DNA of 64,000 nt. Origin: Blautia schinkii DSM 10518. GTDB taxonomy: Bacteria > Bacillota > Clostridia > Lachnospirales > Lachnospiraceae. Below are positions 1-64,000 of this stretch, piece after piece. The stretch is taken from NCBI GenBank assembly GCA_000702025.1, contig JNKJ01000007.1, forward strand, positions 124,001 to 188,000. Direction: 5' to 3'. Under the pieces are notes generated by a model that was given only the letters and a program-made list of their open reading frames with translations, ran no database searches and was not told the DNA's origin. The stretch's first letter is position 1, and each line of letters starts with the position of its first letter. Both the position numbers and the translations under genes were made by a program.

Positions 1-62
1 GGAGCGGGATTCTTTAATTCTCTGTAAGTTTGCAAGAGCAGGCTTTGCGCTGGAATAATCAT
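1..62 (-). CDS. 5' end of an unidentified gene, cut by the window edge
   Basis: On the minus strand an ATG at 62-60 overlaps the TGA stop of the ABC ATPase gene in an ATGA arrangement, and the frame stays open to the window edge. About 20 residues are visible, beginning MIIPAQSLLLQTYRELKNPA. The overlap suggests translational coupling as the next gene of the export operon. In comparable operons this position often holds a glycosyl- or glycerophosphotransferase, but too little is visible to name it. Confidence 0.45.
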   Translation of the reverse strand, partial: MIIPAQSLLLQTYRELKNPA

Positions 63-796
63 GATTTTTCCATAAATTCCACATATTCGTCCAAAACCTC
101 TTTGGGGTCGCCGATTTTTTTAATCTCACCGTCATGCATCCACATGACTGTATCGCAGAGCTCCTCCAACGTGCTGAGACTGTGGGATACGATCACAACC
201 GTGCGGTCCTTGTTGGAGATAAGGCTCTTCATTTTATTATAACTCTTTTTCTTAAATTTCTGGTCGCCTACGCTTAACACCTCATCAATGAGCATGATAT
301 CCGTTTCCAGGATGGCAGTGATGGAAAAAGCCAGCTTGGAATACATACCGCTAGAATAGGTTCGAACCGGCATGTCTATAAATTTGCCCAGACCGGCAAA
401 ATCTATGATCTCCTGTTCCTTTTCACGAACCTGAGCCTCGGAAAACCCAAGAAGCATTCCCGAAAGAACGATGTTTTCGCGGCCGGACATCTCACGCTGA
501 AAGCCCACTCCAATAGAAAGCAGGGAAATGCTGTGTCCCTTTAAGTCAATGACACCTGAATCCGGGGAAAAAATACCAGCCAAAGCATTGAGGGTAGTGG
601 ACTTACCGCTTCCGTTTTTTCCGATAATACCAAGGATTTCTCCTTCCCGTACATAGAAAGAAATACCCTTCACAGCAATGAAATCCTCTGCCTTCTGGCG
701 TTGGAATTTCAAAAGATTACGTTTGATGGATGTTTTCTTCAGGTTTCTATAGCTAATGACCAGGTCTTTGACCTCGATTGCATATTTATCTTCCAT
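59..796 (-). CDS. Polysaccharide/teichoic acid export ABC transporter, ATP-binding protein (TagH/Wzt type)
   Basis: This 245-aa ATPase should power export of a lipid-linked wall polymer with the permease encoded just upstream. Walker A GKNGSGKST lies at residues 59-67, the ABC signature region SSGMYSKLAF at about 148-157, and Walker B with the catalytic glutamate (MLIDEVLSVGD) at about 168-178. The long N-terminal strand before Walker A and the SVGD motif after Walker B are typical of the TagH/RfbE/Wzt group. It has no C-terminal sugar-recognition extension, so it is a short-form ATPase. Its start lies 1 bp beyond the permease stop and its stop overlaps the next start, so the genes form one operon. 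The family is secure; the polymer exported is inferred from the neighbouring tagD-like gene. Confidence 0.93.
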   Translation of the reverse strand: MEDKYAIEVKDLVISYRNLKKTSIKRNLLKFQRQKAEDFIAVKGISFYVREGEILGIIGKNGSGKSTTLNALAGIFSPDSGVIDLKGHSISLLSIGVGFQREMSGRENIVLSGMLLGFSEAQVREKEQEIIDFAGLGKFIDMPVRTYSSGMYSKLAFSITAILETDIMLIDEVLSVGDQKFKKKSYNKMKSLISNKDRTVVIVSHSLSTLEELCDTVMWMHDGEIKKIGDPKEVLDEYVEFMEKS

Positions 797-797
797 T

Positions 798-1583
798 TTA
801 AATCACCTTTACATAACTGTTTTCGTTCTTGTATATCTTGCGGATACCCAATGCGGATATTGCCAGTCCGACAAAAAACCACAAAAGCAGAAGCTTTCTG
901 TGCGGTACTCTGCCGTAGAGGACACAATCACGCATGGATGACAGGAGGAATGCGATGGGGTTGCATTTGCCTACATACACATTGTAGGGCTCGGGCAGCT
1001 TAGTCATAATATTCCAGAAAATACCTGTCATGTAGAATACAAGACGCAGTACTATATTAACCACATTGGATAAATCCTCCACAAATACGCCGAAATGAAG
1101 GAGAAAGCATCCAAATCCGAAAACGATCAAGATCAATGTTATCAGTATGGGAATCGAGTATATCACATTGATGGTGACTGGCACTTTCCATACAAAAAGC
1201 ATTCCCACAATGATAAGAATCGAGATGAACATTTTAAATCCGTTAACGCCCATCTTAACAAGCAGCAGAATATACTTTGGAAGGTATACCTTTGACACGA
1301 TTGGTTTATTCTGTTTAACAATTCGTACACTCTGCAGCATGGTCTTATTAAAGAAATCCCACAAGGTGATACCGATAAAGATGAATACCGGGAAGTACTT
1401 CTCCTTTTGCTGGAACACTTCGCCGAAAATAAAGGCGTAGATCATCATAAAGCACAGCGGTTCCAGCACCCACCACAGCCAGTTGAGGTATGAGTTGGCA
1501 ACCTCGGATTTTAGCTGTGCTTTCGTGGAGTATATGGCATACTTCCAGTACTTTTTCATATCCTGTTTAAATTTATTGAACAT
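798..1583 (-). CDS. Polysaccharide/teichoic acid export ABC transporter permease (TagG/Wzm type)
   Basis: This 261-aa ABC-2 family membrane protein is the transmembrane partner of the adjacent ATPase. An amphipathic N-terminus with YAIYSTKAQLKSEVANSY is followed by NWLWWVLEPL, a motif characteristic of polysaccharide-export permeases, and about six hydrophobic segments. The length matches TagG/RfbD/Wzm proteins. It follows the tagD-like gene by 110 bp and precedes the ATPase gene with only 1 bp between stop and start. The membrane role is known for the family; teichoic acid as substrate is inferred from context. Confidence 0.93.
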   Translation of the reverse strand: MFNKFKQDMKKYWKYAIYSTKAQLKSEVANSYLNWLWWVLEPLCFMMIYAFIFGEVFQQKEKYFPVFIFIGITLWDFFNKTMLQSVRIVKQNKPIVSKVYLPKYILLLVKMGVNGFKMFISILIIVGMLFVWKVPVTINVIYSIPILITLILIVFGFGCFLLHFGVFVEDLSNVVNIVLRLVFYMTGIFWNIMTKLPEPYNVYVGKCNPIAFLLSSMRDCVLYGRVPHRKLLLLWFFVGLAISALGIRKIYKNENSYVKVI

Positions 1584-1693
1584 GATTATTTCACTCCTTT
1601 AAAGAATCTTTACCATAATACACCAAGCTCTGCGCATTGACAAGGGTAAACTGTTCTCCGCAGCTATTTTTGTTTTCTGCAGCTGTTTTACTG

Positions 1694-2083
1694 CTATTTC
1701 TGCAGGTCCTGCTTAATCTGAGTGGTAGAGATTTCAGGGGTGCGGGTGAGATACACGACATCACAGAATTCTTTTAGAAAATCAAATTTTCCTTCCCAGT
1801 CATCCCCCATGACGAAGGTGTCTACGTGATATTCCTTGACATCAGAGAGCTTTTGCTCCCAGTTTTCTTCCGGAATCACCAGGTCCACATAGCGGATGGC
1901 CTCCAGCAGGTGCTTGCGCTCCTCATAGGAAAAATAACATTTTTTATGTTTTTCGTTCCAGTTAAATTCATCGGTAGAGAGGGCTACAATCAGGTAATCT
2001 CCGTATTTTTTGGCACGCTGCAGCAGATTAATATGCCCATAATGCAGTAAATCGAAGGTGCCGTAAGTGATGACTCGTTTCAT
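1694..2083 (-). CDS. tagD: Glycerol-3-phosphate cytidylyltransferase-like protein (TagD)
   Basis: The 129-aa protein has the size and motifs of TagD, which makes CDP-glycerol from CTP and glycerol-3-phosphate for poly(glycerol phosphate) polymers. The nucleotidyltransferase HxGH motif is HYGH at residues 14-17. The C-terminal motif, ISTTQIK, corresponds to the family ISSTxI signature. It is the first gene of the minus-strand export operon. A close relative of this domain occurs fused to another domain at 6637. Related enzymes can use other polyol phosphates, so the exact substrate is inferred. Confidence 0.88.
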   Translation of the reverse strand: MKRVITYGTFDLLHYGHINLLQRAKKYGDYLIVALSTDEFNWNEKHKKCYFSYEERKHLLEAIRYVDLVIPEENWEQKLSDVKEYHVDTFVMGDDWEGKFDFLKEFCDVVYLTRTPEISTTQIKQDLQK

Positions 2084-2148
2084 AAACTAAGCATCCTTTC
2101 TTCATTCTTTAATCCCTGACACTGAGGATGGGATGATTTCTGCCATTG

Positions 2149-2157
2149 ATTATAGCA
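2149..2157 (-). promoter_or_regulatory. Extended -10 promoter of the tagD-export operon
   Basis: Read on the minus strand, TGCTATAAT is a full extended -10 element 66 bp upstream of the tagD start. The -35 region (TTCATT at 2177-2172, spacer 17) is poor, as is common with extended -10 promoters. Confidence 0.5.
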
Positions 2158-2200
2158 TAGATGAGCGGCGAAATGAAGAGATTATGGGGAAGTTATTTAT

Positions 2201-2488
2201 GGGGGAAAGGGAACCCCGGAAGGGGGTTGAACGGTGAGCAGAAGGAAATTTGGTGCGGGGGCGCTGACGCTGGCCTTGTCAGGCATTGCTCGCTTCCCTT
2301 CAACTAAGTTCTAACTGCGACTAAGCCGCTCACGAAGAGCGTTCGCTGCTAAGTCTCCGTAAGAACTGGATTTTCAGGCGCGCTTCCGCAAAATGCCTGA
2401 CAAGGCCAGTGTCAGCGCCCCCGCACCAAATTTCCTTCTGCTCACCTACCACTACGTTTCCGACCCTTTCGTATGGGCTGTCGTTTTC
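2201..2488 (+). repeat. Palindromic repeat element, copy A
   Basis: A gene-free element of about 290 bp. Its central arms, 2233-2289 and 2391-2446, are complementary over more than 50 bp with about one G-T mismatch. They enclose a core (2289-2390) carrying TGCTCGCTTCCC and TTCAGGCGCGCTTCC. The outer flank (about 2201-2232) and inner flank (2446-2488) both recur, inverted, in copy B. The two copies share the core and flanks, but their arms differ in sequence while each remains self-complementary. Small ORFs here are artefacts of the palindrome. Confidence 0.75.
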
Positions 2489-2655
2489 GCAGGGAGCTTG
2501 TCGATCGCGGTTTAATACGTCGGTTAGGAGCAAGGAATGCGATTGAACTCGGATAAATTTAACTATTTATGACTATATATTACTACATATTACAGGTTAT
2601 ATAGAATTATAAAGGCTTAGCTACTAATTTTTCCGAAGCCAATAAATTGCCGGTA

Positions 2656-3098
2656 AAAACGACAGCTTCTACGAAGGGGTGGGAACGTAGTGGTAGGCTA
2701 GGGGAAGGGGCTTGGGGGCCGGGGCTGGTATTATCCGGGCGGGCTGTTTTGCGGAAGCGCGCCTGAAAATCCAATGCCTACGGAGACTTAGTGTACTGAC
2801 CCACTTATATCTGGCGAAAATCCGCAGGATAATTTTCCATCGGCAAGGCGGCTGAATGAGTCGATGCGGTGGCATCGGCGATTGAAGCCAACGCTGTCCG
2901 ATAGAAAATTAGACAAGGAGTTTCGTCAGATATAAGTGGGCCAGTGCACTAAGAGCGAACGCTCTTCGTGAGCTTCTTAGTCGCAGTTGGCATTTAGTTG
3001 AAGGGAAGCGAGCATCAGCCCGCCCGGATAATATCAGCCCCGGCCCCCAAGTCCCTTCCCCTAGCCGTTCAACACCTTCCCGGGGACCCCCTTCACCC
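2656..3098 (-). repeat. Palindromic repeat element, copy B, with a nested insertion
   Basis: Inverted relative of copy A. Arms 2696-2746 and 3016-3066 pair over 51 bp with only two G-T mismatches. The core is the reverse complement of copy A's core and is split at 2787-2953 by a second hairpin element. The flanks at 2656-2697 and 3067-3098 match copy A's flanks. The spacer between the copies, 2489-2655, is partly AT-rich and shows no gene. Confidence 0.75.
2787..2953. mobile_element. Nested 167-bp MITE-like hairpin insertion
   Basis: This segment interrupts the core of copy B exactly where copy A reads CTAAGTCTCCG without interruption. Its ends, beginning CTTAGTGTACTGACCCACTT and ending in the near-complement, form terminal inverted repeats of about 35 bp. 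The homology continues inward (AATTTTCCATCGG against its inverse), so almost the whole unit folds back on itself. It encodes nothing. The uninterrupted copy next to it serves as a natural empty site. It resembles a non-autonomous element, but no matching transposase lies in the window. Confidence 0.65.
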
Positions 3099-3270
3099 CA
3101 TAATAATGTAATATTTGTAATATTTACAACAATATCCCTTCTACCACCCTTAAGATTCACCCCCATTTCCATATATTTCACCCACAAAATACACGAATAT
3201 TTTAAATTTCTGTTCCAAAAACCCTAAATGTGTGTTATGCTTTAGCTATAATTTTATTACAGGGTGAGTG

Positions 3271-4458
3271 ATGATGAAACAGAGAACGAGACTAGAGACC
3301 ACACCTTTTTCTTACCTGGTGGATAATATAAAAGTTTTATTGATTTTTCTGGTGGTATTTAACCACATTATAGCTTTCCAGCTTGTAAAGGTGGATCTTG
3401 TGGTCCGGTATATCTGGTATGCGATAACGATATTCCATATGCCGGCCTTTATTTTCGTCTCCGGTTATCTTTCCAAGAAGCCGCAGAGCGCGATGAAAAA
3501 TGTGAAGAATCTTTTGATCCCCTATATCCTGGGATATAGTTTGACTTGGTATGCCCAGATTTGGCTTGGGAAATCCGTGGATTACGAAATTTTACGGCCG
3601 TCAGGTACGGTTATGTGGTATGTGCTGGCTTTATTTGTATACCGTTTGACCATTGAGGCTCTGGGTAAGGTGCGTTTTATCATTCCCTTGAGTATCATTC
3701 TGGCATTATGGGCAGGTACGAGGCCGGAATTTACCACGTATCTTTCCACGTCAAGGATTGTGGTATTTTTCCCGTTCTTTGTGGCTGGATATCTGTGGAA
3801 ATGTGAGTACACGAAGGCAGTGCGTGATTTTAAGGGGAAATGGATTCTTATTCCGATTTCCGGGTTCCTGCTTTATGCAGTGCCTAATTATATGATTACG
3901 AATGAGATGCCGGTGGATATTTTCCGTGGGAATCATACATATCTGCTGAGCGGACTGACGGACGAGAACGGCATTGTAATCCGGCTTTTGATGTATTTGA
4001 TTTCCTTTGTGCTGATATTGACGTTCTTTGCACTTTTGCCTGATATGAAGCTGCCGCTTACATTTATAGGAAGAAATACAATGGGTATTTATTTCTTCCA
4101 TTATCCGATTTTGATAGTGCTCAATGGACTTCTGATTTTGCAAATACCCGAACTGCTTAATGTATGGGCTCTGTTGGGAGTGTCCCTTCTTTTTATGCTT
4201 GTTTTGGGAAGCCCGCCTGTGGATTGGCTGTATACAGGTGTGCTGAATCTGATTTCTTTCATCTTATTTAAGAAAGAAAAGAAGGTACGGGATGAGGGTC
4301 TGGAGGATGAGTACGACAGTGACGAAAATAAATATGAGACATTGCGCAGGCGCCGACAGGCTATTGAGGAGCTGGCATCCACGCTGGAACCGGAAGCCTC
4401 TGTAAATGAATCTGAGCCGGAGGTTAAGCCTGCGGAGAAAAGAGAAGGACAGTCCTGA
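3271..4458 (+). CDS. Acyltransferase family 3 membrane protein (OafA/fucose 4-O-acetylase type)
   Basis: A 395-aa integral membrane protein with about ten hydrophobic segments. Near the N-terminus is YLVDNIKVLLIFLVVFNHI, the acyltransferase-3 opening in which the His of FNH corresponds to the catalytic position. These proteins transfer acyl groups, usually acetyl, to sugars of surface polymers. After the last membrane segment comes a charged, Glu-rich cytoplasmic tail of about 70 residues. ATGs at 3271 and 3274 follow an AGGGTG site and are preferred over the GTG at 3268. It sits between export genes and wall-polymer genes, which suggests envelope modification; the acceptor is unknown. Confidence 0.85.
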   Translation: MMKQRTRLETTPFSYLVDNIKVLLIFLVVFNHIIAFQLVKVDLVVRYIWYAITIFHMPAFIFVSGYLSKKPQSAMKNVKNLLIPYILGYSLTWYAQIWLGKSVDYEILRPSGTVMWYVLALFVYRLTIEALGKVRFIIPLSIILALWAGTRPEFTTYLSTSRIVVFFPFFVAGYLWKCEYTKAVRDFKGKWILIPISGFLLYAVPNYMITNEMPVDIFRGNHTYLLSGLTDENGIVIRLLMYLISFVLILTFFALLPDMKLPLTFIGRNTMGIYFFHYPILIVLNGLLILQIPELLNVWALLGVSLLFMLVLGSPPVDWLYTGVLNLISFILFKKEKKVRDEGLEDEYDSDENKYETLRRRRQAIEELASTLEPEASVNESEPEVKPAEKREGQS

Positions 4459-4539
4459 GGGAGTGTCTTTCTTTGTATCGTGATAAAGTGTAGTGGGTTA
4501 GAAAAAACAAATTGTGTAAAAACAGTAGGGGGTATGTGT

Positions 4540-6498
4540 ATGAAGAAATCGTGGGTTGCCTGTGGATTAGCATTGGTTTTGGCTGTTATGCCCGGAGCTG
4601 CGGCAGTGAGTGCTGCGGATTTTAATGCCGGAAGTGTCTCTGAGAGTCAGGCGGAAAATTCGATGGAGGATTGGTGCCAGGAGAATACTGAAAATTCGTA
4701 TGAGGCCGTAATGCCGGGAGATATTGAGAACCCGTATGAGGCCGTAATGCCGGGAGACATTGAGAACCCGGATGGCGCTGGAATGCCGGGAGACATTGAG
4801 AACCCGGATGACGCTGGAATGTCGGGCATTATCGAGAACCCGGATGACACCGAAATATCAGGAGACATCGAGAACCCGGACGAGCCGGAGTTTCAAGCTG
4901 AACCAGATATTTTTACATCGGGGGACGAGCCGGAGGAGGAGCTGTTCGGTGATGCTTCGGATGCGGACTTGTTTTCCAGCGCGGGTGCGGCAAGTGAATC
5001 GGCATCCTTTATTACCTCGTGTACCGGTTACAGTGAGGGGCAGATCCGTGTCACGGCAAAGGTCCCCTATAAGGTAAAAAGTAAGGATGTGTACTATTAT
5101 CTATTCCGGGTGAATCCTGTGAACAATAAACTCAGTAAGCAAGCAGCCAGGCTAAAGAAGCCTGCCGGAGAGAACAAGAATATCACCTTCAAGCTGAATA
5201 CCGCGGGACATCCTGAGTACGTGATGTCCAAGTTTGCACTCGCGGTTAAGACTAAGGCGGGCAGCGGGATTTCTGCATATACCCGTATTAGCGGAGCGAG
5301 CTATGTGGCGAGCCCGGAGCGAACGGCGTCCAATACCAGCGCCTATGCGGTTCCAAAAAGTAAAAAAGGTCTGCAGACCACTAACATCAACGAGCTCACA
5401 GAAACAAAGTGCAAGACAGCCTTTCTCAATCTCCCGGTATCGATTCTGCTTGTAAATAATGCGGAGCGGGTGTCTTACAAATATAATGGCAAGACGTATT
5501 ATTTTAATAAAATCGGAGGCTACACACAGTTTGTGAGCCAATGCAACCAAAAAGGAATTCAAGTGACTATGCAGATTCTTTTGGACTATAATTCCAGTAC
5601 CAAGAGCCTCACAGCTTCCGGTTCGCAGGGGTTAAGGTCCTCCTATTATGCATGGAACACGACGAACGCTGCCTCACGGGAGAAAATGGAGGCGCTGTTT
5701 TCCTTTATCTCGGAGCTGTTTGGATCACAGAATTGTTATGTCAGTAACTGGATACTGGGCAATGAGGTGAACACCTACAGTGTATGGCATTACCCGGGAA
5801 ATATGAGCAAGGCTAAGTATATTGAGAACTACAGCGAAACCTTCCGCTGCCTTTATAATGCAGTTCGAAGCAGGAAAGCAAGCTCCAAGGTATTTATCTG
5901 TCTGGACCATTACTGGAATTTGTCTGTGCAGGGCTATTCAGCCAAGGATATGATGGATTCTTTTGCCTCTAAGCTGAAAACGATTCAGTCCGGGGTGAAC
6001 TGGAACCTGGCGTACCACGCCTATCCCTATCCGCTCACGGATCCGCGCTTCTGGTCAGGGAACAACAGCAATTACCTTACTAACAATTCCAATTCGCCTG
6101 TGATCAGCCTGAACAATCTCAGTGTGCTGACGAATTATGTAAAGAAAAATTACGGTACGGGTACAAGGGTGATTCTTTCCGAGCAGGGCTTCACTTCAAC
6201 AAAGGGTCAGGATGTACAGGCGGCAGCACTGGCGCTGGGATACTATATTGCGGCCTGCAATCCCATGGTGGATGCTTTCCATATCCGAAGCTACCAGGAT
6301 GCAAGTCATGAAGTAGCCCAGGGATTGGCAATGGGGATTAAAGGGAAAAAGGCGTTCAAGGTTTTTGTGAACATGGATTCCAGCAAGACGCTGAATTATA
6401 CAAAATCCTATCTCACCAAACAGGTGGGCAGCAAGTGGAGTTCCAAGGTACCGGGTTATTCTAAAAAAAGACTATACACGATGTACCGTTCGGAATGA
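4540..6498 (+). CDS. Secreted DUF5722-like protein (glycoside-hydrolase-like fold) with N-terminal repeats
   Basis: A 652-aa exported protein. An ATG at 4540 follows AGTAGGGGG with good spacing and begins a signal peptide (MKKSWVACGLALVLAVM, cleavage near AVSAA-D). Next come six 12-residue acidic repeats of the ENPDDAGMSGII type. A beta-rich segment follows, then a catalytic-looking TIM-barrel-like region with NWILGNEVN and VILSEQGF. The paired Asn-Glu and Glu resemble the acid/base and nucleophile of clan-A glycoside hydrolases, which is inference. The DUF5722 assignment is from memory of the family. It lies 81 bp after the acyltransferase gene. Substrate and activity are unknown. Confidence 0.75.
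   Translation: MKKSWVACGLALVLAVMPGAAAVSAADFNAGSVSESQAENSMEDWCQENTENSYEAVMPGDIENPYEAVMPGDIENPDGAGMPGDIENPDDAGMSGIIENPDDTEISGDIENPDEPEFQAEPDIFTSGDEPEEELFGDASDADLFSSAGAASESASFITSCTGYSEGQIRVTAKVPYKVKSKDVYYYLFRVNPVNNKLSKQAARLKKPAGENKNITFKLNTAGHPEYVMSKFALAVKTKAGSGISAYTRISGASYVASPERTASNTSAYAVPKSKKGLQTTNINELTETKCKTAFLNLPVSILLVNNAERVSYKYNGKTYYFNKIGGYTQFVSQCNQKGIQVTMQILLDYNSSTKSLTASGSQGLRSSYYAWNTTNAASREKMEALFSFISELFGSQNCYVSNWILGNEVNTYSVWHYPGNMSKAKYIENYSETFRCLYNAVRSRKASSKVFICLDHYWNLSVQGYSAKDMMDSFASKLKTIQSGVNWNLAYHAYPYPLTDPRFWSGNNSNYLTNNSNSPVISLNNLSVLTNYVKKNYGTGTRVILSEQGFTSTKGQDVQAAALALGYYIAACNPMVDAFHIRSYQDASHEVAQGLAMGIKGKKAFKVFVNMDSSKTLNYTKSYLTKQVGSKWSSKVPGYSKKRLYTMYRSE
4690..4905 (+). repeat. 36-bp tandem repeat, six units, within the secreted protein gene
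   Basis: Six in-frame 36-bp units start at 4690, 4726, 4762, 4798, 4834 and 4870, each encoding a variant of E-N-P-x-x-A-x-M-P-G-D-I. Units 1-3 are most alike and the last is the most divergent. Such a repeat can change copy number by slippage and alter stalk length without breaking the frame. Confidence 0.9.
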
Positions 6499-6526
6499 GT
6501 GGGTTCTTCCCATGCCAAAGCTTTTA

Positions 6527-6535
6527 TGCTATAAT
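6527..6535 (+). promoter_or_regulatory. Extended -10 promoter candidate for the polymer cluster
   Basis: TGCTATAAT, a complete extended -10 element, lies 102 bp before the next start codon and 29 bp after the stop of the secreted-protein gene. No good -35 element is visible. Confidence 0.4.
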
Positions 6536-6636
6536 GCGTATGACACTTACATTATTTGTATTATGGCATAATTATATCCACAGATGGCAGAATAGCAGTA
6601 TATAGCGAGCTTTACCGGAAAGAGCAGGTGTAAAAT

Positions 6637-7938
6637 ATGAAGAGAGTCATTACCTATGGAACATTCGATCTGTTTCATCAAGGGCATTACAATATTATCA
6701 AAAGAGCCAGGGAGCTGGGCGATTATCTGATCGTGGGCGTAACCAGCGAGAGCTATGATATAGAACGCGGCAAGTTGAATGTGCGCGACAGTCTACTGAA
6801 AAGGATTGAGAATGTGCGCAACACAGGCTTTGCGGATGAGATCATCATAGAGGAATACCAGGGCCAGAAGGTCAGCGATATCATCAAATATAATATTGAC
6901 GTTCTGGTGGTAGGCTCTGACTGGCGCGGAAAGTTTGATTATCTTAAAAATTATTGTGACGTGCAGTATCTGGAGCGTACGAAGAATATTTCCAGCACCC
7001 AGCTCCGCGGCGAGGGCACGATTTTTAATATAGGCGTAGTTACCGATGAAGCCAGGGATAACGGCATTGTGGTAGAATCCAAGTATGTCAGCGGACTTCA
7101 TGTGGAGAGCGTATATTCAGAGGATAAAGAGACAGCACGTCTTTTCTGTGAAAAATATGAGCTGGATTCTTATGGGAACGATTTTGACAGCTTCCTCGAA
7201 GGACTTAATATAGTTTATATTAAATCTTCCCTTAAGAAGCGTGCCGAGTATATAGAAAAAGCCATTGAGCACGGGAAATATGTGATCAGTGATTCACCCA
7301 TGACCCTCCATCCGGACAAGCTCAAGGAGCTGTTTAAGAAGGCTGTGGAGCATAACGTTGTCCTGGTGGAAAAAATCATGCTGGTCTACCTGCGTGCGTT
7401 CAACCAGCTTGTGTGGCTGACTCACGGCGACCTGGTGGGAAATGTGGTGAGCGTGAAGTGCGCGATCTCCCAGGATGATTTCGAGGGCGGCAAATCCTTT
7501 AATGAGACGGTGGCTCACGCAATCTGCGCCATCATCAAGCTTCTGGGCAAGGACTGCCTGGAGGTGAATACTAATGCCGTCAAGGGTGAGGACGGGCACT
7601 TTGTGTATGATATGATCACTATGAAATATCCGCAGGCTTTGGCGACCATTGAGATCGGCACCACCGTGGATGTGGAGGATGAGCTTGTCATCATCGGCAG
7701 CAAGGGCCGCATTACAGTTCCAAACGATTGGTGGAATACCGGATATTTCGAGGCGAAGGTGGAGGGGAATGAATTCCTCAAGCGCTTTAGCTTTAATTTT
7801 GAGGGCAATGGTTTCCGTTACCTGCTGCAGGAGCTGATGATCATGATCAGCGATCAGCGTACAGAATGTACCAGGCTTTTCTACGAGGAGTCGGAGGCTC
7901 TGGTGGATATACTGAAAATAATTAATCAGAGGGGATAA
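6637..7938 (+). CDS. Fusion of TagD-like cytidylyltransferase with a degenerate Gfo/Idh/MocA-like domain
   Basis: A 433-aa two-domain protein. Residues 1-129 are a TagD-like nucleotidyltransferase, with HQGH at 14-17 and RTKNISSTQL at 114-123. Residues from about 130 to the end resemble a Gfo/Idh/MocA oxidoreductase. The glycine-rich nucleotide loop is poor (NIGVVTDEARDNG). The family's catalytic EKP motif is replaced by DSP at 219-221, so the lysine is missing and redox activity is doubtful. It opens a run of closely spaced plus-strand genes and is 3 bp from the LicD gene. The first domain probably makes a CDP-activated polyol or sugar; the second may bind substrate. Confidence 0.85.
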   Translation: MKRVITYGTFDLFHQGHYNIIKRARELGDYLIVGVTSESYDIERGKLNVRDSLLKRIENVRNTGFADEIIIEEYQGQKVSDIIKYNIDVLVVGSDWRGKFDYLKNYCDVQYLERTKNISSTQLRGEGTIFNIGVVTDEARDNGIVVESKYVSGLHVESVYSEDKETARLFCEKYELDSYGNDFDSFLEGLNIVYIKSSLKKRAEYIEKAIEHGKYVISDSPMTLHPDKLKELFKKAVEHNVVLVEKIMLVYLRAFNQLVWLTHGDLVGNVVSVKCAISQDDFEGGKSFNETVAHAICAIIKLLGKDCLEVNTNAVKGEDGHFVYDMITMKYPQALATIEIGTTVDVEDELVIIGSKGRITVPNDWWNTGYFEAKVEGNEFLKRFSFNFEGNGFRYLLQELMIMISDQRTECTRLFYEESEALVDILKIINQRG

Positions 7939-7941
7939 CAA

Positions 7942-10320
7942 ATGACGGAGAAACAGGAACATCTGTTAAAGCTTTTCCGGGAGATTGATGAAATCTGTAA
8001 GAAGCATAACCTGAGGTATGTGATGGCCGGGGGAACCTTGATCGGAGTGCTCAGAAACGAGGGCTTCATTCCCTGGGACGATGATGTGGACATCTATATG
8101 CCAAGGGATGACTGGGATAAATTCGTGGAGCTTTCCAAGACGGAGTTTCCGCCGGACCGAGCCGTACAGTGCGTGGATGTGGATAGGAGCTATACGAACT
8201 CCTTTCCGCGCTATGCGTCCACAGACAGCTGTGCGGTGCATAAGCACCAGGTGATCGGAGAGGACAAGGCAGGGGAGATCATTGATGTGCTGACCCTGGA
8301 CCCCATCCCTGCAGATGATAAGGAGTATGAAAAATACAGGACCCACATGATGATTTATTCTGATCTTGTGAATATTTCTGTTGTTTTCGGCAACCGCTGG
8401 GAAATCCCCGCATCCCTGTATCTCAAATATCTGCTCTCCTATGTATTTCTGGGAAAGGACAGAACCCTGAAAAAACTGGAGAAAATCATGTTTTCTTACA
8501 AAGAGGAGGAATGTGACCGCTACGCCATGCGCTGGGGCGGCTGTCCCTTCCTTTTTGACAAGGATATGATGTTCCCTGTAAAATATATGGATTTCGAGGG
8601 GGAAAAGGTAATGATCCCCCGGCGTACAAACGACTACCTGGTTTGGCATTACGGGGATGAATGGTCTTATATCCCGCCCCACGGCGAGCGGGAATCCCAT
8701 GATGCAATCTGTGTGGACGACATCACCTACAAGGAATTCCGCAGCGATTATATGCCGAAGGTGCATAAGCGCAAAGCACGGTTTAATGCGGCTGTGCGTA
8801 AGTTCTATTACATGGCGACTGCCAAGAGAGCCCACAGGCTGCAGCATGAACGTGACCTGCTTCAGGCAAAAAGTACGGTCATGGACCTCAAGGCACGCAT
8901 CCGTCAGAATGGACGGGATTTGAAGGAAATGGTGGAGGCACATGAGTTTGATACTTTAAGTGAGCTTTTCCTTAATTATTTCCAGGTGCAGTTAAGCGCC
9001 GGGTTTATCGGCAGGGAGGATTTTGCGAATATTTATCCATTTTATCATCCTACACTGCTTGAGGTTGAGGATGAAGTGTTTATGGCAGCTATGATGACTC
9101 TTTTTTATACAGAGAGGATATCTAAGGCTTACCGCATGTTTCAGGTGCGGGAGAAGCTCGACCATGTGACACCGGAGATGAAGAAGGTGATGGCTGATGT
9201 GGTTTTGTTCCGTAAAGCCACCTGCCATTATGAGTTTAAGGAAAAACAGGAAGCAGAGGAAATTTCCCGGGAGCTTCTGGAACGGTATCCGGGTAATCCA
9301 AGCTTTCTTAAATTCCAGTGCCGGTTGGTCATGGACCGCGCGCGTGATGAGGAGAGTGCAAAGGAAGGAGCTTCTGCTCTGACTGAAGGACAATTGGTGA
9401 ATCGCACAACTGAGGGACGCGTGATGAACCGCGCACATGCAAGCATGGAGGAAGCCTGGGAGTTTGTAGAGGAGGCTCTTGCTCTTTTCCCGGAGGACGG
9501 ATATTTCCTTAAATATAAGGCTGACCTTCTGTGGATGCGGGGCAGGCGAATGGATGCGCTGAAGCTCTATGCGGATGCCCGCGAAAAGACGAATAACGGA
9601 ATCGTACAGCTTGAACTTGATAAACTTTTGAGAGATTATAAACGGCAGGCTCTCGACACCTGTAAGAGTCTGATCGACAATAAAATGAAGCAGGAGGCTC
9701 TGGAGCTGATGGAGCTTTGGGCCCGCCTGATGCCTGAGGATGAGGAGGTTCATGAATACCTCTGCCTTGCTAAAGTTGCAGCGGTCCGAACCCAGAGCGC
9801 CCTTGAGGAAGTGGTGGAGGAAATCCGCGAGAAGCTTGACGACTCTGAGGACGGACCGGATAAAAAGGAACGTCCCAAGGAGAACGATATGTACCGGCAG
9901 GCCATGACAAGAGCATGGAAACGCCTGGGGTACCCGGAGGGGCTGGCGCAGCTTCGTACGGAATTGGTTTATACGGATGAGCAGAGTGAGTTGGAATGGC
10001 TTGCCGAGCAGATACGCGCTTTCCAGATAAATAAGGACAAGCGTGCCGAAGTGCTCAAGCTGGTAGGCGATGTGCGCAGGAAGCAGGGCCGTACGGAACA
10101 GGCATTTAAAAGTTACTTAAAGGCATTGAAATATGCAAAAGAGCGAAGCTACGTGAAAACCGAGCTGGCGAGGATTATTCTCACAGATCTGTACCGGGGC
10201 GGAAGAAAGGCTTCTGCGTATGCCATGGGCGGAGACGCATCGGAATTTCTTGACAGCTGGCTGGATAAATATGGCACACTGGAGGATGTTCGGAGCCTTG
10301 TTGAGCTTGTAAGCAGATAG
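7942..10320 (+). CDS. LicD family transferase with long TPR-like C-terminal region
   Basis: A 792-aa protein. The first 270 or so residues are a LicD domain with GGTLIGVLRNEGFIPWDDD at 30-48, giving both the GG and the acidic DDDVD motifs of the nucleotidyltransferase fold. LicD proteins attach phosphocholine or other phospho-substituents to surface glycans. The remaining 500 residues are alpha-helical with TPR-like pairs (for example AFKSYLKALKYAKE near the end), probably a protein-interaction scaffold. It follows the fusion gene by 3 bp and precedes a second LicD-like gene, so the two may act together. The transferred group is unknown. Confidence 0.85.
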   Translation: MTEKQEHLLKLFREIDEICKKHNLRYVMAGGTLIGVLRNEGFIPWDDDVDIYMPRDDWDKFVELSKTEFPPDRAVQCVDVDRSYTNSFPRYASTDSCAVHKHQVIGEDKAGEIIDVLTLDPIPADDKEYEKYRTHMMIYSDLVNISVVFGNRWEIPASLYLKYLLSYVFLGKDRTLKKLEKIMFSYKEEECDRYAMRWGGCPFLFDKDMMFPVKYMDFEGEKVMIPRRTNDYLVWHYGDEWSYIPPHGERESHDAICVDDITYKEFRSDYMPKVHKRKARFNAAVRKFYYMATAKRAHRLQHERDLLQAKSTVMDLKARIRQNGRDLKEMVEAHEFDTLSELFLNYFQVQLSAGFIGREDFANIYPFYHPTLLEVEDEVFMAAMMTLFYTERISKAYRMFQVREKLDHVTPEMKKVMADVVLFRKATCHYEFKEKQEAEEISRELLERYPGNPSFLKFQCRLVMDRARDEESAKEGASALTEGQLVNRTTEGRVMNRAHASMEEAWEFVEEALALFPEDGYFLKYKADLLWMRGRRMDALKLYADAREKTNNGIVQLELDKLLRDYKRQALDTCKSLIDNKMKQEALELMELWARLMPEDEEVHEYLCLAKVAAVRTQSALEEVVEEIREKLDDSEDGPDKKERPKENDMYRQAMTRAWKRLGYPEGLAQLRTELVYTDEQSELEWLAEQIRAFQINKDKRAEVLKLVGDVRRKQGRTEQAFKSYLKALKYAKERSYVKTELARIILTDLYRGGRKASAYAMGGDASEFLDSWLDKYGTLEDVRSLVELVSR

Positions 10321-10362
10321 GCTTGAAATAAATAAATTAATTGTAGAATGGAGCGAAAACCA

Positions 10363-11526
10363 TTGAAGAGAGAACAACAGGAAGTGTTGTCGCTTCTGAA
10401 AGAAATAGATACGATTTGCAGGAAGCATAAGATTGAATATTATCTCTCGCCTCAGCTTACCCTGTGTGCGGTCACGGGACAGCCTTTTCCTATAAATCCG
10501 CTGGCCGGGGTGGTCGTGATGAAAATATCTGAGATGGAGCGCTTCCGACAGGTATTTGATGAGGAGCAGCCTAAGCGCCGGGCATTGGAATCCATGAGGA
10601 ACAATCCACGCTTTCCGGGCTTTTACCTGCGGTATGAAAATATGGATAACCTGTGCTACCGTCTTGATCAGGGGCGTAATTTCCGTTGCCCGGGTTTCGG
10701 GGTGGACATCCTGCCTTTGCGAGGGGCGATTCCGTCACGCAAAAAGCATCTTTGGAACAGAGCGCTGGAGGTGGGCTGGCAGCACATTTGCGATAGTTAT
10801 AATAATAAGCCGGGACTTAAGAATTTCATCTGCAAGATTCCTGTGCGCTTTTTCAGCCTGGGAGGCCGGGCGCGGCTTGGCCGGAGCTTATACGGGAAGT
10901 TTTGTAAAAGGCAGGATATTCCCAAACCGGAGGAGTTTATCCTGCGGCTTGATAAGGATATGGCATACTATTATCCGCCTGAGATTTTTGAGAAGACTTG
11001 TGAGATTATCTTAGAAGGAGAAAAATTCCTGGCACCGGGCGAAAAAATCTGGTATCTGCAGAAGAGCTACGGGGCAAACTATGAGGAAGAATTGGCAGAG
11101 GAATATGCGCCTGATCCCGCAGTGATGACAAGTACGCTTGTGAGCTATGAGGAGTATTTCCAGGAGACGGGCAGCCTTGACCGGCTGCGTAAGGCCCGCC
11201 GCAGGCAGTACCTTAAGGATTCAGTGGGACGCCGCCGCCAGCGGTATTATAACTGGTGCTGGAGTTATGCCAAGCTCTGCGCGGCGAAACGAAATCTCGA
11301 CAAGTTTTACGGCGAGAAGAAGGACTATATCAAGAACCTGTACAAAAACAGTGATTATATGCGTCTGGAGACTATCTTCCGTCCGTATTCAAGAGTGATG
11401 CAGCGTTGTCTTAAGGAAAAGGAAATCTATGTGGCAGATGAAGAAATCCTTGAAATCTATCTGTCAGTGCTGGAAAAAACGGGGAACGGGGAGCTTAAGG
11501 AACAGGTAGAAAAATATTGGAGGTAG
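10363..11526 (+). CDS. Degenerate LicD-like protein (probable pseudoenzyme)
   Basis: I choose a TTG start at 10363. GGAG at 10350-10353 lies 9 bp upstream, and from there the N-terminus aligns without gaps to the upstream LicD (LKREQQEVLSLLKEIDTIC against MTEKQEHLLKLFREIDEIC). An in-frame ATG at 10348 is the alternative. The 387-aa protein keeps the LicD layout, but the GGT motif reads SPQLTL and the DDDVD motif is replaced by PLAGVVVM, so the metal-binding acidic residues are gone. The reading frame is intact. It is likely a non-catalytic partner of the upstream LicD (inference). Confidence 0.75.
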   Translation: MKREQQEVLSLLKEIDTICRKHKIEYYLSPQLTLCAVTGQPFPINPLAGVVVMKISEMERFRQVFDEEQPKRRALESMRNNPRFPGFYLRYENMDNLCYRLDQGRNFRCPGFGVDILPLRGAIPSRKKHLWNRALEVGWQHICDSYNNKPGLKNFICKIPVRFFSLGGRARLGRSLYGKFCKRQDIPKPEEFILRLDKDMAYYYPPEIFEKTCEIILEGEKFLAPGEKIWYLQKSYGANYEEELAEEYAPDPAVMTSTLVSYEEYFQETGSLDRLRKARRRQYLKDSVGRRRQRYYNWCWSYAKLCAAKRNLDKFYGEKKDYIKNLYKNSDYMRLETIFRPYSRVMQRCLKEKEIYVADEEILEIYLSVLEKTGNGELKEQVEKYWR

Positions 11527-11530
11527 GCTT

Positions 11531-13273
11531 ATGAAACTTACAGATTATATTGTTGAATTTTTGCAGAGAAGAGGAATCCATGATTTCTTTGGGTATCAGG
11601 GAACCATGATCGCTCATCTCGTGGACTCTATAGAGAAGAATCCGGATACAGAGAATCATTCCTGCTATAACGAGCAGGGAGCCTCCTTTGCCGCCTGCGG
11701 TTATGCCCAGGCCAAGGATGACTGCGCCTGTGCCTATGCTACCAGCGGCCCGGGAGCAGTAAACCTGTTATCCGGTATTGCCAACGCACATTTTGATTCC
11801 CTGCCTGTGGTATTTCTCACCGGACAGTTGAATACCTATGAATATTCCGGGATTACCGGGCTGCGCCAGCAGGGCTTCCAGGAGATTGACATTGTGTCTA
11901 TGGCAAAGCCTGTGACGAAATATGCCGTGCATATCCGCGAGCCACAGGACATTGTACAGGAGCTTAATAAGGCTTTCCACATTGCCAACACAGGCAGGAA
12001 GGGGCCGGTGCTCATTGATCTTCCCATGAATGTGCAGAGGAGCGAGATAGAGAATCCGGTTTATGACATGAAATTTGAGGAGGCGCACACAGATCCCAAG
12101 ACGGCTGACGCTGCGGCAGGTGCCATTGAGGAGGCGCTCCGCAGGGCAAAGCGTCCGGTCATCATGATGGGACATGGCGTGGACAGCAAGAAGAGCCAGA
12201 GTGCGCTTCTTAAGATTGCAGAGAAGCTGAACATCCCCGTGATCACAAGTGTGCTGGCGAAATCTGTGGTGCCATTTGACCATCCTATGAATTTTGGATG
12301 TATCGGCGGCGCGTACGGGCACCGCTATGCCAATATGATCGCCAATGTGAAAAGTGACCTGCTGCTTTGTTTCGGCATTTCCCTCTGTACCCGCCAGATT
12401 GGAACAAAGGTGCACGAGTTTGCCAGGGATGCGGAAATTATCCGAATTGATATTGATTCCTACAATCTGCAGCGGGATATCCACGAGAACGGAGAAAACG
12501 AGCAGAAATTCTGTGTGGATACCGCCAGCGTGATCGAGCGCCTGAAAAAAATGGCCTTTGTGGATACAGAGGAGCGCAGAGACTGGGTTGTTGTGTGTGA
12601 TGAAATTAAGAATAATCTTCAGGCTGTGGATGATAATACGCCTGAACGTTATCCGAATAGAATGATTGCAAATCTCAGTGAGTGTCTGGCTGACACCTCT
12701 GCGATCGCGGTGGATGTGGGACAGCATATGGTTTGGAGCTACCAGTCCTTTAAGAACCGTAAGGGTCAGAACCTTCTGTTTTCCGGCGGCCACGGGGCCA
12801 TGGGGTATGCGCTCCCGGCTGCTATCGGCGCGCATTATGCCACCGGCAGACCGGTAGCGTGTATCTGCGGCGACGGTGCTTTCCAGATGAATATCCAGGA
12901 GCTGCAGTGGGTGAAGCGTGAGAATCTGCCCATTAAAATGATCATTATGAACAATGGTGCGCTGGGTATGATTCGTCATCTGCAGAGAGACTATTTTGAC
13001 TGTCTGTTTGCGGGGACTTCGGATGGCTGCGGATTTTCCTCCTGCGATTTCCATAAGGTGTCCAAGGCATATGGGATTGAAGCTGTGCGTATGTGGGGTG
13101 ACGAGGTGGAGGAAAAAGCCCCGGGATTTCTGGAGGGAGAGGGACCGAAGCTTCTGGAGATCATGCTGGAGCACGGAACCTTTGCTTATCCGAAAACCTG
13201 TCTTGGCGAGCCTATCCACAACCAGCAGCCGTATGCGCCGAAGGATGTGTATGAGAAGCTTTTGGAACTGTAA
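11531..13273 (+). CDS. Thiamine diphosphate-dependent enzyme (acetolactate synthase-like)
   Basis: A 580-aa ThDP enzyme with the standard three domains: Pyr domain with the catalytic glutamate (CYNEQG, Glu48), central domain, and PP domain with the ThDP-Mg motif starting GDGAFQMN and ending MNN. It is not a housekeeping ilvB, because no small subunit or branched-chain gene is nearby. It lies 4 bp after the LicD-like gene and 33 bp before an SDR, among surface-polymer genes. Enzymes of this type decarboxylate 2-oxoacids or add acetyl units to keto sugars. A role in making an unusual polymer building block is inferred. Confidence 0.85.
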   Translation: MKLTDYIVEFLQRRGIHDFFGYQGTMIAHLVDSIEKNPDTENHSCYNEQGASFAACGYAQAKDDCACAYATSGPGAVNLLSGIANAHFDSLPVVFLTGQLNTYEYSGITGLRQQGFQEIDIVSMAKPVTKYAVHIREPQDIVQELNKAFHIANTGRKGPVLIDLPMNVQRSEIENPVYDMKFEEAHTDPKTADAAAGAIEEALRRAKRPVIMMGHGVDSKKSQSALLKIAEKLNIPVITSVLAKSVVPFDHPMNFGCIGGAYGHRYANMIANVKSDLLLCFGISLCTRQIGTKVHEFARDAEIIRIDIDSYNLQRDIHENGENEQKFCVDTASVIERLKKMAFVDTEERRDWVVVCDEIKNNLQAVDDNTPERYPNRMIANLSECLADTSAIAVDVGQHMVWSYQSFKNRKGQNLLFSGGHGAMGYALPAAIGAHYATGRPVACICGDGAFQMNIQELQWVKRENLPIKMIIMNNGALGMIRHLQRDYFDCLFAGTSDGCGFSSCDFHKVSKAYGIEAVRMWGDEVEEKAPGFLEGEGPKLLEIMLEHGTFAYPKTCLGEPIHNQQPYAPKDVYEKLLEL

Positions 13274-13306
13274 ATGCACAGAAACAGTGTGCAATAAGGA
13301 GGAAAT

Positions 13307-14044
13307 ATGAGCAGAGTTTCAGTTGTGACTGGGGGGACTTCGGGGATTGGCCGCGGGATTGCGGAGAAGATTCTCGCGAATTCCCAGGACGGAGATTTGA
13401 TTTTTGTAAATTACGCACACAATGAGCAGCGTGCGCGCAGTTTTGTGGAGAGCCTCCCGGAGAAAGAACGGGACAAGGTTATTCTGGTAAAGGCCGATAT
13501 GTCAAGCTACGACGCTATGATGGATTTTGTGCAGGAGATTAAGGACAAGGCGGGACATGTGGACTGGCTGGTTTGCAATGCGGGCATCAGCACCTATGCG
13601 AAATATGAGGACTATACTTTTGAAGAGTGGACTAAGATTGTAAATACGAATCTTTCCATCCCGGTTTTCCTGGTGAAGGAGTTGCGGCCGATCATGAGCG
13701 AGGGCGGCAAGGTGCTCTTCATGGGCTCTTACGCGGGGCAGCAGGCGTATTCCTCATCCCTGGTGTACGGCGTGACAAAGGCAGCGGTACATTTCCTTAC
13801 CAAATCCCTGGTGAAGGAGTTTGAGCCAAAAGGAATCACAGTCAACGCCATTGCGCCGGGCTTTATCCAGACTACCTGGCATGAGGGCAGGAGCCAGGAT
13901 AGCTATGACCGCATCAACAAAAAAATCGCACTTCACCGTTTCGGAGAAATTGGGGATGTGGCAGACCTGGCGTATTGTATTTTGACAAATAACTATATGA
14001 ACGGAAGTATTGTGGATATCCACGGCGGATATGATTATTTTTAA
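13307..14044 (+). CDS. Short-chain dehydrogenase/reductase (SDR)
   Basis: A 245-aa classical SDR. The NAD(P)-binding motif TGGTSGIG is at residues 8-15, NAG at 91-93, and the catalytic Ser141, Tyr154 and Lys158 are all present (MGSYAG; YGVTK). FabG-like proteins have the same layout, but here the neighbours are a ThDP enzyme, a cytidylyltransferase fusion and an aldose epimerase, so it probably reduces a keto intermediate of a surface-polymer precursor (inference). Confidence 0.88.
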   Translation: MSRVSVVTGGTSGIGRGIAEKILANSQDGDLIFVNYAHNEQRARSFVESLPEKERDKVILVKADMSSYDAMMDFVQEIKDKAGHVDWLVCNAGISTYAKYEDYTFEEWTKIVNTNLSIPVFLVKELRPIMSEGGKVLFMGSYAGQQAYSSSLVYGVTKAAVHFLTKSLVKEFEPKGITVNAIAPGFIQTTWHEGRSQDSYDRINKKIALHRFGEIGDVADLAYCILTNNYMNGSIVDIHGGYDYF

Positions 14045-14150
14045 AATCCGGCGGCGCTGGTGTGCGGCACATTGATCTTCAGTCAAGTAGTATGGCGAAA
14101 TATCGACGCGTCGGCACCCTGGACCGTACGATGTTAAGGGGGAAAAGAAT

Positions 14151-15041
14151 ATGATCTACGAAATCAAGAATGAGAGACTTACAGTGAGCGCTGACACTGA
14201 AGGCGGCCAGCTCCGCTCTATCCGTGACAATGAGGGACGGGAATACCTTTGGCAGGGCGACCCTGCAATCTGGAAGGAGAGCGCGCCGAATTTATTCCCG
14301 TATATCGCGAGGATGACGGATAAATCCTACACCTACGAGGGTAAGACCTATCGCATGGAAATCCACGGCTTTCTCAAATACATGGAGCTTGAGCTGGTGA
14401 AATGTGAGGGAGACACAATGGTCATGGCGCTGGAAAGCTCGGAGGAGACGAGAAGTCTTTATCCCTTTGAATTCCGTGTGGAGCTTGAATACCGGCTTAC
14501 ACGCTCTGCTCTTGAGATTACATACCGTGTCATCAACAAGGATGACAAAACCATGTATTTCGGAATCGGCGGACATCCGGGCTTTAATGTGCCGCTTGAG
14601 GAGGGCCATGAATTTACGGATTATTATCTTGATTTCGGCGGAGAAAGCGCACCTCTTCGCGTAGGCATGTCGGAGGATTGCTTCGTGACAGGTGAGGATC
14701 AGCCTTATCCCCTGCGGGACGGTCGTTTCCTGGACCTCCGCCACGACCTTTTTGACGATGATGCGATTATCCTGAAGGGTATGCCCCGCGCCGTGACGCT
14801 TGGCTGTGCAGCAGGCAATAAGGAGATTCGGGTGGAATTCCCGGATATGCCGTATCTGGGTGTGTGGCACAAGCCGAAAATGATTGCTCCTTATGTTTGC
14901 ATTGAGCCATGGACTTCACTTCCTTCCAGAAAAGGAGTTGTGGAGGCTCTGGAAACGCAGGAGAATCTTATTTCTTTGGAACAGGGCGGTACATACGAGA
15001 ATAATTGGAGCATTACAGTCGCAGACGCTTCCCGGGAGTGA
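14151..15041 (+). CDS. Aldose 1-epimerase family protein (galactose mutarotase-like)
   Basis: A 296-aa beta-sandwich epimerase-family protein. IGGHPGFNVPL supplies the conserved substrate-binding His and CIEPWTSLPS the catalytic-base Glu region. The LacX-like subgroup has this size and acts on undefined aldoses. It lies 106 bp after the SDR gene, with its stop just before the start of the response regulator (RBS GGGAG inside its 3' end), so it may link the polymer cluster and the sensor cluster. Confidence 0.85.
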   Translation: MIYEIKNERLTVSADTEGGQLRSIRDNEGREYLWQGDPAIWKESAPNLFPYIARMTDKSYTYEGKTYRMEIHGFLKYMELELVKCEGDTMVMALESSEETRSLYPFEFRVELEYRLTRSALEITYRVINKDDKTMYFGIGGHPGFNVPLEEGHEFTDYYLDFGGESAPLRVGMSEDCFVTGEDQPYPLRDGRFLDLRHDLFDDDAIILKGMPRAVTLGCAAGNKEIRVEFPDMPYLGVWHKPKMIAPYVCIEPWTSLPSRKGVVEALETQENLISLEQGGTYENNWSITVADASRE

Positions 15042-15045
15042 TATT

Positions 15046-16656
15046 ATGATGAAGGTAGTCATCGCTGACGATGAAAAGAGAGTATGCGATCTGATTCAGT
15101 TTTTGGTGGACTGGGATGCGCTCGGCATGGAAGTGGTCTTTGTGGCATACAACGGAATCCAGGCTTTAGAGGCCATTGAGAAGTATAAGCCGGATGTTGT
15201 AATTACGGATATTCGTATGCCGGGCTACAACGGACTGGAGATGATCGGCCGCGCCAGGAGCCTGGCACCCGAGATTGAGATTATTATCATCAGCGGCTAC
15301 AGCCGTTTTGAATATGCGAAGGAAGCAATCAAATTCGGCGTGCGTGAATATCTCTTAAAGCCCATCCGGCAGGAGGAGCTGACCGCTGCGCTTAAGCGTA
15401 TCAGGGACGAGTACAGCCAACGGCAGCAGCGCATGTCCGATGACGAGAAGCTGCGCAGCTTTGAACAGAAGGACCTTGCCCGTACACGCAGCACGCTATT
15501 TGAGGAAGTGTTTTTCCAGAAGAAGCTTGCGCGTGAAGAGCTAACTATTGAAAATCTGAATAACTTATACCAATATCATTTGGGGCACGGGTTGTTCCAG
15601 GTTGTGGTGCTGAAGATTGATGGTTTTCATGAGGGAAGAGGTAAGGATTTAGATTTTGCCGAGGAAAAGGTACGCCAGCTTCTCCCGGAGTTTTTGGGCA
15701 AGGAATGCCTGGAGATGGAACACTATGTGGAAAAGGGTGTTTTCTACGTGCTCCTGAATTTTGCCCGGGAAAAACAGAGTATGCGGAAGTATCTCAAGGC
15801 ACTTCTTGCAGAGCTTCTTTTGCAGAAGGATATTCTCAAGGACATGGATATTACCATCGGCGCGGGAGAGATTTTTGACGAGCCCAGGTATCTCCGGGAG
15901 TCCTTTAAAAGTGCGCTTTGGTCTGTGGAGCAGCGGCTTATTGTGGGTACCCACAGGGTGATTGAAAGTGAGGCGCAGCGCACTTCCCATTTGGCGGAGA
16001 GTGAGCTTTTCCATAGCTTTAATAAAAACTTTGCCCAGGTGTTGGAGTGCCAGGATATTGACGGAGTGCACCGGGAAATCCGTGGTTTAAGGGATGCCCT
16101 GCTTGCCAGCCGGGAGGTTACCGGGCATGAGATCTTGCAGATGAGCAAGGAGGTCATGAATCTTTATTCTTTGACCATGACAAAAGGCCAGTTTCCTACA
16201 GAGCAGCTTGAGGAGCTGTTTGAGACTTTTAATCAGGGGATTTCAAGCTATGGGTCTGTGGCGGAAATTTTCGACTATCTGGAAACTATGCTCTGTGATT
16301 CCTTTGCCAGAATGATGGAGGACAAGCGGCTTGCGGATATTAAGCCTATCCGCGAGGCGAAGAAGTATATACAGGAGAACTTTGCAGGGCCGATTACTCT
16401 GGAAAAGGTAAGCGAGGTAGCGGGATTTAATCCTGCGTATTTCAGCGGCCTTTTTAAGCAGGAGACGGGCAGTACCTTTACGGAATACCTTCTTAAAATG
16501 CGTATGGAGGAGGCAAAGACTCTGCTCAAGGAGACGAAGCTTTCTGTCAGCAGTATCTGTGAGCAGGTGGGGTACTCTGACACCAAGCATTTTACCAAGA
16601 CCTTTACCAAGTATACCAGCCTCAAACCCAATGAATACAGGAAGCTTTACAGTTGA
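15046..16656 (+). CDS. YesN-type response regulator with AraC DNA-binding domain
   Basis: A 536-aa regulator. The start at 15046 (or ATG 15049) follows GGGAG at 15034-15038 and gives a proper receiver N-terminus, MMKVVIADDEKRVCDLIQF. The receiver domain has the phospho-acceptor context VVITDIRMPG; a long central linker follows; the C-terminal 100 residues form an AraC-type double HTH. Regulators of this class control adjacent sugar importers. It is immediately upstream of a matching histidine kinase gene (12 bp gap). The likely target is the importer at 19303-22850. Confidence 0.92.
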   Translation: MMKVVIADDEKRVCDLIQFLVDWDALGMEVVFVAYNGIQALEAIEKYKPDVVITDIRMPGYNGLEMIGRARSLAPEIEIIIISGYSRFEYAKEAIKFGVREYLLKPIRQEELTAALKRIRDEYSQRQQRMSDDEKLRSFEQKDLARTRSTLFEEVFFQKKLAREELTIENLNNLYQYHLGHGLFQVVVLKIDGFHEGRGKDLDFAEEKVRQLLPEFLGKECLEMEHYVEKGVFYVLLNFAREKQSMRKYLKALLAELLLQKDILKDMDITIGAGEIFDEPRYLRESFKSALWSVEQRLIVGTHRVIESEAQRTSHLAESELFHSFNKNFAQVLECQDIDGVHREIRGLRDALLASREVTGHEILQMSKEVMNLYSLTMTKGQFPTEQLEELFETFNQGISSYGSVAEIFDYLETMLCDSFARMMEDKRLADIKPIREAKKYIQENFAGPITLEKVSEVAGFNPAYFSGLFKQETGSTFTEYLLKMRMEEAKTLLKETKLSVSSICEQVGYSDTKHFTKTFTKYTSLKPNEYRKLYS

Positions 16657-16668
16657 TGGGGGAATGAT

Positions 16669-17685
16669 ATGAAGAAGGACAAAAATACCTATCTGCTGCC
16701 TGCGGCAAAACGATGGCTCTGGAGACAGGGCCTTGTTAGTCTGTGTGTAATGTGTGCGCTGCTTAACGGCACAATACGTGAGGAGCTGGGGTTTGAGCTG
16801 GCTTGCGGGCTGCTTTTATTTACGTTTATCCACGGGTATTGGGGCGTGAAGCATATCCTCATGCCTATCGCACAGATGAACAAGACATTTCAGGCCGTGG
16901 CCGAGGGCTACACGGTTCAGGACTTATTTCAATTAGAATATAATCTCACGCCCGAGCATAAGCAGATGCTCACGCGTATCGAGGCGCTTCTGGACGCCAA
17001 GGAGCTTTTGGACAGCTCACGCAAGCAGGCCGAATATCTGGCGCTTCAGAATCAGATCAATCCCCATTTTCTTTATAATACGCTGGAGGGCATCCGCAGT
17101 GAGGCGCTGCTCTCACACAATCCGGGAATTGCCCATATGACCGAGACGCTTTCTAACTTTTTCCGCTATACCATCTCAAATCTGGATACGATGGTGACTG
17201 TGGAGGATGAGCTGCGGAATGTAGATAATTATTATCAGATACAAAAATACCGCTTTGGCGACAGGATGGAACTGCTGGTGGAATATGAGGACGGAGATGA
17301 GACGCGTATTAACATGTGCCAGATGCCGAAGCTGATTCTGCAGCCGGTTGTAGAGAATGCCATCCGCCACGGCCTGGAGCCGAAGGTGGAGAACGGGACG
17401 ATCCGCATCCGCTTCCAGATTACGGATAAGCGGCTGTTGATTTTTATCTCTGACGACGGTGTGGGTATGGAAAAGGAACAGCTTGAGCGGCTGAACAACC
17501 AGCTCCGGGGCACGAGGCTGGAGGTCAGAGAGCAGGATTCGCCGCGCCCAAAGGGCGGTATTGCCATGGTCAATGTGAATAACCGCATTAAGCTTATTTA
17601 TGGGGATTCCTATGGGATGCAGTTCTACAGCACGAAGGGCTATGGTACGGATGTGGAGATTACCTTGCCTGCGGTACAGGGGTAG
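16669..17685 (+). CDS. LytS/YesM-type histidine kinase with minimal extracellular region
   Basis: A 338-aa kinase. Two hydrophobic segments, about 20-34 and 43-60, are separated by only about eight residues (TIREELGF), so there is no extracellular sensor domain, unlike the 583- and 603-aa kinases elsewhere in this window. A linker without clear HAMP character leads to the phospho-acceptor motif NQINPHFLYNT (His133). The ATPase domain has VVENAIRHGLE and DDGVGM. The gene lies between its response regulator and a degenerate ABC ATPase. Signal input must come from another protein or from inside the membrane (inference). Confidence 0.9.
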   Translation: MKKDKNTYLLPAAKRWLWRQGLVSLCVMCALLNGTIREELGFELACGLLLFTFIHGYWGVKHILMPIAQMNKTFQAVAEGYTVQDLFQLEYNLTPEHKQMLTRIEALLDAKELLDSSRKQAEYLALQNQINPHFLYNTLEGIRSEALLSHNPGIAHMTETLSNFFRYTISNLDTMVTVEDELRNVDNYYQIQKYRFGDRMELLVEYEDGDETRINMCQMPKLILQPVVENAIRHGLEPKVENGTIRIRFQITDKRLLIFISDDGVGMEKEQLERLNNQLRGTRLEVREQDSPRPKGGIAMVNVNNRIKLIYGDSYGMQFYSTKGYGTDVEITLPAVQG

Positions 17686-17700
17686 AAGAGGAGGTCGTCT

Positions 17701-19170
17701 ATGAGGCAGGAAATGCTGCGTATTGAAAATGTGACGGTGGAGGAAGAGGAAGTCACCTATCTCCAGCATTTTAACATGCACATTTTTGCCGGTGAGATCA
17801 TGGGACTTATGGCGCTTGACAGCCACGGGCTGAAGGTGCTCATCCAAATGCTCACGGACAACATCCCTCTGAAATACGGAAGTGTATATTATAAGGAAAA
17901 ATTGGTGAACACCTACCGAAAGTCAGCCCAGGGCTACAACCGGATTTTTATCATCGGCGGAAAAGGAACACTGGTGGAGGACCTTACTGTGTCCGACAAT
18001 ATTTTTGTGCTGCGCCGTGGTTTTCACAAATATGTGATTAACCGGAAGGTCCTTGGCTTTCAGGTTGAGGAGCGGATGAAGGAGTTGGGGATTTATATCC
18101 GGCCGGACACTCTGGTGGCGGATTTGAGCGTGTTTGAGCGCTGCGTGGTGGAGCTGGTGCGGGCGGTGATGGCCGGTGCGGGGCTTGTTGTGCTGTACCG
18201 CATCAGTGAGCTGTTGAGCAATGTGGAGCTGGAAAGGTTTCTTGCATTTATAAGGTCCTATGCTGCTCAGGGGATTTCTTTTTTGTACATCGGTAACCAC
18301 CATGAGGAAATCTTCCGTATCGCCGACCGTTTTTCCATTATGAGCGACGGGCAAATTGTGAAGGTGTTGTTTAAGGATGAGATGAGTAAGGCCAATCTGG
18401 ACCCTTTGTTTGAGACTTTTCATGACTTCAGTCCGCCCAGGAAGGAAAAGAACCAGGTTCTGCTTTCCTTTGAGCATGTACGAACGGAGAATCTGAAGGA
18501 TTTCCACTGCCAGATCCGCAAGGGAGAGTGCGTGGCGGTCCTTGACCGGAGCAATACCATTCTGGAGGATTTGCGGGAGGCTCTGGCCTGCGGGAATAAT
18601 TATACAGGACAGATATTATATGAAGGCCGTCCTTTGGTCCCGGGCAAAAGCATCGGCATTATCACAGCCAGCCCGCTGAAAAAAATGCTCTTTCCCGGGA
18701 TGAGTTACATGGATAATTTCTGCTTCTCTATTGACAAGGATGCGCAGTATTTCTACAAGCGCCGCCGCGTGATGGAGAGTGTATATAAGGAGTTTTCCGG
18801 TGAACTGGGTGAGGTTATGAAAGCTCCTGACATCCAAAGCCTTGACAAGGGCAGCCTGTACGATTTGATTTATTACCGTGAAATTCTTCTGCGCCATAGG
18901 CTTGTGGTCATTATGCATCCCTTTTTCGGGGCGGATATGTACCTGCGGCTGCGGATATCGACCTTGATCCAAAAGCTGAAGGACAGAGGTATCACCCTGC
19001 TTCTGCTGACTATGAGTATGACCGATGTCCTGGCTGTTTCCGACCGTCTCCGCGTGGTGGAGGACGGCTGCCTGCTGGAGGAAAACAGCAGCGCAGAAAA
19101 CCGTTTGATACAGGAAAACTATTACGGCGAGGAGTTTTCCTCGCGTGTTGCTCCATCGCCTGATGAATGA
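17701..19170 (+). CDS. Catalytically dead RbsA-like ABC ATPase homologue
   Basis: A 489-aa protein with the tandem two-half architecture and length of RbsA/MglA. At residues 38-46, where the neighbouring RbsA has GENGAGKST, it reads ALDSHGLKV. The signature LSVxxxQMVEIAKAL is reduced to LSVFERCVVELVRAV, and Walker B plus catalytic Glu (MDEPTSAL) reads LYRISELL. The second half is equally degenerate. There is no frameshift or internal stop, so the protein is maintained. It is 15 bp from the kinase gene. It cannot hydrolyse ATP in the usual way; a structural or signalling role is inferred. Confidence 0.85.
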   Translation: MRQEMLRIENVTVEEEEVTYLQHFNMHIFAGEIMGLMALDSHGLKVLIQMLTDNIPLKYGSVYYKEKLVNTYRKSAQGYNRIFIIGGKGTLVEDLTVSDNIFVLRRGFHKYVINRKVLGFQVEERMKELGIYIRPDTLVADLSVFERCVVELVRAVMAGAGLVVLYRISELLSNVELERFLAFIRSYAAQGISFLYIGNHHEEIFRIADRFSIMSDGQIVKVLFKDEMSKANLDPLFETFHDFSPPRKEKNQVLLSFEHVRTENLKDFHCQIRKGECVAVLDRSNTILEDLREALACGNNYTGQILYEGRPLVPGKSIGIITASPLKKMLFPGMSYMDNFCFSIDKDAQYFYKRRRVMESVYKEFSGELGEVMKAPDIQSLDKGSLYDLIYYREILLRHRLVVIMHPFFGADMYLRLRISTLIQKLKDRGITLLLLTMSMTDVLAVSDRLRVVEDGCLLEENSSAENRLIQENYYGEEFSSRVAPSPDE

Positions 19171-19188
19171 CCCCCTATACCTAACGAA

Positions 19189-19218
19189 GCACCCCTACGC
19201 AGAAAACGCGCAGGGGTG
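19189..19218 (+). terminator. Hairpin, probable terminator after the sensor operon
   Basis: Stem ACCCCTACGC with GCGCAGGGGT around an AGAAAAC loop, followed by a weak T-rich stretch (TTATACTTTT). It separates the sensor operon from the importer operon. Confidence 0.6.
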
Positions 19219-19302
19219 TTATACTTTTAGATAGAAAGAGATTGCTGCTGTTTGCGCCCTTAGGCTGTAAAACGCGGCAAAGAGAAGGAGAGGATAAGGG
19301 AG

Positions 19303-20805
19303 ATGGAACAGTATATTGTTGAGATGGAACACATCACAAAAGAATTTCCCGGAGTTAAGGCTCTGAATGATGTGCAGTTCTCCTTAAAAAGCGGTGAAGT
19401 CCTGGCATTCCTCGGTGAGAACGGGGCGGGGAAATCCACCCTCATGAAAATCTTGAGCGGTGTGTATACAAAGGATACCGGAACCATCAAGGTCGGCGGC
19501 CAGGTTATTGATAATATGAATACGCACAAGGCGCAGGAGCTGGGTATTGCCATTATCCACCAGGAATTGAATATGTGCTCCCACCTTACCGTGGCAGAAA
19601 ATATTTTTCTGGGAAGAGAAGAGTGTAAATCCGGCGTGCTGGCAAATAAAGAGATGAACAGCAAGGCAAAGGCAATCCTTGACAAGCTGAAAATAGACCT
19701 GGACCCCACAACTTTGGTTGGTGATTTACAGGTTTCCAAGCAGCAGATGGTAGAAATCGCCAAGGCGCTTTCCACAAATGCCAAAATTCTTATCATGGAT
19801 GAGCCGACTTCCGCCCTGACATCCAAGGAGATTGAGGAGTTATTCCGTATCATCCGTCAGCTTCGCGATGAGGGCTGCGCAATCGTATACATATCACACA
19901 GGCTGGAGGAACTGCAGCATATTGCGGACCGGGTTATTATCCTGCGAGACGGCTGTTACGTGACCAGTATGAATTATGCGGATACAAACCTCGATGAGAT
20001 TGTTTCCTATATGGTTGGCCGTGAGATTACCGAGAAATTCCCCCGTGTGTACTGCGAGCGGGGCAAAAAGATTTTTGAAGTAAAGAATTTAAATGCAGGC
20101 CGCATGGTGCGGGATATCAACTTCGAGCTTTATGAGGGGGAAATCGTCGGAATCGCAGGTTTGATGGGAGCCGGACGTACCGAGACTACCAGGGCGATTT
20201 TTGGTGTGGACCCTAAGGAATCAGGAGAAATCATTCTCGACGGAAAGCAGGTAAAGATAGAGAAGCCTATGGATGCAATCAGTGCAGGCATCGTTCTTGC
20301 TCCTGAAGACCGGAAAAAGGACGGACTGTGCACTAAGCTGAGTGTGGGTGATAATATCGCACTTCCGAATCTGGACCAGCTCTGCAATAAGCTTGGGGTT
20401 GTGGACCGCAAGAAAGAAGCGGGAATGATTGAGAAGGCGGTTAAGAACCTGAAGATTAAGCTCCCAAGCGCTTCTGTGGATTCCGGAAGTCTTTCCGGAG
20501 GTAATCAGCAGAAGGTTGTTGTGGGAAAATGGCTTGCAAGAAATTCCAGGGTGGTAATCTTCGATGAGCCTACCAGAGGAATTGACGTGGCTGCCAAGGT
20601 GGAAATCTATAACCTGATCAATGAATTAAAGCTTCAGGGAATCGGTGTCATGATCGTTTCTTCGGAGATGCCGGAGGTCATGGGAATCAGCGACCGTATC
20701 ATAGTTATGTGCGATGGCCGTATTACCGGAGAGCTGATGGCAGAGGAAGCAACCCAGGACCAGATTCTCAAATACGCGACACAGTTTGAAAAGAAGCTGG
20801 CATAA
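19303..20805 (+). CDS. Sugar ABC importer, duplicated ATP-binding protein (RbsA type)
   Basis: A 500-aa tandem ATPase. The N-terminal half is fully active-looking: Walker A GENGAGKST at 38-46, signature LQVSKQQMVEIAKAL, Walker B MDEPTSAL. The C-terminal half has the normal degenerate A-loop (GLMGAGRTET) and a good signature, LSGGNQQKVVVGKW. It energises import of a sugar with the permease and binding protein that follow. A GGAGAGGATAAGGG site precedes the ATG. The order ATPase-permease-binding protein differs from the other importers here, which begin with the binding protein. Confidence 0.95.
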   Translation: MEQYIVEMEHITKEFPGVKALNDVQFSLKSGEVLAFLGENGAGKSTLMKILSGVYTKDTGTIKVGGQVIDNMNTHKAQELGIAIIHQELNMCSHLTVAENIFLGREECKSGVLANKEMNSKAKAILDKLKIDLDPTTLVGDLQVSKQQMVEIAKALSTNAKILIMDEPTSALTSKEIEELFRIIRQLRDEGCAIVYISHRLEELQHIADRVIILRDGCYVTSMNYADTNLDEIVSYMVGREITEKFPRVYCERGKKIFEVKNLNAGRMVRDINFELYEGEIVGIAGLMGAGRTETTRAIFGVDPKESGEIILDGKQVKIEKPMDAISAGIVLAPEDRKKDGLCTKLSVGDNIALPNLDQLCNKLGVVDRKKEAGMIEKAVKNLKIKLPSASVDSGSLSGGNQQKVVVGKWLARNSRVVIFDEPTRGIDVAAKVEIYNLINELKLQGIGVMIVSSEMPEVMGISDRIIVMCDGRITGELMAEEATQDQILKYATQFEKKLA

Positions 20806-20840
20806 AAGCAGGATAAAGGGGTATAGAAGGAGAGAGTGAC

Positions 20841-21836
20841 ATGGAAAATAAAAGCTTTATGAAGAGAATTTTGGCAATCCGCGGTATGGGTCAGGTGCTG
20901 ACGGTGGGAGTAGGTTTGATCATCCTCTGCATCGTTTTCGGTATCTTGAATCCTACCTTCTTTTCCGGAAGGAATATCGGCAATCTGCTGCGTCAGATCG
21001 CACCGATTCTTTTGATCGGTATTGGTCAGTCCTACGTGCTGATCACGGGAAACATTGACCTGTCCATCGGTTCTGTGGTGGGTATGAGCTGTATGATTTC
21101 CGCAACCCTGATGACAAAGGGCATTAATCCATGGGTAGCAGCCCTTATAACATTGTTTGCCTGTCTTATGGTGGGATTTGTGAACGGACATCTGGTGGCT
21201 ACCTGTAAGCTGCCGCCGTTTATCGCAACCTTGGGTACGATGACCATCGCCCGCGGTATCGCACAAATTGTTAACGGCAACTACAATACAGACTCCATCG
21301 GCGAGGGCGCGAAGCCTTTCCGTGACTTTTTCTACTATGGAAAAATAGCCGGTATTTATAATACGATCATCATTGCGATTGTCATCTGGCTGGTATTTAA
21401 CTTTATCTTAAGTAAGACAAGAACCGGCCGTCATATTTATGCGGTTGGCTCTAACATAGAAGCAGCGAAGCTGTCCGGCGTATCGGTCATCGGTACAGTG
21501 GTTAAGGTTTATATGGTAAGCTCCTTCTGTGCATATATTGTGGGAATCATTATCTGCGCTACCTCAGGCATGGGCACCATGGATGCAGGTAACATGTATG
21601 AAATGTATGCGGTTGCTGCATCGGTTATCGGTGGTGTCAGCACACTCGGCGGCCAGGGTATTCTTCTGGGAACCGTCATCGGCGCTTCTATCTGGGGCGT
21701 GCTCCAGAATGGTCTGCAGTTTGCAGGAGCTCCGGTAGCTATCCGTAATATCGTCATCGGCGTGATCGTTGTGGTATCTGTGCTTCTTGATGTGGTTGTC
21801 CGCAGCGGTAAGCTGAGAAAGAAAAAACAGTCGTAA
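20841..21836 (+). CDS. Sugar ABC importer permease (RbsC type)
   Basis: A 331-aa BPD_transp_2 family permease with about eight to ten membrane segments. Family landmarks include ITGNIDLSIGSVVGMSC, PPFIATLGTMTIARG and AVGSNIEAAKLSGV, the last being the cytoplasmic coupling loop that contacts the ATPase. It lies 35 bp after the RbsA gene. Partner and membrane location are known from the family; the substrate is suggested only by the downstream D-lyxose isomerase. Confidence 0.95.
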   Translation: MENKSFMKRILAIRGMGQVLTVGVGLIILCIVFGILNPTFFSGRNIGNLLRQIAPILLIGIGQSYVLITGNIDLSIGSVVGMSCMISATLMTKGINPWVAALITLFACLMVGFVNGHLVATCKLPPFIATLGTMTIARGIAQIVNGNYNTDSIGEGAKPFRDFFYYGKIAGIYNTIIIAIVIWLVFNFILSKTRTGRHIYAVGSNIEAAKLSGVSVIGTVVKVYMVSSFCAYIVGIIICATSGMGTMDAGNMYEMYAVAASVIGGVSTLGGQGILLGTVIGASIWGVLQNGLQFAGAPVAIRNIVIGVIVVVSVLLDVVVRSGKLRKKKQS

Positions 21837-21932
21837 CGGGATACAAAGCCAGGGGGCTTTTATCAATAACTTACAGCAGACAGAATAGGCTGTCTCTGTG
21901 CAAAAACTATTTATTAACGGGAGGTTAAATCA

Positions 21933-22850
21933 ATGAAGAGGAAATTAATGAGTGCAGTTCTTTGTGCAGCAATGGTGGGAACAATGCTTACAGGCGTGAG
22001 CGTACAGGCAGATGACAACTATAAGGTATATCTGATCACAATGGACCAGATGGACCAGCACTGGAAAAACGTTGACGCAGGATGCCAGGAAGCAGTAGAA
22101 GAGCTTGGTGATATTGATTATACCTGGCTTGCTCCTGATGTAAAGGACGATGCAAAACAGATTGAATGTATCAACAATGCAGTTGCAGGCGGCGCAGACG
22201 CTATCCTTCTTGCAGCAAATGGTCCTGACGCAGTTACCGCATCTCTGGAAGAAGCGAAAGAAGCAGGCGTAAAGATTATTTATGTTGACTCCGCAGCAAA
22301 CTTTGAGGGCGAGGCAACCTTCGCAACCGATAACAAAGCAGCCGGCAAGACAGCAGGCGACACCATGATTGAAGAGCTCAAGGCAAAGGGCATTGAGGAA
22401 GGCAAGATTGGTATTGTAAACGTAAACGCAGCAACCGCATCTACAGTGGCACGTGAAGAAGGCTTCCGCGAAGCATTCGAGGGCTCCAAGTTTGAAATCC
22501 TTGAGACCCAGTACGGCGAAGGCGATGCAGCAAAATCTAAAGATATCGCTACCGGATACATCACCCAGGGTGTTGTAGGTATCTTCGGTGCTAACGAAGG
22601 CTCCACAGTAGGCGCAGGAAATGCAATCCAGGAAGCTGGAGACGAAGTGGTAGGCGTTGGTTTTGATAAATCCGATACGATCGGCCAGCTGATCAAAGAT
22701 GGCTTCCTTCTTGCAACCATGGCTCAGAATCCTGACGTTATGGGACGCGAAGGCATCAAGGCAGCAGAGAAAGTATTAAAGGGCGAAGCTCTGGAAGAAA
22801 CAGCAGTTGACACCGGCGTTTCTGTACTGACAGCTAAGGATTTTGAGTAA
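21933..22850 (+). CDS. Sugar-binding protein of ABC importer (RbsB family)
   Basis: A 305-aa periplasmic-binding-protein-like protein. The signal peptide MKRKLMSAVLCAAMVGTM ends in VSVQA-DD, a signal peptidase I site with no lipobox cysteine at the expected position, so it is not an obvious lipoprotein. The mature part has the two-lobed type-1 fold, with the ribose-family strand motif GGADAILLAANGPDA and VNVNAATASTVAREEGF. It ends the RbsACB operon. The sugar is unknown; a pentose or hexose related to D-lyxose/D-mannose is possible. Confidence 0.93.
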   Translation: MKRKLMSAVLCAAMVGTMLTGVSVQADDNYKVYLITMDQMDQHWKNVDAGCQEAVEELGDIDYTWLAPDVKDDAKQIECINNAVAGGADAILLAANGPDAVTASLEEAKEAGVKIIYVDSAANFEGEATFATDNKAAGKTAGDTMIEELKAKGIEEGKIGIVNVNAATASTVAREEGFREAFEGSKFEILETQYGEGDAAKSKDIATGYITQGVVGIFGANEGSTVGAGNAIQEAGDEVVGVGFDKSDTIGQLIKDGFLLATMAQNPDVMGREGIKAAEKVLKGEALEETAVDTGVSVLTAKDFE

Positions 22851-22952
22851 TTTGGCACTAAGGACTTTGAGTATTTGTGAAGGTTTAGGATTTACAAAGT
22901 TACATTATATGTTTGTATTGTAAAATGTATATCATAAATATGTGCTTCTCAC

Positions 22953-22984
22953 TGAGGGCTGCTGCGCTGTGCAGCGGCCCTTAG
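22953..22984 (+). terminator. GC-rich hairpin after the RbsACB operon
   Basis: CTGAGGGCTGCTGC pairs with GCAGCGGCCCTTAG around GCTGT, without a clear T-tract. The rest of 22851-23210 holds a short imperfect duplication of the end of the upstream gene (22835-22854 repeated at 22858-22877), no supportable gene, and a TATAAT at 23185-23190 lying too close to the next start to be a normal promoter. Confidence 0.5.
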
Positions 22985-23210
22985 TGGTGCGTTTGGTGGT
23001 GCACGATTATGCGAGGTTAAAATTTACAGGGCAGCTGTGCAGATAGGGCGGCTTTGTAGGTAGGATGCTTGTACAGGGCGTATGGCAAATGGGAGCATAG
23101 TGTGCCCGTGCGGTGTGGGGGCAGATAGCAGATACATGGGTATACATAAGGTGAGTGAATGGCGGACAGTATGGCCGCCGGCAATATAATTTAAAAGGAG
23201 TGATTAACAT

Positions 23211-23891
23211 ATGAAACGTTCAGAAATAAATGCAGCATTAAAGGATATGGAAGCAATGATCAAGGAGTGCCGTTTCGCACTTCCGCCTTTCTGCGGATTT
23301 ACCCCGGAGGAGTGGAAGGATAAGGGACACGAGTACGACGAGGTGCGTGACAATATGCTTGGGTGGGATATCACGGACTATGGCCTGGGAAATTTCGACA
23401 AGCTTGGCTTTTCCCTGATCACCATCCGTAACGGTAATATTAAGGACCCGAAATATAAAAAGACTTATGCAGAGAAGCTTCTCTATTTAAAAGAAGGGCA
23501 GTGTTCACCGATGCACTTCCATTGGAATAAAATGGAGGATATCATTAACCGCGGCGGCGGAAATGTGCTTATCCGCGTATATAATTCCACGGAGGACGGA
23601 AAATTCGCTGATACAGACGTGACGGTCAACAGTGACGGGCGCTCTTACACGGTACCGGCAGGAACACAGGTGCGTCTGTGCCCGGGTGAGTCTATTACAA
23701 TTTATCCGTATCTCTACCATGACTTCGAGCAGGAAAAGGGCACGGGTCCGGTGCTGTTGGGCGAGGTGTCCATGTGTAACGACGACAATACGGATAATCG
23801 CTTTTACGAGGAGATGGGACGATTCCCGGAAATCGAGGAGGATGAACCAGCGTATCGGCTGCTGTGCAATGAGTATCCGGATGTGAAATAA
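23211..23891 (+). CDS. D-lyxose isomerase (D-lyxose ketol-isomerase)
   Basis: A 226-aa cupin-type sugar isomerase that interconverts D-lyxose with D-xylulose and, in many members, D-mannose with D-fructose. The metal site is visible as His102, His104 and Glu109 in SPMHFHWNKMED and His170 in YPYLYHDFE. AAAAGGAGTGATTAAC before the ATG is a strong ribosome-binding site. It follows the RbsACB importer by 360 bp and probably handles the imported sugar. The enzyme family is secure; the physiological substrate is inferred. Confidence 0.9.
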   Translation: MKRSEINAALKDMEAMIKECRFALPPFCGFTPEEWKDKGHEYDEVRDNMLGWDITDYGLGNFDKLGFSLITIRNGNIKDPKYKKTYAEKLLYLKEGQCSPMHFHWNKMEDIINRGGGNVLIRVYNSTEDGKFADTDVTVNSDGRSYTVPAGTQVRLCPGESITIYPYLYHDFEQEKGTGPVLLGEVSMCNDDNTDNRFYEEMGRFPEIEEDEPAYRLLCNEYPDVK

Positions 23892-23916
23892 AGTGAAGGG
23901 TTTTCCAGTTAATAGT

Positions 23917-23958
23917 CATGAGGCGTTTTCATGTATTTATGCATGCAAACGCCTCATG
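23917..23958. repeat. Perfect hairpin 1 in the convergent intergenic region
   Basis: CATGAGGCGTTT pairs perfectly with AAACGCCTCATG around an 18-nt loop. It has no T-tract on the plus side. It could terminate transcription from both sides or be a REP-like element. Confidence 0.6.
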
Positions 23959-23963
23959 AGGTT

Positions 23964-24012
23964 CTAGGACAGCAGTGCGTAAATTCCAGTGAATTCTGCA
24001 CTGCTGTCCTAG
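23964..24012. repeat. Perfect hairpin 2, 49 bp, in the convergent intergenic region
   Basis: Fifteen base pairs (CTAGGACAGCAGTGC with its complement) enclose a second inner stem AATTC-CAGT-GAATT. This two-tier palindrome lies 6 bp after hairpin 1 and has no T-tract. It resembles a REP-type repeat more than a simple terminator. Confidence 0.6.
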
Positions 24013-24080
24013 TGCCGTCCGACGTAAATACACCATGCATTATATGGCTGATTTTCCCATAGCCGTCGTTGCTCTCAATC

Positions 24081-24863
24081 CTAGCCCTTCAACTCCATGC
24101 TTGATGTCAGGATTTCCTGCACCATTTCATCGGAGATGTTCAGGTTTTTGGCGATGTATTCCGGTTCCTCGCCCTGAGCGGAAAGCTTCAAAACAGCTAA
24201 GGTAATCCGAATACCTTCCTTTGTTCCCTTTTTCATAACATCTTCCAAGAGCATCTGTTCTAAAAGTGTCATCGTAAACGCCTCCTTTAACCCATCTAAA
24301 TCCTTCTGGTTCAAAAACTTTGCGGCAAGTGCATATAAAGCCGCCTGCATCTTTTGTATATCGTTCTGGCTGATGCCGGGGTAGTCTTTCTTCAGCCAAT
24401 GAAGGCTCTGATAAATCCGGTCTTTGTCACACATACTTCCGCCCATCAGAGGCGTGAGGATCAGGGGTACCCAATCTTTTTTCTCGACTCGCTCCACTCC
24501 TTTGTCAGAAAGTCTCTTTAAGACGGAGTCAGCGTCCGTGTCTTTGAGACGGATCACCTTTACCCTGTAGGTGTTCAGGCCTTCTGTAAACTCTGACATA
24601 AGATTCTTAATTTTGGATGAGCATACCACAATAGTAGTTACTGCAACTCCATAAGTACGGCTTATAATCGCCTCATATTCCCGGAAGCGCTTTAAGTCAT
24701 CTTTTGTGATGCTGTCACTCTCAAACTCGAGGTGGTACCAACGATTATCCTTCATGATAAAGTTATAATCCTCGTACATCTTCCTGATTTCCAGGTGAAC
24801 CTGCTCTGTAGGAGCAATCCCAAGGGGTACCTCATCAATCCCGAGATAAAGGAAAAGCTGCAT
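24081..24863 (-). CDS. Rpn/PD-(D/E)XK nuclease-family transposase-like protein
   Basis: A 260-aa protein related to the Rpn (YhgA-like) group, whose members carry PD-(D/E)XK nuclease folds. The N-terminus (MQLFLYLGIDEVPLG) lies close to the core fold, so it is shorter than the usual 300 aa. At the nuclease site, YEDYNFIMKDNRWYHLEFES, the family ExQ/ExK position reads E-F-E, so catalysis is uncertain. The C-terminus is helical with a probable HTH-like segment (PEYIAKNLNISDEMVQEIL). Such proteins are numerous in Lachnospiraceae. It is monocistronic and convergent with the isomerase gene. Function is unknown. Confidence 0.7.
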   Translation of the reverse strand: MQLFLYLGIDEVPLGIAPTEQVHLEIRKMYEDYNFIMKDNRWYHLEFESDSITKDDLKRFREYEAIISRTYGVAVTTIVVCSSKIKNLMSEFTEGLNTYRVKVIRLKDTDADSVLKRLSDKGVERVEKKDWVPLILTPLMGGSMCDKDRIYQSLHWLKKDYPGISQNDIQKMQAALYALAAKFLNQKDLDGLKEAFTMTLLEQMLLEDVMKKGTKEGIRITLAVLKLSAQGEEPEYIAKNLNISDEMVQEILTSSMELKG

Positions 24864-24901
24864 TTTACCTCCTTCTCAAGGTCATGCAGGTTTCTGTCTC
24901 C

Positions 24902-24930
24902 ATTATAGTATACAGGAAAAAAACAGACAA
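24902..24930 (-). promoter_or_regulatory. Promoter of the Rpn-like gene
   Basis: On the minus strand TTGTCT and TATAAT are separated by 17 bp, with the -10 element 39 bp upstream of the start codon. The rest of 24931-25221 is AT-rich and shows no other feature. Confidence 0.65.
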
Positions 24931-25221
24931 CGGTTTTCTTGATTTTTACACTTATTGCTGCGGAAAAAATTTGTCCGAAACGGACGTGAAATTTACTTCA
25001 AAAAGAATTTGAAGTTTGAAAGACAAAGGTATAACCTTTGATATTAAATTCTTTGATGTAAAAACATACTACAACAGCGACACCCTGCAGGACGGCAGTT
25101 GCCTGTTGGAATTACTATATCATTTTTTATATAGCACGTAAAGAGGATTATAGAACAATAACTTTATTTGGCTTTTATTGACTTTCCCCCATGTCTATAT
25201 TAGTATGAAATAAGGAAAATT

Positions 25222-25335
25222 ATGTCGATTGGCAAGCCGCAGAAGCCAGTCGTAAAACCGACCAAAATATACCACAACGCCCCATGTCCTTGCGGAAGCG
25301 GCAAAAAATATAAGAAATGCTGTGGAAAAGGATAA
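25222..25335 (+). CDS. SEC-C motif mini-protein, 37 aa
   Basis: An ATG preceded by AAGGA at 25212-25216 opens a 37-codon frame ending in TAA at 25335. The second half is [17 protein letters not shown], an essentially perfect SEC-C zinc-binding motif (CxCGSGxKYKxCC) as found at the C-terminus of SecA. The first 20 residues are basic and Pro/Lys-rich ([19 protein letters not shown]). In SecA this motif contacts SecB and ribosomes; a free peptide of this kind has no established role that I can name. It stands alone between the Rpn-like gene and the transglutaminase-like gene. Confidence 0.75.
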
Positions 25336-25425
25336 GGTTGCCGTTGCTGTAGAACTGCTAATGTTATAGAGCTTCTATTGCTGTGGTATTTTATGTAGCT
25401 GGGTATTGGGATGGGAGAGACGCGT

Positions 25426-26508
25426 ATGAAAAATATCAAAAATGTGAAAAGAATTTCAGTGATTATGATGTGTTGTGTTATCTTTCCTGTTTCTGCGGCA
25501 GCGCAGGGAAATGGAGATAGCATATATACAAGCACTGTTTACCAAAGGGGTACAGAGGTGGAAGTACCGAATCCGGAAGTACAGGAACCGGCGATTAAGG
25601 ACGGTTGGCATGTACTAGAGGACGGCAGGCAGCAGTATTATCATGGCGGTAAATTTGTGACAGGCTTTCAGACAATAGGGAAAGCCAGGTATTATTTTGA
25701 CCAACAAGGGTATTTGATAAAAAATTCCTGGGTTACGGAGAACGGCAAAAAATACCGGACAGATAAAAAAGGGATAATACTGAAAGATAAGCTTATTACG
25801 ATCAGTAAGAAAACCTACTATTTTAAGCCGGACGGAACCATGCTGAAGGGCTGGAAAAAATTTAAAAACGGTTCCTCATACTTTGCAGCCAATGGTGCGC
25901 GTGTGACCGGACTTAAGAAGATTGGGAAAAAGTCGTATTATTTTAATGCCAAGGGAATCATGCAGACAGGGGTGACAAAGGTTAAGAATACCACCTATTA
26001 TCTGAATGATAAGGGGGTGCTTGAGGCCAGAAAAACGGGCAGTAAATATTACGATGGAAATGGCAAGGTGATGAGCAAGGGGAAGGCTCAGGATTTTGAG
26101 ACCCTGCAGAATGCAAAGGTCATTGCCGCGAAAATCACCACCTCTAAAATGTCGAAGAGTGAAAAATTGAAAAAGTGTTTTGATTGGGTGATTTCCAAGC
26201 CGTATGTGACAAGACGGGTGTTTACCAATTTTGAAGGCTGGCCGGCGGTATATGCCAATGACCATTTTGTTCTGGGAGGAGGCAACTGCATGTCAGATGC
26301 ATCGGCCTTTGCTTATCTGGCAAAAGCCATCGGGTACACAAAGATTTTTGTATGTACAGACAGTAAGGGGACCAGAGCGCATTCCTGGGCGGAGATTGGC
26401 GGTCTTGTATATGACCCTCTGTTTGCGGAATCCAAGAGCTACAGCAGGAATTACGGTGTTTCCTATGGGGTATATCCTTTGACTTCGGTTGTGCATATTG
26501 CGATTTAA
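25426..26508 (+). CDS. Secreted cell-wall-binding-repeat protein with transglutaminase-like domain
   Basis: A 360-aa exported protein. The ATG at 25426 is preferred because GGGAGAG lies 7-8 bp upstream and the signal peptide then starts MKNIKNVKRISVIMMCC. Residues 60-215 hold tandem glucan/choline-binding-type repeats (GWKKFKNGSSYFAANGA, KSYYFNAKGIMQTG), which attach proteins to wall polymers. The C-terminal 140 residues are a transglutaminase-like fold with Cys288 (GGNCMSD), His319 (RAHSW) and Asp330 (VYDPL). The domain may be a protease or crosslinker; substrates are unknown. The choline-type repeats fit the LicD genes earlier in the window. Confidence 0.85.
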   Translation: MKNIKNVKRISVIMMCCVIFPVSAAAQGNGDSIYTSTVYQRGTEVEVPNPEVQEPAIKDGWHVLEDGRQQYYHGGKFVTGFQTIGKARYYFDQQGYLIKNSWVTENGKKYRTDKKGIILKDKLITISKKTYYFKPDGTMLKGWKKFKNGSSYFAANGARVTGLKKIGKKSYYFNAKGIMQTGVTKVKNTTYYLNDKGVLEARKTGSKYYDGNGKVMSKGKAQDFETLQNAKVIAAKITTSKMSKSEKLKKCFDWVISKPYVTRRVFTNFEGWPAVYANDHFVLGGGNCMSDASAFAYLAKAIGYTKIFVCTDSKGTRAHSWAEIGGLVYDPLFAESKSYSRNYGVSYGVYPLTSVVHIAI

Positions 26509-26604
26509 GGTTGCTTTTTACACGTTTGCCATCCCACAAGGCGCTTCCGTGCAGAATGAGCGGCAACTCTTGAGATAAAATGACTAAAAAACACGGGAAA
26601 AGGC

Positions 26605-26634
26605 TTGACTTACATGCTTGACATATGATACACT
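26605..26634 (+). promoter_or_regulatory. Promoter of the rpmG-secE-nusG-rplK-rplA operon
   Basis: TTGACT (26605-26610) and TACACT (26629-26634) are 18 bp apart, about 110 bp upstream of rpmG. No strong terminator is visible between it and the previous gene. Confidence 0.55.
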
Positions 26635-26746
26635 TTACAAGCGACATGGAAGTTAGGTCTTTTTTTTATGCCCGAAAATGATGCCGGATACATTGTTTTC
26701 CGCAGAGGATAAGACCGTGCAAATGAAAACACTGGAGGTGGAAGTT

Positions 26747-26896
26747 GTGCGCGTTAAAATTACATTAGCATGTACCGAGTGCAAGCAGCGTAACTACAAT
26801 ATGACGAAAGAGAAGAAGAACCATCCGGAAAGAATGGAGACTAAGAAATATTGTAAGTTCTGCCATAGACACACAATGCACAAGGAAACAAAGTAG
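26747..26896 (+). CDS. rpmG: Ribosomal protein L33 (bL33)
   Basis: A 49-aa ribosomal protein. I choose the GTG at 26747, because GGAGGTG at 26734-26740 is ideally spaced and the product [18 protein letters not shown] is the standard L33 N-terminus; a longer ATG-initiated frame upstream adds unrelated residues. Two CxxC pairs (CTEC and CKFC) mark the zinc-binding C+ form. It heads the clostridial rpmG-secE-nusG operon. Confidence 0.95.
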
Positions 26897-26921
26897 TCAC
26901 AGAGGATTGTGAGGATAGGCT

Positions 26922-27131
26922 ATGCAAGAAAATGAAAAATCTGCTGGCAAGAGCCAGAAGAAAAGTTGGTTTCAGGGACTTCAATCAGAATTCAGGAAGA
27001 TTATCTGGACAGACCGTAACACCCTGATCAAGCAGACCATTGCCGTGGTTGTGATTACCATCATCCTGGCAGTGCTCATCAGCGTTATGGATGCCGGAAT
27101 TCTGGAAGGCATTAATCTTTTAATGAAATAA
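26922..27131 (+). CDS. secE: Preprotein translocase subunit SecE
   Basis: A 69-aa single-span protein: a hydrophilic amphipathic start with FQGLQSEFRKIIWTDRNTL, the conserved SecE motif, then one membrane helix (about 40-60). It stabilises SecY in the plasma membrane. It sits between rpmG (25 bp) and nusG (15 bp), the usual order. Confidence 0.96.
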   Translation: MQENEKSAGKSQKKSWFQGLQSEFRKIIWTDRNTLIKQTIAVVVITIILAVLISVMDAGILEGINLLMK

Positions 27132-27146
27132 GGACAAGGTGATTGT

Positions 27147-27662
27147 ATGTCAGAAGCAAAATGGTATGTTGTCCATACCTATTCCGGGTATGAGAACAAG
27201 GTAAAAGCCAACATTGAAAAGACAATTGAAAACAGACACCTGGAAGACCAGATTCTGGAGGTCCGTGTTCCTCTGCAGGATGTTGTGGAGATGAAGAACG
27301 GAACTGCCAAGCAGGTCCAGAAGAAGATGTTTCCGGGTTATGTGCTTCTCAATATGGTGATGAACGACGATACATGGTACGTTGTCCGCAACACCAGAGG
27401 TGTGACCGGCTTCGTCGGACCGGGGTCCAAGCCCGTGCCTCTGACAGAAGAAGAAATGATGCCGCTGGGAATCAAGGACGAAAATGTACAGGTGGACTTC
27501 ATAGAAGGCGACATGGTAGTAGTGACAGGCGGAGCCTGGAAGGATACTACTGGTGTTGTGACTGCCATCAACATGCAGAAGCAGGTTGTGACCATCAATG
27601 TTGAACTTTTCGGCCGCGAGACGCCGGTAGAGATTAGTTTCGCAGAAATCAAAAAGATGTAA
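27147..27662 (+). CDS. nusG: Transcription termination/antitermination factor NusG
   Basis: A 171-aa NusG. The N-terminal NGN domain starts KWYVVHTYSGYENKVK and has the family motif MFPGYVLLNM. A KOW domain follows from about residue 125 (FIEGDMVVVTGGAWKDTTG). It binds RNA polymerase and couples transcription to translation or pausing. It is followed by a structured leader and rplK. Confidence 0.97.
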   Translation: MSEAKWYVVHTYSGYENKVKANIEKTIENRHLEDQILEVRVPLQDVVEMKNGTAKQVQKKMFPGYVLLNMVMNDDTWYVVRNTRGVTGFVGPGSKPVPLTEEEMMPLGIKDENVQVDFIEGDMVVVTGGAWKDTTGVVTAINMQKQVVTINVELFGRETPVEISFAEIKKM

Positions 27663-27681
27663 CAAAGGTGACGTTAATATC

Positions 27682-27711
27682 GTGGGAGGGAAATACCCCC
27701 GCCAATACCAC
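27682..27711 (+). promoter_or_regulatory. Probable L1-binding translational operator before rplK
   Basis: GTGGGAGGGAAAT...AATACCAC folds with GTGG/CCAC closing an asymmetric loop and an inner GGG/CCC stem, ending 3 bp before the AGGAGG site of rplK. The strands GUGGGAGG and AAUACCAC match both sides of 23S rRNA helix 76, the base of the L1 stalk (E. coli GGUGGGAGGC...GAAAUACCACC, from memory). This fits L1 autoregulation by rRNA mimicry. Confidence 0.7.
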
Positions 27712-27728
27712 ATAGGAGGTGCCCGAAA

Positions 27729-28154
27729 ATGGCAAAAAAAGTAACAGGATATATCAAATTACAGATTCCGGCTGGTAAAGCAACTCCAGCACCGCCAGTT
27801 GGTCCGGCTCTTGGTCAGCATGGCGTAAATATCGTACAGTTTACCAAAGAGTTTAATGCAAGAACAGCAGATCAGGATGGCATGATCATCCCGGTTGTGA
27901 TTACTGTTTACGCAGACAGAAGTTTCAGCTTCATAACCAAGACACCGCCGGCAGCCGTTCTTCTTAAGAAAGCCGCTAACATCAAATCTGGTTCCGGCGT
28001 ACCGAACAAGACCAAGGTTGCTAAGGTTACCAAGGCTCAGGTTCAGGAGATTGCTGAGTTAAAGATGAAAGACTTAAACGCAGCATCCGTTGAAGCAGCC
28101 ATGAGCATGATTGCCGGTACTGCAAGAAGTATGGGCATTGAAGTCGTTGAATAA
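27729..28154 (+). CDS. rplK: Ribosomal protein L11 (uL11)
   Basis: A 141-aa L11, full length. It starts [18 protein letters not shown] and contains the conserved [14 protein letters not shown] loop that contacts the GTPase-associated centre. It is part of the stalk base of the 50S subunit. An AGGAGGT site precedes it, immediately after the putative L1 operator. Confidence 0.98.
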
Positions 28155-28167
28155 TTACAGATAAGAA

Positions 28168-28195
28168 GTGGGAGGGAAATTCCCGCAATTACCAC
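28168..28195 (+). promoter_or_regulatory. Second L1-type operator, before rplA
   Basis: GTGGGAGGGAAATTCCCGC...TTACCAC repeats the design of the element before rplK, with the same closing strands and a shorter inner stem. It ends next to the AGGAGGT site of rplA. The related elements in one operon suggest both cistrons are controlled by L1. Confidence 0.65.
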
Positions 28196-28209
28196 AGGAG
28201 GTTATAGAA

Positions 28210-28902
28210 ATGAAACGAGGAAAAAAATACGTGGAAGCTGCGAAAGCAGTAGACCGCGCAACATTATATGAAACCGCAGAAGCTATCAGCTTAGTAAAGA
28301 AGACTGCAGTTGCTAAATTCGATGAGACCGTTGAAGCCCACATCCGTACAGGCTGTGACGGACGTCATGCAGACCAGCAGATTCGTGGAGCAGTTGTACT
28401 GCCACACGGAACTGGTAAAAAGGTTCGCGTATTAGTATTCGCTAAGGATGCGAAAGCAGACGAAGCAAGAGCAGCAGGCGCTGAATTCGTAGGAGCAGAG
28501 GAATTGATTCCGAAGATTCAGAACGAAGGATGGCTTGATTTCGACGTTGTAGTTGCAACTCCTGATATGATGGGCGTTGTAGGACGTCTGGGCCGTGTAC
28601 TTGGACCGAAAGGTTTAATGCCAAACCCCAAAGCTGGTACTGTAACCATGGATGTTACCAAAGCGGTTCATGATATCAAAGCAGGTAAGATTGAGTACCG
28701 TCTTGACAAAACCAACATTATCCATGTTCCGATCGGAAAGGCTTCCTTTACCGAGGAGCAGTTAAGCGACAACTTCCAGACGCTGATCGAAGCTATCATC
28801 AAGGCTAGACCGAGCGCACTTAAGGGACAGTTTTTAAAGAGCGTTACTATCGCTACTACTATGCCCCCTCGTGTGAAGATCAACCCGATGAAATTAGCTT
28901 AA
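28210..28902 (+). CDS. rplA: Ribosomal protein L1 (uL1)
   Basis: A 230-aa L1, full length. The ATG at 28210 is chosen because AGGAGG lies just upstream and the product begins [16 protein letters not shown]; an upstream in-frame start would run through the operator. The family motif [17 protein letters not shown] is present. L1 binds helices 76-78 of 23S rRNA and represses its own operon. Unusually, rplJ and rplL do not follow. Confidence 0.97.
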
Positions 28903-28916
28903 TAGATGAGAATGAA

Positions 28917-28952
28917 AAAAGACACTTTGCATAGGCAGGGTGTCTTTTTTGC
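28917..28952 (+). terminator. Rho-independent terminator after rplA
   Basis: AAAAAAGACAC pairs with GTGTCTTTTTT around a 14-nt loop, giving an intrinsic terminator with a six-T tract, 15 bp after the rplA stop. Confidence 0.85.
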
Positions 28953-28981
28953 GTGTGGTGGTGGGCCGAATGCCGGTTCGA

Positions 28982-29084
28982 GGGGGGGGGGGGCAATCTC
29001 AGAGTTGCGGTATTCGAGGGGGCAATCTCAGAGTTGCGAAAGCCCGAATGCCCCCTCGAGCTCCCCCTGTTGGGCACGCTGGGT
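28982..29084 (+). repeat. G12 run and GC-rich duplicated segment
   Basis: Twelve consecutive G residues (28982-28993) are followed by GCAATCTCAGAGTTGCG. That unit, with a G-run, appears again about 32 bp later. CGAGGGGGC near the second copy pairs with GCCCCCTCG at about 29060-29068. The segment lies exactly between the terminator and a truncated gene and probably marks a rearrangement point. The G-run may also be an assembly-sensitive site. Confidence 0.7.
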
Positions 29085-29115
29085 TGTGGTGGGCGGGAGG
29101 GATTGGGAGGGAGCT

Positions 29116-29889
29116 GTTTTGGATGGGACGGAATTGTGGCTGGCCTATTCCGTTTCAATAGAAAAAGAGAAGACTTCGGCGCCGATTCTGCTCACGCTGG
29201 TCCTAATTAATGGAGAGGATACGCAGCTTGACGGGACCTATAGCCTTGAGCATTTTGACCAGGAAGCACCAGTGGATTTTAAGAATGAGATGGTAAGCCG
29301 TTTCCGTCTTGAAAATAAAATTAATAATACAGGATTTGCGAATATAGAAATAAAAATCCAAACGATGGATGCGGGTGGGGAGAAGGTAATAGGAGAATAT
29401 GATTTTTTATTTAAAGCGTCGCCCCGGGAGCTTGAGGCAGAAACGAAGGAAACATTCCTAAATGAAAGAATTTCTATTGATGATGACAGGCAATTAGAAT
29501 TAAATGAATTTCGTTACAATATTCTGGACAGCAGTATTTATGGAAGACTGGATTTTTTGCGGGACGGAGAAGAATATTTCTTGATAGGCGAGGATAACCT
29601 GGGAAATCCGATTCAATATAGCGTACAAAGCTATGAGAATCCCGGAATTACATTTAGGTTGGATACCATGGACTTTGAACATGGCAGGATTTCTCCTAAG
29701 GCAGGATTTCTTACTCTCCAGCTTTATGTTCTGGAAGAAAAAGACAGGAAACCTTCCGTGTATCATAGGAGCAGTGATACGGAGCCGGATACCTATGGAG
29801 TAGGGGAGGGGCGCGTTTATGAAGAAGGGGAAAGTCTGACGGACGGAGCTGTACCAAGAGGGGGAAAATTTGAAATACTAATAAAATGA
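29116..29889 (+). pseudogene. 5'-truncated gene, C-terminal part of an anti-sigma/DUF4179-like protein
   Basis: A frame of about 257 codons whose recognisable part begins at LDGTELWLAYSVS and continues as a beta-rich domain. It resembles the C-terminal extracellular part of DUF4179-type membrane proteins (tentative, from sequence character). The expected N-terminal cytoplasmic and membrane parts are missing; upstream codons in the same frame cross a terminator and the G12 repeat. A TTG at 29119 preceded by GGGAGGGAG could still start translation, but the product would lack a signal peptide. A small membrane-protein gene follows by 12 bp, so an operon remnant is likely. Confidence 0.55.
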
Positions 29890-29901
29890 GGAGGTATAAA
29901 T

Positions 29902-30201
29902 ATGTATAAAAACTTAAGATTGATTATAATTGGCTGTGCAGCTTCGCTTGTTTTTACAACAGGTATAGGCACGTATAACGGCGGAGTAAAAAGATTTGTA
30001 GGTGAGGATGGAAAAGAAATTACTGTTCAAAGTGGTGTTAAGAATAAATCTAATTTGGAAGATTTAGAGTCTAAGAAAAAATCTGTGATTAAAGGACCAG
30101 AAAATCCGCTACTTGGAGATATTCTTATTGTAGATGGTGTTATGGAAAAAGTGATTGCTGTGGGAGATGGAGGAGAATATATTACGGAACTTTTAAAATA
30201 A
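29902..30201 (+). CDS. Small exported or membrane-anchored protein of unknown function
   Basis: A 99-aa protein preceded by a strong GAGGAGG site. Residues 6-22 (LRLIIIGCAASLVFTTG) form a hydrophobic N-terminal anchor or signal. The rest is hydrophilic and Lys/Glu-rich, ending ILIVDGVMEKVIAVGDGG. No family was recognised. It was probably co-transcribed with the truncated gene before it, which may mean it is losing function. Confidence 0.6.
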   Translation: MYKNLRLIIIGCAASLVFTTGIGTYNGGVKRFVGEDGKEITVQSGVKNKSNLEDLESKKKSVIKGPENPLLGDILIVDGVMEKVIAVGDGGEYITELLK

Positions 30202-30342
30202 GTAGTTACAGTTTTGCGGGTTAACAAATTAAGATGAGGTGGCTAAATATCTTTGGAGGACGTATAATAAGGATAATATATTAGCTATAAATGGTAATAT
30301 AGTATAAAAAGACTAAAATATTAGTTTTATATGAGGTGAAAG

Positions 30343-30498
30343 ATGTTTAGTGAACTTAAGTTTCCGTAGGAAATTGCAAAGGATATTGCCTTACAGGAAA
30401 AGAAGAGAAAAATTAGAAAACTTACACAGGCGGAGTTGAGCAAAAGAGCAGGAATCAGCCTTGCTTCGCTTAAGTGCGTAGGACAGACTGTGGCATAG
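30343..30498 (+). pseudogene. Broken XRE/HTH regulator remnant
   Basis: An ATG after GAGGTGAAAG encodes MFSELKFP and meets an in-frame TAG at 30367. The same frame then continues with EIAKDIALQEKKRKIRK and LTQAELSKRAGISLASLK, the helix-turn-helix core of an XRE-family regulator. Homology ends abruptly at the recognition helix and a stop follows at 30496. It has thus lost both a codon and its C-terminus, immediately upstream of the collagen-gene promoter module. Confidence 0.75.
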
Positions 30499-30501
30499 GG
30501 A

Positions 30502-30556
30502 GGCACACCTCATTATTGGTAGAATATATTACAGTAGCCGGGTATATTAGCGGCTA
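30502..30556 (+). promoter_or_regulatory. Conserved promoter/leader module of collagen-like gene 1
   Basis: GGCACACCTCATT, then GAATATATTACAGTAGCCGG, then a leader hairpin TAGCCG...CGGCTA at 30535-30556, ahead of GAGGAGAG and the ATG. The same blocks precede the second collagen-like gene. The pattern ACAC, 15 bp, ATATATTA loosely fits a SigK-type sporulation promoter, which is speculative. Confidence 0.5.
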
Positions 30557-30585
30557 TATATAATTGAGGAGAGTGTGAAATTTCT

Positions 30586-31404
30586 ATGAGATATTATAAT
30601 TGCGACAATGAACAGGAGCGTCAATGTGGGGGAGCGTCCCGCTGTACGTGTCCGCAGCCATGCCCAGCCCCATGCCCACCACCATGTTGTACGGGAATAG
30701 GGCCAACTGGGCCAATGGGACCGCAAGGCCCAATTGGTCCTGCTGGTCCTATTGGCGCAACTGGAGTTACTGGGCCACAAGGCCCGATTGGTCCGACGGG
30801 AGCAACGGGAGAACAAGGCCCGGTCGGTCCGGCAGGAGCTACCGGGGTAACGGGTGCACAAGGGACAACCGGGGCTACTGGCCCACAGGGGCCGGCGGGT
30901 CCTGCAGGAAATATAAGCTCCGTTAATTGTAGATGTATAGAGCAAATGAGAAATATAATACAACAGATAATTACCTTATATCCAAATAACGATTTATTCA
31001 TCACTTTGAAGAGTGGTGATGCTGTTGTTGGTCGTCCTGGCCCACTGACATTAGGCCCTAATGGACGTACCGGAGTATTCGAGGTGACGAATTCTCAGAA
31101 TTTCCCGCAGTATTTGTCAATTTGTAGTATAGACACGATTCAAATAAACAATGCGGTGTATAATAATGCAATTGTTTATTTGCCCGAACCGGATCCTGCG
31201 CCGACAGATTGTTGCGCTGATTGCGATGCAGTCATTCGTTCTCTTTTGCCTGTGGGAACCGATGCGAATATCATAACAAGTACCCAAACCCCATCTGCGG
31301 GAAGGGTCATAGAAAATAGATATGGTATGATAGTACTTGCTAATGAAACAGCAAACAATATAACCTTTATATCTTCCTGCAATATAGATCTGTTTTATGT
31401 TTAA
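30586..31404 (+). CDS. Collagen-like repeat protein 1, Cys-rich N-terminus
   Basis: A 272-aa protein. The N-terminal 36 residues are Cys/Pro-rich ([16 protein letters not shown]). About 70 residues of Gly-X-Y triplets, mainly GPTGAT and GPQGPIG, form a collagen triple-helix segment. The C-terminal 160 residues are a globular domain with more cysteines ([20 protein letters not shown]). There is no signal peptide, as expected for spore-surface proteins assembled in the mother cell. Such proteins form exosporium filaments in clostridia and bacilli; that location is inferred. Confidence 0.85.
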
Positions 31405-31409
31405 GCTTT

Positions 31410-31436
31410 GGGTGGACACAATTGTCCACCCTTTTT
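31410..31436 (+). terminator. Intrinsic terminator after collagen-like gene 1
   Basis: GGGTGGACA pairs perfectly with TGTCCACCC around CAAT, followed by TTTTT. Confidence 0.92.
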
Positions 31437-31476
31437 CGATTGTATGTTAATAGGAATATTGCGTCTGTTGTAAGAA

Positions 31477-31531
31477 GGGCACACCTCATTTTTGATAGAA
31501 TATACTACATTAGCCGGGTGATTTACGGCTA
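31477..31531 (+). promoter_or_regulatory. Conserved promoter/leader module of collagen-like gene 2
   Basis: GGGCACACCTCATTTTTGAT, GAATATACTACATTAGCCGG and hairpin TAGCCG...CGGCTA (31511-31531) repeat the module before gene 1. The hairpin loop differs while both stem arms are identical, which argues for a retained structure. Confidence 0.5.
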
Positions 31532-31560
31532 GTTAAAGAAAAGGAGAGTGTGATATTTCT

Positions 31561-33198
31561 ATGAGATATTATAATTGCGAAAATGAACAGGAATGTGGGT
31601 GTCGGTCCCACTGTCCATGCCCCCAGCCATGTCCGGCGCCATGTCCACCGCCGTGCCCAACCGGAGTGTGTCCCACTGGAGCTACTGGCCCACAGGGTCC
31701 TGAAGGTCCACAAGGGCCACAAGGCCCACAAGGACCAGAAGGCCCGCAAGGACCACAAGGGTTCATGGGTCCACAGGGCCCTATTGGTCCTGCAGGTCCG
31801 ATAGGTGCAACCGGAGTCCCGGGCCCGCAAGGTCCGGCAGGTCCAACAGGACCTCAGGGGCTGATCGGATTGACTGGTCCCCAGGGTCCGACAGGACCGG
31901 CCGGAGCAACCGGAGCTACAGGCAGAAGTGTAGTTGTTAATACTACGACCACGGTTGGGAGCGGGGAATCAGCTAATGTAGTAGACCGTGGAGATGAAAA
32001 TTTGGGGGTTTTGGATTTCTATATTCCCAGAGGTGAAACTGGTGCAGCAGGAGAGCAGGGACCAATAGGCCCGACAGGAGCAACAGGAGCAACAGGAGTA
32101 CAAGGCCCGATTGGTCCGACGGGAGCAACGGGAGGGCAAGGCCCGGTCGGTCCGGCAGGAGCTACGGGGGCAACAGGTGCCCAAGGTCAAGTAGGCCCGA
32201 CAGGGGCAACGGGTGCCCAAGGGTTAATTGGTGCGACAGGAGCTACCGGAATAACGGGTGCCCAAGGGCCAATTGGTCCGGCAGGAGCTACCGGAGCAAC
32301 AGGAGAACAAGGGCCAATCGGTCCGACTGGTCCGACCGGAGTACAAGGTGCGACTGGTGCCACGGGAGCAACAGGGCAACGAGGAGCCACTGGCCAGCAG
32401 GGAATAGAAGGCGTCACTGGCCCGATAGGCCCGCAGGGAGAAATTGGTGCCACAGGAGCAACAGGTCCGCAGGGCGAGCCAGGTGCACAAGGCGAACCGG
32501 GGCCGCAGGGAGAGCCAGGTGCACAAGGAGAGCCAGGACCGCAGGGCGAACCAGGTCCGCAGGGCGAGCCAGGAGTGCAAGGAGAGCCAGGTCCGCAGGG
32601 AGAAACAGGCCCGCAGGGCGAACAGGGCCCAGAAGGAGTGCCTGGCAGAGCGGCAACGATAAGGGTTGGAAACGTGATTACAGTAGAACCTGGTTCTCCG
32701 GCAGAGGTTATAAATGTAGGAACAGAGGAAGATGCCATATTTGAATTCTTCATACCCCGCGGTGAGCCCGGTGGTGGAGGCGGCACACCAGAGGTGCTGG
32801 CAACCGTAGATACGACAGGGCAGCAGGGCGTTGCGGGAGGTGCGTTGATATTTAACGATACACCGTTGGTATCAGGTACGGCGATTACTCATCAAGCCGG
32901 CTCTCCAGATGTAATGATCAACCAGCCCGGAGTTTACCAGGCAATCTTTCAGGGTACGGTATCAGTGAATAGAGGAACAGATATTCCTGCGACGGTGACG
33001 GTACGTTTGACACAGGACGGGGCTGAGGTAGCCGGAGGATTTTCCAGCCACACCTTTACCTCATCCTTGGAAACAGCAACTTTATCCTTTGATATTCCGT
33101 TCCGTTCCAACGGAGCTTCTAGGATAGAGGTAGTGGTAAATGAGGATGGTTTTATATTTAATGAAATTACCTTGACCGTAATTCGTCTTGGTGACTAA
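31561..33198 (+). CDS. Collagen-like repeat protein 2 with BclA-like C-terminal domain
   Basis: A 545-aa paralogue of gene 1 with the same Cys/Pro-rich start ([14 protein letters not shown]). Its collagen region is much longer, about 350 residues, with GPTGAT and [10 protein letters not shown] blocks. It is interrupted twice, near residues 121-160 and 365-405, by beta modules that end in an F-x-IPRGE motif. The C-terminal 135 residues are a jelly-roll-like domain ([16 protein letters not shown]) resembling the BclA/C1q-like trimerisation domain. No signal peptide is visible. A spore-surface filament is the most likely role (inference). Confidence 0.87.
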
Positions 33199-33208
33199 AT
33201 TTCTATGG

Positions 33209-33233
33209 GAGTGGACCGCTTAGCGGTCTGCTC
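33209..33233 (+). terminator. Perfect hairpin after collagen-like gene 2
   Basis: GACCGC-TTA-GCGGTC, extended by GAG/CTC, lies 11 bp after the stop. There is no T-tract, so termination would be weak. Confidence 0.45.
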
Positions 33234-33315
33234 ACCCTTAAGTTGGGCAAAAAAAGGACAACTCTTCCAATTGGACATGAAATATGCTAAAATTCTTGCC
33301 AGGGAGGAAAGATGT

Positions 33316-35067
33316 ATGAAACTTCGGACGAAATTACTCATAATTTTCAGCTTGGCCCTGGTCATACAGGGAATTGTTATTGGGTATCAATTCAATGAGA
33401 GGGCAGTTTCTACTGTCTATCAGAATAAGGAAAAGGATGTAAGCGCCATTGTCAACCTGATTGATGCGAATGTAAACACAAAAGTGATGAACATTGAACA
33501 GATTCTTCATAATACTACAGACAGCGGGATTGTTCAGGAGATATTTTATTCGGGAAATCAGCAGATGCCTTCAGAATTTACCGAGACGATTAAATATATG
33601 GAAAATATCGACGGAGCACTTGGCGGTGGTAACTGCCTTTTTCTGGTTAAGGACGGCAGGGTGCGGCTGCAAGTAAGCGGTGATGAGAGCAGCGTAGAAA
33701 ACATATCTCTTCCCATTAATTGGAAAGAATTGTGTAAGGAAGCAGCGGAGCGGCCTGACCGGGTTATTTGGGGGAATACAACATCTTCCGTTATAAAAGA
33801 AGAAAATACGGTCATCCCTGCGGCCACGGCAGTCCTTGATTCACAGGGGAAAAATTTGGGTTTTCTTTTTGCTGAGTTAAACCCGGATATTTTCAGCAGC
33901 CTTCTTGTATATAACAAAAATGATTTTGAGAACCAATATACCTTTATTATGGATAAAAAGGGCAAGGTCCTCTGTTCCAACAAAGGTATGGACGAGGAGT
34001 GGGCAGGACGCATGATGAGTATCTTCGGTGAGGGAAAACGGAGATTCCAGATGGTACGTGAAAACCAGAAATACTATGTTTGCGGCCAATATAACGGACT
34101 TACAGGCTGGACTGTGTTTTATACTTTGGCTAATCGTTACATATTTCCCGGGGCAAAGGATATGCAGGAATTTTTATATATGATAGTGGTCTTATGCACA
34201 GCCTGTGCCGCTTTATTGGTGTTTTTAATGTCATATACTATCACACGGCCAATCAACCGCCTATCCGCAGCGATGAAAAAGGTTCAGGACGGGGATTTTT
34301 CTGTGCGCCTTCCCAATAAAAACCATAGAGATGAAATAGGAAAGCTCACGGACAGTTTTAACTTCATGACGGACAAGATACAGGTGCTCATCAGGGAGGT
34401 ATATCAGGAAAAAATCGCTCAGAAAAACGCAGAAATGGAAGCCCTCCAGGCACAGATCAATCCTCATTTTTTATACAATACATTGGATTCCGTGAATTGG
34501 ATGCTCATTGATAAAGGGGATTTTGAGACAAGTGAAGTGATAGTTTCTCTGGGAAATCTTATGAAGTATTGTCTGGATAAACACAACAGTATGGTTCCGC
34601 TTTCAAGAGAAATAGACTATGTTTTAAGCTATCTTTTGATCCAGAAAAACCGATTGGAGGCGCGTCTTGAGTATGAGCTTCAGGTAGACGAGGCAGTAAA
34701 GGCTTGGCCTGTACCGAAGCTTATTGTTCAGCCCCTGGTAGAGAATGCTATTATCCACGGCAGTGAGCGGACCAAGAATCCGGTGAAGGTTACAATTTCC
34801 GCCCGGGAATATCAAGGCGTTTTGTCCATTGAGGTCCAGGATGATGGGATAGGAATGCAGCCGGAAGAACTGCAGCGGTTGAAGCAGAGTTTGGAGGACG
34901 GCGACAGTACCGGCTCCAGCATCGGACTACGGAATGTGGAAAGACGCATCCGGCTTCATTATGGAGAGGAATATCGTTTATTTATAGATAGCACACCGGG
35001 GTATGGTACACGAGTGGTCATGTGTATTCCCCCGGAGCAGGATGAAGGTAGGGAGGAAAATAAATGA
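33316..35067 (+). CDS. YesM-type sensor histidine kinase
   Basis: A 583-aa kinase. The ATG at 33316 (GGGAGG 8 bp upstream) is preferred over in-frame starts further up, because it places MKLRTKLLIIFSLALVIQG as the first membrane segment. A Cache-like extracellular domain of about 260 residues follows, then a second membrane segment (YMIVVLCTACAALLVFLM), a HAMP domain (SYTITRPINRLSAAM), the phospho-acceptor motif QINPHFLYNTLDS and a HATPase domain (VENAIIHGSE, DDGIGM). Its stop overlaps the response regulator start (ATGA). It probably senses the ligand of the importer at 36064. Confidence 0.93.
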   Translation: MKLRTKLLIIFSLALVIQGIVIGYQFNERAVSTVYQNKEKDVSAIVNLIDANVNTKVMNIEQILHNTTDSGIVQEIFYSGNQQMPSEFTETIKYMENIDGALGGGNCLFLVKDGRVRLQVSGDESSVENISLPINWKELCKEAAERPDRVIWGNTTSSVIKEENTVIPAATAVLDSQGKNLGFLFAELNPDIFSSLLVYNKNDFENQYTFIMDKKGKVLCSNKGMDEEWAGRMMSIFGEGKRRFQMVRENQKYYVCGQYNGLTGWTVFYTLANRYIFPGAKDMQEFLYMIVVLCTACAALLVFLMSYTITRPINRLSAAMKKVQDGDFSVRLPNKNHRDEIGKLTDSFNFMTDKIQVLIREVYQEKIAQKNAEMEALQAQINPHFLYNTLDSVNWMLIDKGDFETSEVIVSLGNLMKYCLDKHNSMVPLSREIDYVLSYLLIQKNRLEARLEYELQVDEAVKAWPVPKLIVQPLVENAIIHGSERTKNPVKVTISAREYQGVLSIEVQDDGIGMQPEELQRLKQSLEDGDSTGSSIGLRNVERRIRLHYGEEYRLFIDSTPGYGTRVVMCIPPEQDEGREENK

Positions 35068-35807
35068 ATATATTGATTGTAGATGATGAACCTAAGATTA
35101 GGAATGGCTTAGAAAAGCTGCTGAGTTCGAAGGAAGGCTGGCAGGTGTGCGGTGCGTTTGAGACTGCCTCGGAGGCTTTGGAATATCTGGAACAAAACCC
35201 TGTGGATGTAATGATAACCGATATCCGTATGCCCGGACAGTCAGGACTGGACCTCATCCAGCAGCTTCGCGATGCAAACCGCGATATCCGTATCATCATA
35301 CTCAGCGGCTACAGTGAATTTTCCTATGCGCAGAAAGCGATACAATTGGGCGTAATCCGCTATCTGACGAAGCCCACCAGCCCGAGTGAGCTTTTTGGAG
35401 TACTTGAGGAGGTGGATAAGGATCTTGTCCAGGTTCAAAAGAGCGAAGAAATCACCATGGATGTAGAAAAGTCAAATTTGCTTATTAAACAGGCCATTAC
35501 CTACATAGAGGAGAATTTTGCCGAAAAGATAACCTTGCGCTCAATCTCTGATGCCCTATATATAAGCCCAAATTATCTCTGCCGCCTGTTTAAACAGCAG
35601 ACAGGCCGTAACCTTATGGAGTATCTTGCCGCCTACCGTATGAAGATGGCAAAACAATATCTTAAGGATGTACACTATAAAATTTCTCAGGTAGCTGAAA
35701 TGGTCGGCTATCATGATACACGCTACTTTAGCAGCAGCTTCAAAAAATATACCGGGATGACGCCTATGGATTACCGGAATAACGATGTGCCTATTCATCA
35801 AGGATAA
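35064..35807 (+). CDS. Short YesN-type response regulator with AraC domain
   Basis: A 247-aa regulator, less than half the length of the other two in this window, because it lacks the long central linker. The receiver has MITDIRMPGQSGLDL with the phospho-acceptor Asp. The C-terminal AraC domain has ISPNYLCRLFKQQTG and VGYHDTRYFSSSFKKYTG. It is translationally coupled to the kinase gene. The importer operon 256 bp downstream is the obvious target. Confidence 0.93.
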   Translation: MNILIVDDEPKIRNGLEKLLSSKEGWQVCGAFETASEALEYLEQNPVDVMITDIRMPGQSGLDLIQQLRDANRDIRIIILSGYSEFSYAQKAIQLGVIRYLTKPTSPSELFGVLEEVDKDLVQVQKSEEITMDVEKSNLLIKQAITYIEENFAEKITLRSISDALYISPNYLCRLFKQQTGRNLMEYLAAYRMKMAKQYLKDVHYKISQVAEMVGYHDTRYFSSSFKKYTGMTPMDYRNNDVPIHQG

Positions 35808-35940
35808 GTAGCTTCTTTGCGTAGGTCGCCGTTCTGTACAATGAGGTAATACGTCCTCAACAAGTTGCATCGGGACAGACAGGTTAATGCAATATTTTCA
35901 CATAAGATAATATTTCGAACAAAATGACAATCCTGCCGAA

Positions 35941-35969
35941 TTGTGCGTGAAATCCTCCGATGATATAAT
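35941..35969 (+). promoter_or_regulatory. Promoter of the BMP-type importer operon
   Basis: TTGTGC and TATAAT with a 17-bp spacer; the -10 is extended (TGATATAAT). It is 95 bp upstream of the binding-protein start, leaving room for response-regulator binding upstream. Confidence 0.6.
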
Positions 35970-36063
35970 GTTTTACAACAACATATGAAGTAATTCCTAC
36001 TTCTAAAACGTGTTATTACGGCGACGTAAGCCGAGTGAAAACAAAAAAAGGAGGATTTGAAAG

Positions 36064-37098
36064 ATGAAAAAGATGTTCAAAAAAGCGGTAAGCCTGCTCC
36101 TGGCAGTTACCATGGTGTTTGCAATGACCTGCACCACCTTTGCGGACGACAAGAAAGAGGCCGGGGATTATAAGATAGTCCTCATCCTGCCGGGCCAGAT
36201 TAACGACCAGAGCTGGAACGCTACCAACTATGCAGGACTGGTAGCCTGCAACGAGCAGCTTGGAACAAACATGGAATACGTAGAGAACGTACAGGCAGCG
36301 GACTTTGAGTCTACCTTCCGTGAGTATTCGGAAAGAGGTTACGACCTCATCCTTGCGGCCGGTTCCCAGTTCGACGAAGCCGCAGCAACCATTGCCCCCA
36401 ACTACCCGGATGTAACCTTCTGTGTAGTAAACGGAACAGGCTGTGACGGTGACAACATTGCGCCGATTTTCCCGAGAGAATATGAAGCAAGCTATCTGGC
36501 ATCCATCATTGCCGGAAATATTACCGAGAACGGAAACTTCGCTACAATCGGAGGCTTCCCGAATAAGCCTATGGAACATCTGCTGGATGTATATGAGAAA
36601 ACAGCAGTGTCCATCGCGCAGGACAAAGGAATTGCTGATGCAAAAGCAACCCGCGCTTACTCCAATAACTGGAGCGATGTTGCCCAGGGCAAGCAGATGA
36701 CAGAGCAGATGATCGACAATGGCGCGGACGTAGTTTTCGCATATGCCAATGAAGTAGGCCTTGGATGTATCGAGGCAGCGAAGGAAAAAGGTGTGAAATT
36801 CGTAGGCTTCTCCAGTGACCAGACCACAGTTGATCCGAACACCGTTGTAGCGTCTGTAGTATTTGATTTTGAAACCTTCTATACATGGGCCATCCAGCAG
36901 TACATGGACGGACAGCTCAAGGGCAATACCGTACATGAGGCAGGTATCAACGAGGGTATCTTCAAAGCCGTTTATACAGAGAATGTTGACCAGGAAGTTC
37001 AGGATGCAGTTGATAAGGCTATAGAAGAATATAAATCCGGAAGTGTTGACCTTACCAAATTGTTTGAGGACAACAGCGAGGCAGAGACTGCAGAATAA
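36064..37098 (+). CDS. BMP-family substrate-binding protein (PnrA-like)
   Basis: A 344-aa binding protein of the basic-membrane-protein family, whose members bind purine nucleosides or related ligands. The signal peptide MKKMFKKAVSLLLAVTM is cleaved near TTFA-DD. The Cys in this region is not in a good lipobox, so lipidation is doubtful. Family motifs include LPGQINDQSWN, GSQFDEAA and FCVVNGTG. An AAAGGAGG site precedes the ATG. It is the first gene of an importer operon with the ATPase and two permeases, the usual YufNOPQ-like order. Confidence 0.92.
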   Translation: MKKMFKKAVSLLLAVTMVFAMTCTTFADDKKEAGDYKIVLILPGQINDQSWNATNYAGLVACNEQLGTNMEYVENVQAADFESTFREYSERGYDLILAAGSQFDEAAATIAPNYPDVTFCVVNGTGCDGDNIAPIFPREYEASYLASIIAGNITENGNFATIGGFPNKPMEHLLDVYEKTAVSIAQDKGIADAKATRAYSNNWSDVAQGKQMTEQMIDNGADVVFAYANEVGLGCIEAAKEKGVKFVGFSSDQTTVDPNTVVASVVFDFETFYTWAIQQYMDGQLKGNTVHEAGINEGIFKAVYTENVDQEVQDAVDKAIEEYKSGSVDLTKLFEDNSEAETAE

Positions 37099-37163
37099 GT
37101 TGACTATAGCTGTCTTTCCCAGCCTGTGGGTTGGAGAGATAACTTACCTCGAACCTTTCAGAT

Positions 37164-37188
37164 ATGGCGCTCTTTCAAAGGGCGCCAT
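37164..37188 (+). terminator. Intercistronic hairpin between binding protein and ATPase genes
   Basis: ATGGCGC pairs with GCGCCAT around TCTTTCAAAGG, with no T-tract. It probably stabilises the upstream mRNA or attenuates readthrough so that binding protein exceeds transporter. Confidence 0.5.
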
Positions 37189-37292
37189 TGTCATCTAAAC
37201 GTTGCTCTGGCTGAACACGCAGCTTTCATAGCTGCCAAATCAATTGTCTGCCGCAGCAGATACGACTATAAAAATGCGGGGAGTGAAAGAGA

Positions 37293-38825
37293 ATGCAAGT
37301 ACCTTTTTTTGAAATACAAGGCGTGTCCAAATATTTTGCCAAGGTCATTGCCAATAAGGACATCTCCTTCTCCATTCAAAAGGGTGAGGTCCTGGCGCTC
37401 CTGGGGGAGAATGGTGCGGGGAAAAGTACCATTATGAAGATTCTTTACGGACTTTATCGGGCTGATGAGGGTAAGATTCTCATGGACGGAAAGGAAGTTA
37501 AGATTACCTGCCCAAAGGATGCCATGAAGCTTGGGATTTCTATGATACAGCAGCATTTTTCCCTGGTTCCGGCACACACCGTGACCGAGAACATTATCCT
37601 TGGAAATGTAAAAGGCAGGATTGATCATAAGAAATGCCATGAAGATATGAAAAAACTGGCTGACACATACGGCTTTGATGTCCCGGTGGATGCCAAGGTT
37701 TCGGAGCTTGACGTAGGCGTACAGCAGAAGGTGGAAATCCTTAAGGCGTTGTACTTAAATGCCCGTCTTTTAATCATGGATGAGCCCACCGCTGTGCTCA
37801 CACCTCAGGAATCCGAGACACTGATGCAGTTTGTGAAAAGCTACACGGAAAAAGGAAATTCCGTGGTATTTATCACTCATAAGCTGAAAGAGGTTATGGA
37901 GGTTGCAGACCGCATCATTGTTATGCGTAATGGTCGTGTGAGCGGTAATCTAAAAAAAGAGGACACGAATGAGACAGAGCTTTCCCGTCTGATGATAGGC
38001 AAGGATCTGGTGCAGCCTGAGAAGGACAGCGGTCCCATGGGAGATAAGGCCAAGGTATGCCTTAAGGTCGAAGGACTGACCATCGAAAAGAAAGGTGAAG
38101 CGCCTCTTCTGCGTGATATCAGCTTTAATATCCGCGAGGGTGAGATTTTCGGAATTGCAGGTGTGAGCGGAAACGGCCAGGAGGAATTGTGCGAAGCTAT
38201 TACGGGTTCTCTCAAGCCGACAGCAGGGCATATCTCACTTAACGGTGAGGATATCACAGGGCTCACTGTACGTGAACGTATTGGCAAAGGAATTGGTTAT
38301 GTGCCTGTGGACCGTCACCGCGACGGCATGGTAATGCCCATGACAGTGGCGGAGAATATGATGCTGAAGGAGAGCTTTGGCAGTAAATGGGCGAATCACG
38401 GGTTTATAGATAAAAAGAAGCTGAATGCCTGTACGCAAAAGGCGATTGAGGACTATCAGATTAAAGCTCCGGGACCTGACGCCAGGGCGGGCGGTTTGTC
38501 CGGCGGCAACCAACAGAAGGTGATACTTGCCAGAGAGGTTTCCGTGGGCTCCGAGCTTTTGATCCTCAACCAGCCTACCCGTGGACTGGATTTGGGTGCG
38601 ATCAACAACATCCATACCGTAGTCCTCGAGGAGCGCAAGGCAGGGAAAAGTATATTGCTCGTATCGACGGAATTGTCGGAAATATTTGAAATGTGTGACC
38701 GTATTGCAGTGATGTACAAAGGGAGCTTTATGGGAATCTATCGAAGCGAGGAATTGAATACGGAAAAAATTGGCCTTTTGATGGCCGGTTATGCGCAGGA
38801 AAAGGAGGCGGCAGGAAATGAATGA
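37293..38825 (+). CDS. Nucleoside-type ABC importer ATP-binding protein (YufO-like)
   Basis: A 510-aa tandem ATPase. The N-terminal half has Walker A GENGAGKST at about 38-46, signature LDVGVQQKVEILKAL and MDEPTAVL. The C-terminal half has GVSGNGQEEL in place of a Walker A, the signature LSGGNQQKVILAREV and NQPTRGLDLG. It belongs with BMP-type binding proteins and two permeases. Its 3' end overlaps the next start by 8 bp. Confidence 0.94.
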   Translation: MQVPFFEIQGVSKYFAKVIANKDISFSIQKGEVLALLGENGAGKSTIMKILYGLYRADEGKILMDGKEVKITCPKDAMKLGISMIQQHFSLVPAHTVTENIILGNVKGRIDHKKCHEDMKKLADTYGFDVPVDAKVSELDVGVQQKVEILKALYLNARLLIMDEPTAVLTPQESETLMQFVKSYTEKGNSVVFITHKLKEVMEVADRIIVMRNGRVSGNLKKEDTNETELSRLMIGKDLVQPEKDSGPMGDKAKVCLKVEGLTIEKKGEAPLLRDISFNIREGEIFGIAGVSGNGQEELCEAITGSLKPTAGHISLNGEDITGLTVRERIGKGIGYVPVDRHRDGMVMPMTVAENMMLKESFGSKWANHGFIDKKKLNACTQKAIEDYQIKAPGPDARAGGLSGGNQQKVILAREVSVGSELLILNQPTRGLDLGAINNIHTVVLEERKAGKSILLVSTELSEIFEMCDRIAVMYKGSFMGIYRSEELNTEKIGLLMAGYAQEKEAAGNE

Positions 38826-39894
38826 CAAGGATAAACTGAAAGATTTGATCATCACCAATTTCCTGGCGATTGCTGCCGGTCTGATTCTGAGTGGATTGAT
38901 GCTCATGCTCCTGCATATTAATCCGTTTACCGTCTTTGGTGATGCGTTACATACGATGTTTACCGATAAATATACCATGGGGGATGTGCTGCTGAAGGCG
39001 ACACCGCTGATATTTACCGCACTGGCCTTTGCTTTTACCTTTAAGGCAAATCTCTTCAATATCGGTGCGCAGGGACAGTTTTACATGGGTGCGATTGTAG
39101 CCATTGCAGCATCATTGAAAATGGATGGTGTGGTGCCTACTCCCGTACTCCTGCTGATTGTGGTCGTGCTTACTTTTGTGGCGGGCGGACTTATCGGCGC
39201 TTTAATAGGTTTCCTCAAGGCAAGATACAACGCCAATGAGTTTCTGGTAAGTATGATGTCCACGTATGTGGTACAGGCATTGATGAATTATCTGCTTCGT
39301 ACCTTCCTCCTGGAGACAAAGGGGGAATATCCACAGACAGATGCGATTTCCAGAGAGGCATGGATTCCCACACTGATTCCCGGCACCCGGCTTCACTGGG
39401 GCTTCGTGCTGGCAGTGCTGGTGGCTGTGGGTGTGTGGATTCTTCTCTATAAGACAACGCTTGGATACCGCATCAGAGCGGTGGGCAGTAATGCTTCGGC
39501 CTCGGAAAAGTCTGGAATCAAATCAAAAAAAGTATTCGTGATCGCTTTTTTTATCAGCGGCGCACTTGCGGGCATGGCCGGGTTTACAGAGATTAACGGC
39601 GTGCAGCATATGCTGATACAGGATTTTAACACCTCGATTGGTTCTTCAGGACTTGGAATTGCCATTCTTGCAAATGCCAATCCTATTGGTATCATTTTTG
39701 CCTCCATCCTTTTCGGCGCACTGGGTGTGATTGGAAACCTGATGGGAAGGATGCCGGGCTTAAATATCCCGTCCAGTATTGTTGATTTGATGCAGGGCTT
39801 TGTGATGATTTTCGTCATCGTGTCTTACTTCCTGCGGGCCTGGATGGCTAACCGCAGAGAAAAACGCAGATTGCAGAAGGTGGTGGAAAAATAA
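38818..39894 (+). CDS. Nucleoside-type ABC importer permease 1 (YufP-like)
   Basis: A 358-aa BPD_transp_2 permease with eight or more membrane segments. The ATG at 38818 follows GGAGG at 38804-38808. Motifs include FNIGAQGQFYMGAI, ARYNANEFLVSMMSTY and AVGSNASASEKSGI (the coupling loop). It is coupled to the ATPase gene by overlap and to the next permease by a TAATG junction. Confidence 0.93.
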   Translation: MNDKDKLKDLIITNFLAIAAGLILSGLMLMLLHINPFTVFGDALHTMFTDKYTMGDVLLKATPLIFTALAFAFTFKANLFNIGAQGQFYMGAIVAIAASLKMDGVVPTPVLLLIVVVLTFVAGGLIGALIGFLKARYNANEFLVSMMSTYVVQALMNYLLRTFLLETKGEYPQTDAISREAWIPTLIPGTRLHWGFVLAVLVAVGVWILLYKTTLGYRIRAVGSNASASEKSGIKSKKVFVIAFFISGALAGMAGFTEINGVQHMLIQDFNTSIGSSGLGIAILANANPIGIIFASILFGALGVIGNLMGRMPGLNIPSSIVDLMQGFVMIFVIVSYFLRAWMANRREKRRLQKVVEK

Positions 39895-40811
39895 TGGTAG
39901 TTAGTTTATTAGCACGTGCACTGATGATGAGCACGCCGCTTCTTCTGGGCTCCATCTCGGAGGTGATTGCGGAGCGTTCGGGCATGATGGTCACTGCCAT
40001 TGAAGGAATCTTTCTGATGGGAGCCTGGGGCGGCTTCGTGGGCGCGTATCTTACCGGAAGCTCCTTTGCGGGAATCCTTTTAGCAATGGTCTGCGGACTT
40101 TTGATGGCAGGAGTGTATGGATTTATTACGATTCATCTGCGGCAGCACCAGGTAGTAACAGGAACCGCACTCAATATCCTGGCGGCAGGGCTTTGTACAT
40201 ATCTTCAGAGAGTTTTGTTCGGCGTGCCGGTTTCACCGCTGAAGATTTCGCCGCTGCCGAAGCTTGCCATTCCGCTTTTGGGAGATATCCCGGTGATTGG
40301 GGAGATATTTTTCCGGCAGAATATACTTACGTACCTTGTGTACCTGATTATCCCGCTTTCTTATTTTCTGCTGTTTAAAACCTCGATTGGGCTGACTATC
40401 CGCTCCACGGGTGAGAATCCTGAGGCGGTTGACGTTGCGGGTATCTCTGTCAATAAAGTACGTTTTTTGACGGTCCTTGCGGCAGGTATTATGGGAGGGC
40501 TTGCGGGCGCGTTCTACTCTGTCGGGTATCTGGGAATGTTCACCTCAGGTATGATCGGCGGCCGTGGATGGATTGCTTTCGCTATCTGCTTCCTGGGCAA
40601 CTGGAATCCCAAAGGCGCGGTTATCGGAACATTGGCCTTTGGCTTTACCGAAGCTCTGGCAATCTATATGCAGACCGTGGGCGGCGGAAGCTACTTCCCC
40701 AACGAGCTGTTCATCGCGCTTCCGTATATCTTGACTATCGTGCTTACTGTGGCAAGACGGAACTTTAACGTGCCGGCACAGCTTGGGACACCTTATAGTA
40801 AGGAAAATTAA
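39894..40811 (+). CDS. Nucleoside-type ABC importer permease 2 (YufQ-like)
   Basis: A 305-aa permease, the shorter partner in a heterodimeric channel. Motifs include ISEVIAERSGMMVTAIEGIF, RQHQVVTGTALNILAAG and RSTGENPEAVDVAGI. Its start overlaps the previous stop by one base, so translation is coupled. It closes the operon before a terminator. Confidence 0.93.
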   Translation: MVVSLLARALMMSTPLLLGSISEVIAERSGMMVTAIEGIFLMGAWGGFVGAYLTGSSFAGILLAMVCGLLMAGVYGFITIHLRQHQVVTGTALNILAAGLCTYLQRVLFGVPVSPLKISPLPKLAIPLLGDIPVIGEIFFRQNILTYLVYLIIPLSYFLLFKTSIGLTIRSTGENPEAVDVAGISVNKVRFLTVLAAGIMGGLAGAFYSVGYLGMFTSGMIGGRGWIAFAICFLGNWNPKGAVIGTLAFGFTEALAIYMQTVGGGSYFPNELFIALPYILTIVLTVARRNFNVPAQLGTPYSKEN

Positions 40812-40860
40812 CAAAAGCAAAATGCAATTACATATGATACAGAATGATATTTACAGAAAG

Positions 40861-40888
40861 CAGCCAATGGAAAAGTTGGCTGTTTTTT
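40861..40888 (+). terminator. Intrinsic terminator after the BMP-type importer
   Basis: CAGCCAA pairs with TTGGCTG around TGGAAAAG, followed by TTTTTT. Confidence 0.9.
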
Positions 40889-40942
40889 GCTGCTTGTTAC
40901 TTGGAAATTTGGGTTACAAGTGCCAGAAGGTACAATTTATAA

Positions 40943-41010
40943 ATCGTGTCAATTATCGTGTCATAAATCGTGTCATCTATATTGACCCGATTGACTCGAT
41001 TTGATATAAT
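40943..41010 (+). promoter_or_regulatory. Promoter with an array of CGNGTCA half-sites
   Basis: Three ATCGTGTCA copies lie exactly 12 bp apart (40943, 40955, 40967). Two inverted copies follow (ATTGACCCG at 40981, ATTGACTCG at 40990). The -35 TTGACC (40982-40987) lies inside the first inverted copy, and TATAAT (41005-41010) follows after 17 bp with an extended -10. Occupancy of the array would block RNA polymerase, so repression by a repeat-binding protein is likely. Confidence 0.75.
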
Positions 41011-41044
41011 ATCACCACAGAATAAAAATGAAGGAGATAGCGTT

Positions 41045-42394
41045 ATGGTTTTTCGAGAAAGTGAGACGATAGAGTTAAAAGAAGCCGTTGTGGATGAAAT
41101 TAAAAAAGAAATCATTGCTTTTGCAAACTGTGATGGCGGCAAACTATACATTGGCGTCCAGGATGATGGTACAGTAGTCGGACTTGATGATCCTGATGGG
41201 GTTTCTCTGCAAATCAGTAATATGGTAAGAGACGCAATAAAACCGGATATAACGATGTTCCTGCATTATGAAACAATTGAGGAAGACGGAAAGAAGATTG
41301 TCGCTGTGGATATTCAGCGTGGAACAGACCGTCCTTACTATCTTGCAAAAAAAGGGATGCGTCCGGAGGGTGTATATGTGCGACAGGGCTACTCTGCTGT
41401 TCCTGCCACTGACACGGCAATCCGGCATATGATTAAGGAAACGGATGGAGATCGTTTTGAGGCTATGCGTTGCTTGAACCAGGAACTCACATTCGAAACC
41501 ACAAAAAAAGAATTTGGGCTTCGGAAGGTAGACTTTGGCCCACAGCAAATGCGAACACTGAAGTTAATCGACCAGGACAACCTTTACAGTAACTTAGGCT
41601 TGCTTCTATCGGATCAATGTGTCCATACGATTAAGGTTGCTGTTTTCCAGGGAACGGATCAGACGGTTTTCAAGGACCGCCGGGAATTTTCCGGATCTCT
41701 GATACAACAACTGAAAGATGTATATGATTTTATCGACTTCCGCAATCAGACCCGTGCAACCATAGAAAAATTACTGAGGATTGATGTCAGGGACTACCCG
41801 GAAATTGCTGTTCGGGAAGCGTTGCTAAATCTGCTGGTTCACCGTGACTATTCCTTTAGCGCCAGTTCACTTATCAGTATTTATACTGACCGGATAGAAT
41901 TTGTATCCATTGGCGGATTGATGCCGGGAATTGATTTGGAAGATATTATGGTAGGAATTTCTGTATGCAGAAACGAAAATCTTGCGAATGTGTTCTACAG
42001 ACTGCACTTGATTGAGGCTTACGGTACCGGAATGGGCAAGATTATGAAAGCATACGAAGATATGGAGGAAAAGCCTGCAATTGTAACTACCAAGAATGCT
42101 TTTAAAATCATACTGCCTAACATCAACGCAAAATATGAAACAGGAAATACTTCTGCATTAAAAGCCGAACCAATCACAAGTTTTGATATTAATGCTGAAA
42201 ATGTATTAAGTACCGAAGAGGAGAAAATATTGGAATATGTCCTATCGCATAGTGCTATTACAAGAAATGATGTAATCAGATTGCTTGAAGTGAGTACATC
42301 TACCGCTTCCAGAATCATCAGAAAAATGGTAAAAGGCAACTTGTTGAAGCAGAATGGAAAAGCAAGAAGTACTAACTATACTATAGTAAAATAA
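41045..42394 (+). CDS. AlbA_2-domain putative ATP-binding transcriptional regulator
   Basis: A 449-aa protein; the ATG at 41045 follows AAGGAG at 41031-41036. The N-terminal AlbA_2 (Schlafen-like) domain starts ESETIELKEAVVDEI and has GGKLYIGVQDDG. The middle has an ATPase-like HATPase_c_4 region (VREALLNLLVHRDYS). The C-terminus is a winged HTH (AITRNDVIRLLEVSTSTASRI). Genes of this type are common in Firmicutes and poorly understood. The operator array upstream suggests autoregulation through its HTH (inference). It stands alone between the importer and a carboxypeptidase gene. Confidence 0.8.
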   Translation: MVFRESETIELKEAVVDEIKKEIIAFANCDGGKLYIGVQDDGTVVGLDDPDGVSLQISNMVRDAIKPDITMFLHYETIEEDGKKIVAVDIQRGTDRPYYLAKKGMRPEGVYVRQGYSAVPATDTAIRHMIKETDGDRFEAMRCLNQELTFETTKKEFGLRKVDFGPQQMRTLKLIDQDNLYSNLGLLLSDQCVHTIKVAVFQGTDQTVFKDRREFSGSLIQQLKDVYDFIDFRNQTRATIEKLLRIDVRDYPEIAVREALLNLLVHRDYSFSASSLISIYTDRIEFVSIGGLMPGIDLEDIMVGISVCRNENLANVFYRLHLIEAYGTGMGKIMKAYEDMEEKPAIVTTKNAFKIILPNINAKYETGNTSALKAEPITSFDINAENVLSTEEEKILEYVLSHSAITRNDVIRLLEVSTSTASRIIRKMVKGNLLKQNGKARSTNYTIVK

Positions 42395-42500
42395 TTGGAA
42401 TTCCAAAGTGGGAAGAAACATTTTCAGGATACGAAAATGAGTATATAATGATAGGTGGAACGGCTTGTGATAAGCATTATTGAGGAAAAGAGGAATCATT

Positions 42501-43475
42501 TTGGCATCAAACAGACGTACAAAAAAGAAAACTAATAAAACAAAAATAATATTCTGCGCAGTCATCGAGATTCTGGTGCTCCTGGCCCTGGTAATCATGA
42601 TCGGCTGGAACAAAGGCGTAAAAGACTGGATGCTGAACTTCAACCGCCCGGTAGTAAAGGAGCTTGACATCAGCGGCATCAACAGCCCCTACGCAGTGCT
42701 TATGCAGGCAAAGGGAGGCAAAATCATCGCAGAAACCAAAGGCGAAGAGCGGATGTACCCCGCATCGCTTACCAAGATGATGACAGCGATTGTGGCAATC
42801 GAGGAGCTGTCAAGCCTTTACAAAGAGATCACCTTAAGCGCGGATATGTTCCCGGCTCTTTACGCCCAGGATGCCACCCAGGCAGGCTTTCAGCCGGATG
42901 AGACAGTACGAGCGTCCGACCTGCTCTATGGTGTCCTGCTTCCATCGGGAGCGGAATGCTGCATTGCACTGGCCGAGGATATCGCAGGATCCGAGGAAGC
43001 CTTTGTAGAGCTGATGAATAAAAAAGCAGCGAAGCTTGGCATGGAAAACACTCACTTTTGCGACACCACCGGACTGCATGACCCGGAGCACTACAGTACA
43101 GCCCTGGATATGGCCGTTCTGCTTAAATACTGTCTGCGCAATGACGACTTCCGCGAAATGATAGAGAGCGCCCGCCATTCCACAGCGCCCACCAATATTC
43201 ACCCGGACGGGATCACATATTACAGCACTATGTTCAAAAGCCTCACTGACCCTGCAGTTACAGGCGGCAGGATACTTGGCGGCAAGACAGGCTTTACAAA
43301 TGACGCAGGACTCTGCCTGGCAAGCTTCGCGGAAATAGAGGGTAGGGAATACATTCTCGTCACGGCCGGAGCGCCAGGGACCACAGGGAACGCCCTGCAT
43401 ATTGAGGACGCGGTAACTGTTTACAACCGCCTGGGTGCTGCTGCGCAGGCTTTGGAGAACCGTGGGCAGTCATAA
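42501..43475 (+). CDS. D-alanyl-D-alanine carboxypeptidase (peptidase S11)
   Basis: A 324-aa penicillin-binding-protein-like enzyme that trims pentapeptide side chains. A TTG at 42501 with AGAGGA 6 bp upstream is preferred over the TTG at 42480, which lacks a good site. A basic N-terminus precedes one membrane helix (VIEILVLLALVIMI), a signal anchor. The catalytic motifs are SLTK (PASLTKMM), SGA in place of SGN (LPSGAECC) and KTG (GGKTGFTNDAG). The usual C-terminal beta domain is absent. It lies 18 bp before the next response regulator gene. Confidence 0.9.
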   Translation: MASNRRTKKKTNKTKIIFCAVIEILVLLALVIMIGWNKGVKDWMLNFNRPVVKELDISGINSPYAVLMQAKGGKIIAETKGEERMYPASLTKMMTAIVAIEELSSLYKEITLSADMFPALYAQDATQAGFQPDETVRASDLLYGVLLPSGAECCIALAEDIAGSEEAFVELMNKKAAKLGMENTHFCDTTGLHDPEHYSTALDMAVLLKYCLRNDDFREMIESARHSTAPTNIHPDGITYYSTMFKSLTDPAVTGGRILGGKTGFTNDAGLCLASFAEIEGREYILVTAGAPGTTGNALHIEDAVTVYNRLGAAAQALENRGQS

Positions 43476-43493
43476 GTGAAGGGGGAAAACAAA

Positions 43494-45086
43494 ATGTACA
43501 CATTGCTGATCGCTGACGATGAACCATTGATTCGTAATGGTGTGAAAAAGATCATCGACTGGGAGTCCTTAGGCTTTTCAGAGATTTTTCTGGCAGAGGA
43601 CGGACAGGAGGCGCTGGAGATTGTGCGCAGCCATAAGGTGGACCTGGTGCTTACGGACATTGTTATGCCCTTCATGGACGGACTTGAACTCTCTAAAGTC
43701 CTTTCAGAGGAGTTCCCGGAAATCCATGTAGTCATCCTCACCGGCCATGAGGATTTCGAGTACGCCCAGCAGTCTGTGAATCTCGGCGTAAAAAACTATA
43801 TTCTCAAGCCCGTAGGCGCAGAGAGCCTGTATAAGAAAATGTCCGAAATCTGCAAAAAGCTGAATATTGAGAACGAGCAGAAGTTATATATTTCCACCAT
43901 GAGGAGACAGCTCAAGCAGAGTATTCCCGCCCTACGCGCGCAGATGCTCCACCGTATTGTATGTTCCCCAAACGCCAACTTAAACCGTTACCTGGAGAGC
44001 AGCAAGGGCCTTGAGGTGGATTTGACAAAGGGCCCTTACGCAGTGGCCGTGATTGATGTGGATTTATCCGAGACAGCGCCTGAGGATTACGATTGCTATA
44101 TTTTTGCCTGTGAAAATATCGCGCAGGAATGCCTTGGAAGCGGCCATTACATATTTGGGGACGGCAGCAACCGAATCGTCGTGCTGTTCCGATGCTGTGC
44201 GCTGGTGGAGGACTATCATGAGGTAGTTTATCTCACCATGAGCGTGGTGCAGAAAGCCATCTGGAATACCATCAAGATAAAAACCACCTGTTCCGTAGGC
44301 TCTATCGTAGACTCTCCCCAAGAGCTAAACACGTCCTATAAGGATGCGAGAAGAGCCATGGACTGTAAATATTCCCTGGGCAGCAATAACGTGTACGACA
44401 TCACAGACCTGGATTACCTGGAAAAGACCTTTTACTATCCTGTGAAAGAAACGAAGAAGCTTATCAACAGCATTAAGTTCAAGGGCGAGGCGGAGATTGC
44501 CGCGGCTGTGAGAGATATCATTACCTCCGTGAGCACAGCCCGGAATCTATCCGGTGCAAACTTAAAGATGATCTATATTGATGTGATCACCTCACTTTTG
44601 CGTGAGCTTTCCGATTTAAAAGAGGTATCCGAGAAAATATGGAACGACGGATTTAGTTTTTATAAAATTATCGACCGCATGGGCGGACCTGAGGAGATGG
44701 AAGAAAAACTCCTGCATTTTTCGCGAGAAATTTACCAAGAAATCAATTATGTTAAAAGTAACAGCAGCATGCAGATCATCAATAAGGTGAAGGAGTTCGT
44801 GGATAAGAATTACAAAAATCCTGACCTTTCCCTGAGTATGGCCGCGGAGCATGTTTCCGTGAGTACGGGATATTTAAGCGGGCTTTTTAAAAAGGAGACG
44901 GGTATAAATTTTGTCAAATATCTCACAGACCTTCGGATGGAGAAATCTATGGAGCTGCTGATGAAAACAGACATGAAATCCTATGAGATTGCCTATGAGA
45001 CGGGCTTTGCCAACTCCCATTATTTCAGCATCGCATTTAAAAAGTATACAGGCATGTCGCCGTCTGATTTCCGTATGAAGGAGTAG
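43494..45086 (+). CDS. YesN-type response regulator with AraC domain
   Basis: A 530-aa regulator; the ATG at 43494 is chosen from AAGGGGGA at 43478-43485, and the receiver then starts MYTLLIADDEPLIRNG. The phospho-acceptor lies in VLTDIVMPFMDGLEL. A long helical middle section separates it from a C-terminal AraC HTH with VSTGYLSGLFKKETG and GFANSHYFSIAFKKYTG. It begins a tight three-gene set with a kinase and an anchored binding protein. The expected target is the importer and methyltransferase operon from 48045. Confidence 0.93.
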   Translation: MYTLLIADDEPLIRNGVKKIIDWESLGFSEIFLAEDGQEALEIVRSHKVDLVLTDIVMPFMDGLELSKVLSEEFPEIHVVILTGHEDFEYAQQSVNLGVKNYILKPVGAESLYKKMSEICKKLNIENEQKLYISTMRRQLKQSIPALRAQMLHRIVCSPNANLNRYLESSKGLEVDLTKGPYAVAVIDVDLSETAPEDYDCYIFACENIAQECLGSGHYIFGDGSNRIVVLFRCCALVEDYHEVVYLTMSVVQKAIWNTIKIKTTCSVGSIVDSPQELNTSYKDARRAMDCKYSLGSNNVYDITDLDYLEKTFYYPVKETKKLINSIKFKGEAEIAAAVRDIITSVSTARNLSGANLKMIYIDVITSLLRELSDLKEVSEKIWNDGFSFYKIIDRMGGPEEMEEKLLHFSREIYQEINYVKSNSSMQIINKVKEFVDKNYKNPDLSLSMAAEHVSVSTGYLSGLFKKETGINFVKYLTDLRMEKSMELLMKTDMKSYEIAYETGFANSHYFSIAFKKYTGMSPSDFRMKE

Positions 45087-45090
45087 TAAA

Positions 45091-46902
45091 GTGGGGAAGA
45101 AAGAAAAGGGAATTAAAAATAAGGCTTTGACCAAGATTACCATTTTGATTGTAGTCTCCATGGTCATTGCGGTGGCTTTTTCCATTGTGATACTGCGCTC
45201 CAGGATTATCAAGGAGCAGCTTTCCAATTCCAGGGAGAATCTAAGTAACGTCACCTCCTACCTGGACACTTATATAGAAGAAATAGATGCCATTGCAAAA
45301 AATGTAAACTATAATTACGCCCTTCAGAATTATTTGGTAGCCGCAGTGGAGAACCAGGAGAAATACAACCAACCCTCCCGGATTAAGAAGATGAGGGAAT
45401 ACAAAATGAGCTCCCAGGCGTTCAACGACCTTCTGCTCATGCGCACGGATATCTCCTCCATCATGGTGTTCGGACAGGAAAACCTGCTGTTTTATAAGAC
45501 CATCTATAATTATTGGAATGTTGTCATGGACTATTCCGGGCTTGACTGGTATGCCAAAGCAGTGGAGAACCCGCAGTCTGTAATTGTGACAGGCCCTAAT
45601 CGTCATGCCTTCCTGGAAAACAACAACGAGCAGACGATTTCGTTAAGCCGGGTAATCCAGAACTACAAGGACGGTTCCTTTCTGGGTGTGATTCTCCTGG
45701 ACCTGAACCTTAATAAAATCGCAGAAATCTGTGAATCCAGCCAGGGGAATCCTGAGAGCTTTGTATGCGTGCTCAACGATAAGGGCGAGCTGATTTACCA
45801 GCAGAAAAAAGGACAGCAGAAGATAAGCCTCGCTGAGGAAGATACTCTCACTACAGTCAACCAGGCTTTGTCCGGAACATCGGATGATAATCTGCGTATG
45901 AAGCTTAACGGGGTGGATTATCTGGTTACAAAGAAAAATATGGATGGAACACAATGGACTGCGCTCAGCGTGCTGCCATATTCCGCAATCACTGCCAGAC
46001 TAAAGGACCCAAGCGTTCTTATTGTATTCTCCGTAGGTCTGACATTAATCTTAACCCTGCTTGCCTTAAACCGGGTGCTTACAAATATTGTCAAACCAAT
46101 CAAATCTCTGGAGCAGCATATCACTCAGGTAAGCTTTGAAAATATGGACGAAAAGGTTTCGATAGAAAGTGATGATGAAATCGGTAATCTCGAACAGAGC
46201 TTCAATGAGATGATGGAACGTATCAAGAACCTCAACGAGCAGATGGTCCAGGAGCAGGAGGAGAAGCGGAAATATGAGCTTCAGGCACTCCAGGCCCAGA
46301 TCAACCCGCACTTTTTATACAATACATTGGACTCTATTATCTGGATGGCCGAGACACACGATACGAATATTGTACCCATGACCGAGGCGCTGGCAAAGCT
46401 TTTCCGCATCTCTCTCAATAAAGGGAATGAAGAGATTACGGTGAAAAAAGAGATGGAGCATGTGAAAAACTATCTCATCATCCAGAGTATGCGCTACGCG
46501 GACAAGCTCACCTATGACCTCATCGTGGAAAAGGATGTGGAGAAATGTGTAATCATCAAGCTGATTCTGCAGCCCATTGTGGAAAACTGTATTTATCACG
46601 GCATCAAGCAGAAAAAAGGTAAGGGAAATATCATCATTCACACTTTCCGCGAGGACGGTATTCTGAAAATCCAAGTCAAGGATGACGGCTGCGGCATGAG
46701 TATGGACATGTGTGAGAAAATACTTTCCGGCGAGGCACCGATGGAGAATATCAGTGGTTCCGGCATTGGCGTTAGAAATGTGAATGAACGCATTAAGCTC
46801 AGATTCGGAAACGACTACGGGCTGCGTTATACATCAGAGGTTGGTGTGGGCACCACAGTAGAATATACGCTGCCGTATATCTTAGAGGAGGGCAGGTCAT
46901 GA
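45091..46902 (+). CDS. LytS/YesM-type sensor histidine kinase
   Basis: A 603-aa kinase with a GTG start 4 bp after the regulator stop. Membrane segment 1 is about residues 11-31. A Cache-like extracellular domain of about 270 residues follows, then membrane segment 2 (VLIVFSVGLTLILTLLAL), HAMP (NIVKPIKSLEQHI), QINPHFLYNTLDS with the phospho-acceptor His, and the HATPase domain (VENCIYHGIK, DDGCGM). Its stop overlaps the binding-protein start (ATGA), so the three products are made together and probably work together. Confidence 0.93.
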   Translation: MGKKEKGIKNKALTKITILIVVSMVIAVAFSIVILRSRIIKEQLSNSRENLSNVTSYLDTYIEEIDAIAKNVNYNYALQNYLVAAVENQEKYNQPSRIKKMREYKMSSQAFNDLLLMRTDISSIMVFGQENLLFYKTIYNYWNVVMDYSGLDWYAKAVENPQSVIVTGPNRHAFLENNNEQTISLSRVIQNYKDGSFLGVILLDLNLNKIAEICESSQGNPESFVCVLNDKGELIYQQKKGQQKISLAEEDTLTTVNQALSGTSDDNLRMKLNGVDYLVTKKNMDGTQWTALSVLPYSAITARLKDPSVLIVFSVGLTLILTLLALNRVLTNIVKPIKSLEQHITQVSFENMDEKVSIESDDEIGNLEQSFNEMMERIKNLNEQMVQEQEEKRKYELQALQAQINPHFLYNTLDSIIWMAETHDTNIVPMTEALAKLFRISLNKGNEEITVKKEMEHVKNYLIIQSMRYADKLTYDLIVEKDVEKCVIIKLILQPIVENCIYHGIKQKKGKGNIIIHTFREDGILKIQVKDDGCGMSMDMCEKILSGEAPMENISGSGIGVRNVNERIKLRFGNDYGLRYTSEVGVGTTVEYTLPYILEEGRS

Positions 46903-47924
46903 GAAAGAAACCGGCAATCGAGATTGTATTGATTTTTCTGCTGGCTGCTCTGCTTTTAGGTATGTATCTCTTTTATCAGGGTGGAAATCGCAGCAGTGGT
47001 TCTGATATGGACAAGCCTATGGAGCAAACCGAAACAGAAGGAATTGTGATTGGCGTGACCCTGGCATCAGAAGATTTCGCTTACCAGAAGGAGCTGGGCG
47101 ATATGATCACAGAGCTTGCAGCCCGGGAAGAGGACTGCACCCTTGAGCTCTGTTATGCAGACTGGGATGCGAATGTACAGATTGAGCAGATGAGAGCGTT
47201 TATTGAAGAGAAAGTGGACGCTGTGATTCTTTCACCTGTAAATGCCAAGTCTCTTCTTAATGTACTCAAAGAGACAAACCAGGCGGAGATTCCGGTCATC
47301 AATGTAAATATGAAGGTAGATATGGTTTCCTCGGAATATATCACCACCTATGTAGGTGCCAGTACCGAGGAGGAAGCTGAGCTTGCCGCGCAGATGGCGG
47401 TGGATTACTTTGACGGAAAAAGCGGCAAGGTGGGAGTGATCGAAGGCGCGCCCGGCAGCTCTCCCCAGATTGACCGCACGCAGGTATTTCTTGAGCGGAT
47501 TGCTTCTTATCCGAATATCGAGGTGGTGGGAATCGTCAACGGAAAATGGTCAAGGAGTATGGCCGGACTGGCGGCTCTGGACCTGCTTAATAAGAACCCG
47601 CAGCTTGACATGATCTACTGCCATGACAGCAATATGGCCATAGGCGCTTACGATATGCTCAAAAGCAGGGGAAAGGAAAAAGACATTAAGGTCATCGGCA
47701 TCGGGAACTCCGAGAGTGACATGCAGGCAGTGAAGGACGGAAGGCTCTACGGAATCGTGAGCCAGCCAGCGGATTATGAGGCTTACTACGCACTTGTGTG
47801 CGCACGCAAGGCCATATCCGGCAGCACCTTGCGCCCCTGGTACAAAAATACTGTAGAGATTATCACCCGGGATAACGTGGATAAGTATAAGTCGCCGATG
47901 GAGGGTGAGAGCTTGAAATATTGA
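46899..47924 (+). CDS. Membrane-anchored sugar-binding protein, probable sensor partner (XylFII-like)
   Basis: A 341-aa RbsB-family protein whose N-terminus (AIEIVLIFLLAALLLGMYLF, about 6-25) is an uncleaved anchor instead of a signal peptide with a cleavage site. The binding domain follows, with VDAVILSPVNAKSL and GVIEGAPGSSPQIDRT. It overlaps the kinase gene by 4 bp and is separated from the importer genes by a terminator. This matches the XylFII-LytS-YesN arrangement, in which an anchored binding protein presents ligand to the kinase. The ligand is unknown. Confidence 0.85.
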   Translation: MRKKPAIEIVLIFLLAALLLGMYLFYQGGNRSSGSDMDKPMEQTETEGIVIGVTLASEDFAYQKELGDMITELAAREEDCTLELCYADWDANVQIEQMRAFIEEKVDAVILSPVNAKSLLNVLKETNQAEIPVINVNMKVDMVSSEYITTYVGASTEEEAELAAQMAVDYFDGKSGKVGVIEGAPGSSPQIDRTQVFLERIASYPNIEVVGIVNGKWSRSMAGLAALDLLNKNPQLDMIYCHDSNMAIGAYDMLKSRGKEKDIKVIGIGNSESDMQAVKDGRLYGIVSQPADYEAYYALVCARKAISGSTLRPWYKNTVEIITRDNVDKYKSPMEGESLKY

Positions 47925-47954
47925 ATTTCTGATATAAAAATGAAAAATTAGACC

Positions 47955-47995
47955 AAACCCATGAAAATATTGAATTCATATTTTCATGGGTTTTT
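47955..47995 (+). terminator. Intrinsic terminator between sensor and importer operons
   Basis: AAACCCATGAAAATA pairs perfectly over 15 bp with TATTTTCATGGGTTT around a 9-nt loop, followed by T-rich sequence. TATAAT at 47998-48003 right after it may be the -10 of the importer operon, though its -35 is weak. Confidence 0.9.
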
Positions 47996-48044
47996 CTTAT
48001 AATGAAACCATCAAAAAACGGATCTACAAATCAGGAGGTAGAAA

Positions 48045-49013
48045 ATGAAGAAAAAATTAGTAAGTGTAATGTTATGTGCAGCAATGATCTGTGCCCTGCC
48101 AATGGCTGTTCACGCAGAGGACAAAATCACCATCGGTTCCGTGATCATGAACAACTCCGGCGAATGGTTTGCTGAGGTTATCAAGGGCCAGGAGGATGCC
48201 GCTAAGGAATTAGGCGTAGACTTCTCCATCGTTTCATCCGACAACGAAATTTCCAAAGAATCCGACAATGTTGCTACTTTTATGGCACAGCAGGTAGACG
48301 CTCTGGTAATTTCCCCACTGGCAGTGGACGCTTCCATCGCAGCAGTTGAGACTGCAACTAAGGACGCACAGATTCCGGTCGTTACCTGGAATACCACCGT
48401 AGATACCGACGTTACCAGCCACGTAGGCGTAGTTCCTTCAGAGCTTGGCGGAAATACAGGTAAATACGCAGTTGATTATATTAAAGAAAACTTCCCGGAT
48501 GGCTGTAAGCTTGCCATCATCGGCGACAGCAACTACGAAATCGGTATCGCAAGATGTGACGGCTTCAAAGAAGCAATCAAAGAGCTGACCGACGCCGGAA
48601 CCGTAGAAATCGTAAACGAGCAGGATGCTGAGCTTCAGGAAGAAGGACTTGACATTACAGAGCAGATTCTTACCGCTAACCCGGACGTACAGGTTATCTG
48701 GTGCTGGAACCAGACCTCTCTCTTAGGCTGTGCTGCAGCTCTTGAGAACGCAGGCAAGAGCGACATCGTTCTTATGGGAACCGATATGTCCGTTGAGCTG
48801 GCAAAAGATATGCTGGGCGATTCCATCACTCTGCAGGCGATCACCACTCAGATGCCTTATGACATGGGATACCAGGCAGTAGAAAACGCTGTGAAAGCTG
48901 TAAAAGGCGAAGAAGTAGAAAAAGAAATCATGATTCCTACCTACACCTACACCAAAGACAACATGGATGAGATTCAGACTTACATCGACGAGCATGAGGA
49001 CCTTGTAGGATAA
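48045..49013 (+). CDS. Sugar-binding protein of ABC importer (RbsB family)
   Basis: A 322-aa binding protein preceded by AGGAGG. The signal peptide MKKKLVSVMLCAAMICALPM ends VHA-ED, a signal peptidase I site with no lipobox. The type-1 periplasmic fold includes QQVDALVISPLAVDAS and LAIIGDSNYEIGIARCDGF. It starts an importer operon that continues into methyltransferase genes, so its ligand may be a methylated sugar or glycoside (inference). Confidence 0.93.
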   Translation: MKKKLVSVMLCAAMICALPMAVHAEDKITIGSVIMNNSGEWFAEVIKGQEDAAKELGVDFSIVSSDNEISKESDNVATFMAQQVDALVISPLAVDASIAAVETATKDAQIPVVTWNTTVDTDVTSHVGVVPSELGGNTGKYAVDYIKENFPDGCKLAIIGDSNYEIGIARCDGFKEAIKELTDAGTVEIVNEQDAELQEEGLDITEQILTANPDVQVIWCWNQTSLLGCAAALENAGKSDIVLMGTDMSVELAKDMLGDSITLQAITTQMPYDMGYQAVENAVKAVKGEEVEKEIMIPTYTYTKDNMDEIQTYIDEHEDLVG

Positions 49014-49041
49014 TAACACTTGAAAATAAGCAGTGAAAGAT

Positions 49042-49070
49042 AAAGGGTGTTCGTCAAAGGAACACCTTTT
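49042..49070 (+). terminator. Intercistronic hairpin with T-tract after the binding-protein gene
   Basis: GGTGTTC pairs with GAACACC around GTCAAAG, flanked by AAA and TTTT. It is probably a partial terminator that keeps binding-protein mRNA in excess of importer mRNA. An alternative start region follows before rbsA. Confidence 0.7.
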
Positions 49071-49188
49071 ACCTTGTAAGCAGATAACACTACCGCCTAG
49101 TGCCGCCCGGCGCTGGTACAGCGAATGCTTATTATTCAATGTGCCAGATAGGCGGAGTGTACTTGAATGAAAAAAGGAGGAAGTGCAC

Positions 49189-50694
49189 GTGCCGGATATT
49201 GTATTACAGGCGAAGGGCATTACCAAACGGTTCGGCGGCATTACAGCCCTGGAAAATGCCGAACTGGAAGTGCGGGAGGGTGAAGTACATGCCCTTGTTG
49301 GCGCGAACGGGGCAGGTAAAAGTACCCTAATCAAGATTATCACAGGGGCTTATTCAAATGACGAAGGCAAGGTATATCTGGACGGAAAGGAAGTAGACAT
49401 CAAATCCACGTTTGACGCACGTGCCAAGGGCATCAGTGCCGTTTATCAGGAGTTTTCATTGATCAATACGGTTTCCGTGGCAGAGAATATTTATATGGGC
49501 AAGCTTCTGTATAATAATGTAGGCCCCATCCCCCGGGTAGACTGGAAAAAAATCAATCAGGAAACACAGAAGCTTCTTGACAGCCTGGGAGTGACGAACA
49601 TTAAGCCGGAAACGATCGTTGGCAGGCTGAGTGTAGCGCAAAAGCAGATGGTGGAGATTGCCAAAGCACTTTCCAACAAGCTGAAGGTGCTGATCATGGA
49701 TGAGCCCACGGCCTCTCTTTCCGATAAGGAAATTGATAATATGTTCAAGATTATCAAGGACCTGAAATCAAAGGGAATCAGTATTATTTATGTATCCCAC
49801 AGGCTTGAGGAGCTGCCCATCATTTGTGACCGCATCTCTATCTACAGGGATGGCCGTTACATAAAAACAATGAACATTGAGGATGCACCTAAACAGGTCA
49901 TTATCGAAAACATGGTAGGCAGAAGCATGACTGCCACCGAGCAGGTGAAATGCTATACTGACGAAATACTGCTGGAGGTTAAGAATTTCTCATCAGGGAA
50001 AAAGTTCCAGAACATTAACTTAAAGCTTCATAAAGGGGAAATCCTCGGCATAGCCGGCTTGGCGGGAGCAGGGAGGACTGAGTTTGTCCGGGCACTCTTC
50101 GGAGCTGACCCCAAGGATTCCGGGCAGGTGTTCATAAACGGGCAGGAGGTACATATCAAGTCGCCTCAGGACGCAAAACATGCGGGAATCGGCTTTATCA
50201 CAGAGGACCGTAAGGAGGAGGGCCTGATTCTCGGAATGGACCTTCATACGAACGTGGGCATGACCATTTTGGACAGGCTGAAAAAGGGTTTTTCATTGGA
50301 TTTAAGCAAGGAGATTGCTCTTACAAATGATTATATCAAATCTCTGAGCATCAAGTGCCGAGACGGAAATCAGAAAGCCAGAGCACTTAGCGGCGGAAAC
50401 CAGCAGAAGGTGGTTATCGCCAAATGGCTGGCCATGGAGCCGAAGATTCTCATCATGGACGAGCCTACCAGAGGTATTGACGTGGGCTCCAAGAACCAGA
50501 TTTATGCGCTGATCAACAATCTGGCACAGCAGGGAATCGGTATTATCATGATTTCCTCGGAACTGCCGGAGGTTCTGCAGGTATCGAACAACATTATGGT
50601 TTTTGCTGCCGGCAGAGTTACCGGAGTGTTGGAAAATAAAGACTTGACCCAGGATATTCTGCTGGACTATGCGACCAGCCAGAAAGCTGTGTAA
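49189..50694 (+). CDS. Sugar ABC importer, duplicated ATP-binding protein (RbsA type)
   Basis: A 501-aa tandem ATPase. A GTG at 49189 is preferred: AGGAGG at 49175-49180 is 8 bp upstream, while the GTG at 49183 is only 2 bp away. Walker A GANGAGKST, signature LSVAQKQMVEIAKAL and MDEPTASL mark an active first half. The second half has GLAGAGRTEF and LSGGNQQKVVIAKW. It pairs with the permease that follows. Confidence 0.94.
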   Translation: MPDIVLQAKGITKRFGGITALENAELEVREGEVHALVGANGAGKSTLIKIITGAYSNDEGKVYLDGKEVDIKSTFDARAKGISAVYQEFSLINTVSVAENIYMGKLLYNNVGPIPRVDWKKINQETQKLLDSLGVTNIKPETIVGRLSVAQKQMVEIAKALSNKLKVLIMDEPTASLSDKEIDNMFKIIKDLKSKGISIIYVSHRLEELPIICDRISIYRDGRYIKTMNIEDAPKQVIIENMVGRSMTATEQVKCYTDEILLEVKNFSSGKKFQNINLKLHKGEILGIAGLAGAGRTEFVRALFGADPKDSGQVFINGQEVHIKSPQDAKHAGIGFITEDRKEEGLILGMDLHTNVGMTILDRLKKGFSLDLSKEIALTNDYIKSLSIKCRDGNQKARALSGGNQQKVVIAKWLAMEPKILIMDEPTRGIDVGSKNQIYALINNLAQQGIGIIMISSELPEVLQVSNNIMVFAAGRVTGVLENKDLTQDILLDYATSQKAV

Positions 50695-50708
50695 TTGGAG
50701 GTATAGAA

Positions 50709-51659
50709 TTGGAAAAGAAATCCTTTGACTTAAAGAATTTTTTAATGAAGTACGTCATGTACTTATTTCTTGTATTAATGTGCATTGTCCTGGCAATTGC
50801 CAGTGATAAGTTTTTAACCCCCACGAACCTGATCACCATCATTAAGCAGATTTCTATTCAGTCCGTGGTGGCAATCGGTATGACGATGATTATTATCAGT
50901 GGAAACATTGACCTGAGTGTGGGTTCTATTGTAGCTTTTTGTTCCGTTGCGTGTGCAATGATCATGAACAAGGGACTGCCAATGATCGTGGCGATTATTG
51001 TGGCGATCGCTGCCGGAGCGCTTTTCGGACTGATCACTGGTGGTGTGACCGCGAAGCTTAAGCTGCATTCCTTCCTGGTAACGCTGGCGCTGATGACTGC
51101 TATCCGCGGTATGGCTCAGACGCTCACCAATGGCCGCCCTGTTGCCGGACTGCCGGATGGATTCGGTAAGATAGCATCCGGAAGTATCGGACCGATTCCC
51201 TACCTTGTGATTTACATGATCGTATTATATGCAATCTTTATGTATGTCATGAAATATACGGCGTTCGGACGTTCTATCTATGCGGTGGGAAGTAATCAGG
51301 AATCCGCCAGATTGTCCGGTATCAACATTGAAAAAGTGAAAACTCTTGTTTTCGTACTTTCCGGAGCTCTCTGCGGTATCGCCGGCGTGCTTCTTACCGC
51401 GAAGGTACGTTCCGGTGACCCGACCTGTGCGAATGCGTGGGAGATGGATACCATCGCAGGCGCGATCATCGGCGGAACCAGTATGATGGGCGGCGAAGGT
51501 AAGCTGGGCGGAACCATCATCGGTCTGCTCTTTGTGGGTATCCTGGCAAACGGCATGGTGCTCCTGGGCGTGAGCGCGTATATGCAGAGTGTTATCAAAG
51601 GTCTTGTAATTTTCCTGGCGGTTATCATCAACAGTATTCAGAAACGCAGCCAGGCTTGA
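50709..51659 (+). CDS. Sugar ABC importer permease (RbsC type)
   Basis: A 316-aa BPD_transp_2 permease with a TTG start 7 bp after GGAGG at 50697-50701. Motifs include ISGNIDLSVGSIVAFCS, LHSFLVTLALMTAIRG and AVGSNQESARLSGI. It is 14 bp from the ATPase gene and 20 bp from the methyltransferase gene, so transport and methyl transfer are in one transcript. Confidence 0.94.
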   Translation: MEKKSFDLKNFLMKYVMYLFLVLMCIVLAIASDKFLTPTNLITIIKQISIQSVVAIGMTMIIISGNIDLSVGSIVAFCSVACAMIMNKGLPMIVAIIVAIAAGALFGLITGGVTAKLKLHSFLVTLALMTAIRGMAQTLTNGRPVAGLPDGFGKIASGSIGPIPYLVIYMIVLYAIFMYVMKYTAFGRSIYAVGSNQESARLSGINIEKVKTLVFVLSGALCGIAGVLLTAKVRSGDPTCANAWEMDTIAGAIIGGTSMMGGEGKLGGTIIGLLFVGILANGMVLLGVSAYMQSVIKGLVIFLAVIINSIQKRSQA

Positions 51660-51679
51660 TAGAAGGAGGATAAGTGATT

Positions 51680-52729
51680 ATGAACAGTAAAGAACGTTTT
51701 TATGCGACAATTGAAAGAAAACCTGTGGACAGGCCCGCATGCTGGATGGGAATGCCCACACCTACCGCTATTCCGGAGCTGTGTAAATTTTACGGAGTAG
51801 ATACATTTAATGAGTTAAAGGTTGCCTGCGGTGATGATTTCTACGCGGTTGAGGTGCCTTATAAGTCACCCACCTGCTCTGCTTTATACGCTGCATTTGA
51901 CTGGTACATGAACGGCACCAACGTGGACACGGAGCATCGTACTCTGACTGCGGACGGCTGCTTTGCGGAGTGCGAGGATATCGAGGATGTGGAGGCTGTG
52001 AATTTCCCGTGGCCGGACCCGGAATTATACATTGATCCGGAGGAGTGTAAACGTCTCGTAGACGAGGCTCCCGAGGATAAAGTGGTGATTGGTATGGTAT
52101 GGGCCTGCCATTTCCAGGACGTATGTGCAGCCTTTGGTATGCAGACCTGCCTGATGAATATGGTTGCCGAGCCGGAGATGGTTCATGCGGTAGATGATAA
52201 GATAGTTGCTTTTTATGAGAAAGCACTGAAGATTTTCCTTGAAGCTACCAAGGGCAAGGTACAGGCAATCCTGATCGGCGACGACATGGGAAGCCAGCGC
52301 GGCCTGATGATCAGTCCGGCACTCATTGAGGAGTTTGTAATCCCGGGTGCGAAGAAGCTGATTGACATTGCCCACAGCTATGGTGTAAAGGTTGTCTACC
52401 ATTCCTGCGGCTCTATCGTGGACGCAATCCCGCTTCTGATTGAAGCCGGCGTGGATGCAATCCATCCGATTCAGGCTCTGGCAGCAGGTATGCAGCCTGA
52501 CAACCTGAAAGCGAAATTCGAGGGCCAGGTTTCTTTCTGTGGCGGCGTTGACACCCAGGACCTTCTTGTAAACGGAACACCGGAGATGGTTAAGGATAAA
52601 GTGAAAGAGCTGCGCGGCTATTTCCCTACAGGTTTGATCGTATCCCCCAGTCATGAGGCTATCCAGAGTGACGTTCCTCCGGTAAATATCAAGGCATTGT
52701 TTGACGAGGCGCAGAAGATTTACGACTAA
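51680..52729 (+). CDS. UroD-family corrinoid-dependent methyltransferase I (MtaA/MtvB-like)
   Basis: A 349-aa member of the COG0407 uroporphyrinogen-decarboxylase-like family. It is not a haem enzyme: no haem genes are nearby, and it has the zinc motif of methyltransferases (YHSCGS followed by SFCGGVDTQ, an HxC...C pattern). Family members transfer methyl groups between substrates such as methanol, methylamines or methoxy compounds and a corrinoid protein. AGGAGG at 51663-51668 could serve GTG 51674 or ATG 51680; I use the ATG. It lies directly behind the importer permease, with a corrinoid protein gene downstream. The methyl donor is unknown. Confidence 0.83.
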   Translation: MNSKERFYATIERKPVDRPACWMGMPTPTAIPELCKFYGVDTFNELKVACGDDFYAVEVPYKSPTCSALYAAFDWYMNGTNVDTEHRTLTADGCFAECEDIEDVEAVNFPWPDPELYIDPEECKRLVDEAPEDKVVIGMVWACHFQDVCAAFGMQTCLMNMVAEPEMVHAVDDKIVAFYEKALKIFLEATKGKVQAILIGDDMGSQRGLMISPALIEEFVIPGAKKLIDIAHSYGVKVVYHSCGSIVDAIPLLIEAGVDAIHPIQALAAGMQPDNLKAKFEGQVSFCGGVDTQDLLVNGTPEMVKDKVKELRGYFPTGLIVSPSHEAIQSDVPPVNIKALFDEAQKIYD

Positions 52730-52811
52730 GAGGTGCCGTAATAATAAAAAATGATACGGCTAAGAAGTGGCGTAATGATTAGAGAATCTACGATTGAGAG
52801 GTGGCGTAATG
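52727..52811 (+). repeat. Three copies of a ribosome-binding/start segment before the mutarotase gene
   Basis: AAGAGGTGCCGTAATAAT (from about 52727), AAGAAGTGGCGTAATGATTA (from about 52762) and GAGAGGTGGCGTAATGATTA (from about 52796) are similar units about 35 bp apart. The last one carries the mutarotase start codon; the middle one has the same GTGG-N4-ATG layout but quickly meets a stop. Confidence 0.6.
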
Positions 52812-53135
52812 ATTAGAAGGTTTGGCGAGATGATTAAGATTAAGCCGGAGGGGCTGGAGGCGTATAAGCGTTACCACGCGAACCCTCTGCCGGGTGTGAA
52901 TGAGATGATCAAGGAGTGTCATCTGAAGAATTACAGCATCTATCAGAGAGGCGACTATATGTTTGCCTATTATGAATACGACGGCGACGATTTCGAGGCG
53001 GATATGGCAAAGATGGCGGCAGACCCGGCTACCCAGCGGTGGTGGGACGTGGTGAAGCCTCTTATGCAGCCGTTGGAGGACCGTAAAGCGGGCGAGTTCT
53101 GGTCAGGCATGGAAGAGATTTATCATTTGGATTAA
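52809..53135 (+). CDS. L-rhamnose mutarotase family protein (RhaM/YiiL-like)
   Basis: A 108-aa single-domain protein. The ATG at 52809 follows GAGAGGTGG. The dimeric alpha-beta barrel fold is suggested by MIRRFGEMIKIKPEGLEAYK, followed by the mutarotase-type KNYSIYQRGDYMFAYYEY and DPATQRWWDVVKPLMQPL. RhaM interconverts the anomers of L-rhamnose. Here it lies between a methyltransferase I gene and a pterin methyltransferase gene, with no rhamnose isomerase or kinase nearby, so its substrate may be a methylated or free deoxy sugar (inference). Confidence 0.82.
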   Translation: MIRRFGEMIKIKPEGLEAYKRYHANPLPGVNEMIKECHLKNYSIYQRGDYMFAYYEYDGDDFEADMAKMAADPATQRWWDVVKPLMQPLEDRKAGEFWSGMEEIYHLD

Positions 53136-53166
53136 TATAAACATGACTTTATAGGGAGAACAGACA

Positions 53167-53970
53167 ATGATTATTATTGGTGAAAAAATCAACGGTTCCA
53201 TTCCGGTGGTAGCTAAGGCGATTGCAGAGCGCGACGCAGAATTTATCAAGCAGAGGGCGAAAATCCAGGCGGAGGCAGGGGCTACCTATATTGACTGCTG
53301 CGCCTCAGTGGAAGAGGCAGTGGAGGTGGAAACCTTAAAGTGGATGATCGACTGCATCCAGGAGGTTACAGACCTGCCTATATCCGTGGACAGCCCTAGT
53401 GCCGATGTTCTGGCGGAGGTATTCAGCTACTGCAAGCGTCCGGGACTTATCAACTCTGTTTCTATGGAGGGGGATAAGGTTGACAAAATTTTCCCGCTGA
53501 TTGCGGATACCAAGTGGGAAGTCATCTGCCTTCTTTCCGATGACAGCGGCATTCCCAAATGCGCTGCAGACAGGCTTCGGGTTTTTGACAAGCTTATGGA
53601 AAAGGCGAAGGAATACGGCATTGCACCAAGCCGTATGCACATTGACCCGCTGGTGGAGATGCTCTGCACCTCAGAGGACGGCATTGCCATGAATGAGGAA
53701 GTGATCAGCACCATCCGTGCTCAGTATCCTTCCATCCATATCACTGCAGCAGTGAGCAATATTTCCTTTAACCTGCCGGTTCGTAAGCTCATTAACATCG
53801 GATTTACAGTGCTCGCTATGAAAGCAGGACTGGACAGCGCAATTCTCGACCCGACCAACCGCGACCTTCTGGGAATCGTGTTTGCCACGGAGGCGCTTCT
53901 GGGACAGGATGATTATTGCATGGAATATATCGGAGCATACAGGGAAGGCATTATTGGGCCTGTGAAGTAA
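53167..53970 (+). CDS. Pterin-binding methyltransferase II (methyltetrahydrofolate:corrinoid type)
   Basis: A 267-aa TIM-barrel protein of the pterin-binding family (MtvA/AcsE/MetH middle domain). It begins MIIIGEKINGSIPVVAKAI, the family GE-x-N opening, and has TYIDCCASVEEAVEVETL and ITAAVSNISFNLPVRKLIN. Such enzymes move a methyl group between a corrinoid protein and tetrahydrofolate. It is 32 bp after the mutarotase gene and 140 bp before the corrinoid protein gene. Direction is probably substrate methyl to methyl-THF, as in acetogen O-demethylases. Confidence 0.88.
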   Translation: MIIIGEKINGSIPVVAKAIAERDAEFIKQRAKIQAEAGATYIDCCASVEEAVEVETLKWMIDCIQEVTDLPISVDSPSADVLAEVFSYCKRPGLINSVSMEGDKVDKIFPLIADTKWEVICLLSDDSGIPKCAADRLRVFDKLMEKAKEYGIAPSRMHIDPLVEMLCTSEDGIAMNEEVISTIRAQYPSIHITAAVSNISFNLPVRKLINIGFTVLAMKAGLDSAILDPTNRDLLGIVFATEALLGQDDYCMEYIGAYREGIIGPVK

Positions 53971-54110
53971 ATGGATGTGGACGGCAGCAAATATTAACTG
54001 CGGGTAAGCGGCGTGCTGTCGATAGACATACGACACACAAACAAACAAATTACAGGCGCAGATGGTGCGGATATCTGCGGAAAAATAGTATATTTACGGA
54101 GGAATATAGA

Positions 54111-54749
54111 ATGTCAAAGATTCAGGAAATTGCAGAATTGGTAGAAAAGGGAAAAGCAAAGCTTGTAGGCAAGGCAGTTCAGGAGGCCATTGACGAGGGC
54201 TGCGAGCCAACCGCTATCTTAAACGAAGGCATGATCGACGCAATGGCAGTCGTTGGAGAACGCTTCAAGAACAATGAGATTTTTGTGCCGGAAATGCTGG
54301 TGGCTGCCCGCGCAATGAAAAAGGGTGTAGAGGTTTTGAAGCCATACCTGGCGACAGGCGCAACAGGTGCTTTGGGCAAATTGATCATCGCTACCGTAGC
54401 CGGGGACCTTCATGATATCGGTAAAAACCTGGTGGCAATGATGATTGAGAGTGCAGGCTTTGAAGTGATTGACTTAGGCGTGGATGTTCCGATTGAGAAA
54501 ATCGTAGAATGCTACAAAGAAAACCCGGATACAAAGATTATTGCTCTTTCGGCGCTGCTTACTACTACTATGCCATCCCTGCGCGATACAGTGGCAGCAC
54601 TGAATGGCGAGGACTTCCGCAGTGATATCAAGGTTATGGTAGGCGGAGCTCCTATTACCCGCGAGTTTGCAGAGGAAATCGGTGCGGACGGCTACTCAGA
54701 AGATGCCGCCAGCGCAGCAACCCTTGCTAAAGAGCTGGTCAGTGCATAA
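54111..54749 (+). CDS. Corrinoid (B12-binding) methyl-carrier protein (MtvC/MtbC-like)
   Basis: A 212-aa two-domain carrier. The ATG at 54111 follows GGAGGAATATAG; longer in-frame starts upstream have no support. Residues 1-85 are the helical methionine-synthase-type cap, with LNEGMIDAMAVVGERFKNNE. Residues 88-212 are the cobalamin-binding Rossmann domain with D99-L-H101-D-I-G104, whose His ligates cobalt, and VGGAPITREFAEEIGADGY. It receives methyl from the UroD-type enzyme and passes it to the pterin enzyme. No activating iron-sulfur protein is visible in the window. Confidence 0.93.
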   Translation: MSKIQEIAELVEKGKAKLVGKAVQEAIDEGCEPTAILNEGMIDAMAVVGERFKNNEIFVPEMLVAARAMKKGVEVLKPYLATGATGALGKLIIATVAGDLHDIGKNLVAMMIESAGFEVIDLGVDVPIEKIVECYKENPDTKIIALSALLTTTMPSLRDTVAALNGEDFRSDIKVMVGGAPITREFAEEIGADGYSEDAASAATLAKELVSA

Positions 54750-54872
54750 CGGTACAGGAGCTACAGTCAGATTTTGTTAGACCTTGTTAGATATTGGGGC
54801 AGGACAGCCTGGTTTCAGCAGGATTGCCTGAGTGCCTTACAGATATGAAATCACTACAATGGTATTATAAAC

Positions 54873-54914
54873 AAAAAAGATGGGACAGGCTTTCTCGCCA
54901 ATCCCATCTTTTTT
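54873..54914. terminator. Bidirectional intrinsic terminator
   Basis: AAAAAAGATGGGA pairs perfectly with TCCCATCTTTTTT around a 16-nt loop, so it has a T-tract on both strands. It ends the methyltransferase operon on the plus strand and the reverse rubrerythrin gene on the minus strand. Confidence 0.92.
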
Positions 54915-54933
54915 AAGAAAGAGAGTCTATTCA

Positions 54934-55476
54934 TTAACCGAAATATCTTTTCAGAAGACCTTCGAAAGCTTTGCCGTGGCGGGCTTCGTCTCTTGCCATC
55001 TCATGAACAGTGTCATGGATTGCATCCAAGTTTGCAGCCTTCGCACGCTTAGCCAGGTCAAATTTACCAGCGGTAGCGCCGTTCTCAGCGGCAACACGCA
55101 TCTCAAGATTTTTCTTGGTGCTGTCTGTAACAACCTCGCCTAACAGCTCAGCGAATTTGGAAGCGTGCTCAGCCTCTTCGTAAGCAGCTTTCTCCCAGTA
55201 TAAGCCAATCTCCGGATAGCCTTCTCTGTGTGCAACTCTTGCCATTGCCAGATACATACCAACCTCAGAGCACTCGCCCTCGAAGTTTGCTCTTAAATCC
55301 ATCAGGATATCTTCGCTTACGCCCTTAGCCACGCCTACCACGTGCTCAGCAGCCCAGGTCATACCTTCTGCCTGCTTCGTGAATTTCTCAGCCGGTGCCT
55401 TACAGATCGGACAAATCTCCGGTGCAGAATCTCCTTCATGAACATAACCACATACATTACATACCCATTTAGCCAT
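54934..55476 (-). CDS. Reverse rubrerythrin 1 (N-terminal rubredoxin, ferritin-like domain)
   Basis: A 180-aa non-haem iron protein with its rubredoxin domain first ([19 protein letters not shown]) and the diiron four-helix bundle second ([36 protein letters not shown]). This reversed order is typical of the clostridial hydrogen-peroxide/oxygen reductase. I start it at 55476 (MAKWVCNVC), where AGGAG is well placed and the length equals its paralogue. It is nearly identical to the copy at 56505 and has its own PerR-type box upstream. Confidence 0.93.
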
Positions 55477-55532
55477 TTTACATTTCTCCTTTTCTTTTCT
55501 CATTTATTTTATTCTGTTTTTTGTTTTTAATA

Positions 55533-55549
55533 ATAGTAACAATTACTAT
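55533..55549 (-). promoter_or_regulatory. PerR-type operator upstream of reverse rubrerythrin 1
   Basis: ATAGTAA-CAA-TTACTAT is a perfect 7+7 palindrome about 60 bp before the start. It shares TAGTAA...TTACTA with the site before the paralogue. Confidence 0.65.
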
Positions 55550-55732
55550 GATTGTATTATATGATACTGGAGAGTATTTGTCAACTATTATTTGGAATAA
55601 ATTTCAAGTTTTTTCTGCGGTTTTTTGTACGCGTTTTTAATGTTTTTGAGTCTGGTGTATCATCAGGGGTATTGGTTAGAAAATCTCGTCTTTTTAAAGG
55701 GGGACTTGTCAACTTTCCTATGATATAAAAAG

Positions 55733-55764
55733 AGACAGCCCGGCAGTAATCCGCCCGGCTGTCT
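55733..55764 (-). terminator. Intrinsic terminator of the rubrerythrin transcript
   Basis: On the minus strand AGACAGCC pairs with GGCTGTCT (inner GGC/GCC after a mismatch), followed by CTCTTTTTAT. Confidence 0.8.
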
Positions 55765-55821
55765 TTTGGCTCGCAATGAGGACTTTCTCAGGTTGCTGGG
55801 AAAACTCCTCAATTTATATTT

Positions 55822-56358
55822 TTAATAATTCTCAACTTTTCTCTCAAAGTAAGCCTTCGGATGTGCACATACCGGACATACCTCAGGAGCTTCCTCAGCG
55901 TTATGTACATAACCACAATTGCGGCATTTCCATCCAAGAGGAGCATCGCCCTTGAAAGTCTTATCAGCCTTGTAAGACTCCAGAAGTTTCTGGTAACGTC
56001 TTTCATGAGCAGCCTCTACCTTGGCAACGCCTTCGAATTTGATTGCAAGCTCATCAAAACCTTCATCTCTGGCTTCTCTAGCCATACGTGCATACATATC
56101 AGTCCACTCGTAGTTCTCGCCTGCTGCAGCGTCCTCCAGGTTGGCAGCGATATCACCGATGCCGTGGATTTCCTTGAACCACATTTTCGCGTGTTCCTTT
56201 TCCTGGTCTGCTGTCTCCAGATAGAGAGCTGCAAGCTGCTCGTATCCTGCTTTCTTTGCTGCGGAAGCATAGTATGTATATTTATTTCTTGCCTGAGATT
56301 CACCTGCGAAAGCATCCCATAAGTTTTTCTCTGTTTTTGTTCCTGCATATTTAGACAT
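55822..56358 (-). CDS. Rubrerythrin (classical order)
   Basis: A 178-aa peroxide reductase. The diiron domain comes first ([35 protein letters not shown]) and the rubredoxin domain last ([26 protein letters not shown]). It transfers electrons from rubredoxin iron to the diiron site to reduce H2O2. It lies between the two reverse rubrerythrin genes. No PerR-type palindrome directly precedes it, so it may be read from the upstream paralogue past a hairpin or from a weak promoter of its own. Confidence 0.96.
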
Positions 56359-56406
56359 ATTGTAAATCCTCCTTTTACAAAATTTTCCATCTGACAGTTA
56401 AAAGAA

Positions 56407-56436
56407 AGAGACTTGGAAGAAATCTCCCAAGTCTCT
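56407..56436 (-). terminator. Hairpin between reverse rubrerythrin 2 and rubrerythrin
   Basis: AGAGACTTGG and CCAAGTCTCT form a perfect 10-bp stem, followed on the minus strand by TTTCTTTT. It probably limits but may not abolish readthrough into rubrerythrin. Confidence 0.75.
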
Positions 56437-56504
56437 AAATAATCGCTTATTTACGGCTTGTCAAGAGCATGGATTCTGTTTTAGTTTCCATCCTGTCGTT
56501 ATTT

Positions 56505-57047
56505 TTAGTCAAAGTATCTCTTTAAAAGACCCTCAAATGCTTTTCCATGACGAGCTTCGTCTCTTGCCATCTCATGAACGGTGTCATGGATTGCATCAAG
56601 GTTAGCAGCTTTTGCACGTTTTGCCAGATCAAATTTACCAGCAGTAGCGCCGTTCTCAGCAGCAACACGCATCTCAAGGTTTTTCTTGGTGCTGTCTGTA
56701 ACGACTTCACCTAACAGCTCTGCAAATTTAGCAGCATGCTCTGCCTCTTCGTATGCAGCCTTTTCCCAATATAAACCGATTTCCGGATATCCTTCTCTAT
56801 GGGCAACTCTTGACATTGCCAGATACATACCAACCTCAGAGCACTCGCCCTCGAAGTTTGCTCTTAAATCCATCAGAATATCTTCACTTACGCCTTTAGC
56901 TACGCCTACCACGTGCTCAGCAGCCCAAGTCATACCCTCAGCCTGTTTTGTGAATTTCTCAGCCGGTGCTTTACAGATCGGACATACCTCCGGTGCTGCA
57001 TCTCCTTCGTGAACATAACCGCATACATTACATACCCATTTAGCCAT
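56505..57047 (-). CDS. Reverse rubrerythrin 2
   Basis: A 180-aa paralogue of the gene at 54934, differing at only a handful of residues (for example DAAPEVC for DSAPEIC and AMSRVAH for AMARVAH). All rubredoxin cysteines and diiron Glu/His residues are kept. It is 107 bp from perR and carries a perfect palindromic operator in its promoter. The recent duplication of an oxygen-defence gene on both sides of rubrerythrin suggests dosage selection or amplification. Confidence 0.94.
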
Positions 57048-57094
57048 TTTGCATTCTCCTTTTCTTAATATATGATTTATTTTTAGTTTTTAAT

Positions 57095-57113
57095 AATAGT
57101 AATTATTACTATT
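57095..57113 (-). promoter_or_regulatory. PerR-type operator upstream of reverse rubrerythrin 2
   Basis: AATAGTAAT-T-ATTACTATT is a perfect 19-bp palindrome. It matches the published Per-box consensus TTATAATNATTATAA at about 11 of 14 positions, the differences being symmetrical. Confidence 0.75.
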
Positions 57114-57153
57114 TTAATCTAACATATTAATTTGGACTTGTCAAGTAGAAGTT

Positions 57154-57549
57154 CTAATTATTTTCAGTTTTCAAACAATCTTCACAAATTCCGAAGAACC
57201 TGACACTGTAATCAGAAATCTCACCGTTAAAGTCCTTGCCTGCATCCTCCAGGAGGTGGTCCAGGTTTTCGCTCTCCATGTCGATCACTTTGCAGCATTT
57301 GTTACACATGAAATGTGAGTGCTGTTCAATTCTTCCGTCAAAGTGGTCAACTCCGCCAAAGCTTGGAAGCTTACGAATCTCGCCGATATCAGCAAGCAGA
57401 GAAAGATTACGATATACTGTGCCAAGACTGATATTGGGGTAGATGCGCTTCATATTCTCATATACCACATCGGCCGTCGGATGATCTTTCCTTGTCATAA
57501 GAAATTCCTTAATTGACTCGCGCTGGCGGCTGTACTTCAGTGTTGCCAT
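57154..57549 (-). CDS. perR: Fur-family peroxide repressor (PerR-like)
   Basis: A 131-aa Fur-family regulator. The winged HTH has ISLGTVYRNLSLLADIGEI. The metal site includes HFDG, EQHSHF and, after the zinc CNKC, KVIDM; an Asp rather than Glu at that last position is the feature that favours PerR over Fur. A second zinc pair is CEDC. Peroxide oxidises the iron-binding histidines and releases the repressor. Its neighbours are three peroxide reductase genes with matching operators, which supports PerR. Confidence 0.92.
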   Translation of the reverse strand: MATLKYSRQRESIKEFLMTRKDHPTADVVYENMKRIYPNISLGTVYRNLSLLADIGEIRKLPSFGGVDHFDGRIEQHSHFMCNKCCKVIDMESENLDHLLEDAGKDFNGEISDYSVRFFGICEDCLKTENN

Positions 57550-57573
57550 TATAACTCCTCCTTTCTCTGATAA

Positions 57574-57588
57574 TAATAATCATTACTG
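57574..57588 (-). promoter_or_regulatory. PerR-type operator upstream of perR
   Basis: TAATAAT-C-ATTACTG lies 25 bp before the perR start and matches the Per box in about 11 of 14 positions, suggesting autoregulation. The remaining stretch to 57966 is AT-rich; it holds TTGTG-N6-CACAA at about 57716-57731 and a TATAAT at 57750-57755 that could drive the next gene. Confidence 0.55.
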
Positions 57589-57966
57589 ATGCTAGTATTA
57601 TATGATACTTAACTTGATTTGTCAACATTAATTTGGAAAAATCTTGACATATTGAATTGGAAAAATCCTTATATGGCTAAATTTATAGCATTAGGGTGTG
57701 GTGACTATTGCCGGATTGTGTCAGGGCACAACAGATATAGTTATTGAACTATAATACTTCATTTGTTAATAAAATATAAAATGTACAAATTAATCGGAGA
57801 AAGCAGAATAATTAGTACCATTACCAGTAAATGGATGAAAAAACTGTTATGAAAGCCATTGATGTAGAAAAAATTTTTGTATATAATATTTTACAACTCT
57901 ACCAATCCATAATGCAAAAAATGTCGCAGGCGGCTTTTGGCCGCAGAACAGGTGAGGTGTATAGTT

Positions 57967-59130
57967 ATGATTATACCCAGAAAACAGATGCAGAAAATCG
58001 TGGAGGAATTAGAGGACACTATACAAAAAAACATTAATATTATGGATGAGACAGGTTGTATTATTGCCAGTTCGGATATGTCCAGAATTGGAACGTATCA
58101 TTCAGGTGCACAGCAGGTTATCAGTCAGAAACTGGATGAACTAGTCATTTGCAGCCAGGATCAGTATGCCGGGGCAAAAAACGGAATTAATCTCCCGATT
58201 ATCATAGAAGATGAAATCGTAGGGGTTGTGGGAATAACCGGAGAAAAAGAAGAGGTTCAGATTTTGGGAAAGATTATCCAAAAAATGACCAAGATTCTGA
58301 TTATGGACAGTTACCAGAACAACCAGAAAAAAATCACGGAAAACATGAAAAACAATTTTGTTTTTACATGGCTGTTTGCAACTGAAGACAGTGGGGAGAC
58401 GGAAGAAAGCATGAATCTTCGCGGGCAGCTATTGGGTATTGATATCAATTTAGACCGTGTGGTGGTAGTCCTTGGTATTGTAAATAAAAAGCAAAATGAG
58501 AAAATCAGGGAAGCAGAGGTGGAGCAGAAGCTTTTCGATAGAATTATTAAGGAAATACGAAGATATCTTAAGCAGGATTCCCAACATCTTGTCTTTCAGA
58601 TTGGTACAAAGCTGGTTATTTTCTTTCATAGTTCCAAGACTGCAGAGGTTTTTAACGTTGTAAAACAGATCACAGAAAGTGTGGAAAAGCAGTATGATTG
58701 TATCGTTTACTGCGGAATAGGTACGGGCGGTACGAACCGTATCGAAATCCGGCGTTCCTACCGTGAGGCCGACACAGCCTGCAATCTGGCTATGCGCTTG
58801 AAAAATAGGCGGATAAAGGTGTACAGTGATGCGGACATAGAGCTGCTCCTCGAGAATATTTCTAAGCATGACAGGGAAATGTTTGTCAAGCGTGTGTTCA
58901 AAGATTGCCAAGAGGGTGAGATTATCCGGTGGGTGCAGTTGCTGCGGTGTTATTCGGAAAACAACGGTTCTATAACTAAAACAGCAGAGGATTGCTTTAT
59001 TCATAAAAATACGCTGCAGTACCGGCTTACCAAGCTGAAAGAAATGACGGGATATGATCCGAGAAATATTAAGGAATCTATTCCTCTATATATTGCCATG
59101 CTCATTTATGAATTTGACCATGTGGTGTAA
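57967..59130 (+). CDS. CdaR-family sugar diacid regulator
   Basis: A 387-aa regulator. The ATG at 57967 follows GGTGAGGTG, and the product starts MIIPRKQMQKIVEEL, the usual opening of the diacid-recognition domain (residues 1-135, with IMDETGCIIASSDMSRIG). A degenerate GGDEF-like middle follows, then a PucR/CdaR-type HTH at the C-terminus (TKTAEDCFIHKNTLQYRL). E. coli CdaR activates glucarate, galactarate and glycerate genes. The glycerate kinase gene 264 bp downstream fits that role, so the ligand may be glycerate or a sugar acid (inference). Confidence 0.9.
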   Translation: MIIPRKQMQKIVEELEDTIQKNINIMDETGCIIASSDMSRIGTYHSGAQQVISQKLDELVICSQDQYAGAKNGINLPIIIEDEIVGVVGITGEKEEVQILGKIIQKMTKILIMDSYQNNQKKITENMKNNFVFTWLFATEDSGETEESMNLRGQLLGIDINLDRVVVVLGIVNKKQNEKIREAEVEQKLFDRIIKEIRRYLKQDSQHLVFQIGTKLVIFFHSSKTAEVFNVVKQITESVEKQYDCIVYCGIGTGGTNRIEIRRSYREADTACNLAMRLKNRRIKVYSDADIELLLENISKHDREMFVKRVFKDCQEGEIIRWVQLLRCYSENNGSITKTAEDCFIHKNTLQYRLTKLKEMTGYDPRNIKESIPLYIAMLIYEFDHVV

Positions 59131-59174
59131 AATGACAGAAAAATTTCATAAGTATTGATGATAAAATTCCTTCA

Positions 59175-59213
59175 GAAAAAGAGTTGCCTTGAAATAACGG
59201 CGGCTCTTTTTTT
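59175..59213 (+). terminator. Intrinsic terminator after the CdaR-type gene
   Basis: AAAAAGAG-TT-GCC pairs with GGC-GG-CTCTTTTT around a TTGAAATAAC loop, with seven T residues. The sequence from here to 59394 is AT-rich and presumably holds the promoter of the glycerate kinase operon. Confidence 0.8.
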
Positions 59214-59394
59214 GTCCATTAAACTATGGTACGGAACACCAAAAACAGAAAATATATTTGGTATGGGTAATATTGTAAGAATGTTCGGGATTTTATACAA
59301 TTTGAACTAGTAAAAACGCACATAAAAAATATTGTAATTAAAATTAAATTGTGCTTAATGCATAACATGAGCGGCCGAAAAGGAGGAATATCTT

Positions 59395-60534
59395 GTGAAA
59401 TTGTTGTTGGCCTCGGACTCATATAAAGGAAGTCTGAATACTATGCAAGTTGCGGAACAGATAAAAAAGGGTGTGAAAAAGGTATTTCCCGATGCACAGT
59501 TTTTGTGCGTGCCTGTTGCTGACGGCGGTGAAGGAACAGTAGAAGCCATGGTAAGCAGCCTTGGAGGAGAATATCACACCGTAGAGGTCACTGCACCTGA
59601 TGGCAGAAAAATTCAGGCTGATTATGGAGTATTGCCAGGCAGGAAGGTGGTTGTGGAAATGGCAGCAGCCTCAGGGCTGCCTTTAATCCCGGATAAAGAG
59701 CGTGATGTGATGAAGGCCACTACTTATGGCACAGGAGAATTGATAAAGGCGGCCTTAAATGAAGACTGTACGCAGATTTATATTGGTATCGGCGGTTCCG
59801 CCACAAATGATGGCGGAATGGGCATGGCGCAGGCTTTGGGATATTCTTTCCGGGATAAGGACGGCAAGGAAGTTGGATTTGGTGGAGGAGAGCTGGCCCG
59901 GGTAGAAGTAATCGATAAAAGCAAGGCCGATAAAAGATTGAAAGAAAAAGAAATCATCGTTATGTGTGATGTAACAAATCCGTTGTGTGGAGAATTTGGA
60001 GCTGCAGCTGTCTATGGCCCGCAAAAAGGTGCTACACCGGAGCAGATTGTTGAACTGGATAAAGGACTGAAACATTTTTCACAAGTGATCAGAGATCAAT
60101 TAGGCTTAGATTTGGAAGAAGTCCCCGGAGCAGGGGCAGCAGGAGGTTTGGGTGCCGGTTTAGTCGCTTTTGCGGAGGCTAAAATAAAATCGGGAATTGA
60201 CGCTATCTTAGAGGTGTCAAATTTCAGCGAAAAATTAGACTGGGCAGATATCGTTATTACAGGGGAAGGAAGGATTGACAGACAGTCAGCATTTGGAAAA
60301 GCAATATCCGGGATCTCCAAAATGGCAAGGACTAAGGATGTCCCGGTGGTAGCAGTTTCCGGTTCCATAGAGTGCGGAGCGGAAATCATATACGAAAAGG
60401 GTGTAAGTACCATGGAAGCAGCTGTATGCAGACCTATGCATGTGGATGAGGCTATGCTTAACGCCAATATCCTCGTGGAGAATGCAGTGGAGCGGGTCAT
60501 GAGATCTATAAAAATCGGGCAAAAAATTATGTGA
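59395..60534 (+). CDS. Glycerate kinase (GarK/GlxK family)
   Basis: A 379-aa type-1 glycerate kinase with a GTG start after AAAGGAGG. It begins KLLLASDSYKGSLNTMQVAE and contains VPVADGGEGTVEAM and GIGGSATNDGGMGMAQALG, the substrate and phosphate-binding loops, then PGAGAAGGLGAGL. It phosphorylates D-glycerate, usually to 2-phosphoglycerate, feeding glycolysis. It is followed after 19 bp by twin metallo-beta-lactamase-fold genes. Confidence 0.95.
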   Translation: MKLLLASDSYKGSLNTMQVAEQIKKGVKKVFPDAQFLCVPVADGGEGTVEAMVSSLGGEYHTVEVTAPDGRKIQADYGVLPGRKVVVEMAAASGLPLIPDKERDVMKATTYGTGELIKAALNEDCTQIYIGIGGSATNDGGMGMAQALGYSFRDKDGKEVGFGGGELARVEVIDKSKADKRLKEKEIIVMCDVTNPLCGEFGAAAVYGPQKGATPEQIVELDKGLKHFSQVIRDQLGLDLEEVPGAGAAGGLGAGLVAFAEAKIKSGIDAILEVSNFSEKLDWADIVITGEGRIDRQSAFGKAISGISKMARTKDVPVVAVSGSIECGAEIIYEKGVSTMEAAVCRPMHVDEAMLNANILVENAVERVMRSIKIGQKIM

Positions 60535-60553
60535 GAAAGCGGAGGTGCTAAAG

Positions 60554-61324
60554 ATGGAAACGTATGAGATTACGACTTTAAAGATGGGGACATTGATTGC
60601 AGAGAAATCTTCTTTAACCATGGGGGTGGATTTCGGAAAAGAGATTGCAATACCAATGTGGTCTGTTGCAATACAGGGAGCCGGGCACAAAATCCTGGTT
60701 GATACTGGAATACGCTCCCTGGATTGGGTTAAGGAATACTTAGGAGACCAGTATGATGTACTTCAGGAAGAAGATGAGACAATGGAAGGAGCGTTAAAGG
60801 CTATCGGCTGGAATACTGAGGAAGTGGATATTGTAATCAATACACATCTTCATTATGACCATGTAGGCTGCAATCACTTGTTCCGTAATGCAAGGTTCTA
60901 TGTGCAAAAGAGAGAATGGGAATATTCTTTTGAACCAGTAGAGAACCAAAAATGTTTTTATTTTGAGGACTTATATGGGTGGAGTGCAGTTCGGTATCCA
61001 CAATGGAAGATGGTGGAGGGGGAATATGAGGTGCTGCCAGGATTGAAGCTGATTCCATTAGGCGGCCATACGCCAGGTTCTCAGGGAGTGCTGGTAAATA
61101 CGCAGGAAGGTACAGTATGTATTGCTGCGGATACCATAGGTCTTATGGAAAACCTTTGGGACAATGTACTTCCCAATATTATGTATGACTGTACTTCCGG
61201 TTTCAGGGCATTTGACACGGTAAGGTCCAGAGCTGAATTTGTCATTCCGGGACACGATGGGATTATGGAAAAATTTCAAAAAGGAAATTTCCCGGGAATT
61301 TATAAAGAGGAGGCGCGCGCATGA
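60554..61324 (+). CDS. Metallo-beta-lactamase-fold hydrolase 1 (lactonase-like)
   Basis: A 256-aa MBL-fold protein. The ATG at 60554 lies 8 bp after GGAGG; a GTG at 60545 overlaps that site and is unlikely. The metal motif HxHxDH is NTHLHYDHVGCN. Further ligands are GGHTPGSQG, AADTIG and the late IPGHDG. It groups by appearance with the AHL-lactonase-like subfamily. Given a glycerate kinase and a sugar-acid regulator, a sugar-lactone or ester substrate is more plausible than quorum signals (inference). Confidence 0.85.
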   Translation: METYEITTLKMGTLIAEKSSLTMGVDFGKEIAIPMWSVAIQGAGHKILVDTGIRSLDWVKEYLGDQYDVLQEEDETMEGALKAIGWNTEEVDIVINTHLHYDHVGCNHLFRNARFYVQKREWEYSFEPVENQKCFYFEDLYGWSAVRYPQWKMVEGEYEVLPGLKLIPLGGHTPGSQGVLVNTQEGTVCIAADTIGLMENLWDNVLPNIMYDCTSGFRAFDTVRSRAEFVIPGHDGIMEKFQKGNFPGIYKEEARA

Positions 61325-62076
61325 AAACCTATGAAATAAAAGTTTTAAAAATGGGAGTGGTAACTGTAGACAAAGGTGGGATGACACGGGGCACAGATTG
61401 TGGAACAAAAATGGTAATTCCCATGTGGTCTATTGCCATTGAAGGAAACGGTATGAAAATCATTGCCGATACAGGTGTTCACAGCGTTGCGTGGGTCAAT
61501 GAAAATGTATCTACAGTAGAGGGATGTATCCTTGAGGAAGATGAAACAATGGAAGGAGCGCTTAAGGCTATTGGCTGGAAGCCTGAGGAAGTGGATATCG
61601 TGATCAATACGCATCTTCATTATGACCATTGCGGGAATAACAGGCTGTTTAAAAATGCAAAAATTTATATTCAGCGAAAAGAATGGGAATTTGCCTTGGA
61701 TCCGCTGCCTAACCAGAAACAGTACTATATGCCTTCCTTATTTGCTGGAGAAGCCGGAAACGGGACGAATATTGAGCTGATCGACGGGGAATTTGAAATA
61801 GCAGAGGGGTTGGTGCTGATTCCCACGCCGGGACACACACGAGGGCATCAGTCAGTCATTATCAATACCAGGGAAGGTGTGGTGTGCTATGCAGGAGATG
61901 CAGCAAACCTTCTTGAAAATATTACTTCCAACATCATTGGCAATATCCTGGATGATACACCGGAGGCGTTTAAAGCTTTGGCAGATATAAGGAGAAAAGC
62001 AGAATTCGTCATCCCGGGACATGAACCACTTATCCACAAATATGCAACGGACAATTTTTTAGCCATCCACGGATAA
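61321..62076 (+). CDS. Metallo-beta-lactamase-fold hydrolase 2 (paralogue)
   Basis: A 251-aa paralogue overlapping gene 1 by 4 bp (ATGA). It keeps NTHLHYDHCGNN, TPGHTRGHQS, AGDAAN and IPGHEP and shares long stretches with gene 1, such as DETMEGALKAIGW. The mid-region that would line the substrate pocket differs (PNQKQYYMPSLFAGEAGNG against VENQKCFYFEDLYGWSAV). Tandem coupled copies suggest a heteromer or two related substrates. Confidence 0.85.
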   Translation: MKTYEIKVLKMGVVTVDKGGMTRGTDCGTKMVIPMWSIAIEGNGMKIIADTGVHSVAWVNENVSTVEGCILEEDETMEGALKAIGWKPEEVDIVINTHLHYDHCGNNRLFKNAKIYIQRKEWEFALDPLPNQKQYYMPSLFAGEAGNGTNIELIDGEFEIAEGLVLIPTPGHTRGHQSVIINTREGVVCYAGDAANLLENITSNIIGNILDDTPEAFKALADIRRKAEFVIPGHEPLIHKYATDNFLAIHG

Positions 62077-62140
62077 TAAGCACTGATCATGGTCGGAGTA
62101 ATAATGGTATGTAAGCAAAAACAGTATAAGGAGGAAAGAG

Positions 62141-63328
62141 ATGAAGAAAAAAATCGTTAGTTTATTATTAACAGCAGTTATGGCAGTTTCTCTCGCAGTT
62201 CCAAGCGTTGTGTGGGCTGGTGAGGAGGAAGCGGCAGCGTCTGAAGAGACTGCAGCAGAAACAGGAGCAGAAGTTTCGGAAAAGCTTCCCCAAGGTGATT
62301 GGTATATTGGATTGGCCAATGGCTATATGGGAAATACTTGGCGTGCACAATATGTAGAGGCATTTGAAGCGAAGGCGGAACAGTATAAGCAGGCAGGAGT
62401 CATCAAAGATTACATCAGTGCCAGCACCTCAGGCGATGTTACGGAACAGTTAAACCAGATTAATGACATGATTTCCAAAGGGATTGATTGTCTGCTGATC
62501 AATCCAATCTCGCCATCATCCATGGCACCGATTATTGCAAAGTGTAAGGCAGCGGATGTTTTGCTTGTTGTTGCCAGTGACCCGGCCGGGGTTGATGATT
62601 CTCTGGTGGAGGTTCTTACAGACAACAGGGCTTTCTTTGCAATTATGACTCAGTGGCTGGTAGATAAACTGGACGGAAAAGGAAATATTGTCCATATCAC
62701 AGGAACTCCCGGAATGCCGGCCGATTTGGTGCGCCAGAAAGTAGCAGAAGAAATTCTGGCTGAATATCCGGATATTAAGGTTCTGGGAACCGCACCGGGA
62801 AGCTGGTCACAAACAGAAGCTCAGACAGCAATGTCTACCTTCCTTTCTACATATGACAATATTGATGCAGTTCTTGCACAGGATGTTATGTCAGAAGGAA
62901 TTATCCGTGCCTATGAAACAGCAGGTGTGGATGTTCCGCTGATGACTGGTGACTACGTAATGAGCTTTTTCCGTAAATGGGAAACCATGGATAACTTAGA
63001 TGCGTGCGCTACCACCTTCCAGGCTCAGGCTTCGGCAGATGCCCTCGCATATGCAGTCCGTAAACTCAATGGCATGGAGCTGAATGTTGAACTGGAAGCA
63101 AACCCGTTCGATGAGACAATGATGAATGCCATTAATATTCCTCCGTCCTACTGTGTGACAAGAGACGGAATTACTGAGGCAGATGCAGAGAAAGCATGGG
63201 TAAAGGGTTATGACAAGGTGCAGTATATTTCCCTGCAGGAAGCACTGGAGCTTGGAGAAGATCTGGCAGATACAGCTGCTCTTGGAACAACTCTGTCTGA
63301 AGAACAGTGGGACGCAATGTTTAAATAA
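62141..63328 (+). CDS. Sugar-binding protein of ABC importer (RbsB family, long form)
   Basis: A 395-aa binding protein. The signal peptide MKKKIVSLLLTAVMAVSLAV ends VVWA-GE without a lipobox. An acidic, Ala-rich linker (about residues 26-46) precedes the binding fold (DWYIGLANGYMGNTWRAQ, ISKGIDCLLINPISPSSM). It is longer than the 305-322-aa paralogues here because of the linker and a C-terminal extension. AAGGAGGAAAG precedes the ATG. It starts an importer whose ATPase gene runs off the window. Confidence 0.92.
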   Translation: MKKKIVSLLLTAVMAVSLAVPSVVWAGEEEAAASEETAAETGAEVSEKLPQGDWYIGLANGYMGNTWRAQYVEAFEAKAEQYKQAGVIKDYISASTSGDVTEQLNQINDMISKGIDCLLINPISPSSMAPIIAKCKAADVLLVVASDPAGVDDSLVEVLTDNRAFFAIMTQWLVDKLDGKGNIVHITGTPGMPADLVRQKVAEEILAEYPDIKVLGTAPGSWSQTEAQTAMSTFLSTYDNIDAVLAQDVMSEGIIRAYETAGVDVPLMTGDYVMSFFRKWETMDNLDACATTFQAQASADALAYAVRKLNGMELNVELEANPFDETMMNAINIPPSYCVTRDGITEADAEKAWVKGYDKVQYISLQEALELGEDLADTAALGTTLSEEQWDAMFK

Positions 63329-63368
63329 AAGAAAAGTTTAAAAGGTTGTCCGTTAGTATTTATGCATG

Positions 63369-63396
63369 GCTTTGCAGGAGAGTCTTCCTGCAAAGC
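63369..63396 (+). terminator. Intercistronic hairpin after the binding-protein gene
   Basis: GCTTTGCAGGA pairs perfectly with TCCTGCAAAGC around GAGTCT, with weakly T-rich sequence after it. It is in the same position as the hairpins after the binding-protein genes at 36064 and 48045. Confidence 0.65.
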
Positions 63397-63439
63397 TATT
63401 CTTAAAAATAGAAGGTATATTCGTATGGAGGTGGATTAG

Positions 63440-64000
63440 TTGGAACTGGTTTGCAATCAAGTGACAAAACGGTTTGGCAGCGTTGTTGCACTCAGCAATG
63501 CGACGATGACCATAAAAACAGGAGAGGTGCGGGCTTTGGTTGGAGGAAATGGTTCCGGGAAGAGCACGTTATCCAAAATTTTAGGCGGAATCCTTTATTG
63601 TGATGAGGGGGAAATCACAATGGATGGGGAAAGATATGAGGTATCTTCTCCTAAGGAGGCAAAAGCGAAAGGGATTATTATGACGTCTCAGGAGCTGAGT
63701 TTGTTAAATAATCTTACAGTAGAAGAAAATATGTGTCTCTGTGACTTGGATGTCAAGGGGGGATTTGTTGACAGGAGCCAAATGAGAAAACGGACCAGGG
63801 AAGTATTGAAGCTTATAGGAAAAGAAGAACTCTTAAATCTTCGCATAGATAAAATGCCGGCCAATGAGAAATATCTATTGGAGCTGGCAAAAGCTTTAAT
63901 TCAAAAGCCCCAAGTTCTTATTGTGGACGAAGTTACCTCTGCGCTTTATAAAAGTGATGTGGAGGTGGTGGAAAAACTGCTGAATCAGCTGAAGGAGGAA
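63440..64000 (+). CDS. Sugar ABC importer ATP-binding protein (RbsA type), 5' part
   Basis: A TTG at 63440 preceded by GGAGGTG opens a frame that continues to the window end; 187 codons are visible. It starts MELVCNQVTKRFGSVVALSN (TTG read as Met). Walker A is GGNGSGKST and Walker B VDEVTSAL. The signature region, LSVxQQQMVEIAKAL in relatives, reads MPANEKYLLELAKAL here, which is unusual. It lies 111 bp after the binding-protein gene. The C-terminal half and permease should lie beyond the window. Confidence 0.9.
   Translation, partial: MELVCNQVTKRFGSVVALSNATMTIKTGEVRALVGGNGSGKSTLSKILGGILYCDEGEITMDGERYEVSSPKEAKAKGIIMTSQELSLLNNLTVEENMCLCDLDVKGGFVDRSQMRKRTREVLKLIGKEELLNLRIDKMPANEKYLLELAKALIQKPQVLIVDEVTSALYKSDVEVVEKLLNQLKEE

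Follow-up and report, generated by a model that had tools for sequence, protein, structure and literature searches.

Palindromic repeats with complementary arms of free sequence in Blautia schinkii: a probable family of non-autonomous mobile DNA

Introduction

Palindromic or inverted-repeat DNA is a feature of several described systems with which the repeat reported here can be compared. Bacterial MITEs, with which ERIC- and RUP-type repeats are grouped, are one of them; integron attC sites, which carry R-box motifs, are another. A third is made of REPINs. In the sections of Bertels and Rainey (2011, PMC3116915) on which we draw, REPINs are REP doublets that form hairpins, and the capacity to form the hairpin goes together with compensatory changes in a mobile repeat. 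Recognition of attC as folded single-stranded DNA is described in the part of PMC6393395 used here, and the main text of PMC8040213 presents 250 palindromic candidate structured RNAs from human microbiomes.

The repeat found in Blautia schinkii resembles REPINs, as the same sections depict them, in being extragenic, in its many copies, in its inverted pairs, in having a conserved recognition part, and in forming a hairpin with compensatory changes. It differs in the length of its units (about 200–280 nt, against 71–110 bp for a whole REP doublet), in its large structured core, and in the absence of an association with Y1 transposase in the genus. Like bacterial MITEs, the repeat is small, non-coding and dispersed, and has an inverted-repeat architecture; unlike them, its arms lack conserved sequence, each of its ends is itself a full palindrome, and one clean site of presence or absence (locus L188) carries no target duplication. 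With attC, according to the part of the source used, the repeat shares palindromic DNA of variable sequence and conserved structure. However, the repeat occupies single intergenic sites, no cassette array was seen, and no R-box motif was recognised in its core by eye. The candidates of PMC8040213 are likewise palindromic, structured and seen from both strands in microbiome genomes, whereas Blautia is absent from the main text of that paper; on a comparison with the main-text description rather than with the lists of candidates, the repeat family could be one of them.

Literature searches on palindromic repeats, MITEs and REP/RAYT systems in Lachnospiraceae and Blautia, and on the core string, yielded no apparent description, as judged by titles and the opening lines of abstracts. 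Our best reading is that the family is a palindromic repeat that is new, mobile and non-autonomous, with a REPIN-like layout and no Y1 association. As such, it points to a mobilising activity in major gut bacteria.

Results and Discussion

Architecture of the repeat pair

The window, which is the whole stretch of 64,000 nt of Blautia schinkii DSM 10518 that was analysed, contains two palindromic units, A and B, in convergent orientation. Together they span positions 2193–3106, with element limits at about 2193 on the left and about 3106 on the right. The parts of the pair are the following:

2193–2232, plus strand: left terminal segment, forming an outer stem with the right terminal segment (inverted repeat I4 and predicted fold)
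2233–2287, plus strand: left arm of unit A, complementary to 2392–2446 at 54 of 55 positions
2288–2391, plus strand: conserved structured core of unit A (AACTGCGACTAAG...CTAAGTCTCCGTA), about 104 nt, defined by conservation and consensus structure
2392–2446, plus strand: right arm of unit A, pairing with 2233–2287
2447–2695, no strand assigned: A–B spacer, with a central stem between about 2447–2487 and 2656–2695 (inverted repeats I6 and I8 and predicted fold)
2696–2746, minus strand: arm of the inverted unit B that adjoins the spacer, complementary to 3016–3066 at 49 of 51 positions, with two G.T
2747–3015, minus strand: core of unit B, made of inverted copies of the A core and split by an insert
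2787–2953, no strand assigned: separate MITE-like insert of 167 bp within the B core, with 37-nt inverted ends (I7, 89%)
3016–3066, minus strand: outer arm of unit B, pairing with 2696–2746
3067–3106, minus strand: right terminal segment of the pair (I4 and predicted fold)

The terminal segments lie in inverted repeat I4 (2193–2262/3037–3106, 73%), and ends like CCCCGGAA..GAACGG recur in other copies of the repeat. The core of unit A is conserved both in its own genome and in other species.

The original prediction, made from the letters of the window, described an inverted palindromic pair with like cores and unlike arms, and such a pair is what we find. The A core and the inverted B core are 93% alike over 45 nt (I5, 2349–2393/2747–2791) and 92% alike over 61 nt (I2, 2287–2347/2954–3014). 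Identity between the A arm and the B arm is 0.60, which falls within the range obtained when the B arm was shuffled 500 times (mean 0.56, maximum 0.72); hence, the two arms resemble each other no more than shuffled sequence would. Self-complementarity of the arms within each copy was also borne out: the only mismatch among the 55 aligned positions of the A arms is a G.T, and so are both mismatches among the 51 aligned positions of the B arms.

Unit A alone has a predicted folding energy of −168.6 kcal/mol (z −13.9), with 0 of 200 shuffles as good. For the 914-nt pair treated as one strand, the figure is −541 kcal/mol (z −22.2), with 0 of 20 shuffles as good, and the predicted fold is a four-way junction made of the outer stem, hairpin A, the central stem and hairpin B.

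Copy number, pairing and spread of the family

In the genome of B. schinkii, at least 40 strong matches to unit A were detected (40 of 178 first-look candidates were scored). The original prediction had been staked on the existence of more than two copies and on covariation of the arms; it stands on both, as the arms covary in the own genome and in relatives. Thirty own-genome loci were returned, one of which (L030) repeats another (L010) while three are cut by contig ends, so that 26 distinct loci remain. At 17 of these 26 untruncated loci a second core is found within 1.5 kb, and all 17 pairs are convergent. The other 9 have no visible partner, which may be too decayed to see. When a covariance model of the core was applied to 87 other sources, 9 of 10 close pairs were convergent and 1 was direct, a count in which a palindrome matched on both of its strands (L058, L075, L087, L119 and L125) is not taken as a pair. 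On the REPIN trait of short units that replicate as inverted pairs, the evidence points both ways: 17/17 own pairs and 9/10 others are convergent, but single units are common and units are long.

Five contigs of the own assembly (G000; contigs C1, C2, C24, C33 and C34) start at a repeat copy or at most 7 bases from one. The repeat thus probably breaks the assembly, and its copies may be undercounted.

Within the genus, the core was matched in 10 of 59 other genomes. A core pattern retrieved at least 86 stretches from a collection of named genomes, and among the matches listed are Dorea, Blautia, Eubacterium, Lachnotalea, Oliverpabstia intestinalis and further Lachnospiraceae, Clostridia, Clostridiales and Eubacteriales. 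An earlier scan of the same collection with an outer-core pattern gave no matches because the outer core differs between species. Under stricter filters, the covariance model of the core detected the own genome and, weakly, one genome of the same family among 196 genomes of the class. A search with unit A against plasmids and phages gave no match. In one contig of the viral collection (L129), positions 9088–9154 match the inner core weakly and in part (23.7 bits), perhaps by chance or as a distant relative.

Covariation in arms and core

Complete units from other genomes formed a set of 83, which omits L129 and 7 matches situated less than 160 nt from an end of their stretch. The arms are self-complementary in 82 of the 83, with scores of 20–64 against a shuffled maximum of 14; the exception is L116.

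Covariation was examined in two alignments. The first, A1, holds 59 of the 71 non-redundant units from other genomes; the 12 outside it belong to another subtype, have longer inner loops or are disrupted (L045, L059, L069, L077 twice, L095, L097, L107, L108, L114, L116 and L127). RNAalifold predicted 31 pairs in A1, and 29 were counted, omitting those between columns 41–83 and 61–66, in which 12 and 11 of the 59 sequences, respectively, fail to pair. Of the 1711 cells in these 29 pairs, 96.9% are paired; two-sided changes number 269 and one-sided changes 9. With slid partners, pairing is 29–45%. None of 500 shuffles reached four of the five measures; the fifth, further pair types, was reached by 332 of the 500.

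The second alignment, A3, takes in 37 units of the own genome, each with full flanks and at least 100 nt of matching core; it excludes duplicates, truncated copies and those B copies that the insert interrupts. Two-sided changes are found in 54 of its 74 pairs (435 two-sided cells); in the outer arm helix, 28 of 30 pairs show them. In A3, 96.8% of cells pair, compared with 38–45% when partners are slid, and 0 of 500 shuffles reached any of the five measures. Because shuffles keep relatedness, slid-partner controls are the better guide. The core also holds conserved unpaired bases.

Presence, absence and concerted change in sister genomes

Two sister genomes, G072 (31 matches) and G073 (24 matches), were compared, with 150 candidates scored in each. 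Their orthologous copies are mostly about 95% identical. We traced five of the copies for which no orthologue was obvious (L192 and L198 are among the others). Locus L188 carries 204 bp, made of both arms and the core, where L232 has nothing, and no target is duplicated. Locus L202 carries 252 bp, including the outer 15-bp complementary ends, where L239 has 4 bp. In L209/L220, L201/L228 and L189/L242, the last known from alignment coordinates only, the core is wholly or partly missing and the arms remain. The evidence on target duplication comes from two sites at which the direction of the indel is unpolarised: none at L188/L232, and 252 versus 4 bp at L202/L239. We infer gain rather than loss at these indels, although the clean ones at L188 and L202 could be losses.

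At L188 and L202 both arms lie within the indel, so that the arms are part of the unit. One candidate explanation of arm diversity, namely that the arms are host flank captured at insertion, is ruled out at these two loci for the same reason.

Concerted change in both arms was seen between the sister genomes at L209/L220. To count such changes, we used 16 of the 19 orthologous pairs of a coarser set, omitting L200/L199, L210/L215 and L211/L219, whose units are rearranged or shorter. Among 456 paired arm positions, 428 are unchanged, 3 show concerted changes and 11 are mismatched in one genome; a further 13 mismatches are shared, and 1 position is mismatched differently in both genomes. By our own arithmetic, independent mutation would be expected to produce about 0.02 concerted changes, compared with the 3 observed. 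The coarser count, which covered all 19 pairs with fold-derived pairs and wider flanks, gave 73 one-sided, 4 concerted, 59 gapped and 6 other changes. The ratio of 73 to 4 indicates that resident arms mostly decay, a point against the DNA-level reading proposed below. Among G072 paralogues whose cores are 90% alike or more, most changes are concerted (68 versus 16). Divergence of the arms grows gradually with divergence of the core, which argues against wholesale replacement of the arms at each move.

The original prediction had traced the co-ordinated arm change either to selection on a fold, as RNA or as DNA, or to arm conversion during mobility. The concerted changes between orthologous copies lead us to favour folding at the DNA level or arm conversion; selection on an RNA fold fares worse, for reasons given below.

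A DNA-level interpretation

We consider it probable that the family is a non-autonomous mobile DNA repeat, present in the window in its paired convergent form, and that the complementarity of its arms is renewed at the DNA level. Each unit would be a long DNA hairpin with the conserved, partly unpaired core at its tip and, further down, arms that are complementary but free in sequence. A putative trans-acting enzyme would recognise the folded core, most simply on single-stranded DNA at the replication fork, and the conserved unpaired bases would serve as the recognition surface. The same enzyme would move a unit, or an inverted pair, into intergenic DNA. Because the arms need only pair, their sequence drifts. 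Most likely, the polymerase would switch template within the imperfect palindrome and copy one arm onto the other; selection for the hairpin in active copies may also help to keep complementarity. That template switching in imperfect palindromes can maintain stems is stated in the part of PMC8794818 on which we rely. The family is large and easily sampled, and sister genomes are available; upkeep of the stem by selection versus template switching is thus directly testable.

A bolder version, which we regard as doubtful, would place the repeat in a distinct class of mobile DNA. The element would travel as a folded single strand whose conserved shaped core is recognised by a trans-acting enzyme and whose arms are re-copied from each other. 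Such re-copying, as in a hairpin telomere, would take place during movement or replication and would provide each copy with private complementary arms.

Wobble pairs and strand bias

An alternative to the mobile DNA repeat is a family of structured non-coding RNAs that was multiplied by duplication and in which selection on the RNA fold keeps the arms paired. Conserved unpaired nucleotides, a multi-helix core with strong covariation, and the very stable predicted fold of unit A and of the whole pair would all suit an RNA. However, dozens of intergenic copies per genome are at odds with it, and a search of Rfam 15 with the window and 7 loci gave 0 matches at gathering score.

Selection on one RNA strand should leave more G.U than A.C. 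The control, an alignment of FMN riboswitches from the same genus (30 sequences; a small sample with 7 variable pairs), gave 9 G.U and 0 A.C. In the arms of the repeat, isolated mismatches, defined as those with three matches flanking each side, amount to 26 G.T, 27 A.C and 25 transversions alongside 2903 paired positions in other genomes, and to 14, 14 and 9, respectively, alongside 2069 paired positions in the own genome, once 193 and 59 edge positions are set aside. Hence, the statement in the original prediction that only G-T mismatches interrupt the arms holds for the window pair (one in A, two in B) and fails for the family. A looser count on local alignments gave 143 G.T and 99 A.C in other genomes and 57 and 36 in the own genome, to which ragged ends added 374 and 119 other mismatches, respectively; this G.T excess vanishes when the count is restricted to isolated mismatches. 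The 54 variable pairs of A3 show no wobble preference either (29 G.U versus 24 A.C).

The A1 core is different. On the strand as oriented, G.U numbers 20 against 49 A.C in 22 variable pairs, and 9 against 31 in 29 pairs (columns 9–119). An A.C excess of this kind amounts to a wobble excess on the opposite strand (31 G.U versus 9 A.C). Such a lean is not predicted by a neutral DNA process, and may leave room for an RNA fold of the core on the opposite strand; in this respect, the RNA part of the original prediction is not closed.

Neighbouring open reading frames, called mechanically at a minimum of 90 aa, flank 73 of the 83 units on both sides, with orientations ++ 24, −− 21, convergent 20 and divergent 8. 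Both orientations are thus about equally represented, and the lack of bias makes a cis-acting RNA unlikely. Absence of wobble preference in the arms and absence of strand bias do not favour RNA folding, and altogether we consider an RNA family unlikely. Covariation of paired bases commonly counts as proof that an RNA is functional. The repeat shows strong covariation without arm wobble or strand bias, and warns against naming such covarying motifs RNAs.

Neighbouring genes and transposases

No recurrent gene beside the 83 units was recognised among clusters of open reading frames; two large clusters, of 16 and 12 loci, are scattered in their distance from the units. Movement as REPIN/BIME-type repeats by a REP-associated (Y1, HUH) transposase would account for the recurrence of inverted pairs, for the compensatory changes in hairpin arms and for the lack of target duplication at L188; inverted doublets and compensatory changes are in fact stated for REPINs in the sections of PMC3116915 cited above. 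Distribution of the Y1_Tnp domain (PF01797) speaks against it, as does the greater length of the units. Among the other genomes, PF01797 is present in 7 of the 10 in which the core was matched and in 30 of the 49 in which it was not; it has two partial matches in the own genome, and no match in G014 and G059, each with 14 scored core matches. A link of the repeat to Y1 transposase, which shows no association with the core, was therefore dropped, and we view this explanation as quite unlikely. Two points count against our own reading of a mobile repeat: transposition was not observed in the sequence comparison of sister genomes, nor was an enzyme found among neighbouring open reading frames or by PF01797.

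Very unlikely, in our opinion, is a non-autonomous MITE of a DDE transposon with the long inverted pair as terminal repeats, which would fit an inverted pair with recurrent ends and a 167-bp insert accompanying B at 8 places, the window included, but sits less easily with the absence of target duplication at the sole clean site without filler (L188), with the frequency of units without visible partner (9/26 own loci, unless decay has hidden the partner), with arm sequences that are not conserved as transposase-binding ends would be, and with the lack of a recognised linked recurrent gene.

Variant units and accompanying repeats

Minor observations on individual units can be summarised as follows. 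The insert found at 2787–2953 occurs in B at the 8 own-genome places mentioned above; in L009 and L026 its position is the same as in the window. Three copies of part of its interior also occur in G013, which gave no core match in the search of the genus. Next to the unit at L188 there is a second presence/absence segment of 209 bp (1724–1932). Positions 1834–1942 of that locus match more than 20 places in G073, and hence represent another dispersed repeat family. Unit ends or arms are duplicated in tandem in L185, L187, L190 and L203, and in L007 and L012 of the own genome, as if the ends had slipped during copying. In L065, L114, L108 and L127 the innermost hairpin is about 20 nt longer, and its stem is unrelated in sequence but well paired.
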